The notes below the pieces were generated by a model. The model did no database searches, was not told the origin of the DNA, and saw nothing but the letters and a program-made list of their open reading frames with translations. DNA of 64,000 nt from Nakamurella alba (lineage in GTDB: Bacteria > Actinomycetota > Actinomycetes > Mycobacteriales > Nakamurellaceae): positions 1,798,001 to 1,862,000 of the forward strand of contig NZ_WLYK01000001.1 of assembly GCF_009707545.1 (NCBI RefSeq). The letters run 5' to 3'. Made by a program: the position numbers and the translations under genes. Positions 1-64,000 of the stretch are shown piece by piece (positions within the stretch are counted from its first letter, which is position 1; every line of letters begins with the position of its first letter).

Positions 1-2
1 AG

Positions 3-743
3 TACACGGCCGCCACCCTGCAGTACCTGCAGGAGAAGAAACTCACGAAGCTGGCGCTGCTCAGCGACTCCCAGCACGCCGGCTACGTCGCCGAGACCCC
101 CACCTATCTGGCGGGTCTGGAAGCCGCCGGCATCGAGGTGCTGGCCCAGGAGAGCTACAAGCTCGGCGACACCGACTTCGCCGCCCAGCTCACTGCGATG
201 CTGCGCACCGATCCGGAGGTGCTGAGCCTGCGCGGGTACGCGCCGGACACCGCCCGGATCGTCAAGCAGGCCAGGGAACTCGGCTACGACGGACCGATCG
301 TCACCAACGCCGGCCTGTCGAAGACCGAGGTGACCGACGCCCAGGCCGGCGACTCGATGACCGACGTCGTCGACATCGTGGCCCCCACCTCGCTGGACCT
401 GGTGCAGAACGACACCTACAAGGCGGCCGCCGAGGCGTTCAACACCGCCTACGAGGCGAAGTTCAAGGAGGAGCCGGGCTTCACCTCGGCCAGCGCCTAC
501 AGCGGGGTCAAGATCCTCGTCGCCGCGATGCAGAAGGCCGGCACCGTCACGGATGTGCCGAAGGTGCGCGAGGCGCTGGACGCTCTCACCCCGGCGGACG
601 TGACCGGGCTGGTCGACTCGGTGAAGCCGAACGCCGAGGGCAAGATCTTCACCAACCATCAGGCCGCGTACGAGATGGTCGTCCGTGCCTACGATCCCGC
701 CGACCAGAACTTCCACGCGGTGAGCTTCGTCGCCGGCACCTGA
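3..743 (+). CDS. Branched-chain amino acid-type ABC transporter substrate-binding protein (5' truncated by window)
   Basis: The reading frame is open from the first bases of the window, so the N-terminus and signal peptide lie upstream; 246 residues are present. The sequence reads as the C-terminal two thirds of a type I periplasmic-binding-fold protein (LivJ/Peripla_BP_6): alternating beta strands and helices, for example the KLALLSD strand near the start, the GPIVTNAGLS segment, and the late FTSASAYSGVKILVAAMQKAG helix that forms part of the hinge in this family. It would be a cell-surface receptor delivering ligand to the LivH/LivM permeases encoded next. The ligand cannot be read from sequence. 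Activation genes downstream suggest an organic acid as much as an amino acid. Confidence 0.9.
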   Translation, partial: YTAATLQYLQEKKLTKLALLSDSQHAGYVAETPTYLAGLEAAGIEVLAQESYKLGDTDFAAQLTAMLRTDPEVLSLRGYAPDTARIVKQARELGYDGPIVTNAGLSKTEVTDAQAGDSMTDVVDIVAPTSLDLVQNDTYKAAAEAFNTAYEAKFKEEPGFTSASAYSGVKILVAAMQKAGTVTDVPKVREALDALTPADVTGLVDSVKPNAEGKIFTNHQAAYEMVVRAYDPADQNFHAVSFVAGT

Positions 744-751
744 TCCCGACA

Positions 752-776
752 CCCCGTCCGGTGCTCCCGGACGGGG
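752..776 (+). terminator. Strong stem-loop between binding-protein and permease genes
   Basis: Ten-base arms CCCCGTCCGG and CCGGACGGGG enclose a 5-base loop just after the stop codon at 743. There is no T-tract. In ABC uptake operons such a hairpin commonly protects the abundant binding-protein mRNA or attenuates read-through into the permease genes; that role is inferred here. Confidence 0.6.
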
Positions 777-833
777 GCGGGCGGTGTCGAAGGGAGCAGT
801 GGAGGTGACGGCGGCGGAAGGAGGTGGGACGCG

Positions 834-1691
834 GTGCAGGAACTGATGAACGGACTGATCCAGGGATCGGTCTTCGCGCTGGCCGCGATCGGTCTGTCGC
901 TGATCTTCGGCGTGGTGCGGGTACCGCACTTCGCCCACGGCGAGTCGGTGATGCTGGGCGGCATGGTGGCGCTGACGGTGGTCACCAGCTGGGGTGGTGC
1001 GCTGCTGGTCGGCATCGCGGTCGGTGTGGTCGCGGCCATCGCCTTCGGCTGCCTGATCCAGGTGATCCTCTACCACCCGCTGCGCCGCCGGGACGAGACC
1101 AACCTACTCATCTGCGCTCTCGCCGTGGTGCTGATCGTGCCGGCGATCTCCTTCAAGATCTGGGGCGATGCGCCGCGGATCATCCCGGTGGACGGCGACC
1201 GGGTGGTGGAGATCCTCGGCGCCCGGGCCACCACGATGAAGCTGGTCATCGTCGGGGTCACCCTGCTGCTGACCCTGGCGCTCATGTGGTTCGTCGGCCG
1301 GACCCGCTGGGGCCGGGCGATGAAGGCGATGGCGCTCAACCAGTACGCGGCCCGGCTGATGGGCATCCCGACCCTGCGCTACTCGATCCTGGCCTTCGCC
1401 ATCGGCTCGGCACTGGCCGGCCTGGGCGGCGCGCTGCTGGGCACCATCCAGCCGGTGCAGGTCGACATGGGCGCGACCCTGGTGCTGAAGTCGTTCATCA
1501 TCATCATCTTCGCCGGCATGGGGTCGATCGGCGGCGCCTGGGTCGGCGGCGTGCTGCTCGGCCTGGTCGAGGCGTTCGGCGGCAGCTTCCTGTCCTCGGC
1601 CTGGATCGACACCTACTCGTTCGTCTTCCTGCTGGCGGTGCTGCTGGTGCGGCCACAGGGACTGTTCACCCTGGCGAGGGCCCGTGACTGA
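834..1691 (+). CDS. livH: Branched-chain amino acid-type ABC permease, LivH family
   Basis: 285 residues, the usual LivH length. Hydrophobic segments alternate through the protein and the N-terminus (QELMNGLIQGSVFALAAIGLSLIFG) is the classic LivH opening, followed by an HFAHGE motif where the family has N/H-F-A-H-G. The GTG start at 834 is preceded by AGGAGGTG at a suitable distance. It is an inner-membrane half of the channel and should pair with LivM, whose gene overlaps by 8 bases. No LivG/LivF ATPase genes follow in this window, so they must lie upstream or elsewhere. Confidence 0.92.
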   Translation: MQELMNGLIQGSVFALAAIGLSLIFGVVRVPHFAHGESVMLGGMVALTVVTSWGGALLVGIAVGVVAAIAFGCLIQVILYHPLRRRDETNLLICALAVVLIVPAISFKIWGDAPRIIPVDGDRVVEILGARATTMKLVIVGVTLLLTLALMWFVGRTRWGRAMKAMALNQYAARLMGIPTLRYSILAFAIGSALAGLGGALLGTIQPVQVDMGATLVLKSFIIIIFAGMGSIGGAWVGGVLLGLVEAFGGSFLSSAWIDTYSFVFLLAVLLVRPQGLFTLARARD

Positions 1692-2757
1692 GACCCGCAC
1701 CCGCCCCGGCACTTCCGCACCGGCCAGGCCCCGCCCGGGCCTGCCGCGCCGGCTGCTGTTGCTCGTCCCGTGGATCCTGCTGGTGGTCGTCGGGGTCGGC
1801 CTGTCCACCGGCAACGCCTACCTGGTGACCGTCGGCATCGTGACCTCGATCTGGTCGATCCTGGCGCTGGGCCTGAACCTGCTGATGGGCTACACCGGGT
1901 TGATCAACCTGGGCCTCGGCGCCTTCTACGCGCTGGGTGCCTACGGTGCGGCGATCGCCACGATCCGCTGGGGCTGGCCGCCGTGGCTGGCGCTGATCGT
2001 CATGCCGATCGCCGGCGCTCTGCTCGGTGCGCTGCTCGGGCCCGCGCTGCTGCGGACCCGGGGCCTGCACTTCGCCGTCGCCACCCTGGGTCTGGGCATC
2101 ATCGTCAGCGACGTGACCGAGAACTGGGTCGGCGTCACCGGTGGCCCGCTCGGTATCGCGGGCATCGAACGGCCGGCCGGCTTCTCGCTCGGCGGCTTCC
2201 GGTTCGACCCGACGCAGGACAGCCAGTTCCTGCTGATGATGGTGGTCCTGCTGGTGCTGGTCGCCCTCGGTGCCCTGGCCTTCCATCGCTCGTCGGTGGC
2301 CCGGGTGCTGATCGCCGCGCGCGACGACGAGATGCTCGCGGCCTCCCTGGGTTTCCGCGCGCTGGGCTACCGGGTGCTGGCCTTCGCCGCCAGTGCGGGG
2401 GTGGCCGCGTTCGCCGGTGTGCTGTACGCCTGGTTCATCCGGTACGTGTCGCCGCCGCCGTTCACCTTCTTCGCGCTGTCCTTCCAGGTCGTGGTGCTGG
2501 TCGTGGTCGGCGGTGCCGGATCGCTGTGGGGACCGATCGTCGGCGCTGCGTTCCTGACCGGCATCCCCGAGCTGATCGAACTCGAGGCGCACGACAAGGT
2601 CATCGCCTACGGCCTGGTCCTGCTGGCCGTCATCGTCCTGCTGCCGAAGGGCATCGTGCCGACCGTGCACGGCTGGTGGCGGGCCTGGATGCGCTCGCGA
2701 ACATCCAGGAGCGATGACACCACAGCCACCGCAACAACTCCCGAGGAGATGGTCTGA
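1684..2757 (+). CDS. livM: Branched-chain amino acid-type ABC permease, LivM family
   Basis: 357 residues. After a basic, Pro/Arg-rich cytoplasmic N-terminus come about ten hydrophobic segments containing the LivM hallmarks LNLLMGYTGLINLGLGAFYALGAY (residues about 60-85) and the later VVVGGAGSLWGPIVGA block. The GTG start overlaps the end of livH by 8 bases, indicating translational coupling. The C-terminal tail is hydrophilic (RSRTSRSDDTT). It would form the translocation channel with LivH. The acyl-CoA synthetase gene starts 2 bases after its stop, placing transport and CoA activation on one transcript. Confidence 0.92.
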   Translation: MTETRTRPGTSAPARPRPGLPRRLLLLVPWILLVVVGVGLSTGNAYLVTVGIVTSIWSILALGLNLLMGYTGLINLGLGAFYALGAYGAAIATIRWGWPPWLALIVMPIAGALLGALLGPALLRTRGLHFAVATLGLGIIVSDVTENWVGVTGGPLGIAGIERPAGFSLGGFRFDPTQDSQFLLMMVVLLVLVALGALAFHRSSVARVLIAARDDEMLAASLGFRALGYRVLAFAASAGVAAFAGVLYAWFIRYVSPPPFTFFALSFQVVVLVVVGGAGSLWGPIVGAAFLTGIPELIELEAHDKVIAYGLVLLAVIVLLPKGIVPTVHGWWRAWMRSRTSRSDDTTATATTPEEMV

Positions 2758-2759
2758 CC

Positions 2760-4340
2760 GTGCTGGTCGGGGACTTCATCAGGCTCAACGCGCTCGCCCG
2801 GGGTGGTGACGAGGCACTGTCCACCCCGGACCGCGCCTGGTCCTACGCCGAGCTCAACGACGACATCAACAGGGTGGCAGCGGGCCTGCTGGCCCGGGGG
2901 ATCGGTCGGGGCGATCGCGTCGCCGCACTCGCCCGCAACCGGGCCGAGTACATCCTGCTGTACTACGCGACCGCGAAGGTCGGCGCGCTGCTGGTGCCGC
3001 TGAACTACTGGCACCGGGAGACGGAACACCGGTACACCCTGGGCGACTCGACACCCTCACTGCTGTTCGTGGCGAACGAGTTCCGCCCCGTGGTCGCCGC
3101 GATCCTGGACGACACCGGACTGCCGACCGTGGCGTTCCCGGAGCCGGACGACGACGCGGCCTGGACGGAGTTCCTCGCGCCGGCACCGGCCGGGCCGGGT
3201 GTGCCGGAGCCGGACGCCGAGGTGCAGGAGTCCGACCCGCACATGATCCTGTACACCTCCGGTACCACCGGCCGCCCGAAGGGCGCGCTGCTGTCCCACC
3301 GGCGCACCGCGGACGACGCGATGGCGATGGTGGCCGCGCTCGGGATCCGCCCGTCGGACGCCTTCCTCAACTTCTTCCCGCCGTTCCACGTCGGGAACTG
3401 GGACCACATGAAGCTCTACCACCTGGCCGGGGCCCGGATGGTGCTGATCCCGGCCTTCGACGCCGGCGACGTGCTGCGGACCATCGAGGAGAAGCGGATC
3501 ACCGTGCTGCTGGCCGTGCCCGCGATGTGGCACGACCTGTTGGGGCACAGCACGTTCGCGACGACCGACAGGTCCTCTGTCCGGGTGCTCTACTACGGTG
3601 CCTACGACCCGAGCGGCCTGATGATGCGGGTGGCGGAGGAGTTCGGGGCGCAGGAGGGCCGGGTGCTGATGTACCACACGTACGGGCTGACCGAGGCCGG
3701 TCCGTTCGTCGCCATCTGCCACCCGCACGAGCTGTTCGACCATTTCGGGTCCATCGGCCGTGCCATGCCCGGTGTGGAGATCGCGCTGCTGGGGCCCGAT
3801 CTGGCTCCGGTGCCGGCCGGGTCCGCGGGCGAGATCTGCATCCGGGGACCGCACATGACCGGCTACTGGAACAAGCCGGAGGAGTCCGCCGCGGCGCTGG
3901 CCGGCGGCTGGCTGCACACCGGCGACGTCGCGGTGGCCGACCCCGACGGGTACCTGCGGATCGTCGACCGGCTGAAGGACACGATCAGGTCCGGCGGGCA
4001 CAACGTGTACTCGAAGGAGGTCGAGAACGTCCTGCTGCTGCACGAGTCCGTGGAGGACTGCGCGGTGATCGGCGTCCCCGACGACAAGTACGAGGAGAAG
4101 GTCGTCGCCGTGGTGGTGCTGCGCGCCGGGTTCGACGGCGGCGACTCGCAGGCCCGCGCACTGCAGGACTACGTCCGCCGGGAGGCGGCCGGGTACAACG
4201 TGCCGAAGGAGATCCACTTCACGGAGCGACTGCCGAAGAGCAGCGTCGGGAAGACCCTGAAGCACGAGCTGCGCAGCACCTTCGGGTCGGTCTTCCCACC
4301 GTCGACCGGATCCGACCGGGCCGCCGCCGGCGCACCGTGA
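2760..4340 (+). CDS. AMP-forming acyl-CoA synthetase/ligase
   Basis: 526 residues, ANL superfamily. The P-loop ILYTSGTTGRPKGA starts near residue 163, the YGLTEAG adenylate-binding motif is near 308, GWLHTGD near 382, and the C-terminal catalytic-lysine motif SSVGKTLK near 498, so both the large and small domains look intact. It would activate a carboxylic acid to its CoA thioester using ATP. The GTG start is 2 bases past livM, and the carboxyltransferase start overlaps its stop (GTGA). The context suggests that the acid imported by the LivHM system is activated here and then passed to the carboxyltransferase. Substrate identity is not readable; medium-chain or aromatic acids are both possible. 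Confidence 0.88.
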   Translation: MLVGDFIRLNALARGGDEALSTPDRAWSYAELNDDINRVAAGLLARGIGRGDRVAALARNRAEYILLYYATAKVGALLVPLNYWHRETEHRYTLGDSTPSLLFVANEFRPVVAAILDDTGLPTVAFPEPDDDAAWTEFLAPAPAGPGVPEPDAEVQESDPHMILYTSGTTGRPKGALLSHRRTADDAMAMVAALGIRPSDAFLNFFPPFHVGNWDHMKLYHLAGARMVLIPAFDAGDVLRTIEEKRITVLLAVPAMWHDLLGHSTFATTDRSSVRVLYYGAYDPSGLMMRVAEEFGAQEGRVLMYHTYGLTEAGPFVAICHPHELFDHFGSIGRAMPGVEIALLGPDLAPVPAGSAGEICIRGPHMTGYWNKPEESAAALAGGWLHTGDVAVADPDGYLRIVDRLKDTIRSGGHNVYSKEVENVLLLHESVEDCAVIGVPDDKYEEKVVAVVVLRAGFDGGDSQARALQDYVRREAAGYNVPKEIHFTERLPKSSVGKTLKHELRSTFGSVFPPSTGSDRAAAGAP

Positions 4341-5881
4341 CCGACCTGGAGGACGTCCGGCGCGCCCACGAGGCGGTGCTCGACGCGGCCCGCCCGCACG
4401 CCGTGGCCCGCCAGCACGCGCTGGGCAAACTGACCGCCCGCGAGCGGATCTCGCTGCTGCTGGACGAGGGCAGCGAGGTCGAGGTCGGTGCGTTGGTGAC
4501 GCCGGAGGACCGGCCGGACGGCACCATCCTGGACGCACCGGGCGACGGCGTGGTGGCCGCCACCGGCTTGGTGGACGGCCGTCCGGTGACCGTCTACGCC
4601 ACCGACTTCTCGGTGCACGGCGGCAGTCTCGGTGATGTCGGGATGCGCAAGATCCAGGCGATGGCCGACATCTCGCTGCGCCGCGGCATCCCGCTGATCA
4701 TGCTGGTGGACGGCGGCGGGCACCGGATCCAGGAGATCGACGCCCGGCCGTACGCCTTCGGGAACGACACCGGGCCGTTCCTGCGGCAGGCCCGGCTGTC
4801 CGGGTGGGCCCCGCAGGTGGCGGCGATCATGGGCCCGGCCTTCGCCGGCGCCGCGCTGTTCGCCTCCTTCGCCGACTTCGTCCCGATGGTGCACGGCACC
4901 TCGTCGATGGGGATCGCCGGCCCGAAGCTGGTCCGGGCCGGCACCGGTGAGGACATCGGTGTGCAGGACCTCGGCGGCGCCGACGTGCAGACCGGCTACG
5001 GTGCTGCCGATCTCGAGGTGCCGGACGACGCATCGTGCATCGTCGCGGTCAAACGGTTCCTGAGCTTCCTGCCGTCGAACAGCCGCAGCGACGTGCCGGT
5101 GCTGCCGGAGACCGATCCCGCCGACCGCCGGGCCCCGGAGCTGCGCGACGTGGTGCCCGCCGACCGCAGCCTGCCCTACGACGTGCGGGACGTGATCGGC
5201 CCGGTGGTCGACCACGGGCAGTTCCTCGAGCTGGGGGAGGCGTACGCGCCGAACCTGGTGACCGGGTTCGCCCGTATGGCCGGTCATCCGGTCGGGGTGA
5301 TCGGCAACCAGCCGTCGCACATGGCCGGGATCATCGACGCCCCGGCGGCGGAGAAGGCGGCCCGGTTCGTCGAACTGTGCAACGCCTTCGGCCTGCCGCT
5401 GCTGTCCTTCATCGACGTGCCCGGGGTGCTGATCGGATCGGTGGCCGAGGAGCAGAAGCTGCTGCGGCATGCGGCCAAACCGCTGATGGCCCTCGCACAT
5501 GCCACGGTGCCGGTGTTCACCGTGACCCTGCGCAAGGCGTTCGGCGCCGGCTTCATCGCCATGGGCGGTGGCCGGACCAATGTCGACGGTGCGTTGATCT
5601 GGCCGACCGCGGTGATGGCGCCGATGGGGATCGAGGGAGCGGTCGACGTGATCTTCGGCCGGGAGGTGGCCGGCGCGGCCGACCCGGCCGCGCGGCGGGC
5701 GGAGATGATCGACGGCTTCTACGCCCGGTCCACGCCGCTGCGGGCGGCGTCCGGGTTCGGCGTCGACGACGTGGTGGATCCTGCCGACACCCGATCGATC
5801 CTCATCCGGATGCTCCGGGTGCACAGCGGGCGGCGGCAGGACCTGTCACCGCCGAAGCTGCACTGGATCAGTCCCACCTGA
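4337..5881 (+). CDS. Biotin-dependent acyl-CoA carboxylase carboxyltransferase (beta) subunit
   Basis: 514 residues, the usual length for PCC/ACC/MCC-type beta subunits. The N-terminal and C-terminal crotonase-fold halves are both present; the second contains the oxyanion-type segments LPLLSFIDVPGVLIG and TVTLRKAFGAGFIAMGG. It would transfer the carboxyl group from biotin to an acyl-CoA. The GTG start at 4337 overlaps the ligase stop as GTGA; an upstream extension of this frame lies inside the ligase gene and is a shadow. No biotin carboxylase/BCCP gene is adjacent, so the alpha subunit must be shared or encoded elsewhere. The acceptor acyl-CoA is unknown. Confidence 0.88.
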   Translation: MTDLEDVRRAHEAVLDAARPHAVARQHALGKLTARERISLLLDEGSEVEVGALVTPEDRPDGTILDAPGDGVVAATGLVDGRPVTVYATDFSVHGGSLGDVGMRKIQAMADISLRRGIPLIMLVDGGGHRIQEIDARPYAFGNDTGPFLRQARLSGWAPQVAAIMGPAFAGAALFASFADFVPMVHGTSSMGIAGPKLVRAGTGEDIGVQDLGGADVQTGYGAADLEVPDDASCIVAVKRFLSFLPSNSRSDVPVLPETDPADRRAPELRDVVPADRSLPYDVRDVIGPVVDHGQFLELGEAYAPNLVTGFARMAGHPVGVIGNQPSHMAGIIDAPAAEKAARFVELCNAFGLPLLSFIDVPGVLIGSVAEEQKLLRHAAKPLMALAHATVPVFTVTLRKAFGAGFIAMGGGRTNVDGALIWPTAVMAPMGIEGAVDVIFGREVAGAADPAARRAEMIDGFYARSTPLRAASGFGVDDVVDPADTRSILIRMLRVHSGRRQDLSPPKLHWISPT

Positions 5882-6053
5882 CGGTGCTCCGCCACCGCGG
5901 ACCGGCCTGTTCCGGGTCCACCCGTAGCGCCGGGTCCGGGTCGATCCAGCTGCCGGTGCCCACCGAGGTCCGGGCGCCGATCCGGGCGACCACCAGCGCC
6001 AGCCGCACCGCGGCCAGGTCGTCGTCCGGGAGCGGTTCCGGGTGCACTGCCAT
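5868..6053 (-). CDS. Small protein resembling acyl-CoA carboxylase epsilon subunit (tentative)
   Basis: A 61-residue ORF, ATG at 6053, ends 14 bases inside the 3' end of the convergent carboxyltransferase gene. It begins with a polar stretch followed by an LPDDDLAAVRLAL helix and ends with SWIDPDPALR...GPRWRSTVRWD. The family of actinobacterial AccE subunits has the same plan: an E/D-x-LAAL-type helix, a linker, then S-x-W-x-D-P-x-x-x-L-R and a GP-x-x-W-R-x-S ending. The similarity was judged by eye, no strong ribosome site is visible, and the opposite orientation relative to the beta subunit is unusual. An upstream in-frame start at 6158 is possible. Confidence 0.4.
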   Translation of the reverse strand: MAVHPEPLPDDDLAAVRLALVVARIGARTSVGTGSWIDPDPALRVDPEQAGPRWRSTVRWD

Positions 6054-6205
6054 GCAGCGAGTGTGCGCGGTCGGTTCGCGGCCGGCGCGGACGGCGCCGG
6101 ACAGCATTGGAACTCTCCACCACGTCGGCTGACGACGACCCGACGGATCGATGGGCATGATCGAAGGGGGAGGCCGGCGACCGCGCGGGCCGGACAGGAG
6201 TCACC

Positions 6206-7474
6206 GTGATCCGCCGCTTGCGCTCGCTGACCGCCGCCGCTGCCCTGGGCACTGTGCTCGCCGGGTGTTCGTCGGCGGAGCCGGATGCCGGGCCGACGGG
6301 CAGTTCTGCGCCGGCGAGCAGCACGGCGACGACGGCGCCCCCGGTGACCAGTTCCTCTTCGATCCGCACCTTTTCGCCCGGGACCTCCTCGACCGTGACC
6401 TCGGCGACCGACAGCCCGTCGACCGGCAGCTCACCGGCCCCGACCGACGGGGCGACGAGCAGTGCACCGTCGACGGCCGGGACGGACTCCGCAGTCACCG
6501 GGCAGGTGACCGCATCCGGTACCCCGCGGGACATCGCGACCGGGCTGGACACGCCGTGGTCGGTGGTGTTCGTGGCGGACACCCCGGTGGTGAGCGAGCG
6601 GAACACCGGACGGATCGTGGAGATCGGCACCGACGGCGCGGCCCGCGAGATCGGGGTGGTGCAGGGGATCGACCAGGGCGGCGAGGGCGGTCTGCTGGGC
6701 CTGGCCGCCGAGGGGCGCAGCCTGTTCGTGTACTCGACCGGCGACGACGGCAACCGCATCCAGCGGTACGACCTCACCGGCGACCCGGGCTCGTTCGCGA
6801 TGGGGGATCCGACGACGGTCATCGACGGGCTGCCGTCGGCGTCCACGCACAACGGCGGCCGGATCGCGATCGGACCGGACGGACTGCTGTACGCGGGGAC
6901 GGGCGACGCGGGGGAGCGCGAGTCCGCCCAGGACGTCGCGTATCTCGGCGGCAAGATCCTCCGGCTGAACACCGACGGCACGATCCCGGCCGACAACCCG
7001 TTCCCCGGCTCGCCGGTGTACTCGCTCGGCCACCGCAACGTGCAGGGCCTGGCATGGACCGCCGACGGGACGATGTGGGCGAGCGAGTTCGGCCAGGACA
7101 CCTGGGACGAGCTGAACCGGATCGAACCGGGTGCCAACTACGGCTGGCCGGTGGTCGAGGGCATCGGCGGCGACGCGCAGTACGTCGATCCGGTGCAGCA
7201 GTGGAACCCGGACGACGCCAGCCCGAGCGGGATGGCCGCGGTCGGCGACACCTTGTTCGTGGCCAATCTCAAGGGCGAACGGCTGCGGTTGGTACAGGCG
7301 GCCGACCCCGGTGCCGGCACCGACCTGTTCACCGGGGAGTACGGCCGGCTGCGCGGCATCACCGCAGCACCCGACGGCACGCTGTGGTTCACCACCAGCA
7401 ACACCGACGGTCGCGGTGACCCGCGGGACGGCGACGACCGCATCCTGGCGGTCGATCTGGTGCCGGCCGGCTGA
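6206..7474 (+). CDS. PQQ-dependent sugar dehydrogenase-like lipoprotein (glucose/sorbosone dehydrogenase fold)
   Basis: 422 residues. A signal peptide ends in the lipobox LAGC (Cys21), followed by a Ser/Thr/Pro-rich linker of about 90 residues that would hold the domain away from the membrane. The catalytic domain then begins at about residue 105 with GTPRDIATGLDTPWSVVF and carries family landmarks: GGEGGLLGLA, THNGGRIAIGPDG with its catalytic His, and GHRNVQGLAW. It is predicted to oxidise aldose sugars outside the cell using PQQ, as in the YliI/soluble glucose dehydrogenase family. The GTG start has GGAG upstream. No PQQ biosynthesis genes are in the window. It stands alone between convergent neighbours. 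Confidence 0.87.
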   Translation: MIRRLRSLTAAAALGTVLAGCSSAEPDAGPTGSSAPASSTATTAPPVTSSSSIRTFSPGTSSTVTSATDSPSTGSSPAPTDGATSSAPSTAGTDSAVTGQVTASGTPRDIATGLDTPWSVVFVADTPVVSERNTGRIVEIGTDGAAREIGVVQGIDQGGEGGLLGLAAEGRSLFVYSTGDDGNRIQRYDLTGDPGSFAMGDPTTVIDGLPSASTHNGGRIAIGPDGLLYAGTGDAGERESAQDVAYLGGKILRLNTDGTIPADNPFPGSPVYSLGHRNVQGLAWTADGTMWASEFGQDTWDELNRIEPGANYGWPVVEGIGGDAQYVDPVQQWNPDDASPSGMAAVGDTLFVANLKGERLRLVQAADPGAGTDLFTGEYGRLRGITAAPDGTLWFTTSNTDGRGDPRDGDDRILAVDLVPAG

Positions 7475-7532
7475 CGGTCGGCGACCGGGTCCGGTTGCCC
7501 GGCGGGCGGTCTGCCGTGCCGCCGGTTCGGAA

Positions 7533-9842
7533 TCAGACCTGGGCGAACTGGGCGAACTCGCGGGGGCGCAGGAACTCGGTCTCGATCCTGGCCTTCTCCG
7601 GCCGGACGGGACGGGACCACAGGAAGCCCTGGCCGACCGTGCAGCCGGTGGCCAGCAGCCGCTCCCGCTCGGCCTCGGTCTCCACGCCCTCGGCGACGAC
7701 CTCGAGTTTCAGCACCCGGCCGAGGGCGACGATCGCCTCGATGATCCCGGGGCCTGAGTCCTGGCTGCCGAGATCGGTGACGAACTGCCGGTCGATCTTG
7801 AGCACATCGACCGGGAGTTCGCGCAGCTGGGCCAGAGACGAGTAACCGGTGCCGAAGTCGTCGATCGCCACCTTGATGCCCTTGCCGCGCAGGTACTTCA
7901 GCGACTGCTTGGCCACCGGCGAGTCGTAGACGAAACTGGTCTCGCTCACCTCCAGCCCGAGAGACTTCGCGGGGAAACCGGTATCGACCAGCACGGAGTC
8001 GACCAGGTCCGGGAAGGACGGATCCCGCAACTGCCGCGGCGAGACGTTGATCCAGAGCGTGACGTCACGCCAGTGGCTCGCGGCCGACCGCCAGAGCATC
8101 ATCTGCGTACAGGCGCGCCGGAGCGCGAGCTCACCCAGCGCGAAGATCTGACCGCTCTCCTCGGCGGTCGGGATGAACCGGCCGGGCGGTACCTCCGGAC
8201 GTCCCGGCGTGCGCCACCGCATCAGCGCTTCGAGTGCGATCACCCGCCCCGTCCGGATCTCGACGATCGGCTGGTAGTCACAGGTGAGATCGCCGTTCTC
8301 GAGCGCCTTGTCGAGCTCACCCTCCATGCTCAGCCGCCCAGCGGCCTGCTCCCTGAGGTCGTCGCTGAACGCGGCGACCGAGTTCCGGCCGGACCGCTTC
8401 GCGGCGTACATGGCCAGATCGGCATCGCCCACCAGATCCGCCGCCCGGCCGTCCGAGCCCGGGGCGTGCATCGCGACGCCGACACTCACGGACAGCGAGA
8501 TGGTGCGTCCGGCATGGGTGATCGGCTGCCGCAACGCCGTGACGATCCGCTGGCCGCGCCGGTCGGCCTCGGCCCGGTCCACCACCCCGGGACAGACCAC
8601 CAGGAACTCGTCGCCGCCGAAGCGGGCGACCGTCTCCGCAGGGTCGGCGATCGCCACCAACCGCGCGGCGACGGCCTCCAGGAACTGGTCGCCGACCGCG
8701 TGGCCGAAGGTGTCGTTGATGAACTTGAACTGATCGAGATCGACGAACAGCAACGCCATGCCCGGATCCCGCTGGTCGATGCTCTGCTGCAACAGGTTGA
8801 GCACGGCGGCCCGGTTCATCAGGCCGGTCAGGTTGTCGTAGGTCGCCGCGTCCCGCAGTGCCGCCAGGTCGGCGGCCCGGGTCATCGCCACCTCGGCCAG
8901 GTTGACCCAGCGCCGCATCTGGACGAGGTCCTCGGCGGTCGGGGCCCGGGTGTCCCGGTAGTACTGGGCGAACGTGCCGAGCACGATGCCGGCACTGCTG
9001 ATGATCGGGATGGACCAGCAGGCGCCCAGGCCGTGTTCCAGGGCCACGACCTTCCACTTGGACCAGAGCGGGTCGGTGGCGATGTCGGTGACGATCACCG
9101 TGTCCCGGCGGTGCACGGCGGTGCCGCACGAACCGACCTCCGGTCCGACGTGGATGCCGTCGATCGCCTGGTTGTAGGCAGCGGGCAGACGGGGGCCGGC
9201 ACCGAACCGGAGCTGGTCCCCGTCGAGGATCTGGATCGAGCACAGGGTGGCCGGGAAGGCTGCCTCGACAGCCTTCGCCAAGGTGTCCAGGATGGTCAGC
9301 AGGTCCACGCCACGGACGATCAGGTCGAGCACGGCGGTCGATGCGTTGAGGACGGCATCTCGGTCCAGCAGTGCCAGCCGGCTCCGGCGCAGCTCCAGCA
9401 GCGACACCGCCATCATCCCCAGCTGACCGAGCCGGTCCATCTGCTCCGCAGTGGGCTCCCGGGGCTGCTCGTCCCAGGCGCACAGGGCGCCCAGCGCCTC
9501 CCCGCGCGAGGTGATCAGCGGGACACCGGCATAGAAACGCACACCACCCGGAACGCCGACCCGCGGGTGCCCGGCCAGCGACGGGTCGGCCTCGGCGTCG
9601 CTGATCACCAGTGCCTGGCCGCCGGACGCGACCTTGTCGCAGAGCGTCTCCGAGTTGTCGTGGCTGATCCCGGACCGGGGGATCGCTGCCTTCAACCACA
9701 CCCGGTCCGGGGTGACCAGGCTCAGCTCGGCGTGCGATGTGCCGAACAAGGCGACCACCATCTCGACCAGCGCCTCGAACTCGGGCTCCGGCGGGGTGTC
9801 GAGGATCTGGAACTCGTCCAGCACGTGAGCAGCATGGGTCAT
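7533..9842 (-). CDS. GAF-GAF-GGDEF-EAL cyclic-di-GMP turnover protein
   Basis: 769 residues, soluble, with no membrane segment. Two GAF sensor domains occupy roughly 20-160 and 180-315; the second contains GSCGTAVHRRDTVIVTDIATDPLW, typical of such sensors. A GGDEF domain follows (about 330-495) with an intact GGDEF signature near residue 407, then an EAL domain (about 510-755) with EAL near 537, DDFGTGYSS near 660 and VAEGVE near 705. Both catalytic motifs look functional, so it may make or degrade c-di-GMP depending on the GAF input. The RxxD inhibitory site normally upstream of GGDEF reads DPAE here, so product inhibition may be absent. It is transcribed alone, divergent from the hydroxyproline-type operon. 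Confidence 0.93.
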   Translation of the reverse strand: MTHAAHVLDEFQILDTPPEPEFEALVEMVVALFGTSHAELSLVTPDRVWLKAAIPRSGISHDNSETLCDKVASGGQALVISDAEADPSLAGHPRVGVPGGVRFYAGVPLITSRGEALGALCAWDEQPREPTAEQMDRLGQLGMMAVSLLELRRSRLALLDRDAVLNASTAVLDLIVRGVDLLTILDTLAKAVEAAFPATLCSIQILDGDQLRFGAGPRLPAAYNQAIDGIHVGPEVGSCGTAVHRRDTVIVTDIATDPLWSKWKVVALEHGLGACWSIPIISSAGIVLGTFAQYYRDTRAPTAEDLVQMRRWVNLAEVAMTRAADLAALRDAATYDNLTGLMNRAAVLNLLQQSIDQRDPGMALLFVDLDQFKFINDTFGHAVGDQFLEAVAARLVAIADPAETVARFGGDEFLVVCPGVVDRAEADRRGQRIVTALRQPITHAGRTISLSVSVGVAMHAPGSDGRAADLVGDADLAMYAAKRSGRNSVAAFSDDLREQAAGRLSMEGELDKALENGDLTCDYQPIVEIRTGRVIALEALMRWRTPGRPEVPPGRFIPTAEESGQIFALGELALRRACTQMMLWRSAASHWRDVTLWINVSPRQLRDPSFPDLVDSVLVDTGFPAKSLGLEVSETSFVYDSPVAKQSLKYLRGKGIKVAIDDFGTGYSSLAQLRELPVDVLKIDRQFVTDLGSQDSGPGIIEAIVALGRVLKLEVVAEGVETEAERERLLATGCTVGQGFLWSRPVRPEKARIETEFLRPREFAQFAQV

Positions 9843-10309
9843 CGGATCTCCACTCCCCTCACGCAGAAGGGATCAACGGTCCGTCACCGGTCGGCAGCAC
9901 TGCGCCACTGCGCCGACGCCCCGATCTTCCCCTTGTTCCACAGCGATGGGAAAGAAAAGGGGCCCGACTCGGTCGCTCCGGCGGAACGTTCACGCCACAG
10001 CATTCCGGGCCGCGGCGGGCTGGACTGGCGCCGTCACACCGATGGCCGCAGTCGCGCGCGCTCCTGGCATGACAGCAGTAGTGCGGACATCGGCCGGTGG
10101 CCGTGGTGGTGTGCACCTGCCCCGGCTCGGTGGTGGTGGGCACTGGTGGTGTACCGCGCCGCGCGCCAGCACTTGCCCCGGCGGCGAGTGTCTGACAATC
10201 TGACAGTCTGGCCCGGACGCGTCGGTCGCGGCCGGATGTAGTCCAGTTGCCGTCGTCGTTGTGTCCGTTCCCGGTCGGCCGAAGACCGGAGATCCGTGAG
10301 GTCCCGCGA
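9843..10309. other. Divergent intergenic region, no gene seen
   Basis: This 467-base stretch separates the c-di-GMP gene from the oxidase/lyase/racemase operon. Only overlapping reading frames of skewed composition are present and none has a convincing ribosome site or protein-like sequence. It should hold the promoters of both units and contains the candidate GntR site at 10181-10200. Confidence 0.6.
10181..10200 (-). promoter_or_regulatory. Candidate GntR operator upstream of the catabolic operon
   Basis: On the minus strand this reads GATTGTCAGACACTCGCCGC. It matches at 15 of 20 positions the element 14361-14380 upstream of the GntR gene. It lies about 110 bases before the GTG of the oxidase gene. 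Shared sites of this kind usually mark a local regulator acting on its own gene and on the catabolic operon; binding itself is inferred. Confidence 0.45.
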
Positions 10310-11587
10310 GTGCACATAGTTGTCGTCGGCGGCGGTGTCATCGGTCTGACGACCGCCTACCACCTCGCCCGGGAGGGTGAGCAGGTCACCGTGCTCGATG
10401 CTCGTGCCGCCGGCCGAGGTGCGAGCGAGGTCAATGCAGGATGGGTGGTCCCGGCGGAGGCCACCCCGGTCCCCGGTCCCGGCATGGTGCTGCAGTCGAT
10501 GAAATGGATGCTGCACCGCGACAGCCCGTTGTACATCCGGCCCTCGCTGCACCCGTCGTTCCTGCGGTTCATGACCGGGATGTGGCGGCACTCCAACGCC
10601 CGGGACCAGCGGGCCGGCTTCGAGGGGCACCTGCGGCTGGCGCAGGCCACCGTCGAGGTCTTCGACGAGTACCGCGCGGACGGCATGGACTTCGAGATGC
10701 ACAACGCCGGTCTGCTGATGGCCTTCACCGACCCGGCCAACCTCCACCACCACCTGGACAACCTGGACCTGGTGCGGCGGTACGGGCTGGATCCGCAGGT
10801 GCTGATGGACGACGACGTCCGGGGGTACGAACCGCACCTGTCCGACGCGGTCCGCGGCGGCATCCGGTTCCCGCTGGAGCGTCACGTCGACCCGGAGGCG
10901 TTGGTCCGGGCGCTCGCCGGTCGACTGGCCACCATGGGTGCCCGGGTCGTCGAGCACGCCAAGGTCGACGGCGTCGTGCGCGACGGCCACCGGATCACCG
11001 CGGTGCGCAGCGGCGACCGGCGGTTCCCCGCGGACCGGTTCGTGCTGGCCGCCGGCGCCTGGACCGGGCCGGTGTCCCGGCTGTTCGGCGCCCCGCTGCC
11101 GATCCGCCCGGGCAAGGGCTACAGCGTCGACCTGGCGCCGTTCGGGCTGCGCGGGCCGGTCAACCTCTCCGACTCGAAGGTGGCGGTGACGCCGTTGGAC
11201 GACCGGCTGCGGCTGGCCGGGACGATGGAGTTCGGTGGCCTCGACGAGAGGGTCAACCAGGTGCGGGTCGACGCGATCCTGCGGGCGCCCGGTCGGTACT
11301 TCCGGGACTGGTCACCGCCGTCGGAAACCCCGGTGGCCCGGGCCGGCTGCCGGCCGATGACCCCGGACGGCCTGCCGGTGATCGGCAGGCTGCCGGGCAC
11401 CGGCAACGCCTTCGTGAGCAGCGGTCACGGCATGCTCGGGGTCACCCTTGCTCCCGGCACCGCGCTCGCCCTCGCCGACCTGGTCCTCCACGACATCACA
11501 CCCGAGCAACTGCAACCGTTCTCGCCGACCCGCTTCCGGCGGGGCGGCCGCACCCCGACGAACCGGCTCCGGAAGGAACCCGCATGA
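10310..11587 (+). CDS. DadA-like FAD-dependent D-amino acid oxidoreductase, probable D-hydroxyproline dehydrogenase
   Basis: 425 residues. It opens with a Rossmann FAD motif, VVVGGGVIGLTTAYHL, and continues in the DAO/DadA fold (ASEVNAGWVVP near residue 40, PIRPGKGYSVDL near 265, RPMTPDGLPVIG near 350, and the terminal SSGHGMLGVTLAPGTA that binds FAD). The chosen GTG at 10310 sits directly before the FAD motif with GAGG upstream; an upstream TTG start would add 21 residues. In trans-4-hydroxyproline catabolism a flavoenzyme of this type oxidises cis-4-hydroxy-D-proline to the pyrroline. The downstream DapA-type lyase gene overlaps by 4 bases and a racemase-family gene follows, which supports that role over a general D-alanine dehydrogenase. 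Confidence 0.85.
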   Translation: MHIVVVGGGVIGLTTAYHLAREGEQVTVLDARAAGRGASEVNAGWVVPAEATPVPGPGMVLQSMKWMLHRDSPLYIRPSLHPSFLRFMTGMWRHSNARDQRAGFEGHLRLAQATVEVFDEYRADGMDFEMHNAGLLMAFTDPANLHHHLDNLDLVRRYGLDPQVLMDDDVRGYEPHLSDAVRGGIRFPLERHVDPEALVRALAGRLATMGARVVEHAKVDGVVRDGHRITAVRSGDRRFPADRFVLAAGAWTGPVSRLFGAPLPIRPGKGYSVDLAPFGLRGPVNLSDSKVAVTPLDDRLRLAGTMEFGGLDERVNQVRVDAILRAPGRYFRDWSPPSETPVARAGCRPMTPDGLPVIGRLPGTGNAFVSSGHGMLGVTLAPGTALALADLVLHDITPEQLQPFSPTRFRRGGRTPTNRLRKEPA

Positions 11588-12489
11588 CCGCTCCCGCCCT
11601 CAGAGGCATCCTGGCCGCCGTGACCACCCCGTTCACCGCGGACGGCAGCGCCGTCGACGAACCGGTGATCCGGTCCCAGGTGGACCGGCTGGTCGCCGCC
11701 GGCATCCACGGCCTGGTGCCGACCGGCACCACCGGGGAGTTCACCGCGCTGACCCCGGTCGAGTACCGCCGGGTGATCGAGCTCTACGTACAGGCAGCTG
11801 CCGGCCGGGTACCGGTGGTGGCCGGGGTCGGTGCGCTGACCACCGCCGACGCCGTCGCGCTGGCCGTCGATCTCGAGGCGCTCGGTGCGGACGCACTGAT
11901 GGTCGTGCCGCCGTTCTACGACCCGCTCGACCTGCCGGCGGTCACCGCCTTCCTCACCGCGGTGTCGGCCGCCGTCTCCCTGCCGATCGTCTACTACAAC
12001 GTGCCGGGCGCGACCGGGGTGCGACTGACCGCCGCGGAACTGGCCGGTCTCGGCGCGATCGAGCGGGTGGACTATCTGAAGGACACCTCCGGTGACGCGG
12101 TCGCGCTGGCCGACCTGCTTGCCTCTCGCGGGCCGGACATCAAGGCGTTCAACGGCTGGGACACGTTGACCTTCATCGGGATCGCGAGCGGCGCGGAGGC
12201 GTCGGTCTGGGGCGCGGCAGGCCTGGTGCCGGACCTGGCAGTGGAACTCTGGGAGACCCTGGCCGAGAAGGGCGATCTCGCCCGGGCACGGGAGCTGTGG
12301 CGGCCGCTCTGGGCGATCAGCGACTTCCTGGAGTCCGTGAACTACGTCGCCGGGATCAAGGCCGGGTTGGAGCTCATCGGGCACCCGGCCGGTCCGCCAC
12401 GGCTGCCCGTCCGGCCGCTCGACGGAGCGCAGCGGACCCGGCTGGCCGGACTGCTCGCCGCCGCCGGCGTGCCCGTGGTGGGGGCGTGA
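11584..12489 (+). CDS. DapA-family lyase, probable 1-pyrroline-4-hydroxy-2-carboxylate deaminase
   Basis: 301 residues, full-length (beta/alpha)8 DHDPS/NAL fold. It has the TTPF start motif, GTTGEF near residue 47, the catalytic tyrosine in YYNVPG (Tyr138) and the Schiff-base lysine in YLKDTSG (Lys166). The ATG at 11584 overlaps the oxidase stop as ATGA; longer versions of this frame run inside the upstream gene and are shadows. General DapA proteins condense pyruvate with semialdehyde, but members placed between a D-amino-acid dehydrogenase and a proline-racemase homologue act in hydroxyproline breakdown, giving 2-oxoglutarate semialdehyde. The semialdehyde dehydrogenase expected next in that pathway is not in this window. 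Confidence 0.85.
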   Translation: MTAPALRGILAAVTTPFTADGSAVDEPVIRSQVDRLVAAGIHGLVPTGTTGEFTALTPVEYRRVIELYVQAAAGRVPVVAGVGALTTADAVALAVDLEALGADALMVVPPFYDPLDLPAVTAFLTAVSAAVSLPIVYYNVPGATGVRLTAAELAGLGAIERVDYLKDTSGDAVALADLLASRGPDIKAFNGWDTLTFIGIASGAEASVWGAAGLVPDLAVELWETLAEKGDLARARELWRPLWAISDFLESVNYVAGIKAGLELIGHPAGPPRLPVRPLDGAQRTRLAGLLAAAGVPVVGA

Positions 12490-13646
12490 CGGTCGGCGGA
12501 ACGGCGGCCGGGGCCACGACCGCAACGGCCGGAGGTACAACCGCCGGGGAGGTGGCCCTCGCCGGGCGCTCCTTCGACGCGATCGAGGTGCACGCCGAGG
12601 GTGAGCCGGGCCGGATCCTCACCACCGTCGCGGATCTCGTGCGGGGCGACACGATGGCGGAGCGGCTCGCCTGGTGCCGGGAGCACCTCGACCCGCTGCG
12701 CCTGCTCATGCTGCACGAGCCGCGGGGCTACCCCGGGCTGTGTGCCGTCCTGCTGCTGCCGCCGGTCCGTCCGGGGTCGCACTTCGGCATCGTGGTGGTG
12801 GAACAGGGCGGCTTCACCCCGATGTCCGGGAGCAACACGATCTGCACCGTGACCGCCGTGCTCGAGCGCGGCCTGGTCCCGGTACCGTCCGGCCCGGTCG
12901 GTGCCGACGGCGTCACCACGACCGACGTGGTGATCGACACGGCGGTCGGCACCGTCACGGCACGCGCCCGGACCCTCGGCGCGAAGGTGCTGTCGGTGAC
13001 GGTGGTGAACGTGCCCGCGTTCGTCGTCGGACTCGATCTCCCGCTGGAGGTGCCGGAGTTCGGCACCGTGCCGGTCGATGTCGTCTTCGGCGGGCAGTTC
13101 TTCGTGCAGACCGACGTCCGGAACCTCGGACTGGCACTCGACCCCGATCACGGGCGGCAGCTCGCCCGCGCCGGCGCGATGCTGAAACTGGCGGCGCTGG
13201 AACAGTTCCCGGTGTCACATCCGGAGTCGCCGGGAGCAGGGACGATCAATCTGGTCATGCTGCACACCGGTGACCGCACGCCGGGCGTGCCCGACCGCAA
13301 CACCGTGGTGCTGGACAACGGGCCGTTGCGCCGGGACGACCCGTCGACCTGGACCGGGGCGTTGGACCGCTCCCCGTGCGGCACCGGGACCTGTGGCCGG
13401 ATGGCCGCGCTGCACGCCCGCGGCCGGCTCGCGGTCGGCGAGGAGTTCGTCCACCACAGCATCATCGGCAGCCGGTTCACCGGCCGCCTGACCGGAACCA
13501 CCACGGTGGGCGACCGCCCCGCGGTGCTGCCGACGATCACCGGACGAGGGTGGGTCACCGGCCGGTCCACCTGGGAACTCGACCCGACCGACCTGTTCCC
13601 GACGGGCTACACCGTCGGCGACCTCTGGGCCCCGGCAGGCAGCTGA
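12486..13646 (+). CDS. Proline racemase-family protein, probable hydroxyproline 2-epimerase with a Ser/Cys pair
   Basis: 386 residues. The GTG at 12486 overlaps the previous stop as GTGA; the N-terminal 20 residues are Gly/Ala/Thr-rich and the conserved domain starts at FDAIEVHAEGEPGR. The first catalytic position, Cys in proline racemase (MCGHG), is Ser114 here in MSGSNT; the second, Cys298 in SPCGTGTCG, is kept. The superfamily is known to include Cys/Cys racemases and epimerases, Ser/Cys epimerases and Cys/Thr dehydratases, so this pair points to a 4-hydroxyproline 2-epimerase rather than a 3-hydroxyproline dehydratase. Its 3' end overlaps the convergent GntR gene by 40 bases. It is the third gene of a translationally coupled operon. 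Confidence 0.83.
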   Translation: MTVGGTAAGATTATAGGTTAGEVALAGRSFDAIEVHAEGEPGRILTTVADLVRGDTMAERLAWCREHLDPLRLLMLHEPRGYPGLCAVLLLPPVRPGSHFGIVVVEQGGFTPMSGSNTICTVTAVLERGLVPVPSGPVGADGVTTTDVVIDTAVGTVTARARTLGAKVLSVTVVNVPAFVVGLDLPLEVPEFGTVPVDVVFGGQFFVQTDVRNLGLALDPDHGRQLARAGAMLKLAALEQFPVSHPESPGAGTINLVMLHTGDRTPGVPDRNTVVLDNGPLRRDDPSTWTGALDRSPCGTGTCGRMAALHARGRLAVGEEFVHHSIIGSRFTGRLTGTTTVGDRPAVLPTITGRGWVTGRSTWELDPTDLFPTGYTVGDLWAPAGS

Positions 13647-14338
13647 CCCGCCACGGCCCGCCGTTCCAGGATCGAGATGAGATCCGATGCGCTGCCCAGC
13701 GTGTGGATCCGCAACGCATCGGCCACCCGGGCCTCGTCGCGGGCCAGGATCGCCGACACCATGTCGTGGTGCACGTCGTGCGCGCGCCGCGCATCGCCAC
13801 GGGTCGCCTGGTCGTAGGCCAACATGATGGTGATGTGCGCCTCGGTCACCGGCCACAGCCGGATCAGCATCGAGTTCTCCGAGGCCGCCCAGATCTCCCG
13901 GTGGAACGCGATGTGCGCCTCGTGCGCGGCCACCGGGTCCGCATCCACCGGCAGCCGGTCGTACGCCTTCCAGGCCTGCCGCACCCGGTCGAGCCGCCGG
14001 CCGGTCGGATCGTCCAGGATCTCCTGCACCGCAAGGGTGTCCAGCGCGACCCTGGTCGTGGCGGTGTCGGCGACCGCCTTCACATCGAGATCGGCGACGC
14101 GCAACCCCCGGTAGGGCTCCTGGACCAGCAGGCCCTCCTGGGCCAGCTGGGCGACCGCCTCCCGCATGGTCGGTCGGCTGACGTTGAGCGACGCGGCGAG
14201 CCCGTTCTCGGTCAGCTTCTCGCCGGGCTGCAAGGTGCCGAGGACGATCGCCCGCCGGATGGTGCTGATCGCCCCGTCCCGCCGGGACACCGACGCCACC
14301 GGATCCAGGCCGCCGGTGCCGCTGTCGGCTGCGGACAT
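13607..14338 (-). CDS. GntR-family regulator, FCD (FadR) subfamily
   Basis: 243 residues. The N-terminal winged helix (about residues 20-90) has the family pattern IRRAIVLGTLQPGEKLTENGLAASLNVSRPTMREAVAQLAQEGLL; the C-terminal FCD effector domain contains the metal-binding His/Asp set (HIAFHREIW near 142-150, TEAHITIM, HDVHHDMV). The ATG has GGAGG six bases upstream. It runs convergent to the catabolic operon, overlapping the racemase gene by 40 bases. The natural inference is that it senses hydroxyproline or a breakdown product and controls that operon together with itself through the paired 20-bp elements. Confidence 0.9.
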   Translation of the reverse strand: MSAADSGTGGLDPVASVSRRDGAISTIRRAIVLGTLQPGEKLTENGLAASLNVSRPTMREAVAQLAQEGLLVQEPYRGLRVADLDVKAVADTATTRVALDTLAVQEILDDPTGRRLDRVRQAWKAYDRLPVDADPVAAHEAHIAFHREIWAASENSMLIRLWPVTEAHITIMLAYDQATRGDARRAHDVHHDMVSAILARDEARVADALRIHTLGSASDLISILERRAVAGQLPAGAQRSPTV

Positions 14339-14360
14339 GCCCCACCTCCGGTGACCTGCT

Positions 14361-14380
14361 GATTGTCAAACGATCGACAA
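14361..14380 (+). promoter_or_regulatory. Candidate GntR autoregulatory operator
   Basis: GATTGTCAAACGATCGACAA lies 22 bases upstream of the GntR start codon and contains the inverted half-sites TTGTC and GACAA around 8 bases. It resembles 10181-10200 upstream of the catabolic operon. Confidence 0.5.
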
Positions 14381-14457
14381 AGGCTAACAGTCGAGGGCGT
14401 TCCGGAACGGGCGCCGCCGCCACCTGTGGACAAGGGGAGGTCCGACGACCACATCTC

Positions 14458-14476
14458 GCACCTGCGCCACAGGTGC
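14458..14476 (-). terminator. Stem-loop downstream of the flavoprotein gene
   Basis: Seven-base arms GCACCTG and CAGGTGC enclose 5 bases, about 50 bases beyond the stop of the minus-strand flavoprotein gene. There is no T-run, so it is only a possible terminator. Confidence 0.3.
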
Positions 14477-14523
14477 AGATGGTGCGGGCGCCGAGCAGGG
14501 AACGTCCGCGGAGCGGGCAGGGA

Positions 14524-16572
14524 TCACAGCGGCAGACAGAGTCTCCCGGCGTCGTAGATGGCCGCGTGGATGTTCCGGCTGGTCACCGCATCGCCGATGC
14601 GGAACAGCTGGTAGCGGCCGTCGGTGTTGCGCACCGTGGTCTGCGCGACCATGCGGAGCAGGGCACCGTGGTCGACCTCGCCGAGGTTCGAGGATCCCGG
14701 GAGCAGCTCGTGGTAGAGGTCGGCGTTCGGTGTGGTGCCGTTCTCCACCACCACGTGGTCCACGATCCGCTCCACGGCGGTCCCGCTGTAGTCGCTGCCG
14801 AGCACCGCGCGCAGCTTCCCGCCCGGGGCCCGGTGCACCTCGCTCAGCCGTCGCGCCAGGGTGATCCGCACGTCGTGGTCGGCGAAGGCGCTCAGGTACG
14901 CCGGCGAGTTCATCGACCCGATCTCCGGCGCGAGAGTCCTCTCCGGAGTGACGATCTCGACCCGCGCACCGCCCAGCGCCAGCACCTCCGCGGCATCCAT
15001 CCCCGGTTCGGCGCCGGACACGTCGTAGACCAGCACGTCGCCGGCCGCGCGCAGGGTGCCGGCGAGGACGTCCCAGCTGTCCCGGACCAGGTCGCCGCCG
15101 ACCGGAACCACGTCGGTGTCCGGGATCCCACCGGTCGCCACCACGACCAGGTCCGGGTCCTCGGCCAGCACCTCCGCCGCCTCCGCGTACACGCCGAAAC
15201 GCAGGTCCACCCCGGCCCGAGCGGCCTCGGAGACCCGCCAGTCGACGATGCCGAGCAGGTCCCGGCGTCGATGGGCGCGACCGGCCAACCGCACCTGCCC
15301 GCCGGGCTGCTCGTCGGCCTCGAGCAGCACCACCCGGTGACCGCGCTCGCCCAGCACCCGGGCCGCCTCCAGTCCGGCCGGTCCGGCGCCGATCACCACG
15401 GCGGAGCGCCGGCGCCCGGTCCGCAGCGGGACCAGTTGCGGCATCGACAGTTCCCGGCCGGTCGCCGGGTTGTGGATGCACTTCGCGTCACCGGCCTGGT
15501 AGATCGCGTCCAGGCAGTAGTTGGCACCGACGCACGGCCGGATCCGGTCCTCCTCGCCCCGGGCCACCTTGGCCACCAGGTGCGGGTCGGCCATCTGCGG
15601 ACGGGTCATCCCCACCAGGTCGACCAGGCCCTCGCGGATCGCGTAGCGGGCGGTCGCCACGTCGCTGATCCGGGCGGCGTGCATCACCGGGATGTCGATC
15701 TCCGACCGGATCCGGCCGGCGAACTCCAAGAACGGTGCGCTCGGCATGCCCATCGACGGGATCACCCTGGCCAGCGTCGCATCCCGGTCGATGGTCCCCT
15801 TGATCACGCTGACGAAATCGATGCCGTCGTCGGCGTAGCGGCGCAGCGCGGTCATCGCCTCGTCGTAGCCGAGTCCGCCGTCGTTGCCCTCGTCCAGCGA
15901 CATCCGGATGCCCACCACGAACTCCGGGCCGACCGCCTTGCGGATCGCGGTGATCACCTGCCGCGGGAACGCCATCCGCTGCTCGAGATCGCCGCCGAAC
16001 TCGTCGTCCCGGAAGTTGGTGGCGGGGGAGAGGAACCCGTCGAGCAGGTGGCCGTAGGCCTCGAGCTCGATCCCGTCCAGTCCCGCCTCGCGGCAGCGCA
16101 GCGCCGCGGTCGCGTAGTCGTCGGTGATCCGGTCCAGGTCCCACTTCTCGGCGACCTTCGGCATCGACCGATGGGCCGGCTCGCGCAGGGCGGAGGAGTA
16201 GACCAGCGGCAGCCAGTCCGCGGTGTAGTTGCTGCCCCGGCGGCCGAGGTGGGTGACCTGGCACATGACCGCGGCACCGGCCTCGTGCACCTCGTCGGCC
16301 AGTCGCCGCAGATGCCCGACGATCTCGTCCCGGTGCAGCAGCAGGTTGCCGAAGGCCGGCGGGCTGTCCGGGGACACCACGGCGGAACCGCCGATCATGG
16401 TGAGACCGACGCCGCCGCGTGCCTTCTCGACGTGGTAGGCGCGGTAACGATCGGCGGGCATCCCGGCATCGCCGTACGCCGGTTCGTGCGAGGTGCTCAC
16501 CACCCGGTTGCGCAGCTCGAGATCCTTGATCTTGAACGGCTGCAGCAGCGGGTCGAAGTCGGCGAGTCCCAC
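14524..16572 (-). CDS. Old-Yellow-Enzyme/2,4-dienoyl-CoA-reductase-type flavoprotein, probable N-methylproline demethylase-like
   Basis: 682 residues. An FMN-binding TIM barrel (residues about 5-340) is followed by a short Cys segment near 344 and an FAD/NAD(P) module starting AVVIGAGPAGLEAARVLGERGH near 389. This is the architecture of trimethylamine dehydrogenase and dienoyl-CoA reductase. The Cys segment reads RPCVGANYCLDAIYQ...KCIHNPATGRE; it lacks the usual CxxC start and looks like the version in proteins annotated as N-methylproline or stachydrine demethylases. The GTG start at 16572 was chosen for its GGAGAGG site; the open frame extends upstream but overlaps the divergent LysR gene. 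Proximity to hydroxyproline genes fits demethylation of an N-methylated proline, which remains an inference. Confidence 0.8.
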   Translation of the reverse strand: MGLADFDPLLQPFKIKDLELRNRVVSTSHEPAYGDAGMPADRYRAYHVEKARGGVGLTMIGGSAVVSPDSPPAFGNLLLHRDEIVGHLRRLADEVHEAGAAVMCQVTHLGRRGSNYTADWLPLVYSSALREPAHRSMPKVAEKWDLDRITDDYATAALRCREAGLDGIELEAYGHLLDGFLSPATNFRDDEFGGDLEQRMAFPRQVITAIRKAVGPEFVVGIRMSLDEGNDGGLGYDEAMTALRRYADDGIDFVSVIKGTIDRDATLARVIPSMGMPSAPFLEFAGRIRSEIDIPVMHAARISDVATARYAIREGLVDLVGMTRPQMADPHLVAKVARGEEDRIRPCVGANYCLDAIYQAGDAKCIHNPATGRELSMPQLVPLRTGRRRSAVVIGAGPAGLEAARVLGERGHRVVLLEADEQPGGQVRLAGRAHRRRDLLGIVDWRVSEAARAGVDLRFGVYAEAAEVLAEDPDLVVVATGGIPDTDVVPVGGDLVRDSWDVLAGTLRAAGDVLVYDVSGAEPGMDAAEVLALGGARVEIVTPERTLAPEIGSMNSPAYLSAFADHDVRITLARRLSEVHRAPGGKLRAVLGSDYSGTAVERIVDHVVVENGTTPNADLYHELLPGSSNLGEVDHGALLRMVAQTTVRNTDGRYQLFRIGDAVTSRNIHAAIYDAGRLCLPL

Positions 16573-16664
16573 GACGTTCCTCTCCGGACGCCCCCGGCGG
16601 AAGGACGGCCGGTGCTCACCGTAGAGCCGCAAACGATCCACCACCAGCGCAAGGAACTGCATGT

Positions 16665-16689
16665 GATCGTGCAACTGGGCTGCACGATC
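16665..16689. promoter_or_regulatory. LysR-type operator: perfect 9-bp inverted repeat
   Basis: Arms GATCGTGCA and TGCACGATC are exact reverse complements separated by 7 bases. The element lies between the divergent flavoprotein and LysR genes, 16 bases before the LysR start, which is the standard place for LysR-type binding and autoregulation. Confidence 0.6.
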
Positions 16690-16705
16690 TGGTAGACAGC
16701 AGCGC

Positions 16706-17614
16706 ATGATCGATCGCCGGCTGCAGGTGTTGCGAATGGTGGACCACACCGGAACGGTGACCGGCGCGGCCACGGCCCTGCAGTACACGCCGTCGGCCGT
16801 GTCCGCCCAGTTGCGGTCGTTGGCGGAGCAGCTCGGCGTCGTCCTGCTGGTGCCGGACGGGCGGCGGCTCAAGCTGACCGCGGCCGGGAGATCGCTGGTG
16901 GCGCACACCGACGAACTCTTCGAGCACTGGGAGCGGGTGCAGGCGGACGTCCTGGCAGCGGCGGACGAACCCACCGGCCACCTGCGGATGTGCGGGTTCT
17001 CCAGCGCCGCCGCCGCGCTGCTGCCGCCCGCTGCGGTGGCGGTCGCGCAGGCACTCCCGGCGGTCCGGGTGAGCCTGGTCGAGGCCGGGCCGCTGGAGTG
17101 CTTCGACATGCTGCTGACCGACGAGGCGGACATCGCGGTGGTGGTGCGCACCCCGGGGATCCCGCCGACCGATCACCCGAGGTTCGAGCAGCACGACCTG
17201 CTGGACGACGTGCTCGACGTGATGCTGCCGGCGGACCACCCGCTGGCCGGCCGGAGATCGGTGGGCTTCGCGGAGCTGGCCGGGCAGCGGTGGATCGTCG
17301 ACCGCCCGGGCACCGCCTACCACTCGCTGTTCCTGGCCGCCTGCGTCGAGGCCGGCTTCGAACCCCGAGTGGCGCACCACGCCGCGGAATGGAACACCGG
17401 GGCGGCGATGATCGGCGCCGGGCTCGGTTGCTCGCTGCTGCCGCGGTTGGTGCCGTTGCCCGGTGGTCATCCCGTGGTCCGGGTGCCACTGTCCGGTCGT
17501 CCACGGCCGCACCGGAAGATCGTCACCGCCGTGCGGCGGGGCAGTGCGGACGCCCCGGTGATCGCGGCGGCGCGGGCCGCTTTCGCCCGCGCCGCCGCCG
17601 ATCTGTCCGCCTGA
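16706..17614 (+). CDS. LysR-family transcriptional regulator
   Basis: 302 residues, standard length. The N-terminal helix-turn-helix (residues 1-60) reads RRLQVLRMVDHTGTVTGAATALQYTPSAVSAQLRSLAEQLGVVLL; the C-terminal periplasmic-binding-like domain includes HLRMCGFSSAAAALLPPA and the ligand-loop region GAGLGCSLLPRL near residue 240. It is transcribed away from the flavoprotein gene, with a perfect inverted repeat in the 133-base gap, so it most likely controls that gene in response to the substrate. The ribosome site before the ATG is weak. Confidence 0.9.
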   Translation: MIDRRLQVLRMVDHTGTVTGAATALQYTPSAVSAQLRSLAEQLGVVLLVPDGRRLKLTAAGRSLVAHTDELFEHWERVQADVLAAADEPTGHLRMCGFSSAAAALLPPAAVAVAQALPAVRVSLVEAGPLECFDMLLTDEADIAVVVRTPGIPPTDHPRFEQHDLLDDVLDVMLPADHPLAGRRSVGFAELAGQRWIVDRPGTAYHSLFLAACVEAGFEPRVAHHAAEWNTGAAMIGAGLGCSLLPRLVPLPGGHPVVRVPLSGRPRPHRKIVTAVRRGSADAPVIAAARAAFARAAADLSA

Positions 17615-17639
17615 CCGCCGTCCCCCGTCCGACGGCGGT
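17614..17639. terminator. Bidirectional stem-loop between convergent genes
   Basis: Perfect 9-base arms ACCGCCGTC and GACGGCGGT with an 8-base loop lie exactly between the LysR stop and the convergent LLM oxidoreductase stop. Confidence 0.55.
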
Positions 17640-17663
17640 GCCCGGCCGACTCCGTGACCCAGG

Positions 17664-18656
17664 TCAGGCCGCCTCGACCTCCGGCATGATCTCCTCCTTG
17701 AGGCGCTTCAGGTCGTCGAGTGTCTTGGCGACCGGGACGTCCGCGAACGGCGGCCAGAGGAGCGGCATCGTCATCCCTGCCTCCTTGTACCGCTTGAGCA
17801 TGTCGGTGATCTGCCGCGCGCTGCCGGCCAGCAGGTTCGAACCCTTGCCGGCGGGCGTCTGGTCCAGGTCGACATCGGTGATGACGAACCAGATCATGCT
17901 GCACATGTCGAGGTCGTCCACCGACTTGCCACTGCCCAGCTCCTCCAACTCCCGCTGGATGGAGCTGCGCCACATCGCCATGTCGTCCGGGGAGTCCTGG
18001 ATGCCGATCCAGCCCGACAGGTCGTACTTGGCGATCCGCATCGCCGACCGCTTCGGGTCCTTCAGGCCGCTGAAGTAGATCGGCGGCCCGGGCTTCTGCA
18101 GCGGCTTGGCACCGAAGCCGCAGCGCTCGAAATCGGCGAACTCGCCGTGGTACTCGAACAGATCATTGGACCAGATGCCCTGCATGATCTCGATCGTCTC
18201 GCGGACGTGCTTGTGCCGCTTCGGGAAGATGTGCGCGGCGCTGGCCGCGGCGAACTCCTCCGGCATCCAGCCCGATCCCACACCGACGTTCAACCGGCCA
18301 CCCGAGAGATGGTCGGTGGTGGCCAGTTCCGCGGCCAGCACACCCGGGGAGCGGAACGGGGTGTCGATGATGCTCATCCCGATGCGCACCTTCGACGTCT
18401 TCGCCGCCAACCACGGGATGAGTGGCATGCCCTGCAGGAACTCACCTCTCGCGCTGACCGGCAGCTGCTTGGGGAACTCCTGCATCATCCCGAACGGGTA
18501 CTGCAGATTGCCCTCGTCGGACACCTCGGGGACGACGATCCGATCCAGGGTCCACACGGAGTCGAAGTCGAGGTCCTCGGCCAGGGCGGTCAGGTCCTCG
18601 AGTTCCTTGACCGTGACCTTGTCCCGGAAGTTGGGCAGGTAGAGAGCGAGCTTCAT
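17664..18656 (-). CDS. LLM-class (F420-type) flavin oxidoreductase
   Basis: 330 residues, bacterial-luciferase-like TIM barrel. It starts KLALYLPNFRDKVTVKELEDLTALAEDLDFDSVWTLDR and carries STPF-like IIDTPFRSPGVLAAELATTDHLSGGRLNVGVGSGW, the diagnostic segment for this family. Such enzymes use F420 or FMN for hydride transfer or monooxygenation. The ATG at 18656 has a purine-rich site upstream. It is last in a minus-strand series after an SDR and an acyl-CoA ligase, which suggests a catabolic route for a lipophilic or aromatic acid. The exact reaction cannot be read from sequence. Confidence 0.85.
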   Translation of the reverse strand: MKLALYLPNFRDKVTVKELEDLTALAEDLDFDSVWTLDRIVVPEVSDEGNLQYPFGMMQEFPKQLPVSARGEFLQGMPLIPWLAAKTSKVRIGMSIIDTPFRSPGVLAAELATTDHLSGGRLNVGVGSGWMPEEFAAASAAHIFPKRHKHVRETIEIMQGIWSNDLFEYHGEFADFERCGFGAKPLQKPGPPIYFSGLKDPKRSAMRIAKYDLSGWIGIQDSPDDMAMWRSSIQRELEELGSGKSVDDLDMCSMIWFVITDVDLDQTPAGKGSNLLAGSARQITDMLKRYKEAGMTMPLLWPPFADVPVAKTLDDLKRLKEEIMPEVEAA

Positions 18657-18759
18657 GACGGACGGCCTCCTCGCCGTTGCGGGGGTGGGACTGTTGCATC
18701 AGTACTGCGATGCCGCTGTGCTGCTGTGCCGAGGGCGGTGACCGACACCGCCGGGTGGG

Positions 18760-20319
18760 TCACGGTGGGCCGGCGGCACGGAGCACCTTGCGGTCGAGCT
18801 TGCCGAGCACGGTGAGCGGGAGCTGCTCCACGATCCGCACCTCCTTCGGGACCTTGTAGCGGTTGAGCTGGGTGCGGCAGTGCGCGATCACCGCGTCGGG
18901 ATCCGGTGCGACACCGGGGGTCCCGACCACGAACGCGACCACCGCCTCGCCCCAGTCGGGGTGCGGCATGCCGACCACGGCGACCTGGGCCACCCCGTCC
19001 ATCGCGGCGATGACGGTCTCCACCTCGCTGGGGTAGACGTTGAAGCCGCCGGAGATGATCATGTCGTTCTTCCGGTCGACCAGGTACAGGTAGCCGTCGG
19101 CGTCCACCCGCCCGAGATCACCGGTGTGCAGCCAACCGTCGCGCAACGTCTCGGCGGTCTTCTCCGGCAGGCCGTGGTAGCGCAGCATGGTGTACGGGGT
19201 CAGCGCGGTCACCTCGCCCACCTCGCCGACCGGGCATTCGTCGCCATCGTCGTCGACGATGCGCACCCGGGTCAGGGCCGTGGGCCGGCCACAGCTGGTG
19301 AGTCGTTCCGGATCGGCCGGGTCGTGGTCCTGCCGGGTCAGCCGGGTGATGAAGTTCGGCGCCTCGGTCTGCCCGTACAGCTGCATGAAGACCGGCCCGA
19401 ACGTCTCCAGTCCCTGGATCAGCCGGTCCTGGGTGATCGGCGCCGCGCCGTAGAGGATCGTGCGCAACGAGGACAGGTCCGGTGTGCGGGTCCGTGCGAC
19501 CGCCGCGGTGTGATCCAGCAGCCGGTAGATCATCGTCGGCACCATGAACAGGAAGGTCGCCCGGTCCTGCTCGATGCGCTGGAGCACCAGCTCCGGTGAG
19601 AAGCCGGCTTCGACGAACGCGTGCGCGCCCTTGAGCATGCCCGCCTGCAGGTGGAACCCGGCGGAGTGGGGCAGCGCCGAGGTCAGCAGCAGCACCTCGT
19701 CGTCACCGAAGCCGATCTCGATGGTGTGGGCGAGAACGTCCAGGGCCAAACCGCTCTGGCAGTGCACGACGCCCTTGGGGTTCCCGGTGGTGCCGCCGGT
19801 GTAGACGATCATGCCGATGTCGCCGGGCGCGACGGTCACGTCCGGGCGCGGCCGGGTGCCGTCACCGACGGCGTCGGCCCAGGACACTGTGCCTCCGGTG
19901 TCCCCGGGCTGCTCGCCCACCACGACGACGAGATGCAGCGGGGTGTCCGGGTCCTGCAGCCCGGTGAGCGCGTTCCCGAGCTGGGACGGGGTGGCGATCG
20001 CGACGACGGCGCCGCTGTCCCGCAGGATGTAGGCCGCGTCCTTGGCGCCCAGCATGTCGTTGAGCGGGACCTTCGCCGCGCCGAGACGCACCACCGCATG
20101 ATCGGCCACCACGTACTCGGCGCAGTTGGTCATCATCAACGCCACCGGAACACCTGGGCCGACACCGTTGTCGTGCAGGAAGGCGGCCAACTGGTCGGCC
20201 TGCCCGACCAGCTGCCGGTAGCTCAGGGTCGCGCCGTTGGCGGTGATCGCCGGGCGGTCGCCGAACCGGTCCAGGGACGGGCCGAACAGCCCGTACAGGG
20301 TGAGCTCGCCGGGTGTCAT
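18760..20319 (-). CDS. AMP-forming acyl-CoA synthetase
   Basis: 519 residues from the ATG at 20319, which has GGAG five bases upstream; an in-frame start 19 codons earlier is less likely. ANL motifs are intact: IVYTGGTTGNPKGVVH (near residue 165, with G replacing the usual S), LYGQTEAPNFI near 325, DGWLHTGDLGRVD near 395, and the C-terminal LPLTVLGKLDRKVLR with the catalytic lysine. It should activate a carboxylic acid for CoA-dependent degradation. It lies between an SDR gene and an LLM oxidoreductase gene on the same strand, with gaps of 171 and 103 bases, so one operon is possible but not certain. Confidence 0.88.
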   Translation of the reverse strand: MTPGELTLYGLFGPSLDRFGDRPAITANGATLSYRQLVGQADQLAAFLHDNGVGPGVPVALMMTNCAEYVVADHAVVRLGAAKVPLNDMLGAKDAAYILRDSGAVVAIATPSQLGNALTGLQDPDTPLHLVVVVGEQPGDTGGTVSWADAVGDGTRPRPDVTVAPGDIGMIVYTGGTTGNPKGVVHCQSGLALDVLAHTIEIGFGDDEVLLLTSALPHSAGFHLQAGMLKGAHAFVEAGFSPELVLQRIEQDRATFLFMVPTMIYRLLDHTAAVARTRTPDLSSLRTILYGAAPITQDRLIQGLETFGPVFMQLYGQTEAPNFITRLTRQDHDPADPERLTSCGRPTALTRVRIVDDDGDECPVGEVGEVTALTPYTMLRYHGLPEKTAETLRDGWLHTGDLGRVDADGYLYLVDRKNDMIISGGFNVYPSEVETVIAAMDGVAQVAVVGMPHPDWGEAVVAFVVGTPGVAPDPDAVIAHCRTQLNRYKVPKEVRIVEQLPLTVLGKLDRKVLRAAGPP

Positions 20320-20490
20320 CGCCACTCCGGACAGGGATCTCGGGTCATCTGTTCCTCCGCGTCGGTACCTCGTCATCGTTGTCCCCGCCGGTGCGGCGCC
20401 GTGGTGGCGGTGTCGCTGGAGGCCGGTCGGAGGTGGCCGGATCGGCCACCCCCGACCGGTGATCGGGGAGCGGGGCGGGAACGCCGGGGA

Positions 20491-21261
20491 TCAGCCCGCG
20501 GTGTACCCGCCGTCGATGACGAGCTCGGAACCGGTGGACCAGGACGCCTCGTCGGAGGCGAGATACAGCACGCCGTAGGCGATGTCCATCGGATCGCCGG
20601 GGCGGCCGAGCGGGTGGATGGCGCACAGGGCGTCGTAGAACGCATCCCGGTTGCCGGTGTTGTCGCCGAGGAACTGCACCATCGGCGTCCAGGTGTAGCC
20701 GGGATGGACCGAGTTGACCCGGATGCCGTCCTTGGCGACGTGCAGCGCGGCGGACTTGGTGAACAGTCGCACCGCACCCTTGGAGGCGTTGTAGGCGGCC
20801 AGGTTGTTCACGCCGACCAGGCCCGCCACCGACGAGATGTTGACGATGGAACCACCTGTCGGATCCTGGCCCTTCATCACGCGGATCGCCTCGCGGGTGC
20901 CGAGGAACACCGCCTCGCTGTTGATCGAGTTCACCCGGCGCCAGGCGTCCAGGGTCGTGTCCTCGACCGTGGCGTCGTGCACGATGCCGGCGTTGTTGAC
21001 CACGATGTCGATCCGGCCGTGCTCGGCGATGACCGCATCGGTCACCTCGCGCCAGCGCGACTCGGAGGTGACGTCCTGGTTGTGGTAGCTCGCCCTGCCG
21101 CCCGCGGCGACGATCTCGGCGGCGACGGTCTCGCCGTCGCTGTCCAGTACGTCGGTCAGGACGACGGTCGCCCCCTCCTTCGCGAACAGCCTGCTCATGG
21201 CCTCGCCGAGTCCCCGTGCGCCTCCGGTGATGAGGGCGACTTTGCCCTCCACGCGTCCCAC
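20491..21261 (-). CDS. Short-chain dehydrogenase/reductase (SDR)
   Basis: 256 residues, classical SDR. The cofactor motif TGGARGLG is at about residues 12-19, NNAG near 88, catalytic Ser in VNISSVAG near 141, and YNASK near 155-159. An acidic residue after the second strand (LTDVL) favours NAD(H). The GTG start at 21261 has GGAG seven bases upstream. It heads the minus-strand group with the acyl-CoA ligase and LLM oxidoreductase and probably oxidises a hydroxyacyl or alcohol intermediate. An inverted repeat at 21291-21310 is a candidate control site for this promoter. Confidence 0.9.
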   Translation of the reverse strand: MGRVEGKVALITGGARGLGEAMSRLFAKEGATVVLTDVLDSDGETVAAEIVAAGGRASYHNQDVTSESRWREVTDAVIAEHGRIDIVVNNAGIVHDATVEDTTLDAWRRVNSINSEAVFLGTREAIRVMKGQDPTGGSIVNISSVAGLVGVNNLAAYNASKGAVRLFTKSAALHVAKDGIRVNSVHPGYTWTPMVQFLGDNTGNRDAFYDALCAIHPLGRPGDPMDIAYGVLYLASDEASWSTGSELVIDGGYTAG

Positions 21262-21290
21262 GATGTTTCTCCGTTCGTCAGTGGAGTCCC

Positions 21291-21310
21291 GTTGTGTTGC
21301 GGGTCACAAC
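21291..21310. promoter_or_regulatory. Inverted repeat upstream of the SDR gene
   Basis: GTTGTG and CACAAC are separated by 8 bases, beginning 30 bases before the SDR start. The spacing is typical of a dimeric repressor site. No dedicated regulator gene is adjacent. Confidence 0.35.
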
Positions 21311-21370
21311 CGACGCTAGGCCGATGATCGTCATCGTGGAAGGTGCAGGGGGACCAGATTCGGCGCGATC

Positions 21371-21396
21371 CCGCATGGTGCGTTCGCACCATGCGG
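21371..21396. promoter_or_regulatory. Perfect 26-bp palindrome before the receiver gene
   Basis: CCGCATGGTGCG, two T bases, then CGCACCATGCGG: 12-base arms with no mismatch, ending 13 bases before the GTG of the response regulator gene. There is no T-tract, so an operator or an mRNA hairpin covering the ribosome site is more likely than a terminator. Confidence 0.5.
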
Positions 21397-21409
21397 CTAC
21401 CCTCACGCC

Positions 21410-21772
21410 GTGGAACTGCTCGTGGTCGAGGACGATCCGATTGCCCGGGAGCTGCTGGAACTGGTGCTCTCGTCGCGGGGACATTCGGTGCGGGCGGCAA
21501 CCGACGGGACCGCGGCGCTGCGATCGGCCCGGGAGCGGCGACCGGACGGGGTGATCACCGATCTGCGGTTGCCCGGCGACGTCGACGGTCGGGAACTGGT
21601 TCGCCGGCTGCGCGAGGATCCCGTGCTCGCAGGCGTTGTCGTCGTGGTGCTGACCGGTCAGGTGGACGCGGCCGGGGTGGTCGCGGTGACCGGGGCGGAC
21701 GTGGCGCTGGCCAAGCCGTTCGACATCCCGGAACTGGTCGAGGTCGTCGAGCGTCTCGGCGCGCGGGGATGA
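21410..21772 (+). CDS. Single-domain response regulator (CheY-like receiver)
   Basis: 120 residues, receiver domain only. Acidic pocket VEDD near residues 6-9, phospho-acceptor Asp in ITDLRLP near 50, switch Thr in VVLTGQ near 84 and Lys in LAKPFD near 103 are all present. No output domain follows, so it must act by protein contact or in a phosphorelay. The GTG start lies just after a perfect palindrome. Its last 115 bases overlap, antisense, the 3' end of the histidine kinase gene, an obvious candidate partner. Confidence 0.87.
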   Translation: MELLVVEDDPIARELLELVLSSRGHSVRAATDGTAALRSARERRPDGVITDLRLPGDVDGRELVRRLREDPVLAGVVVVVLTGQVDAAGVVAVTGADVALAKPFDIPELVEVVERLGARG

Positions 21773-23958
21773 TCGCCGGTGCCGGCCGAAGTCGGCCGGT
21801 CCTCAGTCGGCCGGTCAGTGGTGGTCCGGTCCGTGGTCGATCGGTCGGTGGTGGCCCGGTCGGTGGTCGACCGGTCGGTGGCCGACCGGGCCACTGATCC
21901 GACTGCCGGCATCCGCACCTCGAAAGTGGTGCCGACGGACCCGGGAACCCGGCGCAGCCGGCCGCCCATCGCCCGGGTGAGCCGCTCGGACAGCGCGAGG
22001 CCGAGCCCGGTTCCCTCACCTTTGCGGGTGCCGGACCGGTGGAAAGGTGTGAACAGCAGCGGGATCTCGGCGTCAGGGATGCCCGGCCCGTCATCGCTGA
22101 CCCGGAGCGCCGCACCGTCCCAGGAGACCACCACCGACCCGCCCTCCTGGGTGAACTTCACCGCGTTGCCGACCAGGTTGATCAACACCTGACGCAGCCG
22201 TCGCGGGTCGCCACTGACCCGGACCGGGCGCGCGGGCAGTTCCGCCGTCAGGCTGATACCGCCCTGGACGGCCAGCTCGGCCATCAGATCCACTGTCTCC
22301 CTGATGGTGTCGGCGGGATCGAACGGCCGGCGGTCCGGGAGCAGTCGACCGGTCTCCGCCCCGGTGAGGTCGGACAGGTCGTTGATCACCTGCAGCAGGT
22401 GCCGCCCGGCGGTGAGGATGCGCTCGATTGCGCCCTCCCGGCGTTCCGGGTCCAGTTGCACCATCTGCATGGCCTGGGCGAAACCGATCACCGCGGTCAA
22501 CGGGGTGCGGAGCTCGTGGCTGACCAGCGCCAGCTGCTCGGTCTTCGCCTGGTTCGCCGCCTCGGCCACCGCCTGCTCACGACGGGCCTGGGCGACACGG
22601 CGGCGTTCGGTGAGGTCGAACAGCTCCACCACCAGGTATCTGGCGTCGCCGTCCGGTCCGGTGACCAGGGAGACGCCGAGGGTGGTCCAGAGCGGCTGCG
22701 CCCAGCTGTCGCCGACCCACCGCACCTCCGGGAGCCGGACCGGCGTGCCGTCCGCGGCGCACCTGCGCAGGGCGCTCGTGAAGTCGTCGAGATCGTCCGG
22801 GTGCACATTGTCAGGCAACCTGTCACCGGTTGCCGCGCCGCCGAGCATCCGGCTCAGCGCCGGATTCGCCTGGAGCAGGTCACCCTCCGGGGAGACCAGG
22901 GCCATCCCGACCTCCGCACCCTCGAAGGCACTGCGGAACCGTGACTCGCTCTCCGCCAGCCGGGAGAACAGGGCATGGGTGCCGATCGCGATCGCGGCGG
23001 TGTGGGTGAACCGGCCGACCAGTTCGACGTCGGAGGCATCCGGCTCCCAGGGACGGTCGTGGTAGACGGCGAAGGTGCCCAGCACCTCGTGCCGGTCGGC
23101 GTCCAGGATCGGCGTGGACCAGCAGGACCTGAGCCCGTGCTGCATCGCCATGTCCCGGAAGGCGGTCCAGCGCGGGTCGGTGGCGATGTCGGCGGCGACG
23201 ATCGGGATCTTCAGGTACGCCGCCGAGCCGCACGAACCGACCGCAGGACCGATCTGCACGCCGTCGATGTACCGGCGGAACGGCTCCGGCAGGTGCGGTC
23301 CGGCGCCATGCACCAGAGTGGTGGGGTCGGGTCCGCTGAGCAGGATCGAGCAGATCGATCCGGGCAGCTGTGCCTCCATCGCCGCGACCACGCCCTGCAG
23401 GCTCTGGCTCAGCGGGACACGGCGCGCGATGCCCTCCAGGATCTCCGCCTGGGCGAGAGCCGGGAACTCCGGTCCCTCTTCGGCGACCTCGGCGATCACC
23501 GGACCCCCTGCGGCGACCAGGGTCTCGGACCGTGCGAGGTCGGCGATCGAGTCGGCATTGCGATCCGCCAGCGCGCGGAGCAGCCGGACCGCGCGGTCGG
23601 TGGCGCCCGGCTCGTTCTGGATCAGGTCGGCCAGCATGACCGTGGACTGCACCCCGGTGCGCAGATCGTGCAGCGCGAACTCCCGGCTGCGCCGGGCCTC
23701 GACCTCGTGGTGGCGGAGGGTGCGGGCGGCCCGGCGGGCCGTGCGCAGAGTGACCTCCGACGGCTGCTCGTCATACGGCAGCACCACATCGGCCCCGGCC
23801 AGCCGCGCGCGAACGGCTGCATCCGGATCGATCGACCGGACCAGCGCCACGATGGCAGTATCGGGATCGGTGGCACGGAGCTGTGCGACCTGGTCGGCGG
23901 GCACCACCCGGCAGGGGTGATCGGCGGCCACGTCCTCGTCGAGAGGGAGCTGCTGCAT
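21658..23958 (-). CDS. Soluble hybrid-like sensor histidine kinase (GAF-PAS-HisKA-HATPase)
   Basis: 766 residues, no membrane segment. The N-terminus (about 1-75) looks like a receiver remnant without a clear phospho-Asp (AIVALVRSIDPDAAVRARLAGADVVLPYDEQ). A GAF domain spans about 180-320, a PAS domain about 345-460, the phospho-acceptor His is in VSHELRTPL near 481, the N-box LINLVGNAVKF near 596 and the G-box GTGLGLALS near 649. The last 75 residues are low-complexity Thr/Asp/Arg repeats (TTDRSTTDR) and are encoded antisense to the receiver gene. The ATG at 23958 has GGAG six bases upstream and shares two bases with the start codon of the divergent NarL-type regulator. Confidence 0.9.
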   Translation of the reverse strand: MQQLPLDEDVAADHPCRVVPADQVAQLRATDPDTAIVALVRSIDPDAAVRARLAGADVVLPYDEQPSEVTLRTARRAARTLRHHEVEARRSREFALHDLRTGVQSTVMLADLIQNEPGATDRAVRLLRALADRNADSIADLARSETLVAAGGPVIAEVAEEGPEFPALAQAEILEGIARRVPLSQSLQGVVAAMEAQLPGSICSILLSGPDPTTLVHGAGPHLPEPFRRYIDGVQIGPAVGSCGSAAYLKIPIVAADIATDPRWTAFRDMAMQHGLRSCWSTPILDADRHEVLGTFAVYHDRPWEPDASDVELVGRFTHTAAIAIGTHALFSRLAESESRFRSAFEGAEVGMALVSPEGDLLQANPALSRMLGGAATGDRLPDNVHPDDLDDFTSALRRCAADGTPVRLPEVRWVGDSWAQPLWTTLGVSLVTGPDGDARYLVVELFDLTERRRVAQARREQAVAEAANQAKTEQLALVSHELRTPLTAVIGFAQAMQMVQLDPERREGAIERILTAGRHLLQVINDLSDLTGAETGRLLPDRRPFDPADTIRETVDLMAELAVQGGISLTAELPARPVRVSGDPRRLRQVLINLVGNAVKFTQEGGSVVVSWDGAALRVSDDGPGIPDAEIPLLFTPFHRSGTRKGEGTGLGLALSERLTRAMGGRLRRVPGSVGTTFEVRMPAVGSVARSATDRSTTDRATTDRSTTDRTTTDRPTEDRPTSAGTGDHPRAPRRSTTSTSSGMSNGLASATSAPVTATTPAAST

Positions 23959-24679
23959 GGTCCACTCCAGGACGCTGCCCGGGGACCCTCCGGTCCCGGG
24001 GGCGACGGCCCCGTCGCCGCCGGTGCGACCGACGGTAACACCGGCGGCTGTGGTGCGGGTGGTGGTGGTCGACGACCACCGGGTGTTCGCCGAGCTGTTC
24101 GCCCACGCGCTGGGGACCGCCGGCTACGAGGTGTGCGCGGTGACCTTCTCGCTGGCCGAGGCTGTGGAGCAGGTCGGCACCCATCGGCCGGACGTGGTGG
24201 TGCTGGACCAGCACCTGCCGGACGGTTCCGGCTCCGGGGTGGTCGGCCGGTTGCGGTCCGTCGCGCCGGGGGTGCGGGTGCTGATGCTGACCTCGCAGGC
24301 CGACCCGCAGACCCTGATGAGCGCCGTCGGTGCCGGCTGCGACGGGTTCGTCACCAAGTCCCGCGGGATGACCGACGTGCTGGCAGCGGTGGCCGCCGTC
24401 GCCCGGGGCGAGTCGCCGATCCGCACCGACCTCGCTGCGGGCGCCGGGCCTGCGGCGGAGGGCACCGATCTGCTGACCCCGCGGGAGCTGGAGGTGCTGG
24501 AGCTGGTCTGCGAGGGCCGGGCCAACAAGGAGATCGCCGCAGCTCTCGGTCTGAGCATCAATACCGTCCGCAACCACGTCGCCCACCTGCTCGAGAAGCT
24601 GGGTGTGCGTTCGAAACTCGAGGCCGTGGCGGTGGCGACCGCGGGCGGGCTGGTGCGGGGGAGCCGGAGCGGGCGTTGA
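23957..24679 (+). CDS. NarL/FixJ-type response regulator
   Basis: 240 residues. After a Pro-rich N-terminal stretch of about 30 residues comes a receiver domain (VRVVVVDDHRVFAELF) with phospho-Asp in VVVLDQHLPDGSG near residue 83, then a LuxR-type helix-turn-helix, LTPRELEVLELVCEGRANKEIAAALGLSINTVRNHV. It should bind DNA after phosphorylation by the adjacent kinase. The ATG at 23957 has GGGAG seven bases upstream and overlaps the kinase start on the other strand. In-frame GTG codons at 24023 and 24050 would give the more usual short N-terminus but lack clear ribosome sites. Confidence 0.88.
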   Translation: MVHSRTLPGDPPVPGATAPSPPVRPTVTPAAVVRVVVVDDHRVFAELFAHALGTAGYEVCAVTFSLAEAVEQVGTHRPDVVVLDQHLPDGSGSGVVGRLRSVAPGVRVLMLTSQADPQTLMSAVGAGCDGFVTKSRGMTDVLAAVAAVARGESPIRTDLAAGAGPAAEGTDLLTPRELEVLELVCEGRANKEIAAALGLSINTVRNHVAHLLEKLGVRSKLEAVAVATAGGLVRGSRSGR

Positions 24680-24689
24680 TCCAGGCTGT

Positions 24690-24902
24690 CTACTCCGGAT
24701 CGGACTCCCAGTGCAGGATGTCGCCCGGCTGGCAGTCGAGGGCCTCGCAGAGCGCGGCCAGCGTGGCGAACCGGACGGCCTTCGCGCGCCCGTTCTTCAG
24801 CACCGCCAGGTTGGCCGGCGTGATTCCCACTCGTTCGGCCAGTTCGCCGACCGGCATCTTCCGTTTCGCCAGCATCACGTCGATGTCGACGGCGATCGGC
24901 AT
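24690..24902 (-). CDS. Small XRE-family helix-turn-helix regulator (YozG-like)
   Basis: 70 residues forming one Cro/C1-type HTH: MLAKRKMPVGELAERVGITPANLAVLKNGRAKAVRFATLAALCEALDCQPGDIL. This compact type is regularly encoded after a DUF2975 membrane protein, as here, where its ATG overlaps the DUF2975 stop by one base. The pair probably forms an autoregulated unit with the membrane protein modulating the regulator. Two spaced ATCG-N5-CGAT elements lie upstream of the operon. Confidence 0.9.
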   Translation of the reverse strand: MPIAVDIDVMLAKRKMPVGELAERVGITPANLAVLKNGRAKAVRFATLAALCEALDCQPGDILHWESDPE

Positions 24903-25393
24903 CAGATGACCTCGTCCAACTCGGCCTGCATCCGGCTCGCCTCGGCATCACGGGCGACGGCCTGGGCCAGCAGCAGCCGCAGGACGTAGATCACGAGCGC
25001 GACACCCAGGACGGCCACACCGATCCCGGCCATGATCAGCGTGACGCCGGGGTCCTCCCGCTGACCGGGAGCATTGATCGCCGTGACCACAAACCAGACG
25101 ATCGCGACCGCCACCACCGCGCCGATCACTCCGTCGACGAACCGGAACGCCGCGGGGGAGAAGACCGTCCCGCGGCGGACCATCGACACCAGCCGCCACA
25201 CGCAGACGAGAGCCACCTGGACCGCGAGCAACCCGACGATCGCGCAGATGCGGAACGCGGTCAGCGGGAGTGTCCCGTCCTCAGGATCGTTCCCGCTGAT
25301 CAGCAGCCAGAGCATGCCCACCTGCATACCGACCGTGCCGAGGAACATCACTGCGAGCACCGCGCGCAGCGCGTTCACCACCCACCTGGCCAT
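24902..25393 (-). CDS. DUF2975-family membrane protein
   Basis: 163 residues with four hydrophobic segments (about 8-33, 46-70, 87-108 and 121-145) and a charged C-terminal helix (QAVARDAEASRMQAELDEVI). The RRGTVFSPAAFR loop between the second and third segments is typical of DUF2975. GGGAGG stands six bases before the ATG. It is translationally coupled to the XRE regulator gene. Its function is unknown; in this pairing it is thought to be a membrane partner of the regulator. Confidence 0.85.
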   Translation of the reverse strand: MARWVVNALRAVLAVMFLGTVGMQVGMLWLLISGNDPEDGTLPLTAFRICAIVGLLAVQVALVCVWRLVSMVRRGTVFSPAAFRFVDGVIGAVVAVAIVWFVVTAINAPGQREDPGVTLIMAGIGVAVLGVALVIYVLRLLLAQAVARDAEASRMQAELDEVI

Positions 25394-25405
25394 GACCTGC
25401 CTCCC

Positions 25406-25439
25406 ATCGATTCGCGATGAGTATCTATCGTTTCTCGAT
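25406..25439. promoter_or_regulatory. Twin ATCG-N5-CGAT operators of the XRE-DUF2975 operon
   Basis: ATCGATTCGCGAT (25406-25418) and ATCGTTTCTCGAT (25427-25439) share the form ATCG-N5-CGAT with a common TTC core and are centred 21 bases apart, two helical turns. The first begins 12 bases upstream of the DUF2975 ATG and adjoins its ribosome site. This is a good candidate for cooperative autorepression by the encoded XRE protein. Confidence 0.55.
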
Positions 25440-26205
25440 GGATCTGCAAGGTCGGAATCTCAAGGTCGAGCCGCTGCCTGCCTTTACCAACTGGCGCAGG
25501 TGGGGTTACAGTGCGGTGCGGCCCGCACCTACATGACGGCTACGTAGTCCACTGCGCGCATTCTTTCCGCATAGCGGACACACGGAGCGATGTGTCCGAT
25601 GATGTCATCTATTGCAAACCATCGAGGACAGCAGGCGTTCCACTCCCGAGGGGCAGGGTGGCACAATCTGCCAAAATGTTGTCATGCTCGTGAACGCTTG
25701 TAAGAAACTCGTAGAACGGGTACGACTGCCTGACCCTCCGACTGGAGCTGGGAAAATTGAAGCGACCCTGTTGGATTTCGACGAATAGGAATGTCAACAG
25801 ACCCTCTAAGCTAGTCAGCACCCAGATGGAATCCCACTGGGTTGCCAGCATCGAATAATCGACTGGGGCCGACCGTGGGGATTCTTTGGTGCACCGTGAG
25901 GTTTGGCGCCATATTCAGCCTCCTCCCGTACAACGATAGACGGTCAGGCACTTGAGCGCAATCGATTGCGCAATCGATAGATTCCACGCTTCCTTAACGA
26001 CCGCCAAGCGACAGTCGTCCCATATTGACCTGGTCGTAAGGCTGATCGGCATGACGAATCGGAAATTTCTCGGCCTGCTCCTCGCAAGAGTTCGGGATTG
26101 AAAACTCTCCGGCTGCGGGACTTCTAGACGAAGTTAGGGATGAATAGCCAAATCCGACCAACAATCTGCGCACACTGTTTGCATCCGCCAGATTGGCCTT
26201 CGATT
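25440..26205. other. Lower-GC stretch at the island's left edge, no convincing gene
   Basis: Base composition falls sharply here from the surrounding very high GC. Only short chance-like ORFs are visible; the longest minus-strand one (25609-25851, 80 codons) lacks a ribosome site and a recognisable fold. The stretch marks the transition from core chromosome into the foreign island and may hold its left junction, but no copy of the tRNA-Leu 3' end was spotted. Confidence 0.5.
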
Positions 26206-26937
26206 CTACGCCGGATCTTCCGCGTTCGTCACTCCGTCGAAGTGGATGACGATCGTTTCGTCAGTTTGATCATGCCGAGCCAGGTAATCACGTTCAGTAA
26301 TGCCGGTGATCGTCAAAGAGACGTTGTCGTACTTGACAGAGCCGAACGGAATCACCTTTACGCGAGCACCCACTTCAAAAGTGGGTATCGACTTGGGCTC
26401 AGGGTAAGAATCTGTAATTCTTGCTACGCCGGGGTCAAAAGCGCGAGATTTTGGATTTCGTCTCCACACTTTTAGAGGAACCGGTGCGTCGTGGCTCTCG
26501 TCTTCGCATAGGAAGCCATTAGGGCCGGGTGGACGAACGGAGACGAACCCGTGATCGTCGGGACACAATCCAAACCAGGGGTAGAGTAGGGGGTTCACGA
26601 GCTTCGAGTCTTCGGCGCTGCCGCCTAGCCCAACAACCACTTCTTTCCAGCCATCGGAGTGTTCTGCAGCAACTCCTGCGATCGCATGCGCCACTTCGTG
26701 ACGAACCGCGCCGCGGCGCTCGGCGGGAGTCATCATAGCCATGTGAGTTGCGCTGAAGACTATTCGATCGATATGAGCGAGAGTGACGCCGCCAAGATCG
26801 GTGGATTCGATGGAGTGCGCCCAGAAGACGGACCATCCATGCAAACCATGCTGAGATAGCAGCGCCTTGGCGAATCGATGTACGGTCTGCAGATCACGCT
26901 CCACTGCAGTGGACCTCGTAGGCACTTGACGTTTCAC
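26206..26937 (-). CDS. SprT-like zinc metallopeptidase-domain protein
   Basis: 243 residues. The central segment RRGAVRHEVAHAIAGVAAEHSDGWKEVVVGLGGSAE (about residues 75-110) has the SprT/Spartan zinc-site plan: HExxH (HEVAH), then a third His followed shortly by W-K. Upstream is a HGLHGWSVFWAHSIE segment as in SprT-like domains. The C-terminal third (VGARVKVIPFGSVKYDNVSLTITGITERDYL) looks like a small beta-rich domain. The GTG start follows GGAG and lies 3 bases after a 49-codon ORF. Codon use is less GC-biased than in flanking genes, consistent with transfer. Eukaryotic relatives cut DNA-protein crosslinks; a role here in DNA repair or phage conflict is possible but unproven. Confidence 0.75.
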   Translation of the reverse strand: MKRQVPTRSTAVERDLQTVHRFAKALLSQHGLHGWSVFWAHSIESTDLGGVTLAHIDRIVFSATHMAMMTPAERRGAVRHEVAHAIAGVAAEHSDGWKEVVVGLGGSAEDSKLVNPLLYPWFGLCPDDHGFVSVRPPGPNGFLCEDESHDAPVPLKVWRRNPKSRAFDPGVARITDSYPEPKSIPTFEVGARVKVIPFGSVKYDNVSLTITGITERDYLARHDQTDETIVIHFDGVTNAEDPA

Positions 26938-26940
26938 TTC

Positions 26941-27090
26941 TTAGACTCCATGAGGGTAGGTAGGGCGGCAGCAACACATTGGGTGGGTTTTCGATGGAAT
27001 GATCCTGACGCGATGGAGTTTGCCTTTAGGCGCCGGCACCGTCGGGTCAGCAGGAATTTCCACGAAGCTGACTTTTCGGCCGGTGACCAT
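26941..27090 (-). CDS. Small ORF coupled upstream of the SprT-like gene
   Basis: 49 residues from the ATG at 27090, with GGAG eight bases upstream. It reads MVTGRKVSFVEIPADPTVPA and continues KGKLHRVRIIPSKTHPMCCCRPTYPHGV, which looks like protein sequence rather than noise. The TAA stop is 3 bases from the GTG of the SprT-like gene. No family is recognised. The three consecutive Cys near the C-terminus are unusual. Confidence 0.4.
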   Translation of the reverse strand: MVTGRKVSFVEIPADPTVPAPKGKLHRVRIIPSKTHPMCCCRPTYPHGV

Positions 27091-27251
27091 AAGAGTGGCT
27101 CCGAGCGCAGACTCATCAGGAGCGCCGTGCTTTCATCTGGCTACTCTTGCCCGACCACTAGGCGCAAGCGAGATGCTCAGGGAACGGTGACTGAAGGCAT
27201 CGGAGATGTCATTTTCCTACTTGGCAGATCCGACTTTCCGCATCAAAATCT

Positions 27252-28577
27252 CTACATGCGGTAATACGCGCCGGGATCAAGTTCGGCCTTCCATGTTCGA
27301 TTCTTTGGATGCGTGGCCATCCACCGTGCAAGTTCCATAAGTACATCGTTAAGGTCCTCGAGAAGCGCAATCTGGCGATGCACAAACGTTCTATCCGTGA
27401 TGTTCGTGCGCAACGTATGGGCAGGCTTCTGCCGGGCCTGGCGTACTTCACGCAGCGGTTGCAGTATGTCCTTCGCCACCGCCGGGGCAATGCCTCTGCC
27501 CTCGAGGAAGACAGCGAGGCGCGTGAGTGTGCCTAGGCTCTGATCATTTTTGTCCTTGCGGGGTACTCCCGCTGCGTCCAGGCCGTCATGGCGAATGTTG
27601 TCTGATAGAATCTTGTCGAGCTGTACGATGAATTCATCCCATTCACGCTGCGACGGACGGAGAATCCATCCGAATTCCTGTGGTCGATCGGTGAGATTGA
27701 AGAGTGATACGCCAAAGGCTCCCGTCCAAAGAGAGTTGAGGTTTTCAAGCTCGACGAAGAGGTGGTCGAACGGCCCAATGCCATCCGCCCAGTGGCCCAT
27801 TTGGGTCATCCACCATGCAGGGTGCGGCTCTAGGTCCGTGTCGTTCACCTGATACGACTGCCAGCGTTGCTGGTGCTCAGGCGTGAGTTTGGCGAGATCA
27901 CCGTAGAATGCTGCGACTCGGCGGATAATCGGCGTCATTCTATCGCCGCGATCGTAGCCCGAAAGGTCGTAGGCGAACCCAACATGACTCAATGAAACCT
28001 TATCGCGCTCGGGCTCGGCTTCGTCTATGTAGGCCGCGTCGCCGATACTCATGTCAACACCGAAGTCCCAGTAGCGAAAGTGGTAACGCGGGTCGTTTCG
28101 ATAGGGCTCAAGTACATCGAAACTGAAATAGGCGAGCTCTAGACTGCCCCGACCCTTCGCCATCGCCGCGCCGAACGGACTCCCCTTCAAGCGCGCCGGA
28201 ACACGCACACCCCTCATGGCGAGCGGAGTCGGGTACAGCACCACGCCATAGCCAGGCTTCGCCAACTCATCGAGTGACTCGAGCTGTGACTCGATCGTCC
28301 GCCGTGAGGGCCACGGCCGGATGTGTGGGTTCGGATAGTCGACTTCCGCCACCATCACTTGGAGTTTGCCGTCGGCCACCAGGCCCTTCGCAACGTCCAC
28401 CACGGAGGTCTGGACATTTGTGTGCAGGTGGAGTCCGTTGAAGTCGCCCGACTGTAGATACCGGTCCGACACCACCTTCATGAGGGCATCTGGAGTTAGC
28501 TCGGTCATCAGACCATTCAACCGCATCGGGAGGTCCGTGGTGACATCTCTAGGGTCCAGTGCGCACTGGATCGTCAT
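27252..28577 (-). CDS. Hypothetical island protein with a C-terminal HEPN-like R-x4-H motif
   Basis: 441 residues from the ATG at 28577, which has AGGGG upstream; a start nine codons earlier is possible. No membrane segment or signal. The first 330 residues are a soluble unknown domain (VMVAEVDYPNPHIRPWPS, FSFDVLEPYRNDPRYHFRYWDFGVDMS and SLWTGAFGVSLFNLTDRP are landmarks). The C-terminal 110 residues are helical, with VRQARQKPAHTL at about 378-389. This R-x4-H arrangement inside helices is the signature of HEPN ribonuclease domains common in toxin and anti-phage proteins. The gene sits in the low-GC island with an overlapping small ORF upstream. No known family is recognised with certainty. 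Confidence 0.65.
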   Translation of the reverse strand: MTIQCALDPRDVTTDLPMRLNGLMTELTPDALMKVVSDRYLQSGDFNGLHLHTNVQTSVVDVAKGLVADGKLQVMVAEVDYPNPHIRPWPSRRTIESQLESLDELAKPGYGVVLYPTPLAMRGVRVPARLKGSPFGAAMAKGRGSLELAYFSFDVLEPYRNDPRYHFRYWDFGVDMSIGDAAYIDEAEPERDKVSLSHVGFAYDLSGYDRGDRMTPIIRRVAAFYGDLAKLTPEHQQRWQSYQVNDTDLEPHPAWWMTQMGHWADGIGPFDHLFVELENLNSLWTGAFGVSLFNLTDRPQEFGWILRPSQREWDEFIVQLDKILSDNIRHDGLDAAGVPRKDKNDQSLGTLTRLAVFLEGRGIAPAVAKDILQPLREVRQARQKPAHTLRTNITDRTFVHRQIALLEDLNDVLMELARWMATHPKNRTWKAELDPGAYYRM

Positions 28578-28830
28578 GAGTCCCCTTGACGGTCTGCTTG
28601 GCAAGCTGTCTGTCTGATGGCAGCGTCGTGAAAGTTCGAGAACGACTTGGTGGACAGAGCGGTCCGCTGCGTCCGAGGGACTCGATGCCGGCCACTACTG
28701 CGCTGATCGCTGCCAGTGCAGTGGGTTCCATCGCTGAACAGGTCGTTGGTTGCGATTCCGTGCGCATGGGCGATGCACTGAGCCGCTCAGCCAGGATCCC
28801 GAGACGGTGAGACATCGACCCGATGAGCAT
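28549..28830 (-). CDS. Small hypothetical ORF overlapping the start of the HEPN-like gene
   Basis: 93 residues from the ATG at 28830, preceded by GGAGGGGG about eight bases away. It overlaps the next gene's start by 29 bases, the arrangement of a coupled pair. The sequence has a short hydrophobic stretch (ALAAISAVVAGIESLG) and no recognised domain. Third-position GC is moderate, like other island genes. It may be a small partner of the downstream protein, or a chance frame. Confidence 0.35.
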   Translation of the reverse strand: MLIGSMSHRLGILAERLSASPMRTESQPTTCSAMEPTALAAISAVVAGIESLGRSGPLCPPSRSRTFTTLPSDRQLAKQTVKGTHDDPVRTGP

Positions 28831-28853
28831 GTTCAGCGCCCCCTCCTCTAGAC

Positions 28854-28899
28854 CTTGCTGATCACGGGTCGAGGCGACACCTCGACCCGTGATCAGCAG
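28854..28899. repeat. 46-bp palindromic relic of the IS481-type element
   Basis: The first 31 bases match the left end of the IS at 29627 with one difference, and the rest matches its right end, so the two termini are fused without an interior. Arms TGCTGATCACGGGTCGAGG and CCTCGACCCGTGATCAGCA (19 bases) flank 5 bases. CTAG stands beside each side, as it does at the intact element. The 226 bases that follow, up to 29125, show no convincing gene. Confidence 0.6.
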
Positions 28900-29125
28900 T
28901 CCTAGGCTTCTGAAGACAGAACCTACCGACGCACGCCCGCTGTGGACTCCTACGATCGGGTTCTGCTGACCGAACTGGATGCCTTCCTGGTCGGCGACAG
29001 ACTATGGGAAAGATTGATCTGCCCGGGCCGCGCCTTCCAAGCCATCCTCCAGCCGCTGCTCCTCTGGTCCAGCAAGAGAAGCATCGTGCTGCCAGCCACG
29101 TGACACGGCGTGCGATGGTTGTTCT

Positions 29126-29545
29126 ATGACGATTCGGATCATGCTCGTGGACGGCCCGCACCGAGGCACGTCGGAGGGCCTACTGATGGACCGCTCGTTC
29201 GAAGCTGCCGCGCCGGCGCCCGGTGAGACCTTCGAACTGGACAGCCAGGCGTACGCGTTTACCGGCACGTCGCAGGTCGAGGAGGACGGCGAGTACTGGC
29301 ACGCCACGAAGGACTCCATCGAGCTGTTCCTGTGGCTGAAGGATCTCTCGTCGGCCACCAGGGCTCACCTGCTGGCTCACCCGAACGATCCCGTTCCCAC
29401 CGAAATGATCGCAGAGCTTGTCCACTCCGGACAGGCCGTGGCCAGCGATGCCTACTGGCCGGAATCTGACGTTGGCCCGAGTGGCTTCTACCTGCGTGAG
29501 AGCGTGCAGCAGTACCTCGAAGAGCACCAGCCGCTGGAACGTTGA
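29126..29545 (+). CDS. Hypothetical protein
   Basis: 139 residues. It starts TIRIMLVDGPHRGTSEGLLMD and contains aromatic, acidic segments (QVEEDGEYWHATKDSIELFLWLKDLS and QYLEEHQPLER). There is no signal peptide or membrane segment. GC content is nearer the chromosome mean than in the minus-strand island genes. A strong stem-loop follows the stop. No family is recognised; the size and acidic character would suit a small soluble accessory protein of mobile origin, which is speculative. Confidence 0.65.
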   Translation: MTIRIMLVDGPHRGTSEGLLMDRSFEAAAPAPGETFELDSQAYAFTGTSQVEEDGEYWHATKDSIELFLWLKDLSSATRAHLLAHPNDPVPTEMIAELVHSGQAVASDAYWPESDVGPSGFYLRESVQQYLEEHQPLER

Positions 29546-29564
29546 GGACCGACCTGTGGTAGTC

Positions 29565-29594
29565 ATCTGGCGTCCGGGAGGACGCCAGATTCTT
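29565..29594 (+). terminator. Intrinsic terminator after the hypothetical gene
   Basis: Perfect 11-base arms ATCTGGCGTCC and GGACGCCAGAT with a GGGA loop, followed by TCTT, 19 bases after the stop of the preceding gene. Confidence 0.6.
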
Positions 29595-29626
29595 CGCCGA
29601 ACAGTCTCGGGACGACGTCCCTAGAA

Positions 29627-30754
29627 CTTGCTGATCACGGGTCGAGGTGACACCTCGCTGAGTTGGGTGGGGTCACGGGTGGGAGCCTTCGGTTGCTTCG
29701 GTGACCAGAAGGAGACCACCCGTGACCCCAGATCAGATCATCGCGCATCGGCGTGCGCACGTCATCTCCCAGGCCGCGAAGGTGGGTGTGTCGGCGGCCT
29801 GCCGGGCGGCCGGGGTGTCCCGCACGGCCTACTACCGGTGGGTCAAGGCCGCGGCCCGGTACGGGTCGGCGGCGCTGGTGCCCAAGCGGCGCCGGCCACC
29901 GGCGATGCCCACCGCGATGAGCGCGCAGGAGGTGTCGGCGATCCTGGCCGTCGCGGTCGCCCACCCGACGCTTGGTGCGCGACAGTTGTTGCGCCACTTG
30001 GCCAAGCATGATGTTCACCGGTCCGCGTCGGGGGTGCAGAAGGTGTTGGTGCGACACCAGCTGGGCCGCCGTGCGCAGCGGCTGGCCGCGTTGGCCTCGC
30101 TCACCGCCGCCGACACCGGCCAGCTCACCGACGCCGCGATGGCGGGGCCGTTCGGGTTCTGCCAGGCCGCGTCGGTAGCCGGGCAGAACGTGTCGATGGA
30201 CACCTTCTACGTCGGCAAGCTCAAAGGCGTGGGCACGATCTGGCAGTTCACCGCGGTCGACGTGGCGACCCGATGGGCGATCGTGTCGTTGATCGTCGGG
30301 GACAAGACCGCCGCCGGCGCGGCCCGGTTCCTGGATCACGTCCGGGCCGAGTTCGGCCGGCTCGGTGTCCCGGTCACCGGGGTCCTTACCGACAACGGGC
30401 CGGAGTTCGTCGGACGCGACTTCACAAGCCACCTCGGTGATCTCGGCATCCTGCATCACCGGATCCCGCCGCGCAGCCCGAACCACAACGCGGTCTGCGA
30501 GCGGTTCCAGGGCACCCTGCTGCACGAGTTCTACCGGCCGTTCTTCCACCGCGCCCGCATCGACCGAATCGCCGATCTGCAGACCGGCCTGGCCGCCGCG
30601 ATCACCGACTACAACCACCACCGCCCGAACAACGGCGCCTACATGGCCGGCCGCACCCCCCGGCAACTACTCAACGAGAAGCGACCGGCACAATCAGCCG
30701 CGTAAACAGCAGCCGCAGAGCGGCCACCTGTCACCTCCACCCGTGATCAGCAAG
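29627..30754 (+). mobile_element. Complete IS481-family insertion sequence with 8-bp target duplication
   Basis: 1128 bases. The left end (29627-29652) and the inverted right end (30729-30754) agree at 25 of 26 positions and begin CTTGCTGATCACGGGT. The element is flanked by identical CCCTAGAA sequences (29619-29626 and 30755-30762), an exact 8-bp target-site duplication centred on CTAG. It carries one transposase gene with intact catalytic residues, so it looks recently inserted and potentially active. An additional internal palindrome (CGAGGTGACACCTCG) is present in the left end. Confidence 0.92.
29722..30705 (+). CDS. IS481-family transposase
   Basis: 327 residues from the GTG at 29722, chosen because AAGGAG lies seven bases upstream; a GTG at 29701 is also in frame. 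An N-terminal helix-turn-helix (SQAAKVGVSAACRAAGVSRTAYYRWV) precedes a retroviral-integrase-type core with the DDE triad: Asp in SMDTFYVG, Asp in LTDNGPEFVG and Glu in NAVCERFQG, the last two about 35 residues apart as expected. The C-terminal YNHHRPNNGAYMAGRTPRQLL is typical of the family. The gene fills the element between its inverted repeats. Confidence 0.95.
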   Translation: MTPDQIIAHRRAHVISQAAKVGVSAACRAAGVSRTAYYRWVKAAARYGSAALVPKRRRPPAMPTAMSAQEVSAILAVAVAHPTLGARQLLRHLAKHDVHRSASGVQKVLVRHQLGRRAQRLAALASLTAADTGQLTDAAMAGPFGFCQAASVAGQNVSMDTFYVGKLKGVGTIWQFTAVDVATRWAIVSLIVGDKTAAGAARFLDHVRAEFGRLGVPVTGVLTDNGPEFVGRDFTSHLGDLGILHHRIPPRSPNHNAVCERFQGTLLHEFYRPFFHRARIDRIADLQTGLAAAITDYNHHRPNNGAYMAGRTPRQLLNEKRPAQSAA

Positions 30755-30969
30755 CCCTAGAAGGCCCGATGTGAGCATGGCACCCAAGCGCCCTGGGATA
30801 TGCCGCATCGCTAAGAAGCACCCGCGCATCAGCTGGCTCAGCCCTGCCTGCTCTACAGGACGATCCGGGCTACGGCCTGATTATCGATTCACCCGAGATC
30901 ACAAGCTCACCTGGGATACCGCTGTGCCACCGACGGACAGCGGCCCTGCCGCCGACTTACCTACGCTCA

Positions 30970-31144
30970 CTGCGGCACACCAGCGCAGTCCCTGCGGCTC
31001 GCCGCCGGGCTGCACCCGAAGATCGTGCGGGAGCGACTCGGGCACCAGACCCTCAGTATCTCGCTGGACACCTACTCTCACGCCCTGCCGACCATGGAGC
31101 GCGAGGCGGCGCCTGCGCTCGGTCGATTGGTCCACGGAGGGTGA
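30970..31144 (+). pseudogene. Remnant of a tyrosine recombinase (phage-type integrase), frameshifted
   Basis: LRHT, the integrase box with the catalytic R-H pair, is readable at 30970-30981; the frame then shifts and continues QSLRLAAGLHPKIVRERLGHQTLSISLDTYSHALPTMEREAAPALGRLVHGG to a stop at 31144, with the LGH box and the catalytic Tyr in DTYSH. This is the last 65 or so residues of an integrase, with nothing recognisable upstream to 30763. Its position about 90 bases from the 3' end of tRNA-Leu(GAG) fits an element once integrated at that tRNA. Confidence 0.8.
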
Positions 31145-31181
31145 TCCGGGTGGCGGATGATCACAGGCCAGAACGACAAAG

Positions 31182-31210
31182 CCCCTGCGCAGCGTTTCCG
31201 CTGGCAGGGG
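31182..31210 (-). terminator. Terminator of tRNA-Leu
   Basis: Arms CCCCTGCGCAGCG and CGCTGGCAGGGG pair with one bulge around TTTC. It lies 25 bases beyond the tRNA 3' end in the direction of its transcription and is followed on that strand by GCTTTGTCGTT. Confidence 0.55.
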
Positions 31211-31234
31211 TTACGCCGTCTGTCTCAACCAGAG

Positions 31235-31317
31235 TGTCCGAGGGGGGACTTGAACCCCCACGCCCTTGCGGGCACTAGCACCTCAAGCTAGCGCGTCTGC
31301 CATTCCGCCACCCGGAC
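31235..31317 (-). tRNA. tRNA-Leu (anticodon GAG)
   Basis: An 83-base cloverleaf read on the minus strand. Acceptor GTCCGGG pairs with CTCGGAC (one G-U), the anticodon stem CTAGC/GCTAG holds the loop TTGAGGT with anticodon GAG, a long variable arm (TGCCCGCAAGGGCGT) marks the class II Leu type, and the T-arm GGGGG-TTCAAGT-CCCCC is perfect. CCA is not encoded. It forms the right edge of the island and the probable attachment site of the decayed integrase. Confidence 0.95.
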
Positions 31318-31434
31318 CCGGGTCCGCAGCCCGTCCTGGCGCTGCGACGGCTCAGCTTACCCGGTCCGGGCCGGTGCTACCGACCACCGAACGGAAGGCC
31401 GGCGGACGGACCCGCGGGTGGTAGGAAAGACGCC

Positions 31435-32772
31435 ATGTCCGACCAGTCGTCCTCCGCCGTCCAGGGTCCCAGCCAGGCCGAGAGCGAGGTGGTGACGCTC
31501 TGCAGCGAGCTGATCCGCTTCGAGTCGGTCAACACCGGTGACCCGGACACCATCGGCGACGGCGAGGCCCAGGCCGCCCGGTACATCCAGCAGAAGCTGG
31601 AGGAGGTGGGCTACGAGACCACCTACCTCGAGGCCGTCCCGGGTCGCGGCAATGTGTTCGCCCGGCTCAAGGGATCGGATCCGTCCCGGGGCGCGCTGCT
31701 GGTGCACGGCCACGTCGACGTGGTGCCGGCCGATCCCTCGGAATGGACGGTCCACCCGTTCTCCGGTGCGGTGCAGGACGGCTTCGTCTGGGGCCGCGGT
31801 GCCGTCGACATGAAGGACATGGTCGCGATGATGGTCGCGGTCGCCCGGCAGCTGAAGGCCGAGGGCACGGTGCCGCCGCGGGACATCATCTGGGCGTTCA
31901 TGTCCGACGAGGAGGCCGGCGGCGCCTGGGGTTCGCAGTGGCTGGTCACCGAGCACCCGGAGCTCTTCGCGGACGCCACCGAGGCGGTGTCGGAGGTCGG
32001 CGGCTTCTCGGTGGCGATCGACGACCTGCGCCGGGCCTACCTGGTGGCCGCGGCCGAGAAGGGGGTGGCCTGGGCGACGCTGCGGGCCACCGGCCGGGCC
32101 GGCCACGGCTCGTTCACCAACGACGACAACGCGGTGACGAAGATCGCCGCCGCGGTGACCCGGCTGGGCTCCTACGACTTCCCGCTGACGATGACCGCGA
32201 CCGTGCGGTCGTTCCTGGACAAGGTCGCCGGGCTCACCGGGATGGAGTTCCCGGAGGACGACCTCGAGGGGCACATCGCCAAGCTGGGCAACATCTCCCG
32301 GATCGTCAACGCCACCCTGCGCAACACCGCCAACCCGACGATGCTCAAGGCCGGTTACAAGGCGAACGTGATCCCGTCCACCGCCGAGGCGACCGTCGAC
32401 TGCCGGGTGCTGCCGGGCTCGGAGGACACCTTCCGGCAGCAGGTCGCGGAGATCGTCGGCCCGGACATCGAGATCGACTGGGTGTGGCAGCCGCCGCTGG
32501 AGTTCCCGTTCGAGGGCGCTCTTGTCGACGCGATGTCCGCAGCGCTGGTGGCCGAGGACCCGCACGCGCACCCGGTGCCGTACATGCTCAGCGGCGGTAC
32601 CGACAACAAGGCCTTCGCCCGGCTGGGGATCAAGGGGTACGGATTCTCGCCGCTCAAGCTGCCGGCGGACCTGGACTTCGCCGCCCTGTTCCACGGGGTC
32701 GACGAGCGGGTGCCGGTGGATGCCCTGACCTTCGGGACCCGGGTGCTGTACCGGTTCCTGCTCACCAGCTGA
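31435..32772 (+). CDS. M20/M25/M40-family metallopeptidase (dipeptidase-like)
   Basis: 445 residues, full length. Di-zinc ligand motifs are in order: HGHVDVVPAD near residue 87, the bridging Asp in GRGAVDMKD near 124, and SDEEAGG near 155 with the catalytic Glu pair. The lid or dimerisation domain follows from about 210, and the last ligand His is in FHGVDERVP near residue 422. It is expected to hydrolyse peptides or N-acyl amino acids in the cytoplasm. The ATG lies 118 bases from tRNA-Leu on the opposite strand. It is followed closely by the convergent azlD gene, only 8 bases away. Confidence 0.92.
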   Translation: MSDQSSSAVQGPSQAESEVVTLCSELIRFESVNTGDPDTIGDGEAQAARYIQQKLEEVGYETTYLEAVPGRGNVFARLKGSDPSRGALLVHGHVDVVPADPSEWTVHPFSGAVQDGFVWGRGAVDMKDMVAMMVAVARQLKAEGTVPPRDIIWAFMSDEEAGGAWGSQWLVTEHPELFADATEAVSEVGGFSVAIDDLRRAYLVAAAEKGVAWATLRATGRAGHGSFTNDDNAVTKIAAAVTRLGSYDFPLTMTATVRSFLDKVAGLTGMEFPEDDLEGHIAKLGNISRIVNATLRNTANPTMLKAGYKANVIPSTAEATVDCRVLPGSEDTFRQQVAEIVGPDIEIDWVWQPPLEFPFEGALVDAMSAALVAEDPHAHPVPYMLSGGTDNKAFARLGIKGYGFSPLKLPADLDFAALFHGVDERVPVDALTFGTRVLYRFLLTS

Positions 32773-32780
32773 GGTACCGA

Positions 32781-33092
32781 TCAGCTGCCCGGGATCCACC
32801 AGCGGACCAGTGCGGTGGTCACGGCGGCCAGCACCAGGATCAGCAGGAACGGGGCCCGGCGCCAGGCGGCGATCACCGCCACCGCGACGCCGGCCAGCCG
32901 GGCGTCGATCAGTAGCCGCTGGCCGGAGGACACCGTCTGCACGGCGATCAGCGCAGCCAGCAGCACGATCGGCAGCAACGCGGCGATCCGCTGCACCGCC
33001 GGCCGGGCCAGCAGACCGGCGGGCACGGACATCCCGGCGAGCTTGAAGAGGTAGCAGCCGACCGAGGCGACCAGGATCGCGGCCCACAGCAT
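32781..33092 (-). CDS. azlD: AzlD-family branched-chain amino acid export subunit
   Basis: 103 residues from the ATG at 33092, with about four hydrophobic segments (LWAAILVASVGCYLFKLAG, AALLPIVLLAALIAVQ, VAVAVIAAWRRAPFLLILVLAAVTTALVRWW). The start codon overlaps the azlC stop by one base, and the AzlC-AzlD pair is the usual two-subunit exporter. A longer frame would extend into azlC and is not needed. The substrate by family is branched-chain amino acids or analogues. Confidence 0.88.
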   Translation of the reverse strand: MLWAAILVASVGCYLFKLAGMSVPAGLLARPAVQRIAALLPIVLLAALIAVQTVSSGQRLLIDARLAGVAVAVIAAWRRAPFLLILVLAAVTTALVRWWIPGS

Positions 33093-33835
33093 CAGGCGGC
33101 CTCCCCATGCGGGGCCGGGCGGTCGGGCAACGGCGGCTCCCGACGGGGCCACGCGCCGACGGCGATGCCGAACGCCGCGGCCACTAGTACCGGTACCCCC
33201 GGCGGGACGAACGGCACCGACAGTACGGCGAGGCCCGCGGCAGCGAGGGCGATCGCCCAGGTCTCCCGATCACGGAGCCGCGGCCAGAGCAGCGCGACGA
33301 AGGCCGCCGGCCCGGCCGCGTCCAGACCGAAAGCAGCCGGGTCGGTGAGGGCGCCGGCGCCGAGCGCACCGATCAGCGAACCGAGGTTCCACAGGGTGAA
33401 CACGCCGATACCCGTGACGTAGAAACCGATCCGGGCCTCTCGCTCGGAGTCCCGGCCCAGCGACATCGCCGACGACTCGTCGATCACCACCTGCGCCGCG
33501 GCCGCCCGGCGGAGGCCGCGCAGTCCGAGCAGGGTGGACAGCCGCAGTCCGTAGAAAGTGTTGCGGGACCCAAGCAGCAGCGCGGCGACCGCGCCGGCCC
33601 ACGGGGACCCGCCGCCGGCGACGACACCGACGAGGGCGAACTGGCTGCCGCCGGAGAACATGATCAGCGAGAGGGCCATCGTCTGCCAGACGTCCAGTCC
33701 ACCGGCCGCGGCGATGGCACCGAAGGAGATCGCGAACGCGCCGCAGGCGATGACCACGCCCAGGGACTGCCGCACCACCGGGAGCGCGGTGAACTCCCGC
33801 AGTCCGCGGCGGTGCGGGGGAGTGGGCTCGCTCAC
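33092..33835 (-). CDS. azlC: AzlC-family amino acid exporter
   Basis: 247 residues with about six to eight hydrophobic segments. Family landmarks are GAFAISFGAIAAAGGLDVWQTMALSLIMFSGGSQFALVG and LLGSRNTFYGLRLSTLLG, followed by an acidic loop (VIDESSAM). It is the large subunit of an amino acid exporter with AzlD, encoded immediately after with one-base overlap. The ATG start at 33835 faces a 715-base gene-free region, which should contain its promoter. Confidence 0.9.
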   Translation of the reverse strand: MSEPTPPHRRGLREFTALPVVRQSLGVVIACGAFAISFGAIAAAGGLDVWQTMALSLIMFSGGSQFALVGVVAGGGSPWAGAVAALLLGSRNTFYGLRLSTLLGLRGLRRAAAAQVVIDESSAMSLGRDSEREARIGFYVTGIGVFTLWNLGSLIGALGAGALTDPAAFGLDAAGPAAFVALLWPRLRDRETWAIALAAAGLAVLSVPFVPPGVPVLVAAAFGIAVGAWPRREPPLPDRPAPHGEAA

Positions 33836-34550
33836 CGCGTCACCCTAGGGGACCGGTGGTGTCCGGTCCGCGCCGTTTCCGATGCCAGTCGACCGGCACT
33901 GGCCTGGACAGGCTGATCCGACAGCGCCCTCGCCGATGGTGTGCCCAGGGCGCTCGTCCGGTATCCGTGCAACGATCCGCCCCCCGGCGGCGCTGTCCGC
34001 ACTCGCCGGTGTCTGCACTCGGCCGTGTCTGCACCCGGCCGACTCTGCACTCGGCCGGGTCCACCGCTGCCCGTGCCGGCCCCGCAGCCGATGACCGGCG
34101 GATCCGCGCCCCTCCGGCGGACCCGCCCGGCCGCGGGGCCGGTCGTCGCCCGCGGCACCTGCACCGACGGGCTCCGGGCTGCGGCTCGGACCCTCCCCCC
34201 GTGCCGCTGGAGAAGATCCTGTCCGCGCAGGTCCGCGGGTTCGTCGGCGGATCGGTGGTTGCACCGGTGGAACGTGCCGCCCACCGATCGGTGGACCCGT
34301 CGCAGTGATCAACACGGCGTTGTTGTTCCGGGTGGGGCAGGAGTCGACGAGTTCGCCCCTGCAGGCCGAGATGATCCACGCCACAGGCGGTTCAGCGGGA
34401 CTCAGGACGCGTGTGAGGACACGCAGCGCAGGACCGGTGGCGCGCGTACGAAAATGGCGACTCCTGCACCACCCGTCCCAACGGCGGCAACTTCACACGC
34501 GCCTGCGATGAAGATCCTCGCGCCCAGCGGGGGTCAGGTCAGGGGCAGGT
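33836..34550. other. Gene-free region with a four-copy 16-bp tandem repeat
   Basis: Long frames are open on both strands but they mirror each other, have no ribosome sites and look like high-GC noise. Four tandem 16-base units of the form TGTCTGCACTCGGCCG occupy 33994-34057 with a few substitutions. The region is upstream of azlCD and downstream of the DUF5703 gene, so it may include a promoter, a decayed gene or both. Confidence 0.55.
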
Positions 34551-34790
34551 TCAGGGGGTGAGGTCGGGGAGGAGGCCGGGGGTGCGCCGGCGGCGCAGCC
34601 AGACCCGGCGGCTGCCGTCGGCGAAGCGGAGGACGCGGGCGAGCTCCCAGCCGGAGAACTCGGCGCGGATGGAGAGCATGGTCGCCGCGGTGGAGCGGGA
34701 GACGCCGGCGTCGAAGCGCAGCGGGGCGTACTCCCAGTCGCCGTCCTCGCCGTGCGGGTACCCGGCCATCCGGCCGTACGGAGCGGTCAC
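34551..34790 (-). CDS. DUF5703-family small protein
   Basis: 79 residues. The core reads DWEYAPLRFDAGVSRSTAATMLSIRAEFSGWELARVLRFADGSRRVWLRRRR, the pattern of DUF5703, a small actinobacterial family of unknown function. The GTG start overlaps the stop of the RecD-like helicase gene by 4 bases (GTGA), so the two are cotranslated. No signal peptide or membrane segment is present. Confidence 0.85.
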   Translation of the reverse strand: MTAPYGRMAGYPHGEDGDWEYAPLRFDAGVSRSTAATMLSIRAEFSGWELARVLRFADGSRRVWLRRRRTPGLLPDLTP

Positions 34791-36739
34791 GACTCCTCCT
34801 CCCCGCCCTGGTCCTCGTCGGATCCGTCGGCGGTCGCTCCCCGATCATGCCGCAGGAGTTCCTCCAGCCGGGTGCGGCGGGGCTGTGATCCGATGTCGTG
34901 CACGGCCCGGGCCAGCGCGGGTCCGGCGGCGTGCGCGACCGACAGGTGCTTCCGGGCCCGGGTCAGCGCGGTGTAGACCAACGGCCGGGACAGCATCTGA
35001 CCGGCCTCGGGCGGCATCACCGCCACCACGGCGTCCCACTCCGAGCCCTGGGCCCGGTGCACGGTGATCGCCCAGCCGTGCAGCAGGTCGTTCAGCGACT
35101 TCCCGCTGATCTCGGACTCGCCGCCGGTGAACGCCACCCGGACGGAGTTGTCGCCGGTCGCGACCACGGTGCCGACCTCGCCGTTGGCGAAACCGGTGGG
35201 CTCGGCGTCGAGGTGGTTCGCGGTGGCCACCACCCGGTCCCCGACGTCGAAGCCGCGGACGGTGCCGTTGCCGGGGTTGAGCCGGGCCTTGAGCGCCTTG
35301 TTCAGCGACTGCGTCCCGGCCGGTCCCTTGTGCACCGGGGTGACCACCTGCAACTGGTCGCCGGACGCCCCGAACACCCGGGGGATGGAGTCGGTGACCA
35401 GCTGCACCACCCGGTGCGCCGCCTCCTCCGACCCGCGGCAGGGCACCACCACCACCTCGTGGGTGGGAGAGGTCACCGCGGGCAGCTCGCCGCCCCGCAC
35501 CGCGGTCGCCAGCCGGGCGATCGCGCCGCCCTCCTCCTGCCGGTACAGCTTCGTCAGCTCGGTGACCGGCAGCGTCCCGGAGTCGATCAGGTCGGCCAGC
35601 ACCCGGCCCGGGCCGATCGAGGGCAGCTGCGCCGGATCACCGACGATCACCAGGTGGGTCCGGTCCGGCAGCGCCGCCAGCAGCGCCGCGCAGAGCTCGA
35701 CGTCCAGCATCGACGCCTCGTCGACCACCACCAGGTCGGCCTCGATCGGGTTGCCCTCGTCGTGCTCGAAGAACGAGCCGGCGCCGCGGTCGTCCTGGCC
35801 AGGCCGGCGGGCCCCGAGCAGGCGGTGGATCGTGGTGGCCGGGTGCCCGGTCAGTTCCTCCAGCCGCTTGGCCGCCCGGCCGGTCGGCGCCGCCAGCGCC
35901 ACGCTCGAGCTGACCCGGGTGCAGAGCGCCACGATCGCCGCGACGGTCCGGCTCTTGCCGGTGCCGGGGCCACCGGTGAGCAGTGAGACACCTTCCGCCG
36001 CCGCCAGTGTCACCGCACCGGACTGCACCTCGTCCAGTCCCTTGAGCGCCTGCTTGACCGCCCGCTCACCCGCCAACGACACCGCGGAGTCGGCGAGACG
36101 CCCGATGTGGAAGGCGATCTCCTCCTCCGCATCGGCCAGCACCCGGCGCGCCACCGCCGGCTGCCCGTCGGCCAGCACCCCGGACACCAGCTCCGCGTCG
36201 ACGGCGTCCTTGAACGCCTGCTGGGCGTCGGTGCCGAAGGGCCGCAACGCATCCGCGAGCAACGGGAGCGGGCAGACGGTGTGCCCCTGGCGGGCGAACC
36301 GGGCGAGGGTCCAGTCGACCAGGGACCGGCCGCGGCGCGGGTCGTCCCGCTGCACGCCCGGTTCGATCTCCCGGGCCAGCCGGTCGGCCTGGGCCACCGT
36401 GACGTCGGGCAGCCCGAGCAGCCGCCACGGGTCCTCACGCAACCGGTCCGCGGCGTTGTCGCCGAGCAGGTCGACCAGCCGCGACGCCCAGCGGGCCGGG
36501 AGTTCCAGCGGCACCAGCAGTTCCGCCAACGAGTAGAGATGCCCGGCGCCGATCCAGGCGGTGTAGAGCCGGTCGGCGCGACGGGCCGCGACCCCGGGCA
36601 GGCCGGTCAACGCCTTCACCGTCACCTGGGACGGAGTCGAGATCCCGGCCGTGCGCAGCGTTCCGGCCATCGCCTGGCCGACCCCCGGCCACAGGCCGGA
36701 GGCGCAGAACTCCTCGAAGACCTGGGTGGGCCCGGTCAC
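34787..36739 (-). CDS. RecD-like SF1 DNA helicase/exonuclease V alpha-subunit-type ATPase
   Basis: 650 residues. The N-terminal third contains helix-hairpin-helix-like segments (STPSQVTVKALTGLPGVAARRADRL) as in RecD2. The SF1B motor follows: Walker A GGPGTGKSRT near residue 252, APTGRAAKRL near 285, Walker B VVVDEASMLD near 340, VGDPAQLPSIG near 365, and the C-terminal UvrD-like WAITVHRAQGSEWD and VYTALTRARKHLSV. It should unwind DNA 5' to 3'. It is shorter than typical RecD2 proteins and has an acidic C-terminal tail (DGSDEDQGGEEES). No recB/recC genes are adjacent; only a DUF5703 gene is coupled downstream. Confidence 0.88.
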   Translation of the reverse strand: MTGPTQVFEEFCASGLWPGVGQAMAGTLRTAGISTPSQVTVKALTGLPGVAARRADRLYTAWIGAGHLYSLAELLVPLELPARWASRLVDLLGDNAADRLREDPWRLLGLPDVTVAQADRLAREIEPGVQRDDPRRGRSLVDWTLARFARQGHTVCPLPLLADALRPFGTDAQQAFKDAVDAELVSGVLADGQPAVARRVLADAEEEIAFHIGRLADSAVSLAGERAVKQALKGLDEVQSGAVTLAAAEGVSLLTGGPGTGKSRTVAAIVALCTRVSSSVALAAPTGRAAKRLEELTGHPATTIHRLLGARRPGQDDRGAGSFFEHDEGNPIEADLVVVDEASMLDVELCAALLAALPDRTHLVIVGDPAQLPSIGPGRVLADLIDSGTLPVTELTKLYRQEEGGAIARLATAVRGGELPAVTSPTHEVVVVPCRGSEEAAHRVVQLVTDSIPRVFGASGDQLQVVTPVHKGPAGTQSLNKALKARLNPGNGTVRGFDVGDRVVATANHLDAEPTGFANGEVGTVVATGDNSVRVAFTGGESEISGKSLNDLLHGWAITVHRAQGSEWDAVVAVMPPEAGQMLSRPLVYTALTRARKHLSVAHAAGPALARAVHDIGSQPRRTRLEELLRHDRGATADGSDEDQGGEEES

Positions 36740-36778
36740 GTCGCCGTCACCCTCCCGGTCCTGCCGTCCGTCACCGCG

Positions 36779-37717
36779 TCACAGGTCCTCGTCGCCGTCC
36801 GGATCACTGACATCGGCCAGCGCGGAGACGATCTCGGCCGGCAGCACCAGGTCCTGGCCGGCCAGCGAGCCCTGCAGTTGGGCGTTGTCCCGGGCGCCGA
36901 CGACCACCGCGGACACCCCCGGCCGGTCGCGCACCCAGGCGCAGGCGACGGCCAGCGGGGAGGTGCCGAGGCCCTCGGCCGCGGTGGCCACCGCCTCCAC
37001 GATGCGCGCCGTGTGATCGGTCCGATGCCGGCCCACGTAGCGGGCGAAATGCGGTGAGGCGCCACGGGAGTCGGCCGGGGTGCCGTGCCGGTACTTGCCG
37101 GTGAGCACACCGCGGCCCAGCGGGGCCCAGCCGATCAGGCCGACCCCGTGGGCGTGCGCGGCGGGCAGCAGCGACTCCTCCGGGGAGCGGTCGGCGAGGG
37201 AGTACTCCGCCTCCGCCGAGACCAGGGACACCCCGGCGGGGGAGCGCAGGGCGGTGGCGAAGGTCGCCAGCTGCCAGCCGGTGAACCCGGAGACGCCGAC
37301 GTACCGGGCGCGGCCCGAGTCGACGGCGGTGCGCAGCACGGCACAGGTCTCCTCGAACGGCACCGCGCCGTCGTAGCCGTGCACCTGCCAGAGGTCGACA
37401 TGGTCGGTGCCGAGGCGGCGCAGCGACTCGTCGAGGGCCGCCAGCAGCCGGCCGCGGCCACCACCGACCCCGACGGTGGTGGTGGCCAGCACCACGTCCG
37501 ACCGCGGGACGACGTCCGGCACCAGGGTGCCGATGATCGCCTCGGCGTCACCGTCGCCGTAGATGTTCGCGGTGTCGATCAGCGTGCCGCCGGAGCCGAC
37601 GAACGACTCCAGCTGGGCCGCCGCGTCGTCGGCGTCGGTGTCCCGGCCCCACGTCATCGTGCCCAGGCCGAGCCTGGACACCGTGAGGCCGCTGCGTCCG
37701 ACGCGCCGTGATTCCAT
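36779..37717 (-). CDS. Aldo/keto reductase-family protein lacking the catalytic Lys
   Basis: 312 residues, AKR TIM barrel. GLGTMTWGR, IDTANIYGDG and LRRLGTDHVDLWQVHGYD identify the family. Of the catalytic tetrad, Asp48, Tyr53 and His113 are present, but the Lys normally in ATK is Thr80 (VLATTTVG). The NADPH-binding end (SAVVVGARDNAQLQ) is conserved. The protein may be a weakly active or altered member. The ATG start is clear. It stands alone between the helicase gene, 39 bases away, and a divergent LLM oxidoreductase gene. Confidence 0.88.
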   Translation of the reverse strand: MESRRVGRSGLTVSRLGLGTMTWGRDTDADDAAAQLESFVGSGGTLIDTANIYGDGDAEAIIGTLVPDVVPRSDVVLATTTVGVGGGRGRLLAALDESLRRLGTDHVDLWQVHGYDGAVPFEETCAVLRTAVDSGRARYVGVSGFTGWQLATFATALRSPAGVSLVSAEAEYSLADRSPEESLLPAAHAHGVGLIGWAPLGRGVLTGKYRHGTPADSRGASPHFARYVGRHRTDHTARIVEAVATAAEGLGTSPLAVACAWVRDRPGVSAVVVGARDNAQLQGSLAGQDLVLPAEIVSALADVSDPDGDEDL

Positions 37718-37823
37718 GGCGCCGAATCTAACGCGACGAGCGGGCCCGACCGGTCAGGCGGGCCGGGGCCGGACGGCTACCGTGGCCTGGCACACCGGAC
37801 GGGACTGCGAGCGGAGCGCATCG

Positions 37824-38876
37824 ATGAAGCTGGGCATCGCCCTGGGGTACGCCACCTCGGCGCAGGAGCTGCTGGACGCGGTCGAGCTGGCCCGCGCGGC
37901 GGACGAGATCGGTTACGACTGCGCGTGGGTCGCCGAGGCGTACGGGTCGGACGCGGTCACCGTGCTCGGCGCGATCGCCGCCACCACCACCCGGATCGAC
38001 ATCGGTTCCGGGGTGCTGCAGATGCCGGCCCGCACGCCGGCCATGACGTCGATGACCGCCGCCACCCTGGACGCGATCTCCGGCGGTCGGCTGCGGCTGG
38101 GCCTGGGGGTGTCCGGCCCGCAGGTCTCCGAGGGCTGGCACGGCGTCCGGTTCGACGACCCGTTGGGCCGCACCGAGGAGTACGTGACCCTGGTGCGGTC
38201 GGCGTTGAGGCGCAAGCGGCTGATCACCGACGGCGCGCACTTCACGCTGCCGCTGCCGGACGGACCGGGCAAGCCGCTGGCGCTGAACCTGCGTCCGCTG
38301 CGCCCGGACGTGCCGATCTACCTCGCCGCGATCGGGCCCCGGAACCTGGCACTGCTCGGCCGGATCGCCGACGGCTGGCTGGGCATCTTCGTCGACCCGG
38401 ACCGGCCCGAGGACCACATCGACGTGATCCGCGGTGCGGCCGCCGAGGCCGGGCGCGATCCGGCAGCGATCGACATCACCGCCCAGGTCACCGTGTCGGT
38501 GCACGAGGACCCGCAGGTCGCGGCGGAGGCGCTGCGGCCGCAGGCGGCGCTCTACATCGGCGGGATGGGTTCGAAGAAGGTGAACTTCTACCACCGGGCC
38601 GCCACCGCGATGGGCTTCGGCGCCGAGGCCGACGAGGTGCAGCGGCTCTACCTGTCCCGGGACTACGCCGGTGCCGCGGCGACGGTGCCGTTCGAGTTCC
38701 TGGACGCCACCGGCCTGGTCGGCACCCCGGAGCGGATCGCCGGCAGGCTCGGGGCGTACGCACACGCCGGGATCACCTCGGTGAACCTGGGAGTTCCGCC
38801 GGGTCCGCTGCACCACCGGGTGGCCGTGCTCCGCACCGTGCACGAGGCGGCCGCCGCGGCCGGCGTCCTGGACTGA
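37824..38876 (+). CDS. LLM-class F420-dependent oxidoreductase
   Basis: 350 residues from the ATG at 37824, preceded by GCGGAG. The start KLGIALGYATSAQELLDAVELARAADEIGYDCAWVAEAYGSDAV and the segments GSGVLQMPARTPAMTSMTAATLDAISGGRLRLGLGVSGPQV and YLAAIGPRNLALLGRIADGWL place it among F420-dependent glucose-6-phosphate- or methylene-H4MPT-type enzymes of actinobacteria. The TPAMTSM and GLG-x-SG motifs line the F420 pocket. The frame stays open upstream, but the extra sequence is antisense to the aldo/keto reductase gene. It precedes the phosphomutase-mshC cluster. The substrate is unknown. Confidence 0.9.
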   Translation: MKLGIALGYATSAQELLDAVELARAADEIGYDCAWVAEAYGSDAVTVLGAIAATTTRIDIGSGVLQMPARTPAMTSMTAATLDAISGGRLRLGLGVSGPQVSEGWHGVRFDDPLGRTEEYVTLVRSALRRKRLITDGAHFTLPLPDGPGKPLALNLRPLRPDVPIYLAAIGPRNLALLGRIADGWLGIFVDPDRPEDHIDVIRGAAAEAGRDPAAIDITAQVTVSVHEDPQVAAEALRPQAALYIGGMGSKKVNFYHRAATAMGFGAEADEVQRLYLSRDYAGAAATVPFEFLDATGLVGTPERIAGRLGAYAHAGITSVNLGVPPGPLHHRVAVLRTVHEAAAAAGVLD

Positions 38877-38936
38877 CGGACAACGGACCCGCCCCGGGTC
38901 GACCGGGCATGCGTCCGGTTCCGGCAGGATGGTCCG

Positions 38937-39680
38937 ATGCCCACACTCGTGCTGCTCCGGCACGGCCGCTCCACCGCCAACACCGCGGGTGTGCTGGCCG
39001 GCCGCTCCGACGGCGTCTCGTTGGACGACCACGGCACCACCCAGGCCGACGGCGTCCCGGGCCGGCTGGCCACCGTCACCTTCGACCGGCTGATCAGCTC
39101 CCCGCTGCTGCGCTGCTGGCAGACCCTGGCACCGCTGGCCGCCGCCACCGGGGTCCCGGTGGAGATCGACGACCGGTTCGCCGAGGTCGACTACGGCGAC
39201 TGGACCGGTCGCAAGCTGTCCGAACTGGCGAAGGAGCCGCTCTGGCGGACCGTGCAGGCACAGCCCTCGCTCGCCGTCTTCCCTGGCGGCGAAGGCCTGG
39301 CGACGGTCGGCACCCGCGCGGCCACCGCGGTCCGCGACGTGGTCCGGGCCGCGGGGGAGCACGACGTGCTGCTGGTCTGCTCGCACGGCGACGTGATCAA
39401 GGCGATCCTGGCCGACGCACTCGGGCTGCACCTGGACGGGTTCCAGCGGATCGTGGTCGCCCCGGCGTCGATCTCGGTGATCCGCTACACGCCGGGCCGC
39501 ACCTTCGTCGAGCGGATCAACGACGCCGGGGAGCTGGGCACCCTGCGCCCGCCGCCGGCGGCGGAGAAGGACCCGGCGGCGGCCACCACCGAGGCCGTGG
39601 CCAACGGGAATGCCCCGGCCCCGGACGGCGACGCCGCGGACCGGTCGTCCGACGCCGTGGTCGGCGGACCGGCCTCCTGA
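38937..39680 (+). CDS. Histidine-phosphatase-superfamily protein (MSMEG_4193-type phosphomutase)
   Basis: 247 residues. The phosphohistidine motif LLRHGRST (His9) is at the start, the second active-site region VLLVCSHGDVI is near residue 145, and SSPLLRCWQT near 55 completes the set. Members in this neighbourhood (before DUF3090, SCO1664 and mshC) are a distinct actinobacterial group named after MSMEG_4193. The last 45 residues are Ala/Asp/Pro-rich and likely disordered. It probably acts on a small phosphorylated metabolite; any link to mycothiol synthesis rests on gene order alone. Confidence 0.88.
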   Translation: MPTLVLLRHGRSTANTAGVLAGRSDGVSLDDHGTTQADGVPGRLATVTFDRLISSPLLRCWQTLAPLAAATGVPVEIDDRFAEVDYGDWTGRKLSELAKEPLWRTVQAQPSLAVFPGGEGLATVGTRAATAVRDVVRAAGEHDVLLVCSHGDVIKAILADALGLHLDGFQRIVVAPASISVIRYTPGRTFVERINDAGELGTLRPPPAAEKDPAAATTEAVANGNAPAPDGDAADRSSDAVVGGPAS

Positions 39681-39793
39681 GCCGGACGGGGTCGCCGGGC
39701 GCGCACCCGAGGTTCCCCGGAGAGCAGAATCCGCCTGGCTCACAGGGCCGGACCGGCGGCGGCCCGCGGCGGCTGAACTATGTTGGAGAGGCC

Positions 39794-40354
39794 ATGTCGC
39801 GACAGATCCACGTCTTCCGTTCACCCGATCGCTTCCTCGCCGGAACGATCGGGCAGCCCGGCGAGCGCGAATTCTTCCTGCAGGTCGTCGAGGGACGTCG
39901 GGTGCTGTCGGTGGCCTGCGAGAAGCAGCAGGTCGCCGTGCTGGCGGACCGGCTCGGCACGCTGATCCAGGAGGTCGCGAAGCGGTTCGGCGCCGAGGTC
40001 GGCACGCCGTCCCGCACCGCCTCCGATCCCGTCCTGACCACCCCGGTCGACGCCGAGTTCCACGTCGGCACCATGGGCCTGGCCTGGGACGGTGAGGGCT
40101 CGCAGGTGATCGTCGAGCTGCTCGCGCTGTCCGAGGAGGAGCCGACCGAGGACATCGTGCTGGAGGACCGGGAGGACGGGCCGGACGCGCTCCGCGTCTA
40201 CCTGACCCTGGCCGACGCCGAGGAGTTCGCCCGGCACGCCGGGCGGATCGTCGCCGCGGGACGCCCGCCGTGCCCGCTCTGCAACAACCCGCTGGACCCG
40301 GTCGGCCACATCTGCCCGCGGCTCAACGGCTACCACCGGGACGTCCGTGGCTGA
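39794..40354 (+). CDS. DUF3090-family protein
   Basis: 186 residues from the ATG at 39794, preceded by GGAGAGG; the frame runs open far upstream but only as a shadow. It starts SRQIHVFRSPDRFLAGTIGQPGEREFFLQV and ends with a putative zinc-binding knuckle, PPCPLCNNPLDPVGHICPRLNGY, with Cys-x2-Cys and a His/Cys pair. The family is confined mainly to actinobacteria and its function is unknown. It overlaps the next gene by 8 bases, and both are part of the conserved mshC neighbourhood. Confidence 0.9.
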   Translation: MSRQIHVFRSPDRFLAGTIGQPGEREFFLQVVEGRRVLSVACEKQQVAVLADRLGTLIQEVAKRFGAEVGTPSRTASDPVLTTPVDAEFHVGTMGLAWDGEGSQVIVELLALSEEEPTEDIVLEDREDGPDALRVYLTLADAEEFARHAGRIVAAGRPPCPLCNNPLDPVGHICPRLNGYHRDVRG

Positions 40355-41201
40355 GCCGGCGGTCCCGGACGGGACCGGCTCCCCGGACAGTTCGGCCGAC
40401 CGGGACCGCGGGGCGGTCCTGGAGGTGCTGACCCTCGGCGACATCGAGGTCGACGGGCGGGTCAGCGAGGCGTCGAACCTCACGTTGGTCGGCACGGTGA
40501 CGCTCGGCGACATCGCCCTCACCTGCGTCTACAAGCCGGTCCGCGGCGAGCGACCGCTGTGGGACTTCCCGGACGGGACCCTGGCGCAGCGGGAGTACGG
40601 CGCCTACCTGGTCGCCGCGGCCGCCGGGTGGGACTGCGTGCCGCCTACCGTGCTCCGGCCCGGTCCGTTCGGCGCCGGCATGGTGCAGCTCTGGATCGAC
40701 ACCCCGGCCGCAGCCGGTGACGGCGGCGAACTGGTCGATCTGGTGGCGATCGACGACATCCCGCGCGGCTGGAAGCCGGTGCTCAACGCCATCGACACCC
40801 GCGGCGCCGACGTCGCGGTCGTGCACGCCGACGAGCCGGCGCTGGCCGTGCTGGCCGGGTTCGACCTGGTGGTCAACAACGCCGACCGCAAGGGTTCGCA
40901 CGTGCTGGCGCCGGGCGACGGCCGGGTCCTCGGGGTGGACCACGGACTGTGCTTCCACCAGGAGGACAAGCTGCGCACCATCCTCTGGGGATGGGCCGGC
41001 CAGCCGTTGCCGGAGCCGGTCGTCGACGGGCTGCGCCGGCTTGACCGGGCGCTGCAGGGCGAGCTGGGGGAGCAGCTGGACGAGCTGCTCACCGTCCGGG
41101 AGAACTCGGTGCTGCGCAAGCGGATCGCGGCGCTGCGGCACCGGCCGGAGTTCCCGGAACCACCGCGCAACCGGACGCCGATCCCCTGGCCGCCGCTGTA
41201 G
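40347..41201 (+). CDS. SCO1664-family protein (PI3/PI4-kinase-like fold)
   Basis: 284 residues, GTG start at 40347 overlapping the DUF3090 gene by 8 bases. The kinase-like signatures are LTCVYKPVRGERPLWDFPDG near residue 52, catalytic-loop-like FDLVVNNADRKGSHVL near 172 and metal-binding GVDHGLCFH near 195. The family is an actinobacterial group distantly related to HipA/phosphatidylinositol kinases. Its target is unknown. It is conserved between DUF3090 and mshC; here a metzincin gene is inserted before mshC. Confidence 0.88.
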   Translation: MAEPAVPDGTGSPDSSADRDRGAVLEVLTLGDIEVDGRVSEASNLTLVGTVTLGDIALTCVYKPVRGERPLWDFPDGTLAQREYGAYLVAAAAGWDCVPPTVLRPGPFGAGMVQLWIDTPAAAGDGGELVDLVAIDDIPRGWKPVLNAIDTRGADVAVVHADEPALAVLAGFDLVVNNADRKGSHVLAPGDGRVLGVDHGLCFHQEDKLRTILWGWAGQPLPEPVVDGLRRLDRALQGELGEQLDELLTVRENSVLRKRIAALRHRPEFPEPPRNRTPIPWPPL

Positions 41202-41259
41202 CGGTCCCGGACCTGCCCGCACCGAACCCCCGCGACCACCGGACCATCGAGGACTTCAG

Positions 41260-42003
41260 ATGAGCAGCCTGCTGACGGCCGCCCGCGGCGCCGCGCGCAC
41301 TTTCGCCCGGACGGCCGGGGCGCTGGCGCTGGACGCGGCGAACGGCAGCCTGCGGGCCGTCGAGGCGGTCGGCGACAAGGTCCGCGGCCGGGAGAGCACC
41401 CCCGGGGTGCTGCGGGTGCACGTGGTGATCCTGTCCGACGCCAACGGCCCGCTCTGCCGTCCGGAGGACGTCCGGCCGGCGCTGGACAGAGCCGGCGAGG
41501 TGCTCGAAGCGGAGGCCGGGATCCGGGTCCGGATCACCGGTGTCGACGTGATCACCGCGCCCGCTCCGCCGGAGGCGCTTGACCCGCGGGCCAACCGCGG
41601 CCTGTTGTTGGACGACATCCTGGGCCGTACCTCGTTCTACCTGGACCACCTGCCGCAGCGGGTGCTCGGGCTCGTCGGGGCGCCGGTCACCGTCGTGGTG
41701 GTGCGCGAGATCAGCGGCCGGACCACCGGTTGCTCGCTGGGGATCTCGGCGGACTGGGTGATCACCCAGGCGTCGCTGTACGACCGGGCCGCCGAGCACA
41801 GCTACGACGAGACGGTGCTGGCCCACGAGCTCGGACACGCCCTCAACCTCCCGCACCACCGGGACCGGGGGAACCTGATGTTCCCGGTGTCGTCGCCGCC
41901 GAAGGACCTGCGCGGCACCGCGCTGAGCGGCTGGCAGGCCGCGATCCTGCAGGCCAGCCGGCACGTGGTGCCGGGGGTCGGGCGGGACACGCCGGCCGGT
42001 TAG
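41260..42003 (+). CDS. Small metzincin-type zinc metallopeptidase
   Basis: 247 residues from the ATG at 41260. The zinc site HELGHALNLPHH starts at residue 189 and a Met-turn, NLMFP, follows about 16 residues later, the order seen in metzincins (HExxHxxGxxH ... Met). The glycine normally two residues before the final His region is Asn here. There is no clear signal peptide; an Ala/Arg-rich N-terminus (AARGAARTFARTAGALALDAANGS) is amphipathic. The gene is placed between the SCO1664-family gene and mshC, 9 bases before the latter, so it is part of this transcript. Its substrate is unknown. Confidence 0.8.
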   Translation: MSSLLTAARGAARTFARTAGALALDAANGSLRAVEAVGDKVRGRESTPGVLRVHVVILSDANGPLCRPEDVRPALDRAGEVLEAEAGIRVRITGVDVITAPAPPEALDPRANRGLLLDDILGRTSFYLDHLPQRVLGLVGAPVTVVVVREISGRTTGCSLGISADWVITQASLYDRAAEHSYDETVLAHELGHALNLPHHRDRGNLMFPVSSPPKDLRGTALSGWQAAILQASRHVVPGVGRDTPAG

Positions 42004-42012
42004 TGTTGTCCG

Positions 42013-43239
42013 GTGCAGTCCTGGCCCACGCCCCCGGTTCCGTCCCTGCCCGCACCGACCGGTGAGCGGCCCGCCTTGCGGCTCTACGACTCCTCGACCG
42101 GCACGGTGCGGCCCAGCACGCCCGCCGCGGTCGCGACGATCTACGTCTGCGGCATCACGCCCTACGACGCCACGCATCTCGGTCACGCGGCCACCTACCT
42201 GGCCTTCGACCTGGTCCAGCGGCAGTGGCTGGACCGCGGGCACCGGGTCAGCTACGTGCAGAACATCACCGACATCGACGATCCGCTGCTGGAGCGGGCC
42301 GACCGGGACGGTGTCGACTGGCAGGCCCTGGCCGCCGAGCAGATCGACCTGTTCCGCGCCGACATGACCGCACTGCGGGTGCTGCCGCCGGAGCACTACA
42401 TCGGCGCCGTCGAGGCGATGGACGAGATCTCCGCCGCCGTCGCCGATCTGCTCGCCTCCGGGGCCGCCTACCGGGTCGAGGACCCGGAGTTCCCGGACGT
42501 CTACTTCGACATCACCGCCTCCGGCCGGTTCGGCTACGAGTCCCGCTACGACGACGCGACGATGCTCGAGTACTTCGCCGAGCGCGGCGGCGACCCGGAC
42601 CGGGCCGGCAAGCGGCACCAACTCGACCCGCTGCTGTGGCGCATGGAGCGACCGGGCGAGCCGGCCTGGGAGTCACCGGTCGGCCGCGGGCGCGCAGGCT
42701 GGCACATCGAGTGCGCGGTGATCGCCGCGAACCGGCTCGGCATGGGCATCGACGTGCAGGGCGGTGGCAGCGATCTCATCTTCCCGCACCACGAATGCTC
42801 CGCCGCGCACGCCGAGGTGCTGTTCGGCGCACCGCGTTTCGCCCAGCACTACACCCATGCCGGGATGATCGGGCTGGACGGCGAGAAGATGTCGAAGTCC
42901 CGGGGCAACCTGGTCTTCGTCTCCCGGCTGCGGGCGGAGGGGGTCGATCCGATGGCGGTCCGGGCCGCGCTGCTGGACGGCCACTACCGCACCGACCGGC
43001 CGTGGTCGGACGAGCTGCTGGAGCGGGCGGTCGCCCGGCTGGCAGCCTGGCGGACCGCCGCGGCCCGGTCGGGAGCGCCGGCCGACGCTGTCCTCGCCGC
43101 CGTGCGGGACCACCTGGCGAACGATCTGGACACCCCGTCCGCTCTCGTCGAACTGGACCTGTGGGCGGCCGACGAGACCCTCGACGGTGCACTCGTCGCC
43201 GAGGCGGCGGACGCGCTGCTGGGCATCTCGCTGCGCTGA
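42013..43239 (+). CDS. mshC: Cysteine:1D-myo-inosityl 2-amino-2-deoxy-alpha-D-glucopyranoside ligase
   Basis: 408 residues, GTG start. It resembles cysteinyl-tRNA synthetase without the tRNA-binding tail, which is the MshC plan: [16 protein letters not shown] (zinc Cys and HIGH-type motif, residues 44-60), a central ATP/Cys site ([33 protein letters not shown], with Cys, His and Glu zinc ligands), and KMSKSRGNL near 292. It joins Cys to GlcN-Ins in mycothiol synthesis using ATP. The location after phosphomutase-DUF3090-SCO1664 is the standard one and supports MshC over CysS. Confidence 0.95.
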
Positions 43240-43240
43240 A

Positions 43241-43259
43241 CCGCGGGCAGGGTCCGCGG
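43241..43259 (+). terminator. Stem-loop immediately after mshC
   Basis: CCGCGG arms separated by 7 bases begin just after the mshC stop. No T-run is visible. It may end the mshC transcript or also serve the convergent PAC2 gene. Confidence 0.3.
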
Positions 43260-43398
43260 GGGAGGCCGTCGGCGGGCCTCTCCGCGTCGACCGGCCCGGC
43301 TGCACCGACGCCGGGTGCGTCGCCGCGGACCGGGCCGACCCGGGTTGCGCCGAGGGCGAACTGCGCTCCTGGTGAACACGGGCGACATCCGCCCGGAA

Positions 43399-44271
43399 TC
43401 AGCGCCGGGAGTCGCCGCCCGGCTTCGGTCCGCGCCGCCGCAGGTACCGCTCGAACTCCTCGGCGATGGCGTCACCGGAGGCCGGCTTGAGCGGCTCGTC
43501 CTCGCCCTCGCGCTCCTCCAGGGTGTGGATGTACTCCGAGATCTCCTCGTCCTCCGAGGCGATCTGCGACACCTCGGTCTCCCACTCGTCGGCCTGCTCC
43601 GGCAGCGATCCGAGCGGCACCTCGATGTCCAGGACCTCCTCGACCCGGTGCAGCAGGGCCAGCGTGGCCTTGGGGGACGGGGCCTGCGAGACGTAGTGCG
43701 GGACCGACGCCCAGAAGGAGATCGACGGGATGCCCTTCTGCACACAGGCGTCCTGGAACACCCCGGAGATGCCGGTCGGCCCCTCGTACCGGGACCGGGT
43801 CAGGCCGAAGCGCTCGGCCGTCGGCTCGTCGTACGCGGACCCGCTGACCTGCACCGGACGGGTGTGCGGGACATCGGCGAGCAGGGCGCCGAGGCCGATC
43901 ACCGTGGTCACGTCGGTGTCCATCGCGATCTGCAGCAGCTCGTCGCAGAACGCCCGCCAGCGGAAGTTCGGCTCGATGCCGTGCACCAGGATCACGTCGT
44001 GCGGGGCGCTGGGCAGCCGGCAGACCGACAGCCGGGTGGTCGGCCACTCGATCGCCCGGGTCACCCCGTCGATCAGCCGGACGGTCGGACGGGAGACCTG
44101 GAAGTCGTAGTACCCCTCGGGGTCGATCTCGGCCAGCGGGACCGCGTCCCAGGCCAGGGCGAGTTGCTGCACCGCGGTGGTCGCTGCGTCACCGGCGTCG
44201 TTCCAGCCCTCGAAGGCCGCGATCATCACCGGTGCCCGCAGCACAGGGCGGGGCACGGACGGTTCGTTCAC
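43399..44271 (-). CDS. PAC2-family protein (proteasome-assembly-chaperone-like fold)
   Basis: 290 residues from the GTG at 44271, which has AGGG eight bases upstream; GTG codons at 44280 and 44313 are alternatives. The core begins PVMIAAFEGWNDAGDAATTAVQQL and includes TVIGLGALLADVPHTRPVQVSGSA and GPTGISGVFQDACVQKGIPSISFWASVPHYV, all typical of actinobacterial PAC2 proteins. The C-terminus is acidic (EEREGEDEPL). The fold is shared with proteasome assembly chaperones, but the bacterial role is unsettled. It is divergent from metH with an 89-base gap, a frequent actinobacterial neighbourhood. Confidence 0.88.
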   Translation of the reverse strand: MNEPSVPRPVLRAPVMIAAFEGWNDAGDAATTAVQQLALAWDAVPLAEIDPEGYYDFQVSRPTVRLIDGVTRAIEWPTTRLSVCRLPSAPHDVILVHGIEPNFRWRAFCDELLQIAMDTDVTTVIGLGALLADVPHTRPVQVSGSAYDEPTAERFGLTRSRYEGPTGISGVFQDACVQKGIPSISFWASVPHYVSQAPSPKATLALLHRVEEVLDIEVPLGSLPEQADEWETEVSQIASEDEEISEYIHTLEEREGEDEPLKPASGDAIAEEFERYLRRRGPKPGGDSRR

Positions 44272-44360
44272 GCCGTTCACCCTACGACCGCCCGGCACCG
44301 TGCCTCCCCGCACGCCGTGTACACCCGTGATTCACGCGCGCGGGCGACTACCCTGGTCCG

Positions 44361-47300
44361 GTGACCCGAACCCCCACCGATCACCCCCTGCTGTCTGCGC
44401 TCGCCCGGCGCGTGCTCGTGGCGGACGGTGCGATGGGCACGATGATCCAGGCGCAGGACCCCTCGCTCGACGACTACGCCGGGCTCGAGGGCTGCAACGA
44501 GATCCTCAACGTCACCCGCCCGGACATCATCCGGGCCGTGCACCGCGCCTACCTCGAGGTCGGCGTCGACGCGATCGAGACGAACACCTTCGGCGCCAAC
44601 CTGGCCAACCTGGCCGAGTACGACATCCCGGAGCGGATCTTCGAGCTGTCGCTCGCCGGTGCCCAGCTGGCCCGCGCCGAGGCCGACGAGTTCTCCACGC
44701 CGGACCAGCCGCGGTTCGTGCTGGGCTCCGTCGGCCCGGGTACCAAGCTGCCGTCGCTCGGCCACGCCACCTACCCGGCCTTGCGCGAGGCCTACCAGCA
44801 GCAGGTGTCAGGGATGCTCGAGGGCGGCGTGGACGCCGTCCTGGTGGAGACCGCGCAGGACCTGTTGCAGGTCCGGTCCGCGGTGTCCGCGGCGAAGCGG
44901 GCGATGGACGAGAAGGGCATCCTGGTCCCGCTGATCGTGCACGTCACGGTGGAGACCACCGGCACCATGCTGCTCGGGTCGGAGATCGGTGCCGCGCTCA
45001 CGGCGCTGGAGCCGCTGGGCATCGACTACATCGGCCTCAACTGCGCCACCGGCCCGGCCGAGATGAGCGAGCACCTGCGCTACCTGTCCAAGCACGCGCG
45101 GGCGGGCGTGTCGGTGATGCCGAACGCCGGCCTGCCGGAGCTGGGCCCGAACGGCGCCGTCTACCCGCTGGGCCCGGAGGCGCTGGCCTCAGCGCTGGCC
45201 GGCTTCGTCACCGAGTTCGGCCTGGGCCTGGTCGGTGGCTGCTGCGGCACCACCCCGGAGCACCTGCGGCAGGTCGTCGAGGCCGTGCGCGAGGCGACGC
45301 CGAAGGTCCGCCGGCCGCGGCACGAGGCAGCGGTCTCCTCGCTGTACCAGTCCGTGCCCTTCGAGCAGGACGCTTCCGTGCTCATGGTCGGCGAGCGGAC
45401 GAACGCCAACGGCTCCAAGGCGTTCCGTGAGGCCATGCTGGCCGAGAAGTGGGACGACTGCCTGGAGATCGCCCGCGGCCAGATCCGCGACGGCGCCCAC
45501 GTGCTCGACCTCAACGTGGACTACGTGGGCCGCAACGGCGTCGCCGACATGAGCGCCATGGCATCCCGGCTGGCCACCGCCTCCACCCTGCCGATCATGA
45601 TCGACTCCACCGAGCCGGACGTGATCGAGGCCGGTCTGATCCACCTCGGCGGCCGGTCGATCGTCAACTCGGTCAACTTCGAGGACGGCGACGGCCCGGC
45701 CTCCCGCTACGCCCGGATCATGCCGCTGGTGAAGGAGCACGGAGCCTCGGTCGTCGCCCTCACCATCGACGAGGAGGGCCAGGCCCGGACCCGGGACAAG
45801 AAGGTGGCGATCGCCGAACGGTTGATCACCGACCTGACCACCACCTGGGGCCTGCAGGTCGAGGACATCGTCGTCGACGCGCTGACCTTCCCGATCGCCA
45901 CCGGGCAGGAGGAGACGCGACGGGACGGCATCGAGACCATCGAGGCCATCCGCGAGCTGAAGCGCCGCTACCCGGAGCTGCACACCACGCTGGGCCTGTC
46001 GAACGTCTCCTTCGGCCTGAACGCGGCCGCCCGGCAGGTGCTCAACTCGGTGTTCCTGGCCGAGTGCGTCAACGCCGGCCTGGACTCGGCGATCGTGCAC
46101 GCCAGCAAGATCCTGCCGATGGCCCGGATCCCCGAGGAGCAGCGCACCGTCGCCCTGGACCTGGTCTACGACCGGCGGCGGGAGGGCTACGACCCGCTGG
46201 CCCGGATGCTGGAGATCTTCGAGGGCGCAACGGCCGCGGCCGGCCGCGCCTCCCGGGCCGCCGAGCTGATGCAGCTGCCGCTGGACGAGCGCCTGCAGCG
46301 GCGCATCGTGGACGGCGAGAAGAACGGCCTGGAGGCCGATCTCGACGAGGCGCTGCTCACCCGCGGTGCCTTGGAGATCGTCAACGACACGCTGCTCGAG
46401 GGGATGAAGACCGTCGGCGAGCTGTTCGGCTCGGGTGCCATGCAGCTGCCGTTCGTGCTCACCTCGGCGGAGGTGATGAAGACCGCCGTGGCGCACCTGG
46501 AACCGCACATGGAGAAGGCCGACGCCGGCGGCAAGGGCACCATCGTGCTGGCCACGGTGAAGGGCGACGTGCACGACATCGGGAAGAACCTGGTCGACAT
46601 CATCCTGTCGAACAACGGCTACTCCGTCGTGAACATCGGCATCAAGCAGCCGATCGCGACGATCCTGTCGGCCGCCGAGGACTCGAACGCCGACGCGATC
46701 GGCATGTCGGGTCTGCTGGTGAAGTCGACGGTGATCATGAAGGAGAACCTGGAGGAGATGAACACCCGCGGGGTGTCCGAACGCTTCCCGGTCCTGCTGG
46801 GTGGCGCCGCGCTGACCCGCTCCTACGTCGAGAACGACCTGTCGTCGGTGTTCTCCGGCGATGTCCGGTATGCCCGCGACGCCTTCGAGGGCCTGCGGCT
46901 GATGGACGGGGTGATGGCCCGCAAGAAGGGGCTGGCCCCGGAGGTGGCGGAGGCGGAGGCCGCGAAGGTCGCCGAGCGCAAGGCGCGTCACGAGCGGTCC
47001 CAGCGGATCGCCGAGAAGCGCCGTGCCGCAGAGGATGCGGCACTGGAGGCCGCAGGTCCGCTGCCGACCCGGTCCGACGTGGCCGCCGACAACCCGGTGC
47101 CGACGCCGCCGTTCTGGGGCTCCCGGGTGATCAAGGGCATCCCGCTGGCCGACTACTCGACCATGCTCGACGAGCGGGCGACCTTCATGGGCCAGTGGGG
47201 GCTGCGCGGGGTGAAGGGCGGCCAGGGGCCGTCCTACGAGGAACTGGTGGAGAAGGAGGGCCGGCCGCGGCTACGGTACTGGCTGGACCGGCTGCACACC

Positions 47301-47918
47301 GAGCAGGTGCTGCAGGCGGCCGTGGTCTACGGCTACTTCCCCTGCGTCTCCGACGGCGACGACCTGGTGATCCTGGCCGAGCCGGACCCGGACGCCAAGG
47401 AGATCCACCGGTTCACCTTCCCGCGGCAGCGCCGCGACCGGCACCTGTGCCTGTCGGACTTCTTCCGCAGCAAGGACTCCGGGCAGGTCGACGTCATCGC
47501 GTTCACCATCGTGACGATGGGGCAGCGGGTCGCCGACTTCGCCAACGAGCTGTTCGCCGCCAACGCCTACCGGGACTACCTGGAGGTGCACGGCCTGTCG
47601 GTGCAGCTGACCGAGGCGCTCGCCGAGTTCTGGCACCAGCGGATCCGGTCCGAGCTGCAGTTCGACGACGGGTCGAACGCGGCCCGGGACGACTCCGAGA
47701 ACGTCGAGGACTTCTTCGATCTCGGGTACCGGGGCGCGCGCTACTCGTTCGGCTACCCGGCCTGCCCGGACCTCACCGACCAGACCAAGGTGATGGCGAT
47801 GCTGGAGCCCGGCCGGATCGGGGTGGACCTGTCCGAGGAGTACCAGCTGCACCCGGAGCAGTCGACCTCGGCGCTGGTCGTGCACCATCCCGAGGCGAAG
47901 TACTTCGCAGCCCGATGA
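44361..47918 (+). CDS. metH: Cobalamin-dependent methionine synthase
   Basis: 1185 residues, complete four-module enzyme. The homocysteine domain (about 10-320) has its zinc Cys residues near 227 (GLNCATGP) and 292-293 (GGCCGTT). The methyl-H4folate domain (about 345-610) has VGERTNANGSKAFR and DLNVDYVGRNG. The B12 cap and Rossmann domain (about 630-870) has GDVHDIGKN, with the lower-ligand His near 738, and IGMSGLL. The activation domain (about 935-1180) has the AdoMet site RYSFGYPACPDL. It methylates homocysteine to methionine. The GTG start faces the divergent PAC2 gene. The HAD gene overlaps its stop as ATGA. No cobalamin riboswitch is recognised in the short leader. Confidence 0.97.
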   Translation: MTRTPTDHPLLSALARRVLVADGAMGTMIQAQDPSLDDYAGLEGCNEILNVTRPDIIRAVHRAYLEVGVDAIETNTFGANLANLAEYDIPERIFELSLAGAQLARAEADEFSTPDQPRFVLGSVGPGTKLPSLGHATYPALREAYQQQVSGMLEGGVDAVLVETAQDLLQVRSAVSAAKRAMDEKGILVPLIVHVTVETTGTMLLGSEIGAALTALEPLGIDYIGLNCATGPAEMSEHLRYLSKHARAGVSVMPNAGLPELGPNGAVYPLGPEALASALAGFVTEFGLGLVGGCCGTTPEHLRQVVEAVREATPKVRRPRHEAAVSSLYQSVPFEQDASVLMVGERTNANGSKAFREAMLAEKWDDCLEIARGQIRDGAHVLDLNVDYVGRNGVADMSAMASRLATASTLPIMIDSTEPDVIEAGLIHLGGRSIVNSVNFEDGDGPASRYARIMPLVKEHGASVVALTIDEEGQARTRDKKVAIAERLITDLTTTWGLQVEDIVVDALTFPIATGQEETRRDGIETIEAIRELKRRYPELHTTLGLSNVSFGLNAAARQVLNSVFLAECVNAGLDSAIVHASKILPMARIPEEQRTVALDLVYDRRREGYDPLARMLEIFEGATAAAGRASRAAELMQLPLDERLQRRIVDGEKNGLEADLDEALLTRGALEIVNDTLLEGMKTVGELFGSGAMQLPFVLTSAEVMKTAVAHLEPHMEKADAGGKGTIVLATVKGDVHDIGKNLVDIILSNNGYSVVNIGIKQPIATILSAAEDSNADAIGMSGLLVKSTVIMKENLEEMNTRGVSERFPVLLGGAALTRSYVENDLSSVFSGDVRYARDAFEGLRLMDGVMARKKGLAPEVAEAEAAKVAERKARHERSQRIAEKRRAAEDAALEAAGPLPTRSDVAADNPVPTPPFWGSRVIKGIPLADYSTMLDERATFMGQWGLRGVKGGQGPSYEELVEKEGRPRLRYWLDRLHTEQVLQAAVVYGYFPCVSDGDDLVILAEPDPDAKEIHRFTFPRQRRDRHLCLSDFFRSKDSGQVDVIAFTIVTMGQRVADFANELFAANAYRDYLEVHGLSVQLTEALAEFWHQRIRSELQFDDGSNAARDDSENVEDFFDLGYRGARYSFGYPACPDLTDQTKVMAMLEPGRIGVDLSEEYQLHPEQSTSALVVHHPEAKYFAAR

Positions 47919-48610
47919 GCGCTCCCGGTACGGCCCTGCGCGGCGTGCTGTTCGACATGGACGGCACGCTCACCGACACCGAACGGCTGTGGACCATCTC
48001 GCTGGAGGAGACGGCCGCGCACTACGGCGGCACCATCTCCACGGCGACCCGCGAGGCCATGGTGGGTCAGGACATGTGGACCACCATCGACCTGCTGCAC
48101 GCCGAGCTCGGGGTGACCGCCGACCCGGCGGACACCGCCCGGATGCTCACCGAGGCGACCACGGCGATCTTCCGCCGCGGGCTGCCGTGGAAGCCGGGTG
48201 CGCGCGAACTGCTGACCGCGGTGCGGGCGGCCGGGCTGCGGACCGCCCTGGTGACCGCGACGCACCGGCCGTTGGTCGAGATCGCGCTGTGCACCCTCGG
48301 TGTCGAGAACTTCGACGTCACCGTCGCCGGCGACGAGGTGGTCTGCAACAAGCCGGATCCCGAGCCCTACCGGCGGGCGATGCAACTGCTGGACCTGACC
48401 CCGGCGGAGTGCCTGGCCATCGAGGACTCGCCGTCCGGCTCCCGGTCCGCCGCGACGGCAGGCCTGCTGGTGCTGGTGGTGCCGTCCGAGATGCCGGTGC
48501 CTCCGGCCGAGAACCTGGTGTTCGCCGACACTCTCGTCGGTCTGGACGTCGATGATCTGCGCCGGATCCTGGCCGAGGGCCGGCCGGCGGAGCAGTTCGA
48601 CTCCGTCTGA
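47915..48610 (+). CDS. HAD-superfamily phosphatase (beta-phosphoglucomutase/YcjU-like subfamily)
   Basis: 231 residues from the ATG overlapping the metH stop. HAD motifs are in order: FDMDGTLTDTE (nucleophile Asp and acid/base Asp) near residue 14, LVTATH near 110, catalytic Lys in NKPDPEPYRRAM near 147, and IEDSPSGSRSAATAG near 168. A helical cap of about 65 residues between motifs I and II fits subfamily I. It should hydrolyse a small phosphorylated metabolite. Translational coupling to metH is common in actinobacteria, though the functional link is unclear. Confidence 0.93.
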   Translation: MSAPGTALRGVLFDMDGTLTDTERLWTISLEETAAHYGGTISTATREAMVGQDMWTTIDLLHAELGVTADPADTARMLTEATTAIFRRGLPWKPGARELLTAVRAAGLRTALVTATHRPLVEIALCTLGVENFDVTVAGDEVVCNKPDPEPYRRAMQLLDLTPAECLAIEDSPSGSRSAATAGLLVLVVPSEMPVPPAENLVFADTLVGLDVDDLRRILAEGRPAEQFDSV

Positions 48611-48755
48611 GACCATCTGCGACCGCCTGCGTTCTCTGCTTCGGCGGGTTTCTGATCGCCGGAGTCCGGTGGAGGTCGGAGCACTTGGTGTGGGCGGGGT
48701 CCGGTCCTGCTCTTGCGACGCCGTTTCGGTCCGACGACCGGGTCCCTGCTGATCG

Positions 48756-49041
48756 GGGGCCGTTTCCGTCGGTGGGCGACGGAAACGGTCCCGGCCTCGT
48801 TGATGGGTTCGGGTCTGGTCCTGCGGGTGCCGGGACGGCGCTGGTCCGAGAACCCGGGGTGATGTGGGCGGCCGATCGGGGACCGTTTTCATCGGTGGGC
48901 AACGGAAACGGTCCCGGCCTCGTTGATGCGTCCGGGGTCTGGCTCCTGCTGGTGCGCCGGGGTGGCGCAGTCTGCGAACCCGGGGCGGTGTGGCCGGCCG
49001 ATCGGGGACCGTTTCCGTCGGCACGCGACGGAAACGGTCCC
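48756..49041. repeat. Three tandem palindromic repeat units between the HAD gene and the export operon
   Basis: Hairpins at 48756-48792, 48879-48915 and 49005-49041 share 16-base arms of the form GGGACCGTTTCCGTCG and CGACGGAAACGGTCCC with a 5-base loop; the third is perfect, the first has one and the second three changed positions. They recur every 123-126 bases because the intervening sequence (starting CGGCCTCGTTGATG) is also repeated. A more diverged trace precedes the first unit near 48715. The region 48611-49121 holds no convincing gene. Both flanking genes end here, so the hairpins could act as terminators. Confidence 0.85.
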
Positions 49042-49121
49042 GGATTCCGGGGAGGCGCGAGGATTTCCGCGTCGGCCCTCGGAGATCAGGCGATCGGCGG
49101 ACCGGTCGAACGCCGGCCCGG

Positions 49122-52100
49122 TCAACGGCCGGGCATCTGTCCCATCTGCGGGCCGCCGCCATTGAATCCCGCCCCGCCGGCGCCGCCACCGGTGTTGGAA
49201 CCACCCAGCAGCCCGTTCGCGGCCGACGTCGTGGACGAGGTCGGCAGCGCCTCGGACAGGTCGGCCAGCACCACCTGGTCACCCACGTCCAGCCCGCTGG
49301 TGATCTCGGTGAGAGCACCTCCCACGGCGCCGATCTCGACCGCAGTACTGGTCGACACGCCGTTGACCAGCACGTCGACCGTGTGCGCGGACCCGACGGT
49401 GTGTACTGCCGAGGTCGGCACGGTCAGCACGCCCGAGACATCGGCCACCACCACGCCGACGGAGGCGCCGGACCCGTCGTACAGCGTGGTGTCGCCGGCG
49501 TCGACGAGCACCGTCACCGGGTAGGTCGGATCGTCACCGGTGCTGTCGGCGAGGTTGCCGATCAGCGACACGGTGCCGGTCAGCGACTGGTCCACGCCGT
49601 TGACGGTGACCGTGGCCTCGTCGCCCACGCCGATCTTCTCCACAGTCGACAACGGGACCGTCGCGGAGACCGTGTACTGCCCGCTGCCGATGACCGTGAC
49701 CGTGGCGCTGGTCGAGTTCGCCGAGACGTCGTCACCGACCGCCAGGTCCAGTGACGCGACTGTGCCGGAGATCGGACTGGTCAGCACCGACGCCGCCAGC
49801 TCCTGCTTCGCGACCGCGACAGCTGCTGTCCTGGCGTCGATCTCCGCCTGGTCGGCGGCGATGTCGGCAGCGGTCGGGACGGTGTCCTTGGCCGCACCGG
49901 TTCCGCCGGACGCTGCTCCGGTCCCGCCCGACACTGCGCCGGTGCCACTCGAGGTGTCGCCGGTCGCTCCCGACTCCGCACCGGTACCGCCGGACACCGA
50001 GCCGGTACCTCCGGCCGCCGCGCCCGTGCCGTCCGACGTGGAGCCCGATGAGGCATCGCCGCCGCCGGCGATGGTTCCGGAACTGCCGGCGTCCGCGCTG
50101 CCGCCCTGGGTACCGCTGTCGCCTTGTGCGCCGGTGCCCGCTGCGGCGTCGGTTCCCGAGGTTCCGCTGCGGCCCTGGGCGGCGTCCGACTGGCCGCCAC
50201 CCGAGCCCGCGGTGCCACCGCCGATCACGCTCGCACCGCCGGTGCCGGACTGACCGGAAGTCTGTCCACTCTGACCGCCGGTGCCGGACTGGCCGGACTG
50301 CGAAGCCCCCGGCGAGCTACCGGTTCCCGAGCCGCCGGTCCCGTCGGCCGTCGGCAGGAGGGCGGCCAGCGCGTTCACGGCCGTCGTGAGGGAGTTCTGG
50401 TTCTCGCCCAGCCCGGACTGGGCATCCTGGACGTCGGTGATCGCTGCCTGACAATCAGCGAGCTGGGTGGACAGGACGGAATCTCCACTGCCCGCTGTGC
50501 CGTCACCGGTGGTCGTGGTGGGTGCCGTGCTGTCGGTGGTGCTCGTCGACGAGGTTCCCGACGAGCCCGATTCCGAGGCCGTCGACTCCGGAGATGTCGA
50601 CGTGCGCGACGACGAGGAGGTCCCGGTCGATGTCGGTTCTGTGGTGGTGGCGTCGTTGAAAGTGGATCCGGTAGAAGTGGATCCGGTAGGAGTGGATCCG
50701 GTAGAGGTCGATCCGGTCGACGTGGTGTCGGTCGCCGCCGCCAGCTGGCGGTAGGCGGCCTGCACGGCGACGACGGAGGAGTCCCCGCCGACGACCCGGT
50801 CGACGGCGTCCTGCATCTCCCCGGTGACCTGCACCCGGTAGGCCGCGGCTGCGGTCCCCGTCGTTGCGGTCGTGTCGGCGGTGTCGGTCGTCCCGGTGGT
50901 GGTCGGGGTGACCGTCACGGTGACCGGATCCTGGGCCACGGTGGTCTGCTCGGTGACCGTTGTCTGCTCGGTGACCGTGGTCTGCTCGGTCACGGTGCTC
51001 TGCTCGGTGACGGTGGAGCCTTCGGTCACGGTGACCGGGTCAGGGGTCTCGGTGACGGTGACCGTGCTGCCGGAGCTGTCCGTCGACGAGGCCGTGCCGG
51101 AGTCGGACGACGAACCCGAGCTGCTCGGGTCGGTGCTCGTCGGGTCGGTACTGGACGGGTCGGTGCTGGTCGATGTGGAGGGGGTCGTGCCCGGCACCGT
51201 GGCGGTGGTGATCGGCAGGCAGGCGGCCTGCTGGGCGCTGATGGCCTGCTGGACCGCGGTCGTCTGCTCGGTGACGACCTTCTGCGCAGCGATCACCGCC
51301 TTCTGCGCAGCGGTCAGCGCGGCCGTCCCGCCACTCCCGGTCCCGGGTCCCGTCCCGCTGGAGGTCGGCGCGCCGGAGGATGCCGAAGCGGAGGTCGGCC
51401 CATCCGACGAGGACGACCCCGACGGGGCTCCCGAGGGTGCGGCGGGGGCCGAGGTCGTGGCAGATCCCGTCCCCGAACCCGTGGCGGTCTCCTGCCCGGT
51501 CGCGCCTGAGCCGCCGGACGAAGCACCGCCGGTACCGGCCACCGAGCCGGTCCCGGATCCGCCGGCTCCAGCACCCGCTCCGGATCCGCCGGCCGTCCCG
51601 ACGCCCGCCGTGCCGGAGTCACTCGCAGCCCCGGAGGCCGCGTCCGCGGCGGCGTCGGAACCCGTGGAGTCGTCGGTGCTGTCATCGGCGTCGTCGCTCT
51701 CGGCCTCGGCCTCATCGACCTGGGCCTGCAGATCATCGGCCAGTGCCTGTTGGGCGTCGGTCAGGTCGGACTCCGCGGAGGTAACCGCGTCCTCGAGATC
51801 GCCGGTGTCGAGGGTTGCCACGGTCTGGCCGGCGGTGACGGTGTCGCCGACCTCGACGGCGACGTCCGCCACGGTGCCGGCGACGGCGAAGGCCGCGGAG
51901 GCCTGGTCCTTGTTCGCGACGGTGCCGGAGGCGGCGAAGGTCTGGGTCACCGCTCCATCGGCCACCATGGCGACCCGGTAGGCCGCGCCCTCGTCACGCG
52001 TGGTCGCGTAGGCCCAGCCGCCGCCGGCGATCAGCGCGACGGTCAGCACACCGCAGGCCGCGGTCACCCGGCGCTTGCGGCGTCGGCGCAACCGGGCCTG

Positions 52101-52160
52101 CGCGGCGGCGGTCCGGGCCGGTGCCGGCGCGGACACGGTGTCAGGAGTCGGGTCAGCCAT
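49122..52160 (-). CDS. Giant membrane-fusion (HlyD/MacA-type) adaptor with very large low-complexity insertions
   Basis: 1012 residues from the ATG at 52160, overlapping the upstream lipoprotein gene by 8 bases; a GTG 12 bases earlier is possible. One membrane anchor (about 31-48) is followed by a biotinyl-lipoyl-like half (AVAGTVADVAVEVGDTVTAGQTVATLDTGDLEDAV, about 90-125) and, far away, its second half (LTSPISGTVASLDLAVGDDV near 790) plus beta-barrel and membrane-proximal domains (about 815-975) and a Gly-rich tail. Between them, where a simple coiled-coil hairpin is expected, four helical segments alternate with about 600 residues of Ser/Thr/Gly-rich sequence, including four tandem TVTEQT units. 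It is the last gene of the MacB-type export operon. Confidence 0.85.
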   Translation of the reverse strand: MADPTPDTVSAPAPARTAAAQARLRRRRKRRVTAACGVLTVALIAGGGWAYATTRDEGAAYRVAMVADGAVTQTFAASGTVANKDQASAAFAVAGTVADVAVEVGDTVTAGQTVATLDTGDLEDAVTSAESDLTDAQQALADDLQAQVDEAEAESDDADDSTDDSTGSDAAADAASGAASDSGTAGVGTAGGSGAGAGAGGSGTGSVAGTGGASSGGSGATGQETATGSGTGSATTSAPAAPSGAPSGSSSSDGPTSASASSGAPTSSGTGPGTGSGGTAALTAAQKAVIAAQKVVTEQTTAVQQAISAQQAACLPITTATVPGTTPSTSTSTDPSSTDPTSTDPSSSGSSSDSGTASSTDSSGSTVTVTETPDPVTVTEGSTVTEQSTVTEQTTVTEQTTVTEQTTVAQDPVTVTVTPTTTGTTDTADTTATTGTAAAAYRVQVTGEMQDAVDRVVGGDSSVVAVQAAYRQLAAATDTTSTGSTSTGSTPTGSTSTGSTFNDATTTEPTSTGTSSSSRTSTSPESTASESGSSGTSSTSTTDSTAPTTTTGDGTAGSGDSVLSTQLADCQAAITDVQDAQSGLGENQNSLTTAVNALAALLPTADGTGGSGTGSSPGASQSGQSGTGGQSGQTSGQSGTGGASVIGGGTAGSGGGQSDAAQGRSGTSGTDAAAGTGAQGDSGTQGGSADAGSSGTIAGGGDASSGSTSDGTGAAAGGTGSVSGGTGAESGATGDTSSGTGAVSGGTGAASGGTGAAKDTVPTAADIAADQAEIDARTAAVAVAKQELAASVLTSPISGTVASLDLAVGDDVSANSTSATVTVIGSGQYTVSATVPLSTVEKIGVGDEATVTVNGVDQSLTGTVSLIGNLADSTGDDPTYPVTVLVDAGDTTLYDGSGASVGVVVADVSGVLTVPTSAVHTVGSAHTVDVLVNGVSTSTAVEIGAVGGALTEITSGLDVGDQVVLADLSEALPTSSTTSAANGLLGGSNTGGGAGGAGFNGGGPQMGQMPGR

Positions 52161-53241
52161 TGCTGCGTCCACCCGGGAACCCGCTCGTGCAGCTGCCGTC
52201 GACGGCGTCGGACAGCGCGATGCTGGTCGCGGTCACCGCGCCGGTGTCGTCCGCCTCGCCCATGGCGGTGGCGCACAGTCCCTCGGACACGGCCTTCGAC
52301 GTCGCGTCGACGGTCCGGGTGTAGGTGGTGTCCGCGGAGACGGTGATGGTGCCGGGGGTGGCGGCAGCCGTGGTCGCAGCGCTCGCCGACGCGTCAGCCG
52401 CGGCACCGGGGAAGGGGGTGGCGGACACGGTGATCGTGATGGTGGAGCCGTCGACCGCGGTCACCTCTCCGGAGAGCCGCTGACCGCCGCCGAAGCCGCC
52501 CGCACCCATCGCGCCCGAGGGCATGGCCCCGGACGGCATCGCACCGGTTGGCGCTGCCATCCCGCTCGGCATCTCACCGGTGGGCATCTCACCGGTGGGC
52601 ATCTGACCGGTGGGCATGGCCATACCGCTGGGCGGGGTGCCCCCGTTCCCGCCGCCGAAGCCACCGGCGCCCCCACCGAAGCCACCGGCCTGGGTGCAGG
52701 CACCGTCCACCGGCTCGGTGATCCGCACCGTGGTCGCGGTGATCGCATCAGTGGCATCGGCCGCGTCGGTCCCGGATGCGCTGTCGGTGGACTCGGCGGA
52801 CGCGACCACGCACGATCCGACCGTCACGTCCGTCAGTGCCGCGTCCTGCTGCTGGGTGAAGGTGGTGTCTGCGGTCCACGAGACGGTTGTCTGACTGTCC
52901 GACGACTGCACCTCCATGCTGTCGGTGTCGACCTCGGCGATGAGACCCGAGGTACCGGGCCGGATCTGACCGGAGGCACCGCCGCCCGGGCCACCCGCCC
53001 CGCCGGCACCGGCACCACCACCGGCGGACGGTGCCGCGGACGCCGCGGCGCCGGTGGTCGACACCGCACCGGTAGTGGCGGCAGCTCCGGTGGTCGCGGC
53101 CTCACCGGACGACGCGGTCCCTCCGCAGGCCACCAGCAGACCGCCGAGGACAACCGCGGCGCCGATCGCGGCGGCCGGTCGCACCCAGCGGCGGGCGACT
53201 GGGGTGGCGGATGCCGGGTCGGGGGAGAAGGTGGTGCGCAT
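52153..53241 (-). CDS. Met-rich lipoprotein with two DUF5666-like domains
   Basis: 362 residues from the ATG at 53241, with GGAGG seven bases upstream. A signal peptide ends in the lipobox LLVACG (Cys39), followed by an Ala/Thr/Gly linker. Two copies of a small beta domain (about 95-195 and 255-355) have the DUF5666 look: SGLIAEVDTDSMEV ... VSWTADTTF and SGEVTAVDGSTITI ... ITVSADTTY. Between them is a Gly/Pro/Met-rich segment with nine Met, built partly from a 15-base DNA repeat at 52570-52614 (units encoding MPTGE). It is exported and membrane-anchored. Placement between the permease and second adaptor genes suggests it is an accessory of the exporter. Confidence 0.8.
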   Translation of the reverse strand: MRTTFSPDPASATPVARRWVRPAAAIGAAVVLGGLLVACGGTASSGEAATTGAAATTGAVSTTGAAASAAPSAGGGAGAGGAGGPGGGASGQIRPGTSGLIAEVDTDSMEVQSSDSQTTVSWTADTTFTQQQDAALTDVTVGSCVVASAESTDSASGTDAADATDAITATTVRITEPVDGACTQAGGFGGGAGGFGGGNGGTPPSGMAMPTGQMPTGEMPTGEMPSGMAAPTGAMPSGAMPSGAMGAGGFGGGQRLSGEVTAVDGSTITITVSATPFPGAAADASASAATTAAATPGTITVSADTTYTRTVDATSKAVSEGLCATAMGEADDTGAVTATSIALSDAVDGSCTSGFPGGRSNG

Positions 53242-53324
53242 GTGGAAACCTCCGGAGAACTGTTGGTGCGGTGATGATGTGGAGACCGGTGGACGGCCGG
53301 AAGACGGACGGAACGGTGTGCCGG

Positions 53325-54554
53325 TCATTCGCTGCGCAGCGCGTCGATGGGGGCGAGCTTCGCGGCGCGGGTCGCCGGATAGACCCCGAACACCACGCCG
53401 ATGAGCACGGCGATGGCGATGGACCCGCCGACAGCAAGAGGGGACACGACGATCTCGGTGGAGAGCAGGTCGGGCAGCCAACGGGCGGCCAGAATGCCGA
53501 GAACCGCGCCGAGCAGTCCGCCGGCCAGGCCGAGAATCGTGGCCTCCACCAGGAACTGGCGGCGGATGGCACCCGGCGGTGCGCCGAGCGCCTTGCGCAG
53601 CCCGATCTCCCGGGTCCGTTCGGACACCGACACCAACATGATGTTCATGACCCCGATCCCGCCCACCAGCAGCGACAGCCCGGCGATGCCGGTGAGCAGC
53701 ACCGTCAGGGTCCGGGAGACCGCGGTCGCGGTGGAGAGCAGGGACTGCTGGCTGGAGATGGAGAAGTCGGCGGAGTCGCTGTCGGTGATCCCGTGCAGCG
53801 TCAGCAGCAGTGCCTGCGCCTCCTGGTACGCGGCGGACAGCTGGTCCTCCGAGGCGGCCTGGATGTAGATCGTCGACACCGAGTCCTTGTTGGTGCCGCC
53901 GATCACCCGGTTCGCGACGGTGGAGAGCGGGGCCACCACCTGGTCGTCGAGGTTGGTCGAGGAGTCGGTGCCGGCCGAGGCGAGCACGCCGACGACCTCG
54001 AAGTCGATCGAGTTGATGGTCACGGTGCGGCCGACGACCGACGTGGTGCCGAACAGCTCGGTCGCCGTCTCCGAGCCCAGCACGGCCACCGCCGCCTGGT
54101 CGGTGACGTCCTGTTCGGTGAAGAAGCTGCCGGCCGACAGCGTCCGTGAGCGGACCTGCGCCCACTCCTCGCTGGTCCCGACGACCGAGGTGGTCCAGTT
54201 GGTGTCGTCCGCGGTGACCGACAGCGAGGTGGACTTCACCGGCGCGACCGCGCCGATGTCCGGTGCCGCCACCTCGGAGGCGAGCGCGGTGGCGTCATCG
54301 ACGGTCAGCGTGGTGGAGCTGCCGAAGCCGCCGCGCACCCCTTCGCTGGTGCTGCTGCCTGGCGAGACGATCAGCAGGTTGGAGCCGAGACTGCTGATGG
54401 AGGCGCCGACCTGGCGCTGGGAGCCGAGGCCCAGGCCGACGGTGAGGATCACCGCGGCGATGCCGATGAGGATGCCGAGCGTGGTCAGCCCGGACCGCAG
54501 GCGGTGCGAGCGGATGGCGTCGAGACCGGTGCGGAGGGTTTCCGTCCACCTCAT
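53325..54554 (-). CDS. MacB-type ABC transporter permease
   Basis: 409 residues from the ATG at 54554, overlapping the ATPase stop as ATGA. One N-terminal membrane helix (SGLTTLGILIGIAAVILTVGLGLG) is followed by a MacB periplasmic core-type domain (about 45-275) and three C-terminal helices in the FtsX-like region (LLTGIAGLSLLVGGIGVMNIMLVSVSERTREIGLRKALGA, a diagnostic stretch, then two more). Such permeases act as mechanotransducers rather than classical channels. The C-terminus VYPATRAAKLAPIDALRSE is typical. It pairs with the ATPase and an adaptor encoded directly upstream. Confidence 0.93.
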   Translation of the reverse strand: MRWTETLRTGLDAIRSHRLRSGLTTLGILIGIAAVILTVGLGLGSQRQVGASISSLGSNLLIVSPGSSTSEGVRGGFGSSTTLTVDDATALASEVAAPDIGAVAPVKSTSLSVTADDTNWTTSVVGTSEEWAQVRSRTLSAGSFFTEQDVTDQAAVAVLGSETATELFGTTSVVGRTVTINSIDFEVVGVLASAGTDSSTNLDDQVVAPLSTVANRVIGGTNKDSVSTIYIQAASEDQLSAAYQEAQALLLTLHGITDSDSADFSISSQQSLLSTATAVSRTLTVLLTGIAGLSLLVGGIGVMNIMLVSVSERTREIGLRKALGAPPGAIRRQFLVEATILGLAGGLLGAVLGILAARWLPDLLSTEIVVSPLAVGGSIAIAVLIGVVFGVYPATRAAKLAPIDALRSE

Positions 54555-55606
54555 GCGGCCGGTCCCCGCTTCCGGCGCGCGTCGCGTGCACTGTTGCCGG
54601 TTGCACCGACGTTCCCGGACCCACCGACATTCCCGGCGGTGTCGAACATCCCGGCCGCACCGACGTCTCCGGTGATGAACCCGTTCCCGGACCTGCCGAC
54701 CGTCCCGGCGGCGCCGAGGTCCGGTGTCGAGCCGACGGCCGCCATGGTGCCCGTCCGTGCGAGAGAAATTGCCGCGCCGACGTTCCCGTCGGCGCTGTCG
54801 GTGCTGACGCAGCCGTCCTTCACCCGGATGACGCGGCGGGCGCGGTCGGCGACCTCGGTCTCGTGGGTGATGAGCACGATCGTCCGGCCCTGCGCGTGCA
54901 ACTCGTCGAACAGCCGCAGCGCGTCCTCGGTGGCGGTGGAATCCAGGTTGCCGGTGGGCTCGTCGGCCAGTACCAGCGCCGGATCGCCCACCAGGGCGCG
55001 GGCGACGGCGACGCGCTGCTGCTGCCCGCCGGACAACTCGCCCGGCTTGTGGTCGACGCGCTCGCCGAGACCGACCCGTTCCAGCGCCTCGATCGCACGG
55101 CGGCGTCGGGCCTCCCGGCCGACACCCGCGTAGATCAGCGGCAGCTCGACATTGCGCCAGGCGGTGAGCGAGGGCAGTAGGTGGAACTGCTGGAACACGA
55201 AACCGATCCGACGGTTGCGCACCTCTGCGAGTTCGATCTCGTCCATCACCCCGACGTCCTCGCCGGCCAGCCGGTACGACCCGGCGCTCGAGACGTCGAG
55301 GCACCCGATGATGTTCATCAGCGTCGACTTGCCGGAGCCGGACGGCCCGATGATCGCGACGTACTCGCCCTCGTCGATGCGCAGCGACACGTCGCGGACG
55401 GCGTGCACCTCCTGGGTGCCCATCCGGTAGGTCTTCGCGACCTCGGTGAGTTCGATGACCGGCACCGGCCGGCCCGGCTCGTCCCGGCCGACCGCGGGGA
55501 TCACCGTGGTCTCCCACTGGGACCGCAGGTCGTCGACGAGCGCGGCGTCTGCAGTGACAGTGGTGTCCGTGATGCCAGTGGTGTCAGTGGTGCCGGTGGC
55601 CGCCAT
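54551..55606 (-). CDS. MacB/LolD-type ABC transporter ATPase with low-complexity tails
   Basis: 351 residues; the ATPase core is about residues 48-275 and is intact: Walker A GPSGSGKST near 88, Q-loop FVFQQFHLLP near 137, signature LSGGQQQR near 190, Walker B LVLADEPT near 209 and switch His in LITHETE near 245. It carries an unusual Thr-rich N-terminal extension of about 45 residues and an 80-residue Gly/Asn/Val-rich C-terminal tail (GNVGGSGNVGATGN). The start overlaps the adaptor stop by one base and the permease start overlaps its stop. It would power the permease. Confidence 0.93.
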   Translation of the reverse strand: MAATGTTDTTGITDTTVTADAALVDDLRSQWETTVIPAVGRDEPGRPVPVIELTEVAKTYRMGTQEVHAVRDVSLRIDEGEYVAIIGPSGSGKSTLMNIIGCLDVSSAGSYRLAGEDVGVMDEIELAEVRNRRIGFVFQQFHLLPSLTAWRNVELPLIYAGVGREARRRRAIEALERVGLGERVDHKPGELSGGQQQRVAVARALVGDPALVLADEPTGNLDSTATEDALRLFDELHAQGRTIVLITHETEVADRARRVIRVKDGCVSTDSADGNVGAAISLARTGTMAAVGSTPDLGAAGTVGRSGNGFITGDVGAAGMFDTAGNVGGSGNVGATGNSARDARRKRGPAA

Positions 55607-56997
55607 CAGCTGCCACCGCCCGGTGCGAACCCGCCCTGACCACCGGTGAATCCGCCCTGGCCGCCGGTCCCGCCGCCGGGGAAGCCACCGGTGCCACCGC
55701 CCGGCAGGGTCGCGCCGTCGGGCAGTGTGACGCCGTCCGGCAGCGTGCCGCCACCGGGGAAGCCACCCGTGCCGCCGGTGCCGCCCTGCCCGGTGCCGCC
55801 CTGCCCGGCGCCACGGGCCACCGTGGTGACCTGGACCTGGTCACCCTCGGCCAGCCCGGAGACGATCTGCGTGCTGGTGCCGGAACTCTCGCCGATCTCG
55901 ACGGTGGTCGCGACGGCCTGCCCGTCGACGACCTTCTGGACCGTGCTGGTGCCGCCGGAGGTGGTGATCGCCGCCGACGGCACCACCAGGACGTCGGTCA
56001 GCTGCTGGTAGATCAGGGTGACGGTGGCCGCGGAGCCGTCGTGCAGGCCCTCGGGGGAGCCGGTGACCGCCACGGTGACGGGGTAGGACGCGGTGTCGGA
56101 CGTGCTGGTGGAGATGAGGCCGACCGAGGTGACCTTGCCGAAGAGCGTGCTCTCCTGGCCGTCCACGGTCAGCTGCGCCTGGATGCCCTTCTTGATCAGG
56201 TTGATCTGGCTGTCGTCGACGGTCACCGAGGTCGTCCACTTGTCGGTGCCGACGATCAGGAACGACGAACTGCTGCTGGTCGAGGTGGTGCTCTCTGTCG
56301 CGCCGCCGCCGGTCGCGCCGGAACCGGCAGATCCTGCAGACCCGGATCCCGATGAACTGCTCGAACCCGAACTGCCGGAGGAGGTGTCGCCGACGGCGAC
56401 ATTCACCTCGGCCACCACGCCGGCGACGGGGGAGGTCAATGTCGCGCCGTCCAGCGACTCCTGCGCGCTGTCGACCTGCTGCTTCGCGGAGGTGACCTGC
56501 GCCTGCGCGGCGGCCAACTGGGCGGCGGCGGTCTCGTCGTCCGTCGTGCCCTCGGTGTCCGAATCGTCGGTGTCAGCAGCGTCCTCGACCGCGGTCTGTG
56601 CACTGTCTGCCTGCGCCTGCGCCTGCGCGAGGGTGGCCTTCGCCGAGGCGAGATCGGCCTTCAGGGCGACGGTGTCGATGGTGCCCAGGGTCTGACCCGC
56701 CGTCACCGTGTCGCCGACGGCGACGTCGACCGCGGTGATCTCGGCGGAGGAGGACCAGCCGACGGACTCCTGCACGGCCGGGGCCAGCGTGCCGGACGCC
56801 TCCACGGACTTGGTGATGGTGCCGGTGGTGACGTCCACGTCGGTGGTGGTGATCGTCGGGGTGGCCGCGGTGTCCGCGGCACTGCTGTCGGCCCGCAACC
56901 AGAACCACCAGGCCCCGGTGCCGGCCACCGCCAGCACCACCACCAGGACCACCACGGTCAGCAGCGGCCTCGCCCTGACCTTGCCTCGCACACCCAT
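55606..56997 (-). CDS. Membrane-fusion adaptor (HlyD/MacA-type), first gene of export operon
   Basis: 463 residues. An N-terminal anchor (residues 12-33, LLTVVVLVVVLAVAGTGAWWFWL) is followed by the split lipoyl-like domain (AEITAVDVAVGDTVTAGQTLGTID and LTSPVAGVVAEVNVAVGD), a short helical hairpin (ADLASAKATLAQAQAQADSAQTAVED ... LAAAQAQVTSAKQQVDSAQESL), a Ser/Gly linker, beta-barrel domains and a Gly/Pro-rich C-terminus. It links a MacB-type permease to the cell surface. Gram-positives lack a TolC partner, so the tip may contact cell-wall or secreted proteins. The promoter should lie in 56998-57121. Confidence 0.92.
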   Translation of the reverse strand: MGVRGKVRARPLLTVVVLVVVLAVAGTGAWWFWLRADSSAADTAATPTITTTDVDVTTGTITKSVEASGTLAPAVQESVGWSSSAEITAVDVAVGDTVTAGQTLGTIDTVALKADLASAKATLAQAQAQADSAQTAVEDAADTDDSDTEGTTDDETAAAQLAAAQAQVTSAKQQVDSAQESLDGATLTSPVAGVVAEVNVAVGDTSSGSSGSSSSSGSGSAGSAGSGATGGGATESTTSTSSSSSFLIVGTDKWTTSVTVDDSQINLIKKGIQAQLTVDGQESTLFGKVTSVGLISTSTSDTASYPVTVAVTGSPEGLHDGSAATVTLIYQQLTDVLVVPSAAITTSGGTSTVQKVVDGQAVATTVEIGESSGTSTQIVSGLAEGDQVQVTTVARGAGQGGTGQGGTGGTGGFPGGGTLPDGVTLPDGATLPGGGTGGFPGGGTGGQGGFTGGQGGFAPGGGS

Positions 56998-57121
56998 GCA
57001 GCACCCTCACGCCTCGATGCCCCTCCGACGGGGGCGTGCCGAGGACGCTAGGGAGCGAGGCTGGCGGGAAGCCCGGTGTGGGCTGAGCGGAAGCTGTGCG
57101 CAGCCCCCTGATGCGAGCGGT

Positions 57122-58888
57122 TCAGCGGGTGGGCACCCGGACCAGCAGTCCGCCGTGCGGCGGCAGCACCGTCCCGGTCGCGTCGACACCGATGGTGTCC
57201 TCGGTCGCGACGACAGCGGTTGCACCGTCGGGCAACGTGAGATGCCGCGGTTCGTTGCCGAAGTTGGCCAGCAGCAACAGGTCCCCGCGCTCCACCAGCA
57301 GGACGGCACCGTCGGTCCGGGCCTCCACCCGGTCCAGTCGCGGGTCCGTCAACCCGGGTTCGGAGTGGCGCAACGCGCCGAGCCGGCGGTGGAAAGCCAG
57401 CACCTCGGCGTGATCCCCGCCGGTCGGTTCGCTCCAGTCGAGCTTCGAGCGCTGGAAGGTCGCAGGGTCCTGCGGATCGGGGACCACGGCGGGATCCCAG
57501 CCCATGCGGGCGAACTCGGCGATACGCCCCTTGGCGGTGGCCTCGCCGAGCTCGGGCTCGGGGTGTGAGGTGAAGAACTGCCACGGCGTGCCGGCCGCCC
57601 ACTCCTCACCCATGAACAGCATCGGGGTGAACGGCGAGCAGTACAGCACCAGCGCACCCAGCTTGAGCGTCGCCGGGGTCAGCGTCGCGGACAGCCGGTC
57701 GCCGATCGCCCGGTTGCCGATCTGGTCGTGGTCCTGGGCGAACACCACGAACCTCGACGCCGGGGTCCGGGTCCGGTCGACGACGCGGCCGTGCCGCCGG
57801 CCACGGAAGGTGGAGAGGGTGCCGTCGTGGAAGAATCCCTTCCCGAACACCTTGGCGAGGGCATCGAGCTCCGCGAAGTCCTCGTAGTAGCCGGTGGTCT
57901 CGCCGCTCAGCGCGACGTGCAGCGCGTGATGGAAGTCGTCCGACCACTGCGCCGTGAGGCCGTACCCGCCGGCCTCCCGGGCGGTGATCAGCTTCGGGTC
58001 GTTGAGGTCCGACTCGGCGATCAGGGTCAGCGGCCGGCCGAGATGTGCTGCCAGCGCGTCGGTCTCCTCGGCCATCCGCTCCAGCAGGTGGCGGGCGGTG
58101 TGGTCGACGAGGGCGTGCACGGCGTCCAGTCGCAGGCCGTCCACGTGGTACTCGGTGAACCACATCGTCAGGTTGTCGAGGATGTAGGACCGCACCTCGT
58201 CCGCGTCCTCGCCGTCCAGGTTGAGCGAGGACCCCCAGGTGTTCGAGGCGGCGTCGTGCAGGTACGGCCCGAACTGCGGCAGGTAGTTGCCGCTCGGCCC
58301 GAGGTGGTTGTAGACCACGTCCTGCACGACGGCGAGACCCTTGGCGTGGCAGGCGTCCACGAACCGGCGGTAGCCGTCCGGTCCGCCGTAGGCCTCGTGC
58401 ACGGCGAACCACAGCACCCCGTCGTAGCCCCAGTTCCAGGTGCCGTTGAAGGCGTTGACCGGGAGCAGCTCGACGTGGGTGACACCGAGATCCACCAGGT
58501 GGTCCAGGTGGTCGGTCGCGGCATCGAAGGTGCCGTCGGCGGTGAAGGTGCCGATGTGCAGTTCATAGACCAGTCCACCGGCCAGCGGCCGACCGGTCCA
58601 GAGGCCGTCGGACCAGGCGAAGGACCCGGGATCCACCGTCGCGGACCTGCCGTGCACGCCGTCGGGTTGGCGACGTGACCGGGGATCCGGCAGGATCGGG
58701 TCGTTGTCGTCGATCCGGTAGCCGTACGCCGTGCCGGCTGCGGCGCCGGGGATCCCGGCGGTCCACCAGCCGGCACCGGCCTCCGTGGCCGGCACCTCGC
58801 CGTCGCCGACGACCAGGGTCACCCGGGTCGCGCGCGGCGCCCACACCCGGAAATTGCCGTCCCGGCCGGGCAGCAGGGGGTCGGTCAT
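57122..58888 (-). CDS. treZ: Malto-oligosyltrehalose trehalohydrolase
   Basis: 588 residues, GH13. An N-terminal E-set domain (NFRVWAPRATRVTLVV) leads into the barrel. The nucleophile Asp is in DGLRLDAVHAL near residue 255, the acid/base Glu in LIAESDLND near 290, and the third Asp in FAQDHDQIGNRA near 390, with the TreZ-specific FAQDHDQIGN form. It releases trehalose from maltooligosyl-trehalose. The start overlaps the treY stop by 4 bases, and it is last in the glgX-treY-treZ series. The gene ends 124 bases before the start of the export operon on the same strand. Confidence 0.95.
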   Translation of the reverse strand: MTDPLLPGRDGNFRVWAPRATRVTLVVGDGEVPATEAGAGWWTAGIPGAAAGTAYGYRIDDNDPILPDPRSRRQPDGVHGRSATVDPGSFAWSDGLWTGRPLAGGLVYELHIGTFTADGTFDAATDHLDHLVDLGVTHVELLPVNAFNGTWNWGYDGVLWFAVHEAYGGPDGYRRFVDACHAKGLAVVQDVVYNHLGPSGNYLPQFGPYLHDAASNTWGSSLNLDGEDADEVRSYILDNLTMWFTEYHVDGLRLDAVHALVDHTARHLLERMAEETDALAAHLGRPLTLIAESDLNDPKLITAREAGGYGLTAQWSDDFHHALHVALSGETTGYYEDFAELDALAKVFGKGFFHDGTLSTFRGRRHGRVVDRTRTPASRFVVFAQDHDQIGNRAIGDRLSATLTPATLKLGALVLYCSPFTPMLFMGEEWAAGTPWQFFTSHPEPELGEATAKGRIAEFARMGWDPAVVPDPQDPATFQRSKLDWSEPTGGDHAEVLAFHRRLGALRHSEPGLTDPRLDRVEARTDGAVLLVERGDLLLLANFGNEPRHLTLPDGATAVVATEDTIGVDATGTVLPPHGGLLVRVPTR

Positions 58889-61212
58889 CGGTTGCTGTCC
58901 TCCTGATGAGTGGGGTCGTCGGCCTCCCGCACCAGCACCGCCACGGGCCGGCCGGCAAGGACATCGATGACGGGCACGGTGCCGGTGACCGCGGGCGCTC
59001 CGGGGTCCAGCTGGTTGCGCCAGGACCCGGGGGAGAGGGTGACGGTGGTGTCGCCCCAGCCGCCGGCATCCGCCAGGCCGAGCGGCAGTCGGGTGGCGAG
59101 CGCGGCCATCCCGCCACGGTCGAAGGCGACGAGATGGTCACCGGCACTGCCGTCGCCGTACAGCGGCCGGTAGCCGGTAAACAGCTCCGGGCGGTCCCGG
59201 CGCAGCCGCAGCACGGTCGCGGTGACGAGCAGCTTCAGCTCGTCCGGCCCGGCAGGCGCGGCCCCGCCGTCCAGTCTCCGCAGAGTGGCTGCAGCACCGA
59301 CGAAGTCGACCGGCAGCCGGTTGTCCGGGTCCACCAGGGCCGGGGCACCGAGCTCGGTGCCCTGGTAGACGTCCGGCACGCCGGGGCCGGCCAGCTGCAG
59401 CAGCTTGGCCGAGATCGCGTTCGACCAGCCTGGTCCGGTGAGCAGCGCCGCAGCGGCGTCCACCGCCTCCCGCAGCTCCGGCAGATCGAAGGCGGCATCC
59501 ACCATGGCGGCCAGCCGGTCCTCGAAAGCGGTGTCGCCGTCGGTCCAGCTGGTGGAGACACCCGCCTCGCGGGCCGCCTTGATCGCATAGTCCCGCAGGC
59601 GTTCCCGCTCCAGCGGCCAGGAGCCGACGACCGCCTGCCAGACCAGGTTCGCCAGCGGCCCGTCCGGCAGTGGCGCCAGCCGGCGGAACAGCCGCACCTG
59701 CTCGGCCCACCAGTCGGCGCGCTCGGCGAGCACCGAGATCCGGGCCCGGACGTCCTCGCTGCGCTTGGTGTCGTGGGTGGACAGGGTGGTCATCGCCCGC
59801 GGCCAGGAGGTGAGCCGATGCTGTTGCGCCGCATGGAATCCCGGGACGTCGACGGCGAACAGCGACGGATCGGCGCCCACCTCGGTCAGCGAGGTGAGCC
59901 GGCTCCACCGGTAGAACGCCCGGTCCTCCACGCCCTTCGCGGTGACGGCACCGGACACCTGCTCGAAGCGGGTGGCGAACTCGGTGCCACCGGAGCCCAG
60001 GGCGTCGACGATCTCCCGCAGCACAGGTTCCATCGCCGGCCGGCGCCGCAGCACCGCACGGACGGCCTCGTCCAGCGCGTTCCGGCCGGCGGGGAGGTAG
60101 CTGCGGTAGACCGGGAACTCGGCGAGCAATGCGGCGAGAGCGTCCTGCGGACCGTCGATCTCGGGGATCAGCCGGGCCAGTCGCGAGACCTCCGAGGCGA
60201 GCAGCTCGTCGGCCACCCACCGCTTGGTGGTGGCGATCATGTCGTGCCAGTGCACCTGTGCGCCGCCGCGCAGTTCGATGTCCAGGGCGTCCAGCGTGGC
60301 CTCCCCGGCCGGGTCGACGAACACCCGGTCCAGCAGGGCCAACGCGTCGTAGCCGGTGGTGCCGTCGCACGGCCAGTCCGCGGGCAGCTCCTCGCCGGGT
60401 TCCAGGATCTTCTCCACCAGCAGGTACCGGCCGCCGGCCAGATCGGCCAGGTCGCGCAGGTAGTCGCCGGGGTGCGCGAGGCCGTCCGGGTGGTCGACCC
60501 GCAGGCCGTCCACCCAGCCGTTGTCCAGCCAGCGCCGGATCTCCGCGTGCGAGTCGCGGAAGACCTCCGGGCGTTCCACCCGGATCGCCGCCAGCGAGTT
60601 CACCGCGAAGAAGCGCCGGTAGTTCAGCTCGGTGTCGGCCAGCCGCCAGTTCATCAGCCGGTAGTGCTGTCGGTCGTGCACCTGCTGCGGGGTGCCGCTG
60701 CCGGTCCCGGGCGCGATCGGGTAACGGTTCTCGTAGTAGCGCAGTTCGTCGTCGACCACCTCGAGGCGGTCGAGCTCGTCCGGCCCGTCGCCGAGCACCG
60801 GCAGGTGGATCCGCCCGTCGTCGACCTCCCAGTCCACGTCGAAGTACTCGCCGTGCACCGCGGAGCGGCCGTGCCGCAACAGGTCCCACCACCACACCGA
60901 CAGGTGCGGGGTCTGCACGCCGACGTGGTTCGGCACGATGTCGACGAGCACACCGAGGCCCGCCGCGTGGGCATCGTCGGCCAGCGCCTGCAAGCCGGCG
61001 GCACCACCCCGGGCCGGGTCGACGGCCGAGTGGTCGATGACGTCGTAGCCGTGGCCGGAACCGGGCTCCGCCGTGAGCAACGGCGACAGGTACACCCAGT
61101 CCACACCGAGCGCGCGCAGGTACGGGACGACCTCCCGCGCGGCGTTCAGGTCCAGATCAGCGGTGATCTGCAGGCGGTAGGTCGAGCCGGGGGCCGGGAG
61201 ATCAGCAGCCAC
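58885..61212 (-). CDS. treY: Malto-oligosyltrehalose synthase
   Basis: 775 residues from the GTG at 61212, 5 bases after the glgX stop; the frame is open upstream only as a shadow of glgX. It starts with the TreY signature STYRLQITADLDLNAAREVVPYLRALGVDWVYLSPLL and has DIVPNHVGV, GLRVDHPDGL (nucleophile Asp near residue 235), LVEKILEPGE (acid/base Glu) and THDTKRSEDVRAR. It isomerises the reducing-end glucose of maltodextrins into a trehalose unit. It works on debranched glycogen chains from GlgX and passes the product to TreZ. Confidence 0.95.
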   Translation of the reverse strand: MAADLPAPGSTYRLQITADLDLNAAREVVPYLRALGVDWVYLSPLLTAEPGSGHGYDVIDHSAVDPARGGAAGLQALADDAHAAGLGVLVDIVPNHVGVQTPHLSVWWWDLLRHGRSAVHGEYFDVDWEVDDGRIHLPVLGDGPDELDRLEVVDDELRYYENRYPIAPGTGSGTPQQVHDRQHYRLMNWRLADTELNYRRFFAVNSLAAIRVERPEVFRDSHAEIRRWLDNGWVDGLRVDHPDGLAHPGDYLRDLADLAGGRYLLVEKILEPGEELPADWPCDGTTGYDALALLDRVFVDPAGEATLDALDIELRGGAQVHWHDMIATTKRWVADELLASEVSRLARLIPEIDGPQDALAALLAEFPVYRSYLPAGRNALDEAVRAVLRRRPAMEPVLREIVDALGSGGTEFATRFEQVSGAVTAKGVEDRAFYRWSRLTSLTEVGADPSLFAVDVPGFHAAQQHRLTSWPRAMTTLSTHDTKRSEDVRARISVLAERADWWAEQVRLFRRLAPLPDGPLANLVWQAVVGSWPLERERLRDYAIKAAREAGVSTSWTDGDTAFEDRLAAMVDAAFDLPELREAVDAAAALLTGPGWSNAISAKLLQLAGPGVPDVYQGTELGAPALVDPDNRLPVDFVGAAATLRRLDGGAAPAGPDELKLLVTATVLRLRRDRPELFTGYRPLYGDGSAGDHLVAFDRGGMAALATRLPLGLADAGGWGDTTVTLSPGSWRNQLDPGAPAVTGTVPVIDVLAGRPVAVLVREADDPTHQEDSNR

Positions 61213-61217
61213 GACGG

Positions 61218-63608
<2,391 letters not shown>

Positions 63609-63853
63609 CTCGTCGGACGCAGATCGTCCGCATTCGGCCGGGACGCACGGTTCGCGGCCCCGGTCGCACCTCACACTGCCCGCACCTGACCCCGGTCATG
63701 CGTCCGGTGGGGGAGCACCACACTAGACAGCGCCTGTTCCGGTCCTGTGACACCGCTGATCGGGGCGTGCCGGTCGGGCCGGGTCGCTGCGGCCGGCGGA
63801 CCGCCCGCGTCGTCCCCCGTCCGGTGTCGGTCGGCTCGACTACCCTCGCCCTC

Positions 63854-64000
63854 GTGCCAGATCCCTCGACGTACCGGCCCGCGCCGGGCAGCATCCCGGA
63901 CCAACCAGGGGTCTACAAGTTCCGCGATGCGAGCCGCCGGGTCATCTACGTCGGCAAGGCGAAGAGCCTGCGGCAGCGGTTGAACTCGTACTTCGCCGAC
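63854..64000 (+). CDS. uvrC: UvrABC excinuclease subunit C, N-terminal part (cut by window end)
   Basis: Only the first 49 codons are present, from the GTG at 63854. They read [46 protein letters not shown], the GIY-YIG nuclease domain opening: the PGVYKF and [18 protein letters not shown] segments are diagnostic of UvrC. The product makes the 3' incision in nucleotide excision repair. It is divergent from glgX with a 245-base gap in which no other gene is seen. Confidence 0.93.

Follow-up and report, generated by a model that had tools for sequence, protein, structure and literature searches.

Within the 64,000-nucleotide window, by which we mean the whole stretch of Nakamurella alba DNA that was analysed, five genes on the minus strand form a MacAB-like operon encoding two adaptors, an ATPase, a permease and a lipoprotein. 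Read along that strand, these are a first adaptor (MFP1; 463 residues without a cysteine; 55606..56997), identified by a profile match and its reading frame; an ABC ATPase of the MacB/LolD type (351 residues; 54551..55606) and a MacB-type permease with MacB_PCD and FtsX domains (409 residues; 53325..54554), both assigned by profile matches; a small lipoprotein (362 residues; 52153..53241), recognised by its reading frame and an LVAC lipobox; and, as the last gene, a second and much longer adaptor (MFP2; 1012 residues; 49122..52160). Three of the four gene junctions overlap, and 83 nt separate the permease from the lipoprotein. The combination of a MacB_PCD and FtsX permease with a LolD/MacB-type ATPase in one operon marks the system as a MacAB-like (type VII ABC) exporter. 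A preliminary description of this DNA had recognised the long adaptor, but overlooked the second adaptor gene in the operon. The order MFP1-ATPase-permease-MFP2 on one strand recurs in 54 of 80 loci. The chromosomal neighbours are ordinary: a pyrroline-5-carboxylate reductase, a methyltransferase, a sugar kinase and a LacI regulator. Crude gene calling and clustering around the MFP2 loci, with Pfam searches on five picks, gave no pointer to the substrate. A response regulator adjoins one of these loci, L105.

The open reading frame of the long adaptor runs from 49122 to 52172 on the minus strand and would yield 1016 residues if counted from its first GTG. We prefer the ATG at 52160, because it overlaps the stop codon of the upstream gene, as ATGGCTGA, and because several homologues carry MAD or MAE near the same position; the 1012-residue length chosen previously is thus upheld. 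The protein as a whole scores 103.6 bits against TIGR01730 (the RND_mfp adaptor subfamily; cut-off 94.9), with 84 bits, below that cut-off, for its single best stretch, and it exceeds the cut-off of HlyD_3. Profiles, predicted structure and fold search all give the layout of an adaptor, with two lipoyl halves split by a hairpin and followed by a beta-barrel and a membrane-proximal domain. MFP2 is therefore an adaptor of an export pump, and its length is two to three times that of most such proteins. Its hairpin is not a continuous pair of alpha-helices, since four tracts predicted to be disordered interrupt it. Hairpin-less adaptors such as BesA have been described (PMC3807786), and an interrupted hairpin thus does not bar the protein from the adaptor family.

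Segments of the long adaptor

All segments are given with their minus-strand coordinates. An N-terminal helix (residues 18-53; 52002..52109), predicted from structure and a hydrophobic stretch, is read as a membrane anchor. It is followed by the N-side core with the first lipoyl half (residues 61-119; 51804..51980), which has a block pLDDT of 96-97 and counterparts in homologues. The outgoing arm would then consist of helix A (residues 120-160; 51681..51803), predicted and conserved; tract 1, rich in Gly, Ser and Ala (residues 161-276; 51333..51680; pLDDT mostly below 50; z 0.2-2.4 against four congeners); and predicted helix B (residues 277-319; 51204..51332; z 2.2-17.3), which carries Cys314 (51219..51221). 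Beyond it lie the Thr-rich tract 2 (residues 320-446; 50823..51203), a helical tip segment (residues 447-478; 50727..50822; pLDDT about 62-76) with helices predicted at 447-457 and 463-478, and the Thr/Ser-rich tract 3 (residues 479-558; 50487..50726). The returning arm comprises predicted helix C (residues 559-601; 50358..50486; z 2.7-22.5), which carries Cys570 (50451..50453), the Gly/Ser-rich tract 4 (residues 602-763; 49872..50357) and predicted helix D (residues 764-791; 49788..49871), of which the structure prediction shows 764-789 as helical. The second lipoyl half, beta-barrel and membrane-proximal core follow (residues 792-967; 49260..49787), as placed by profiles, predicted structure and fold search.

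In the predicted structure the cores have block pLDDT values of 87-98 and helices B and C values of 86-94, while the tracts lie mostly below 50; the tracts break both hairpin arms and enlarge the tip. Structure prediction, which the preliminary description had proposed as a check, thus bears out several helical segments alternating with tracts, and together with the profiles it supports an oversized adaptor with a multi-part hairpin. Helices B and C align weakly with two of the congeners (G001 or G015; z 2.2-3.9, overlapping the scores of tracts), and the tip segment is alignable in G008 and G001 (z 6.4 and 5.9) and not in G016 or G015. A match of the hairpin to the coiled coil of RipA (E 3e-4) was taken as generic coiled-coil similarity.

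Not all homologues are oversized, a point missed when the size of the protein was first remarked upon. In the compact homologue L118 (mean pLDDT 82.7) the predicted helices span residues 104-129, 133-213, 218-292 and 297-322 and form a near-continuous hairpin, in which each arm has about 110 residues and Cys211 and Cys220 lie at the turn. MacA is the first fold match for both models; the TM-scores are 0.44/0.65 (L118) and only 0.13/0.35 (window protein), and pTM is low in both models (0.42 and 0.49).

The four tracts measure 116, 127, 80 and 162 residues, or 485 in all; they are real, but fall short of the roughly 600 low-complexity residues first estimated. The separation of the lipoyl halves, put at about 670 residues, was measured as 675 (681 by the profile measure). 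All eight complete Nakamurella genes examined contain long tracts, and the distance between lipoyl halves ranges among them from 429 to 781 residues, so that tract length does vary between species as had been suggested. An 18-bp tandem repeat encoding TVTEQT in tract 2 (4.2 copies, 87% matches; 50941..51016) and a 15-bp repeat in tract 3 (4.4 copies, 86% matches; 50660..50725) are as described earlier. The idea that slippage in such repeats drives size variation finds little support, since the copies match imperfectly (86-87%) and only about 320 of 1455 tract bases belong to one of the four arrays there; the proposal of a length-variable surface filament fares no better, as we found no evidence for it.

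A conserved cysteine pair and covarying arms

Cys314 and Cys570 flank the hairpin tip, a feature that went unnoticed when the tracts of the hairpin were described and that places the protein in a proposed group of disulfide-clasped MFP2 adaptors. For comparison we assembled 92 proteins, 12 from G genomes and 80 from loci. Five duplicates of G genomes (L050, L051, L052, L078 and L080) and four proteins without a usable N-terminal half (L085, L094, L103 and L126) were dropped; of the 83 that remained, L084, L086 and L102 are open at the contig 5' end. A cysteine pair lies between the lipoyl halves in 80 of the 83 (exactly two cysteines in 76, and four in the other 4, for which the last two were taken as the pair), with a spacing of 6 to 256 residues. 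The exceptions are L125, without a hairpin cysteine, L127, with three, and the first adaptor of L116, with none. Sister adaptors were located in 56 of the 80 loci and were measurable in 55 (all but L093); 54 of these have no cysteine. The sole exception is again L116, where the gene order differs: in the tree its adaptor with cysteines groups within the MFP2 branch (98/86), and the one without cysteines lies outside that branch. Judged by sequence phylogeny, L116 obeys the cysteine rule.

The genome holds two VKOR matches over cut-off. VKOR belongs to the actinobacterial disulfide pathway, and many exported mycobacterial cysteine pairs are oxidised (PMC12421883). From the conservation and predicted position of the pair, the two arms are probably pinned together at their far end by a disulfide.

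If the arms are pinned at both ends, their lengths should covary. For this comparison 74 of the 92 rows were retained, after omission of duplicates, proteins with neither 2 nor 4 cysteines, rows in which the C-domain was hit only in part, and arms shorter than 20 residues. After correction for phylogeny, the two arm lengths covary (r 0.50, n=74, permutation p 0.0002, the lowest value attainable with 5000 permutations), as they do in two-adaptor operons only (r 0.55, n=64) and when tip length is controlled for (partial r 0.47). The covariation between arms does not significantly exceed that between arm and tip, the bootstrap interval for the difference running from -0.06 to 0.47 and so including zero; with raw lengths the correlation is 0.42 between arms, versus 0.33 and 0.36 for the arm-tip pairs. 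A version of the test without three ratio outliers is biased towards the result and was not counted as evidence. In the Nakamurella proteins the two arms agree only approximately in length, for example 313/234 and 232/164. The covariation lends support to the idea that the tracts act as spacers.

Interpretations of the tracts and the proposed clasp

We propose that MFP2 serves as the second of two adaptors in a MacAB-like (type VII ABC) exporter and forms a segmented hairpin with spacers, clasped by a disulfide, a reading to which we give a probability of about 0.6. It probably descends from an adaptor of the ordinary kind, whose helical hairpin was very long and had a disulfide at its turn. 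In two-adaptor actinomycetes a flexible spacer would then have taken over the middle of each arm, and the loop between the cysteines would have grown, most strongly in Nakamurella. The resulting stalk would have rigid ends, helices A and D at the lipoyl domain and B and C at the tip, with a pair of flexible strands, much alike in length, between them. A disulfide, if formed, would hold helices B and C paired, so that the distal knob and the large loop behave as one unit at a distance from the membrane, a probable location being the peptidoglycan or its vicinity. A ring of adaptors, perhaps a mixed one of MFP1 and MFP2, would receive the movements of the permease, and the system would export a substrate. 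A more elaborate version is speculative and rather doubtful: a 'flail' adaptor with a disulfide-locked helical knob, a large Thr-rich loop and two length-matched flexible strands, in a pump whose ring combines the short MFP1 with the long MFP2 and which reaches through the peptidoglycan, its strand length tuned in each species to the thickness of the wall.

Alternatively, the tracts could have grown neutrally as low-complexity sequence where a high-GC gene is under little constraint; their length would then have no function, and only the helices and cysteines would matter. This is a serious contender, if on balance unlikely. Apart from their composition, the tracts show hardly any sequence conservation (13 of 16 z-scores below 3, the highest 5.6), and the lipoprotein and MFP1 genes of the operon likewise hold tandem repeats and stretches rich in Gly/Ser or Met/Pro. 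Moreover, profile A1 has no match at 1e-12 in 8 of the 17 Nakamurella genomes, and the exporter is thus not universal in the genus. (A scan of genome contigs with the single long-adaptor protein found no relative whereas an alignment query did, probably because the patterns of the single protein fell partly in variable stretches.) General low-complexity growth would also produce arm-tip covariation not significantly weaker than that between arms. However, independent drift does not predict arm covariation that persists after phylogenetic correction with tip length held constant, and all 8 Nakamurella proteins show a difference in composition between tip and spacer tracts, if weakly elsewhere (in 46 of 59 proteins the tip has less Gly than the C-side spacer).

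Composition also bears on whether the Thr/Ser-rich tip is O-mannosylated and surface-exposed, with the protein active mainly at the surface. The tip tracts are rich in Thr, Pro and Val in all eight Nakamurella proteins, and the genome has two PMT-family matches over cut-off, neither tied to the long adaptor; such matches likewise occur in 8 of 14 control genomes. Only 35 of 59 proteins have more of these residues in the tip than in the C-side spacer, and Asp/Glu make up 20-40% of the tip in a number of proteins from Cellulomonas and Herbiconiux. A Thr-rich tip is therefore weak as a general feature, and we consider a glycosylated surface role improbable.

The cysteines might instead serve as a redox or metal switch. 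The adjoining lipoprotein contains Met-rich repeats and weak stretches resembling DUF5666 (E 0.075) and CusF (CusF_Ec, E 0.055), both below cut-off; the Met-rich repeats and the faint CusF hint speak for a switch. Yet when the columns flanking the pair are compared over 80 proteins, none has His as one of its three most frequent residues and only one has Met (18% at +22), and a cysteine spacing that varies from 6 to 256 residues is unlike that of metal motifs. The oxidised state common in exported mycobacterial pairs (PMC12421883) also speaks against a switch, which we regard as quite improbable.

Finally, a frameshift or misassembly is very unlikely, to the point of being ruled out, because all eight complete Nakamurella genes (the window's included), which come from separate genomes, have an open frame and tracts, and GC at codon position 3 stays at 0.75-0.94 through the tract and tip segments. 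Position 2 exceeds position 3 in the first spacer, the second tip part and the last spacer, as expected from Gly, Ser, Ala and Thr codons. Nothing in the window suggests an artefact; only in the congener G009 does the gene lie in two frames, on a 6.5-kb contig. Its pieces were kept separate and outside the 92 proteins, and the first carries a similar cysteine pair.

If a clasped and segmented hairpin is correct, the long adaptor may show how adaptors operate in bacteria without an outer membrane. The conserved tip cysteines and covarying arms offer a concrete handle, as clasp and arm lengths can be altered singly and the pump assayed, and the natural series of cysteine spacings could relate adaptor reach to the cell wall.

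Comparison with known exporters

TriABC-OpmH of Pseudomonas aeruginosa, unlike the Nakamurella pump, is an RND pump with an outer-membrane channel. It is similar in being one pump that requires two different adaptors (PMC4446572). EmrA of Aquifex aeolicus likewise has a very long helical coiled coil, of 127 A, but serves an MFS pump and lacks a membrane-proximal domain, and the available text mentions neither tracts nor a cysteine pair (PMC4158417). Closer in setting are Spr0693-0694-0695 of Streptococcus pneumoniae and YknWXYZ of Bacillus, Gram-positive MacAB-like pumps with an adaptor. These are described with one adaptor each; Spr0693 is a hexameric tube with a 56 A helical barrel, in which the hairpin turn Pro142-Gly163 could not be traced, and the portion of the source available mentions no clasp or segmented hairpin for either system (PMC5768738).

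MacA of the E. coli MacAB-TolC system, the first fold match, shares with the long adaptor the lipoyl, beta-barrel and membrane-proximal core and a MacB-type permease as partner. The Nakamurella system differs from MacAB in carrying permease and ATPase on separate genes and in having two adaptors, and Nakamurella is not known to have an outer membrane of the kind that holds TolC. MacA itself has a plain hairpin with a 70 A stem (PMC5985334) and reaches TolC, whereas four tracts appear to break the hairpin of the long adaptor.

The long adaptor gene and its operon

The long adaptor, MFP2, is encoded on the minus strand (ORF 49122-52172) and scores 103.6 bits with the adaptor (membrane fusion) family TIGR01730, whose cut-off is 94.9. 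HlyD_3 also matched above its cut-off, and the lipoyl matches fell below theirs. Because the ATG at 52160 shares bases with the stop codon of the upstream gene (ATGGCTGA), we prefer a length of 1012 residues, and residues are numbered from this ATG. MFP2 is the fifth and last gene of a minus-strand operon, preceded by a sister adaptor, MFP1 (55606-56997, 463 aa), an ABC ATPase (54551-55606, 351 aa), a MacB-type permease (53325-54554, 409 aa) and, directly before MFP2, a small lipoprotein (52153-53241, 362 aa). Neighbouring genes overlap at three of the four junctions, and a gap of 83 bases lies between the permease and lipoprotein genes. Across the 6.05-Mb genome, adaptor matches in the family search were limited to MFP1 and MFP2.

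An 18-bp repeat (50941-51016) and a 15-bp repeat (50660-50725) lie inside MFP2, confirming their positions in the preliminary description. A nearly perfect 15-bp repeat in the lipoprotein gene (52568-52617; 3.3 copies, 97%), coding for Met-Pro-Thr-Gly-Glu units, is a better candidate for slippage than these two. In MFP1, the second lipoyl half contains a Ser/Gly-rich insert, and long Gly-rich repeats lie at the C-terminus. Downstream of MFP2, 48751-49043 holds 2.4 tandem copies of a 126-bp unit, each starting with an imperfect palindrome of ~44 bp. The matches listed in its own genome number 15 (11 elsewhere; 40 of 110 candidates scored), and since nearly all of them are confined to the palindrome, the unit looks like a dispersed REP-like element. 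Elsewhere in the window, 21796-21889 contains a 15-bp tandem repeat (5.6 copies, 81%).

The structure of full-length MFP2 was predicted from 46 aligned sequences (mean pLDDT 62.2, pTM 0.49), with confident cores. The two lipoyl halves are 675 residues apart, in line with the earlier estimate of about 670. As had been envisaged for a multi-part hairpin, the region between them is predicted to comprise helices A (120-160), B (277-319), C (559-601) and D (764-789) and, at lower confidence, tip helices at 447-457 and 463-478, split by four largely disordered tracts (161-276, 320-446, 479-558 and 602-763) totalling 485 residues. A fold search with the model ranked MacA first at low TM-scores (0.13/0.35), which we attribute to disorder in half of the chain. 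Profiles and model together indicate that MFP2 is an adaptor, set apart from the usual form by its interrupted hairpin.

A conserved cysteine pair at the predicted tip

Scanning genome contigs with a C-terminal profile, A1, brought up 98 relatives, and the analysis kept the 80 best loci. They include Nakamurella, Cellulomonas, Herbiconiux, Cryobacterium, Leucobacter, Pseudonocardia, Parafrankia and Actinophytocola; Acidimicrobiia, Dormibacterota, one Chloroflexi MAG and others are also among these 80 of 98. The order MFP1-ATPase-permease-MFP2 on a single strand occurs at 54/80 loci. Another 14 have a single adaptor followed by ATPase and permease, a second adaptor being absent from the DNA examined, a stretch that is short for some; the remaining 12 are cut off or otherwise arranged. 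Within Nakamurella, A1 matched at 1e-12 in 9 of 17 genomes, the window's included, and eight of the nine hold a complete long MFP2 gene, with lipoyl halves 429-781 residues apart by profile (423-775 by simpler landmarks in seven, the landmark being missed in G016). In the ninth (G009; L038), the adaptor gene is split over two frames on a short contig, which may reflect a pseudogene or an error in sequencing.

In MFP2, Cys314 falls near where helix B ends and Cys570 near where helix C begins. Cysteines between the lipoyl halves were counted in 83 non-redundant homologues that have both halves: 76 have two, 4 have four, 1 has three and 2 have none. Spacing in the 76 two-cysteine proteins ranges from 6 to 256 residues, the maximum being the window's MFP2. 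The sequence around the cysteines can be recognised across homologues: the residue after the second cysteine is Gln in 64% of 80, with Ala at +3 in 80%.

MFP1 served as a control. It was detected at 56/80 loci and located by profile in 55, of which 54 lack cysteine all the way from the first lipoyl half through the C-domain. The sole exception is L116, an Actinomycetes MAG locus with a different gene order (L116:4975-12600), in which a cysteine-free adaptor, ATPase and permease are followed downstream by a cysteine-bearing adaptor. In a tree of adaptor C-terminal domains (137 rows, midpoint rooting only), the cysteine-bearing protein falls within the MFP2 branch (support 98/86), next to that of L104 (100/99), and the cysteine-free one beyond it, beside MFP1 at a weakly supported fork. 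Because of these placements, L116 also obeys the rule of a pair in MFP2 and none in MFP1. The MFP2 branch also includes the single adaptors of one-adaptor loci; the second adaptor of another locus, L127, lies outside it.

The lipoprotein has four cysteines beyond that of its lipobox (144, 182, 323 and 351) and, because this count is even, may also hold disulfides.

Tract divergence and arm length

When the window's MFP2 segments were aligned to four congeners, tract sequence was hardly conserved: z-scores ran from -0.8 to 5.6, with 13/16 below 3. Helices B and C scored 2.2 to 22.5 and the C-terminal core ~50; in G001 and G015, B and C scored no higher than the best tracts. In 8/8 Nakamurella proteins the tip tract has less Gly and more Thr/Pro/Val than either of the spacers, the tracts in the hairpin arms. 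Over 59 proteins this contrast is weaker: the tip holds less Gly than the C-side spacer in 46 proteins and less than the N-side spacer in 37, and it holds more Thr/Pro/Val in 35 and 37, respectively.

Three lengths were taken in 74 proteins: a left arm running from the lipoyl half to the first cysteine, a right arm running from the second cysteine to the other lipoyl half, and the tip between them. When log lengths are compared as phylogenetically independent contrasts, the arms covary (r = 0.50, permutation p = 0.0002, the test floor), as expected if two strands are pinned at both ends, although arms of compact homologues, being coiled coil, would match regardless. General growth of low-complexity sequence would shift both arms and tip together; left-tip and right-tip correlations are 0.22 and 0.28, and the left-right partial r given the tip is 0.47. 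Without Nakamurella, left-right r is 0.46 (n=66, two-cysteine proteins); in two-adaptor operons alone it is 0.55, with 0.34 for left-tip and 0.29 for right-tip (n=64). The median left/right ratio is 0.98. Raw lengths give 0.42 for the arms versus 0.33 and 0.36 for the arm-tip pairs, and the difference between left-right and arm-tip correlations was not significant by bootstrap.

Compact relatives and comparison with known assemblies

The 14 single adaptors come from Dormibacterota, a Chloroflexi MAG and Actinomycetota MAGs. All but one carry the cysteine pair (13/14), and in 11 of those 13 the final two cysteines lie within 12 residues of each other. For one of them, L118 (534 aa), a model from 27 sequences (mean pLDDT 82.7, pTM 0.42) predicts helices at 104-129, 133-213, 218-292 and 297-322 and places Cys211 and Cys220 at the hairpin turn. 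MacA was its top fold match (TM 0.44/0.65), as it was for MFP2. Helix D has 26 residues in both models, and tract 4 of MFP2 would therefore end at the L118 helix break; in the other arm, tract 1 starts ~15 residues beyond the matching break. From this comparison of models, MFP2 looks like an interrupted form of a long clasped hairpin, its mid-arms replaced by spacer and its tip loop enlarged. In the midpoint-rooted tree the single adaptors sit outermost on the MFP2 side, which suggests that the compact form is ancestral.

The covered parts of the literature, including work on adaptors, MacB or ABC nanomachines (PMC5768738, PMC10094684, PMC4446572 and PMC5985334), describe neither an adaptor hairpin that is clasped or segmented nor an MFP1-MFP2 two-adaptor operon. 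Since this coverage is partial, with most subscription journals outside it, neither negative is proof of absence.

For MFP2, the disulfide (Cys314-Cys570), the make-up of the adaptor ring, the placement in the wall and any substrate are matters of inference. The genome has two VKOR matches, which fits with disulfides being made outside the membrane, as described for actinobacteria (PMC12421883). MacB-type transporters perform extra-membrane work via mechanotransmission (PMC5985334). The Streptococcus pneumoniae adaptor forms a hexameric tube that is modelled on its permease, with an apex ~154 A above the membrane, a height the authors liken to the space below the peptidoglycan (PMC5768738). 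The ~110-residue arms of the compact homologue L118 would reach near 16 nm if helical (0.15 nm per residue). MFP2 would sit in such an assembly, perhaps together with MFP1, in the way that a single pump, TriABC, has two adaptors (PMC4446572), and its spacers would allow a disulfide-locked knob to extend further into the wall.
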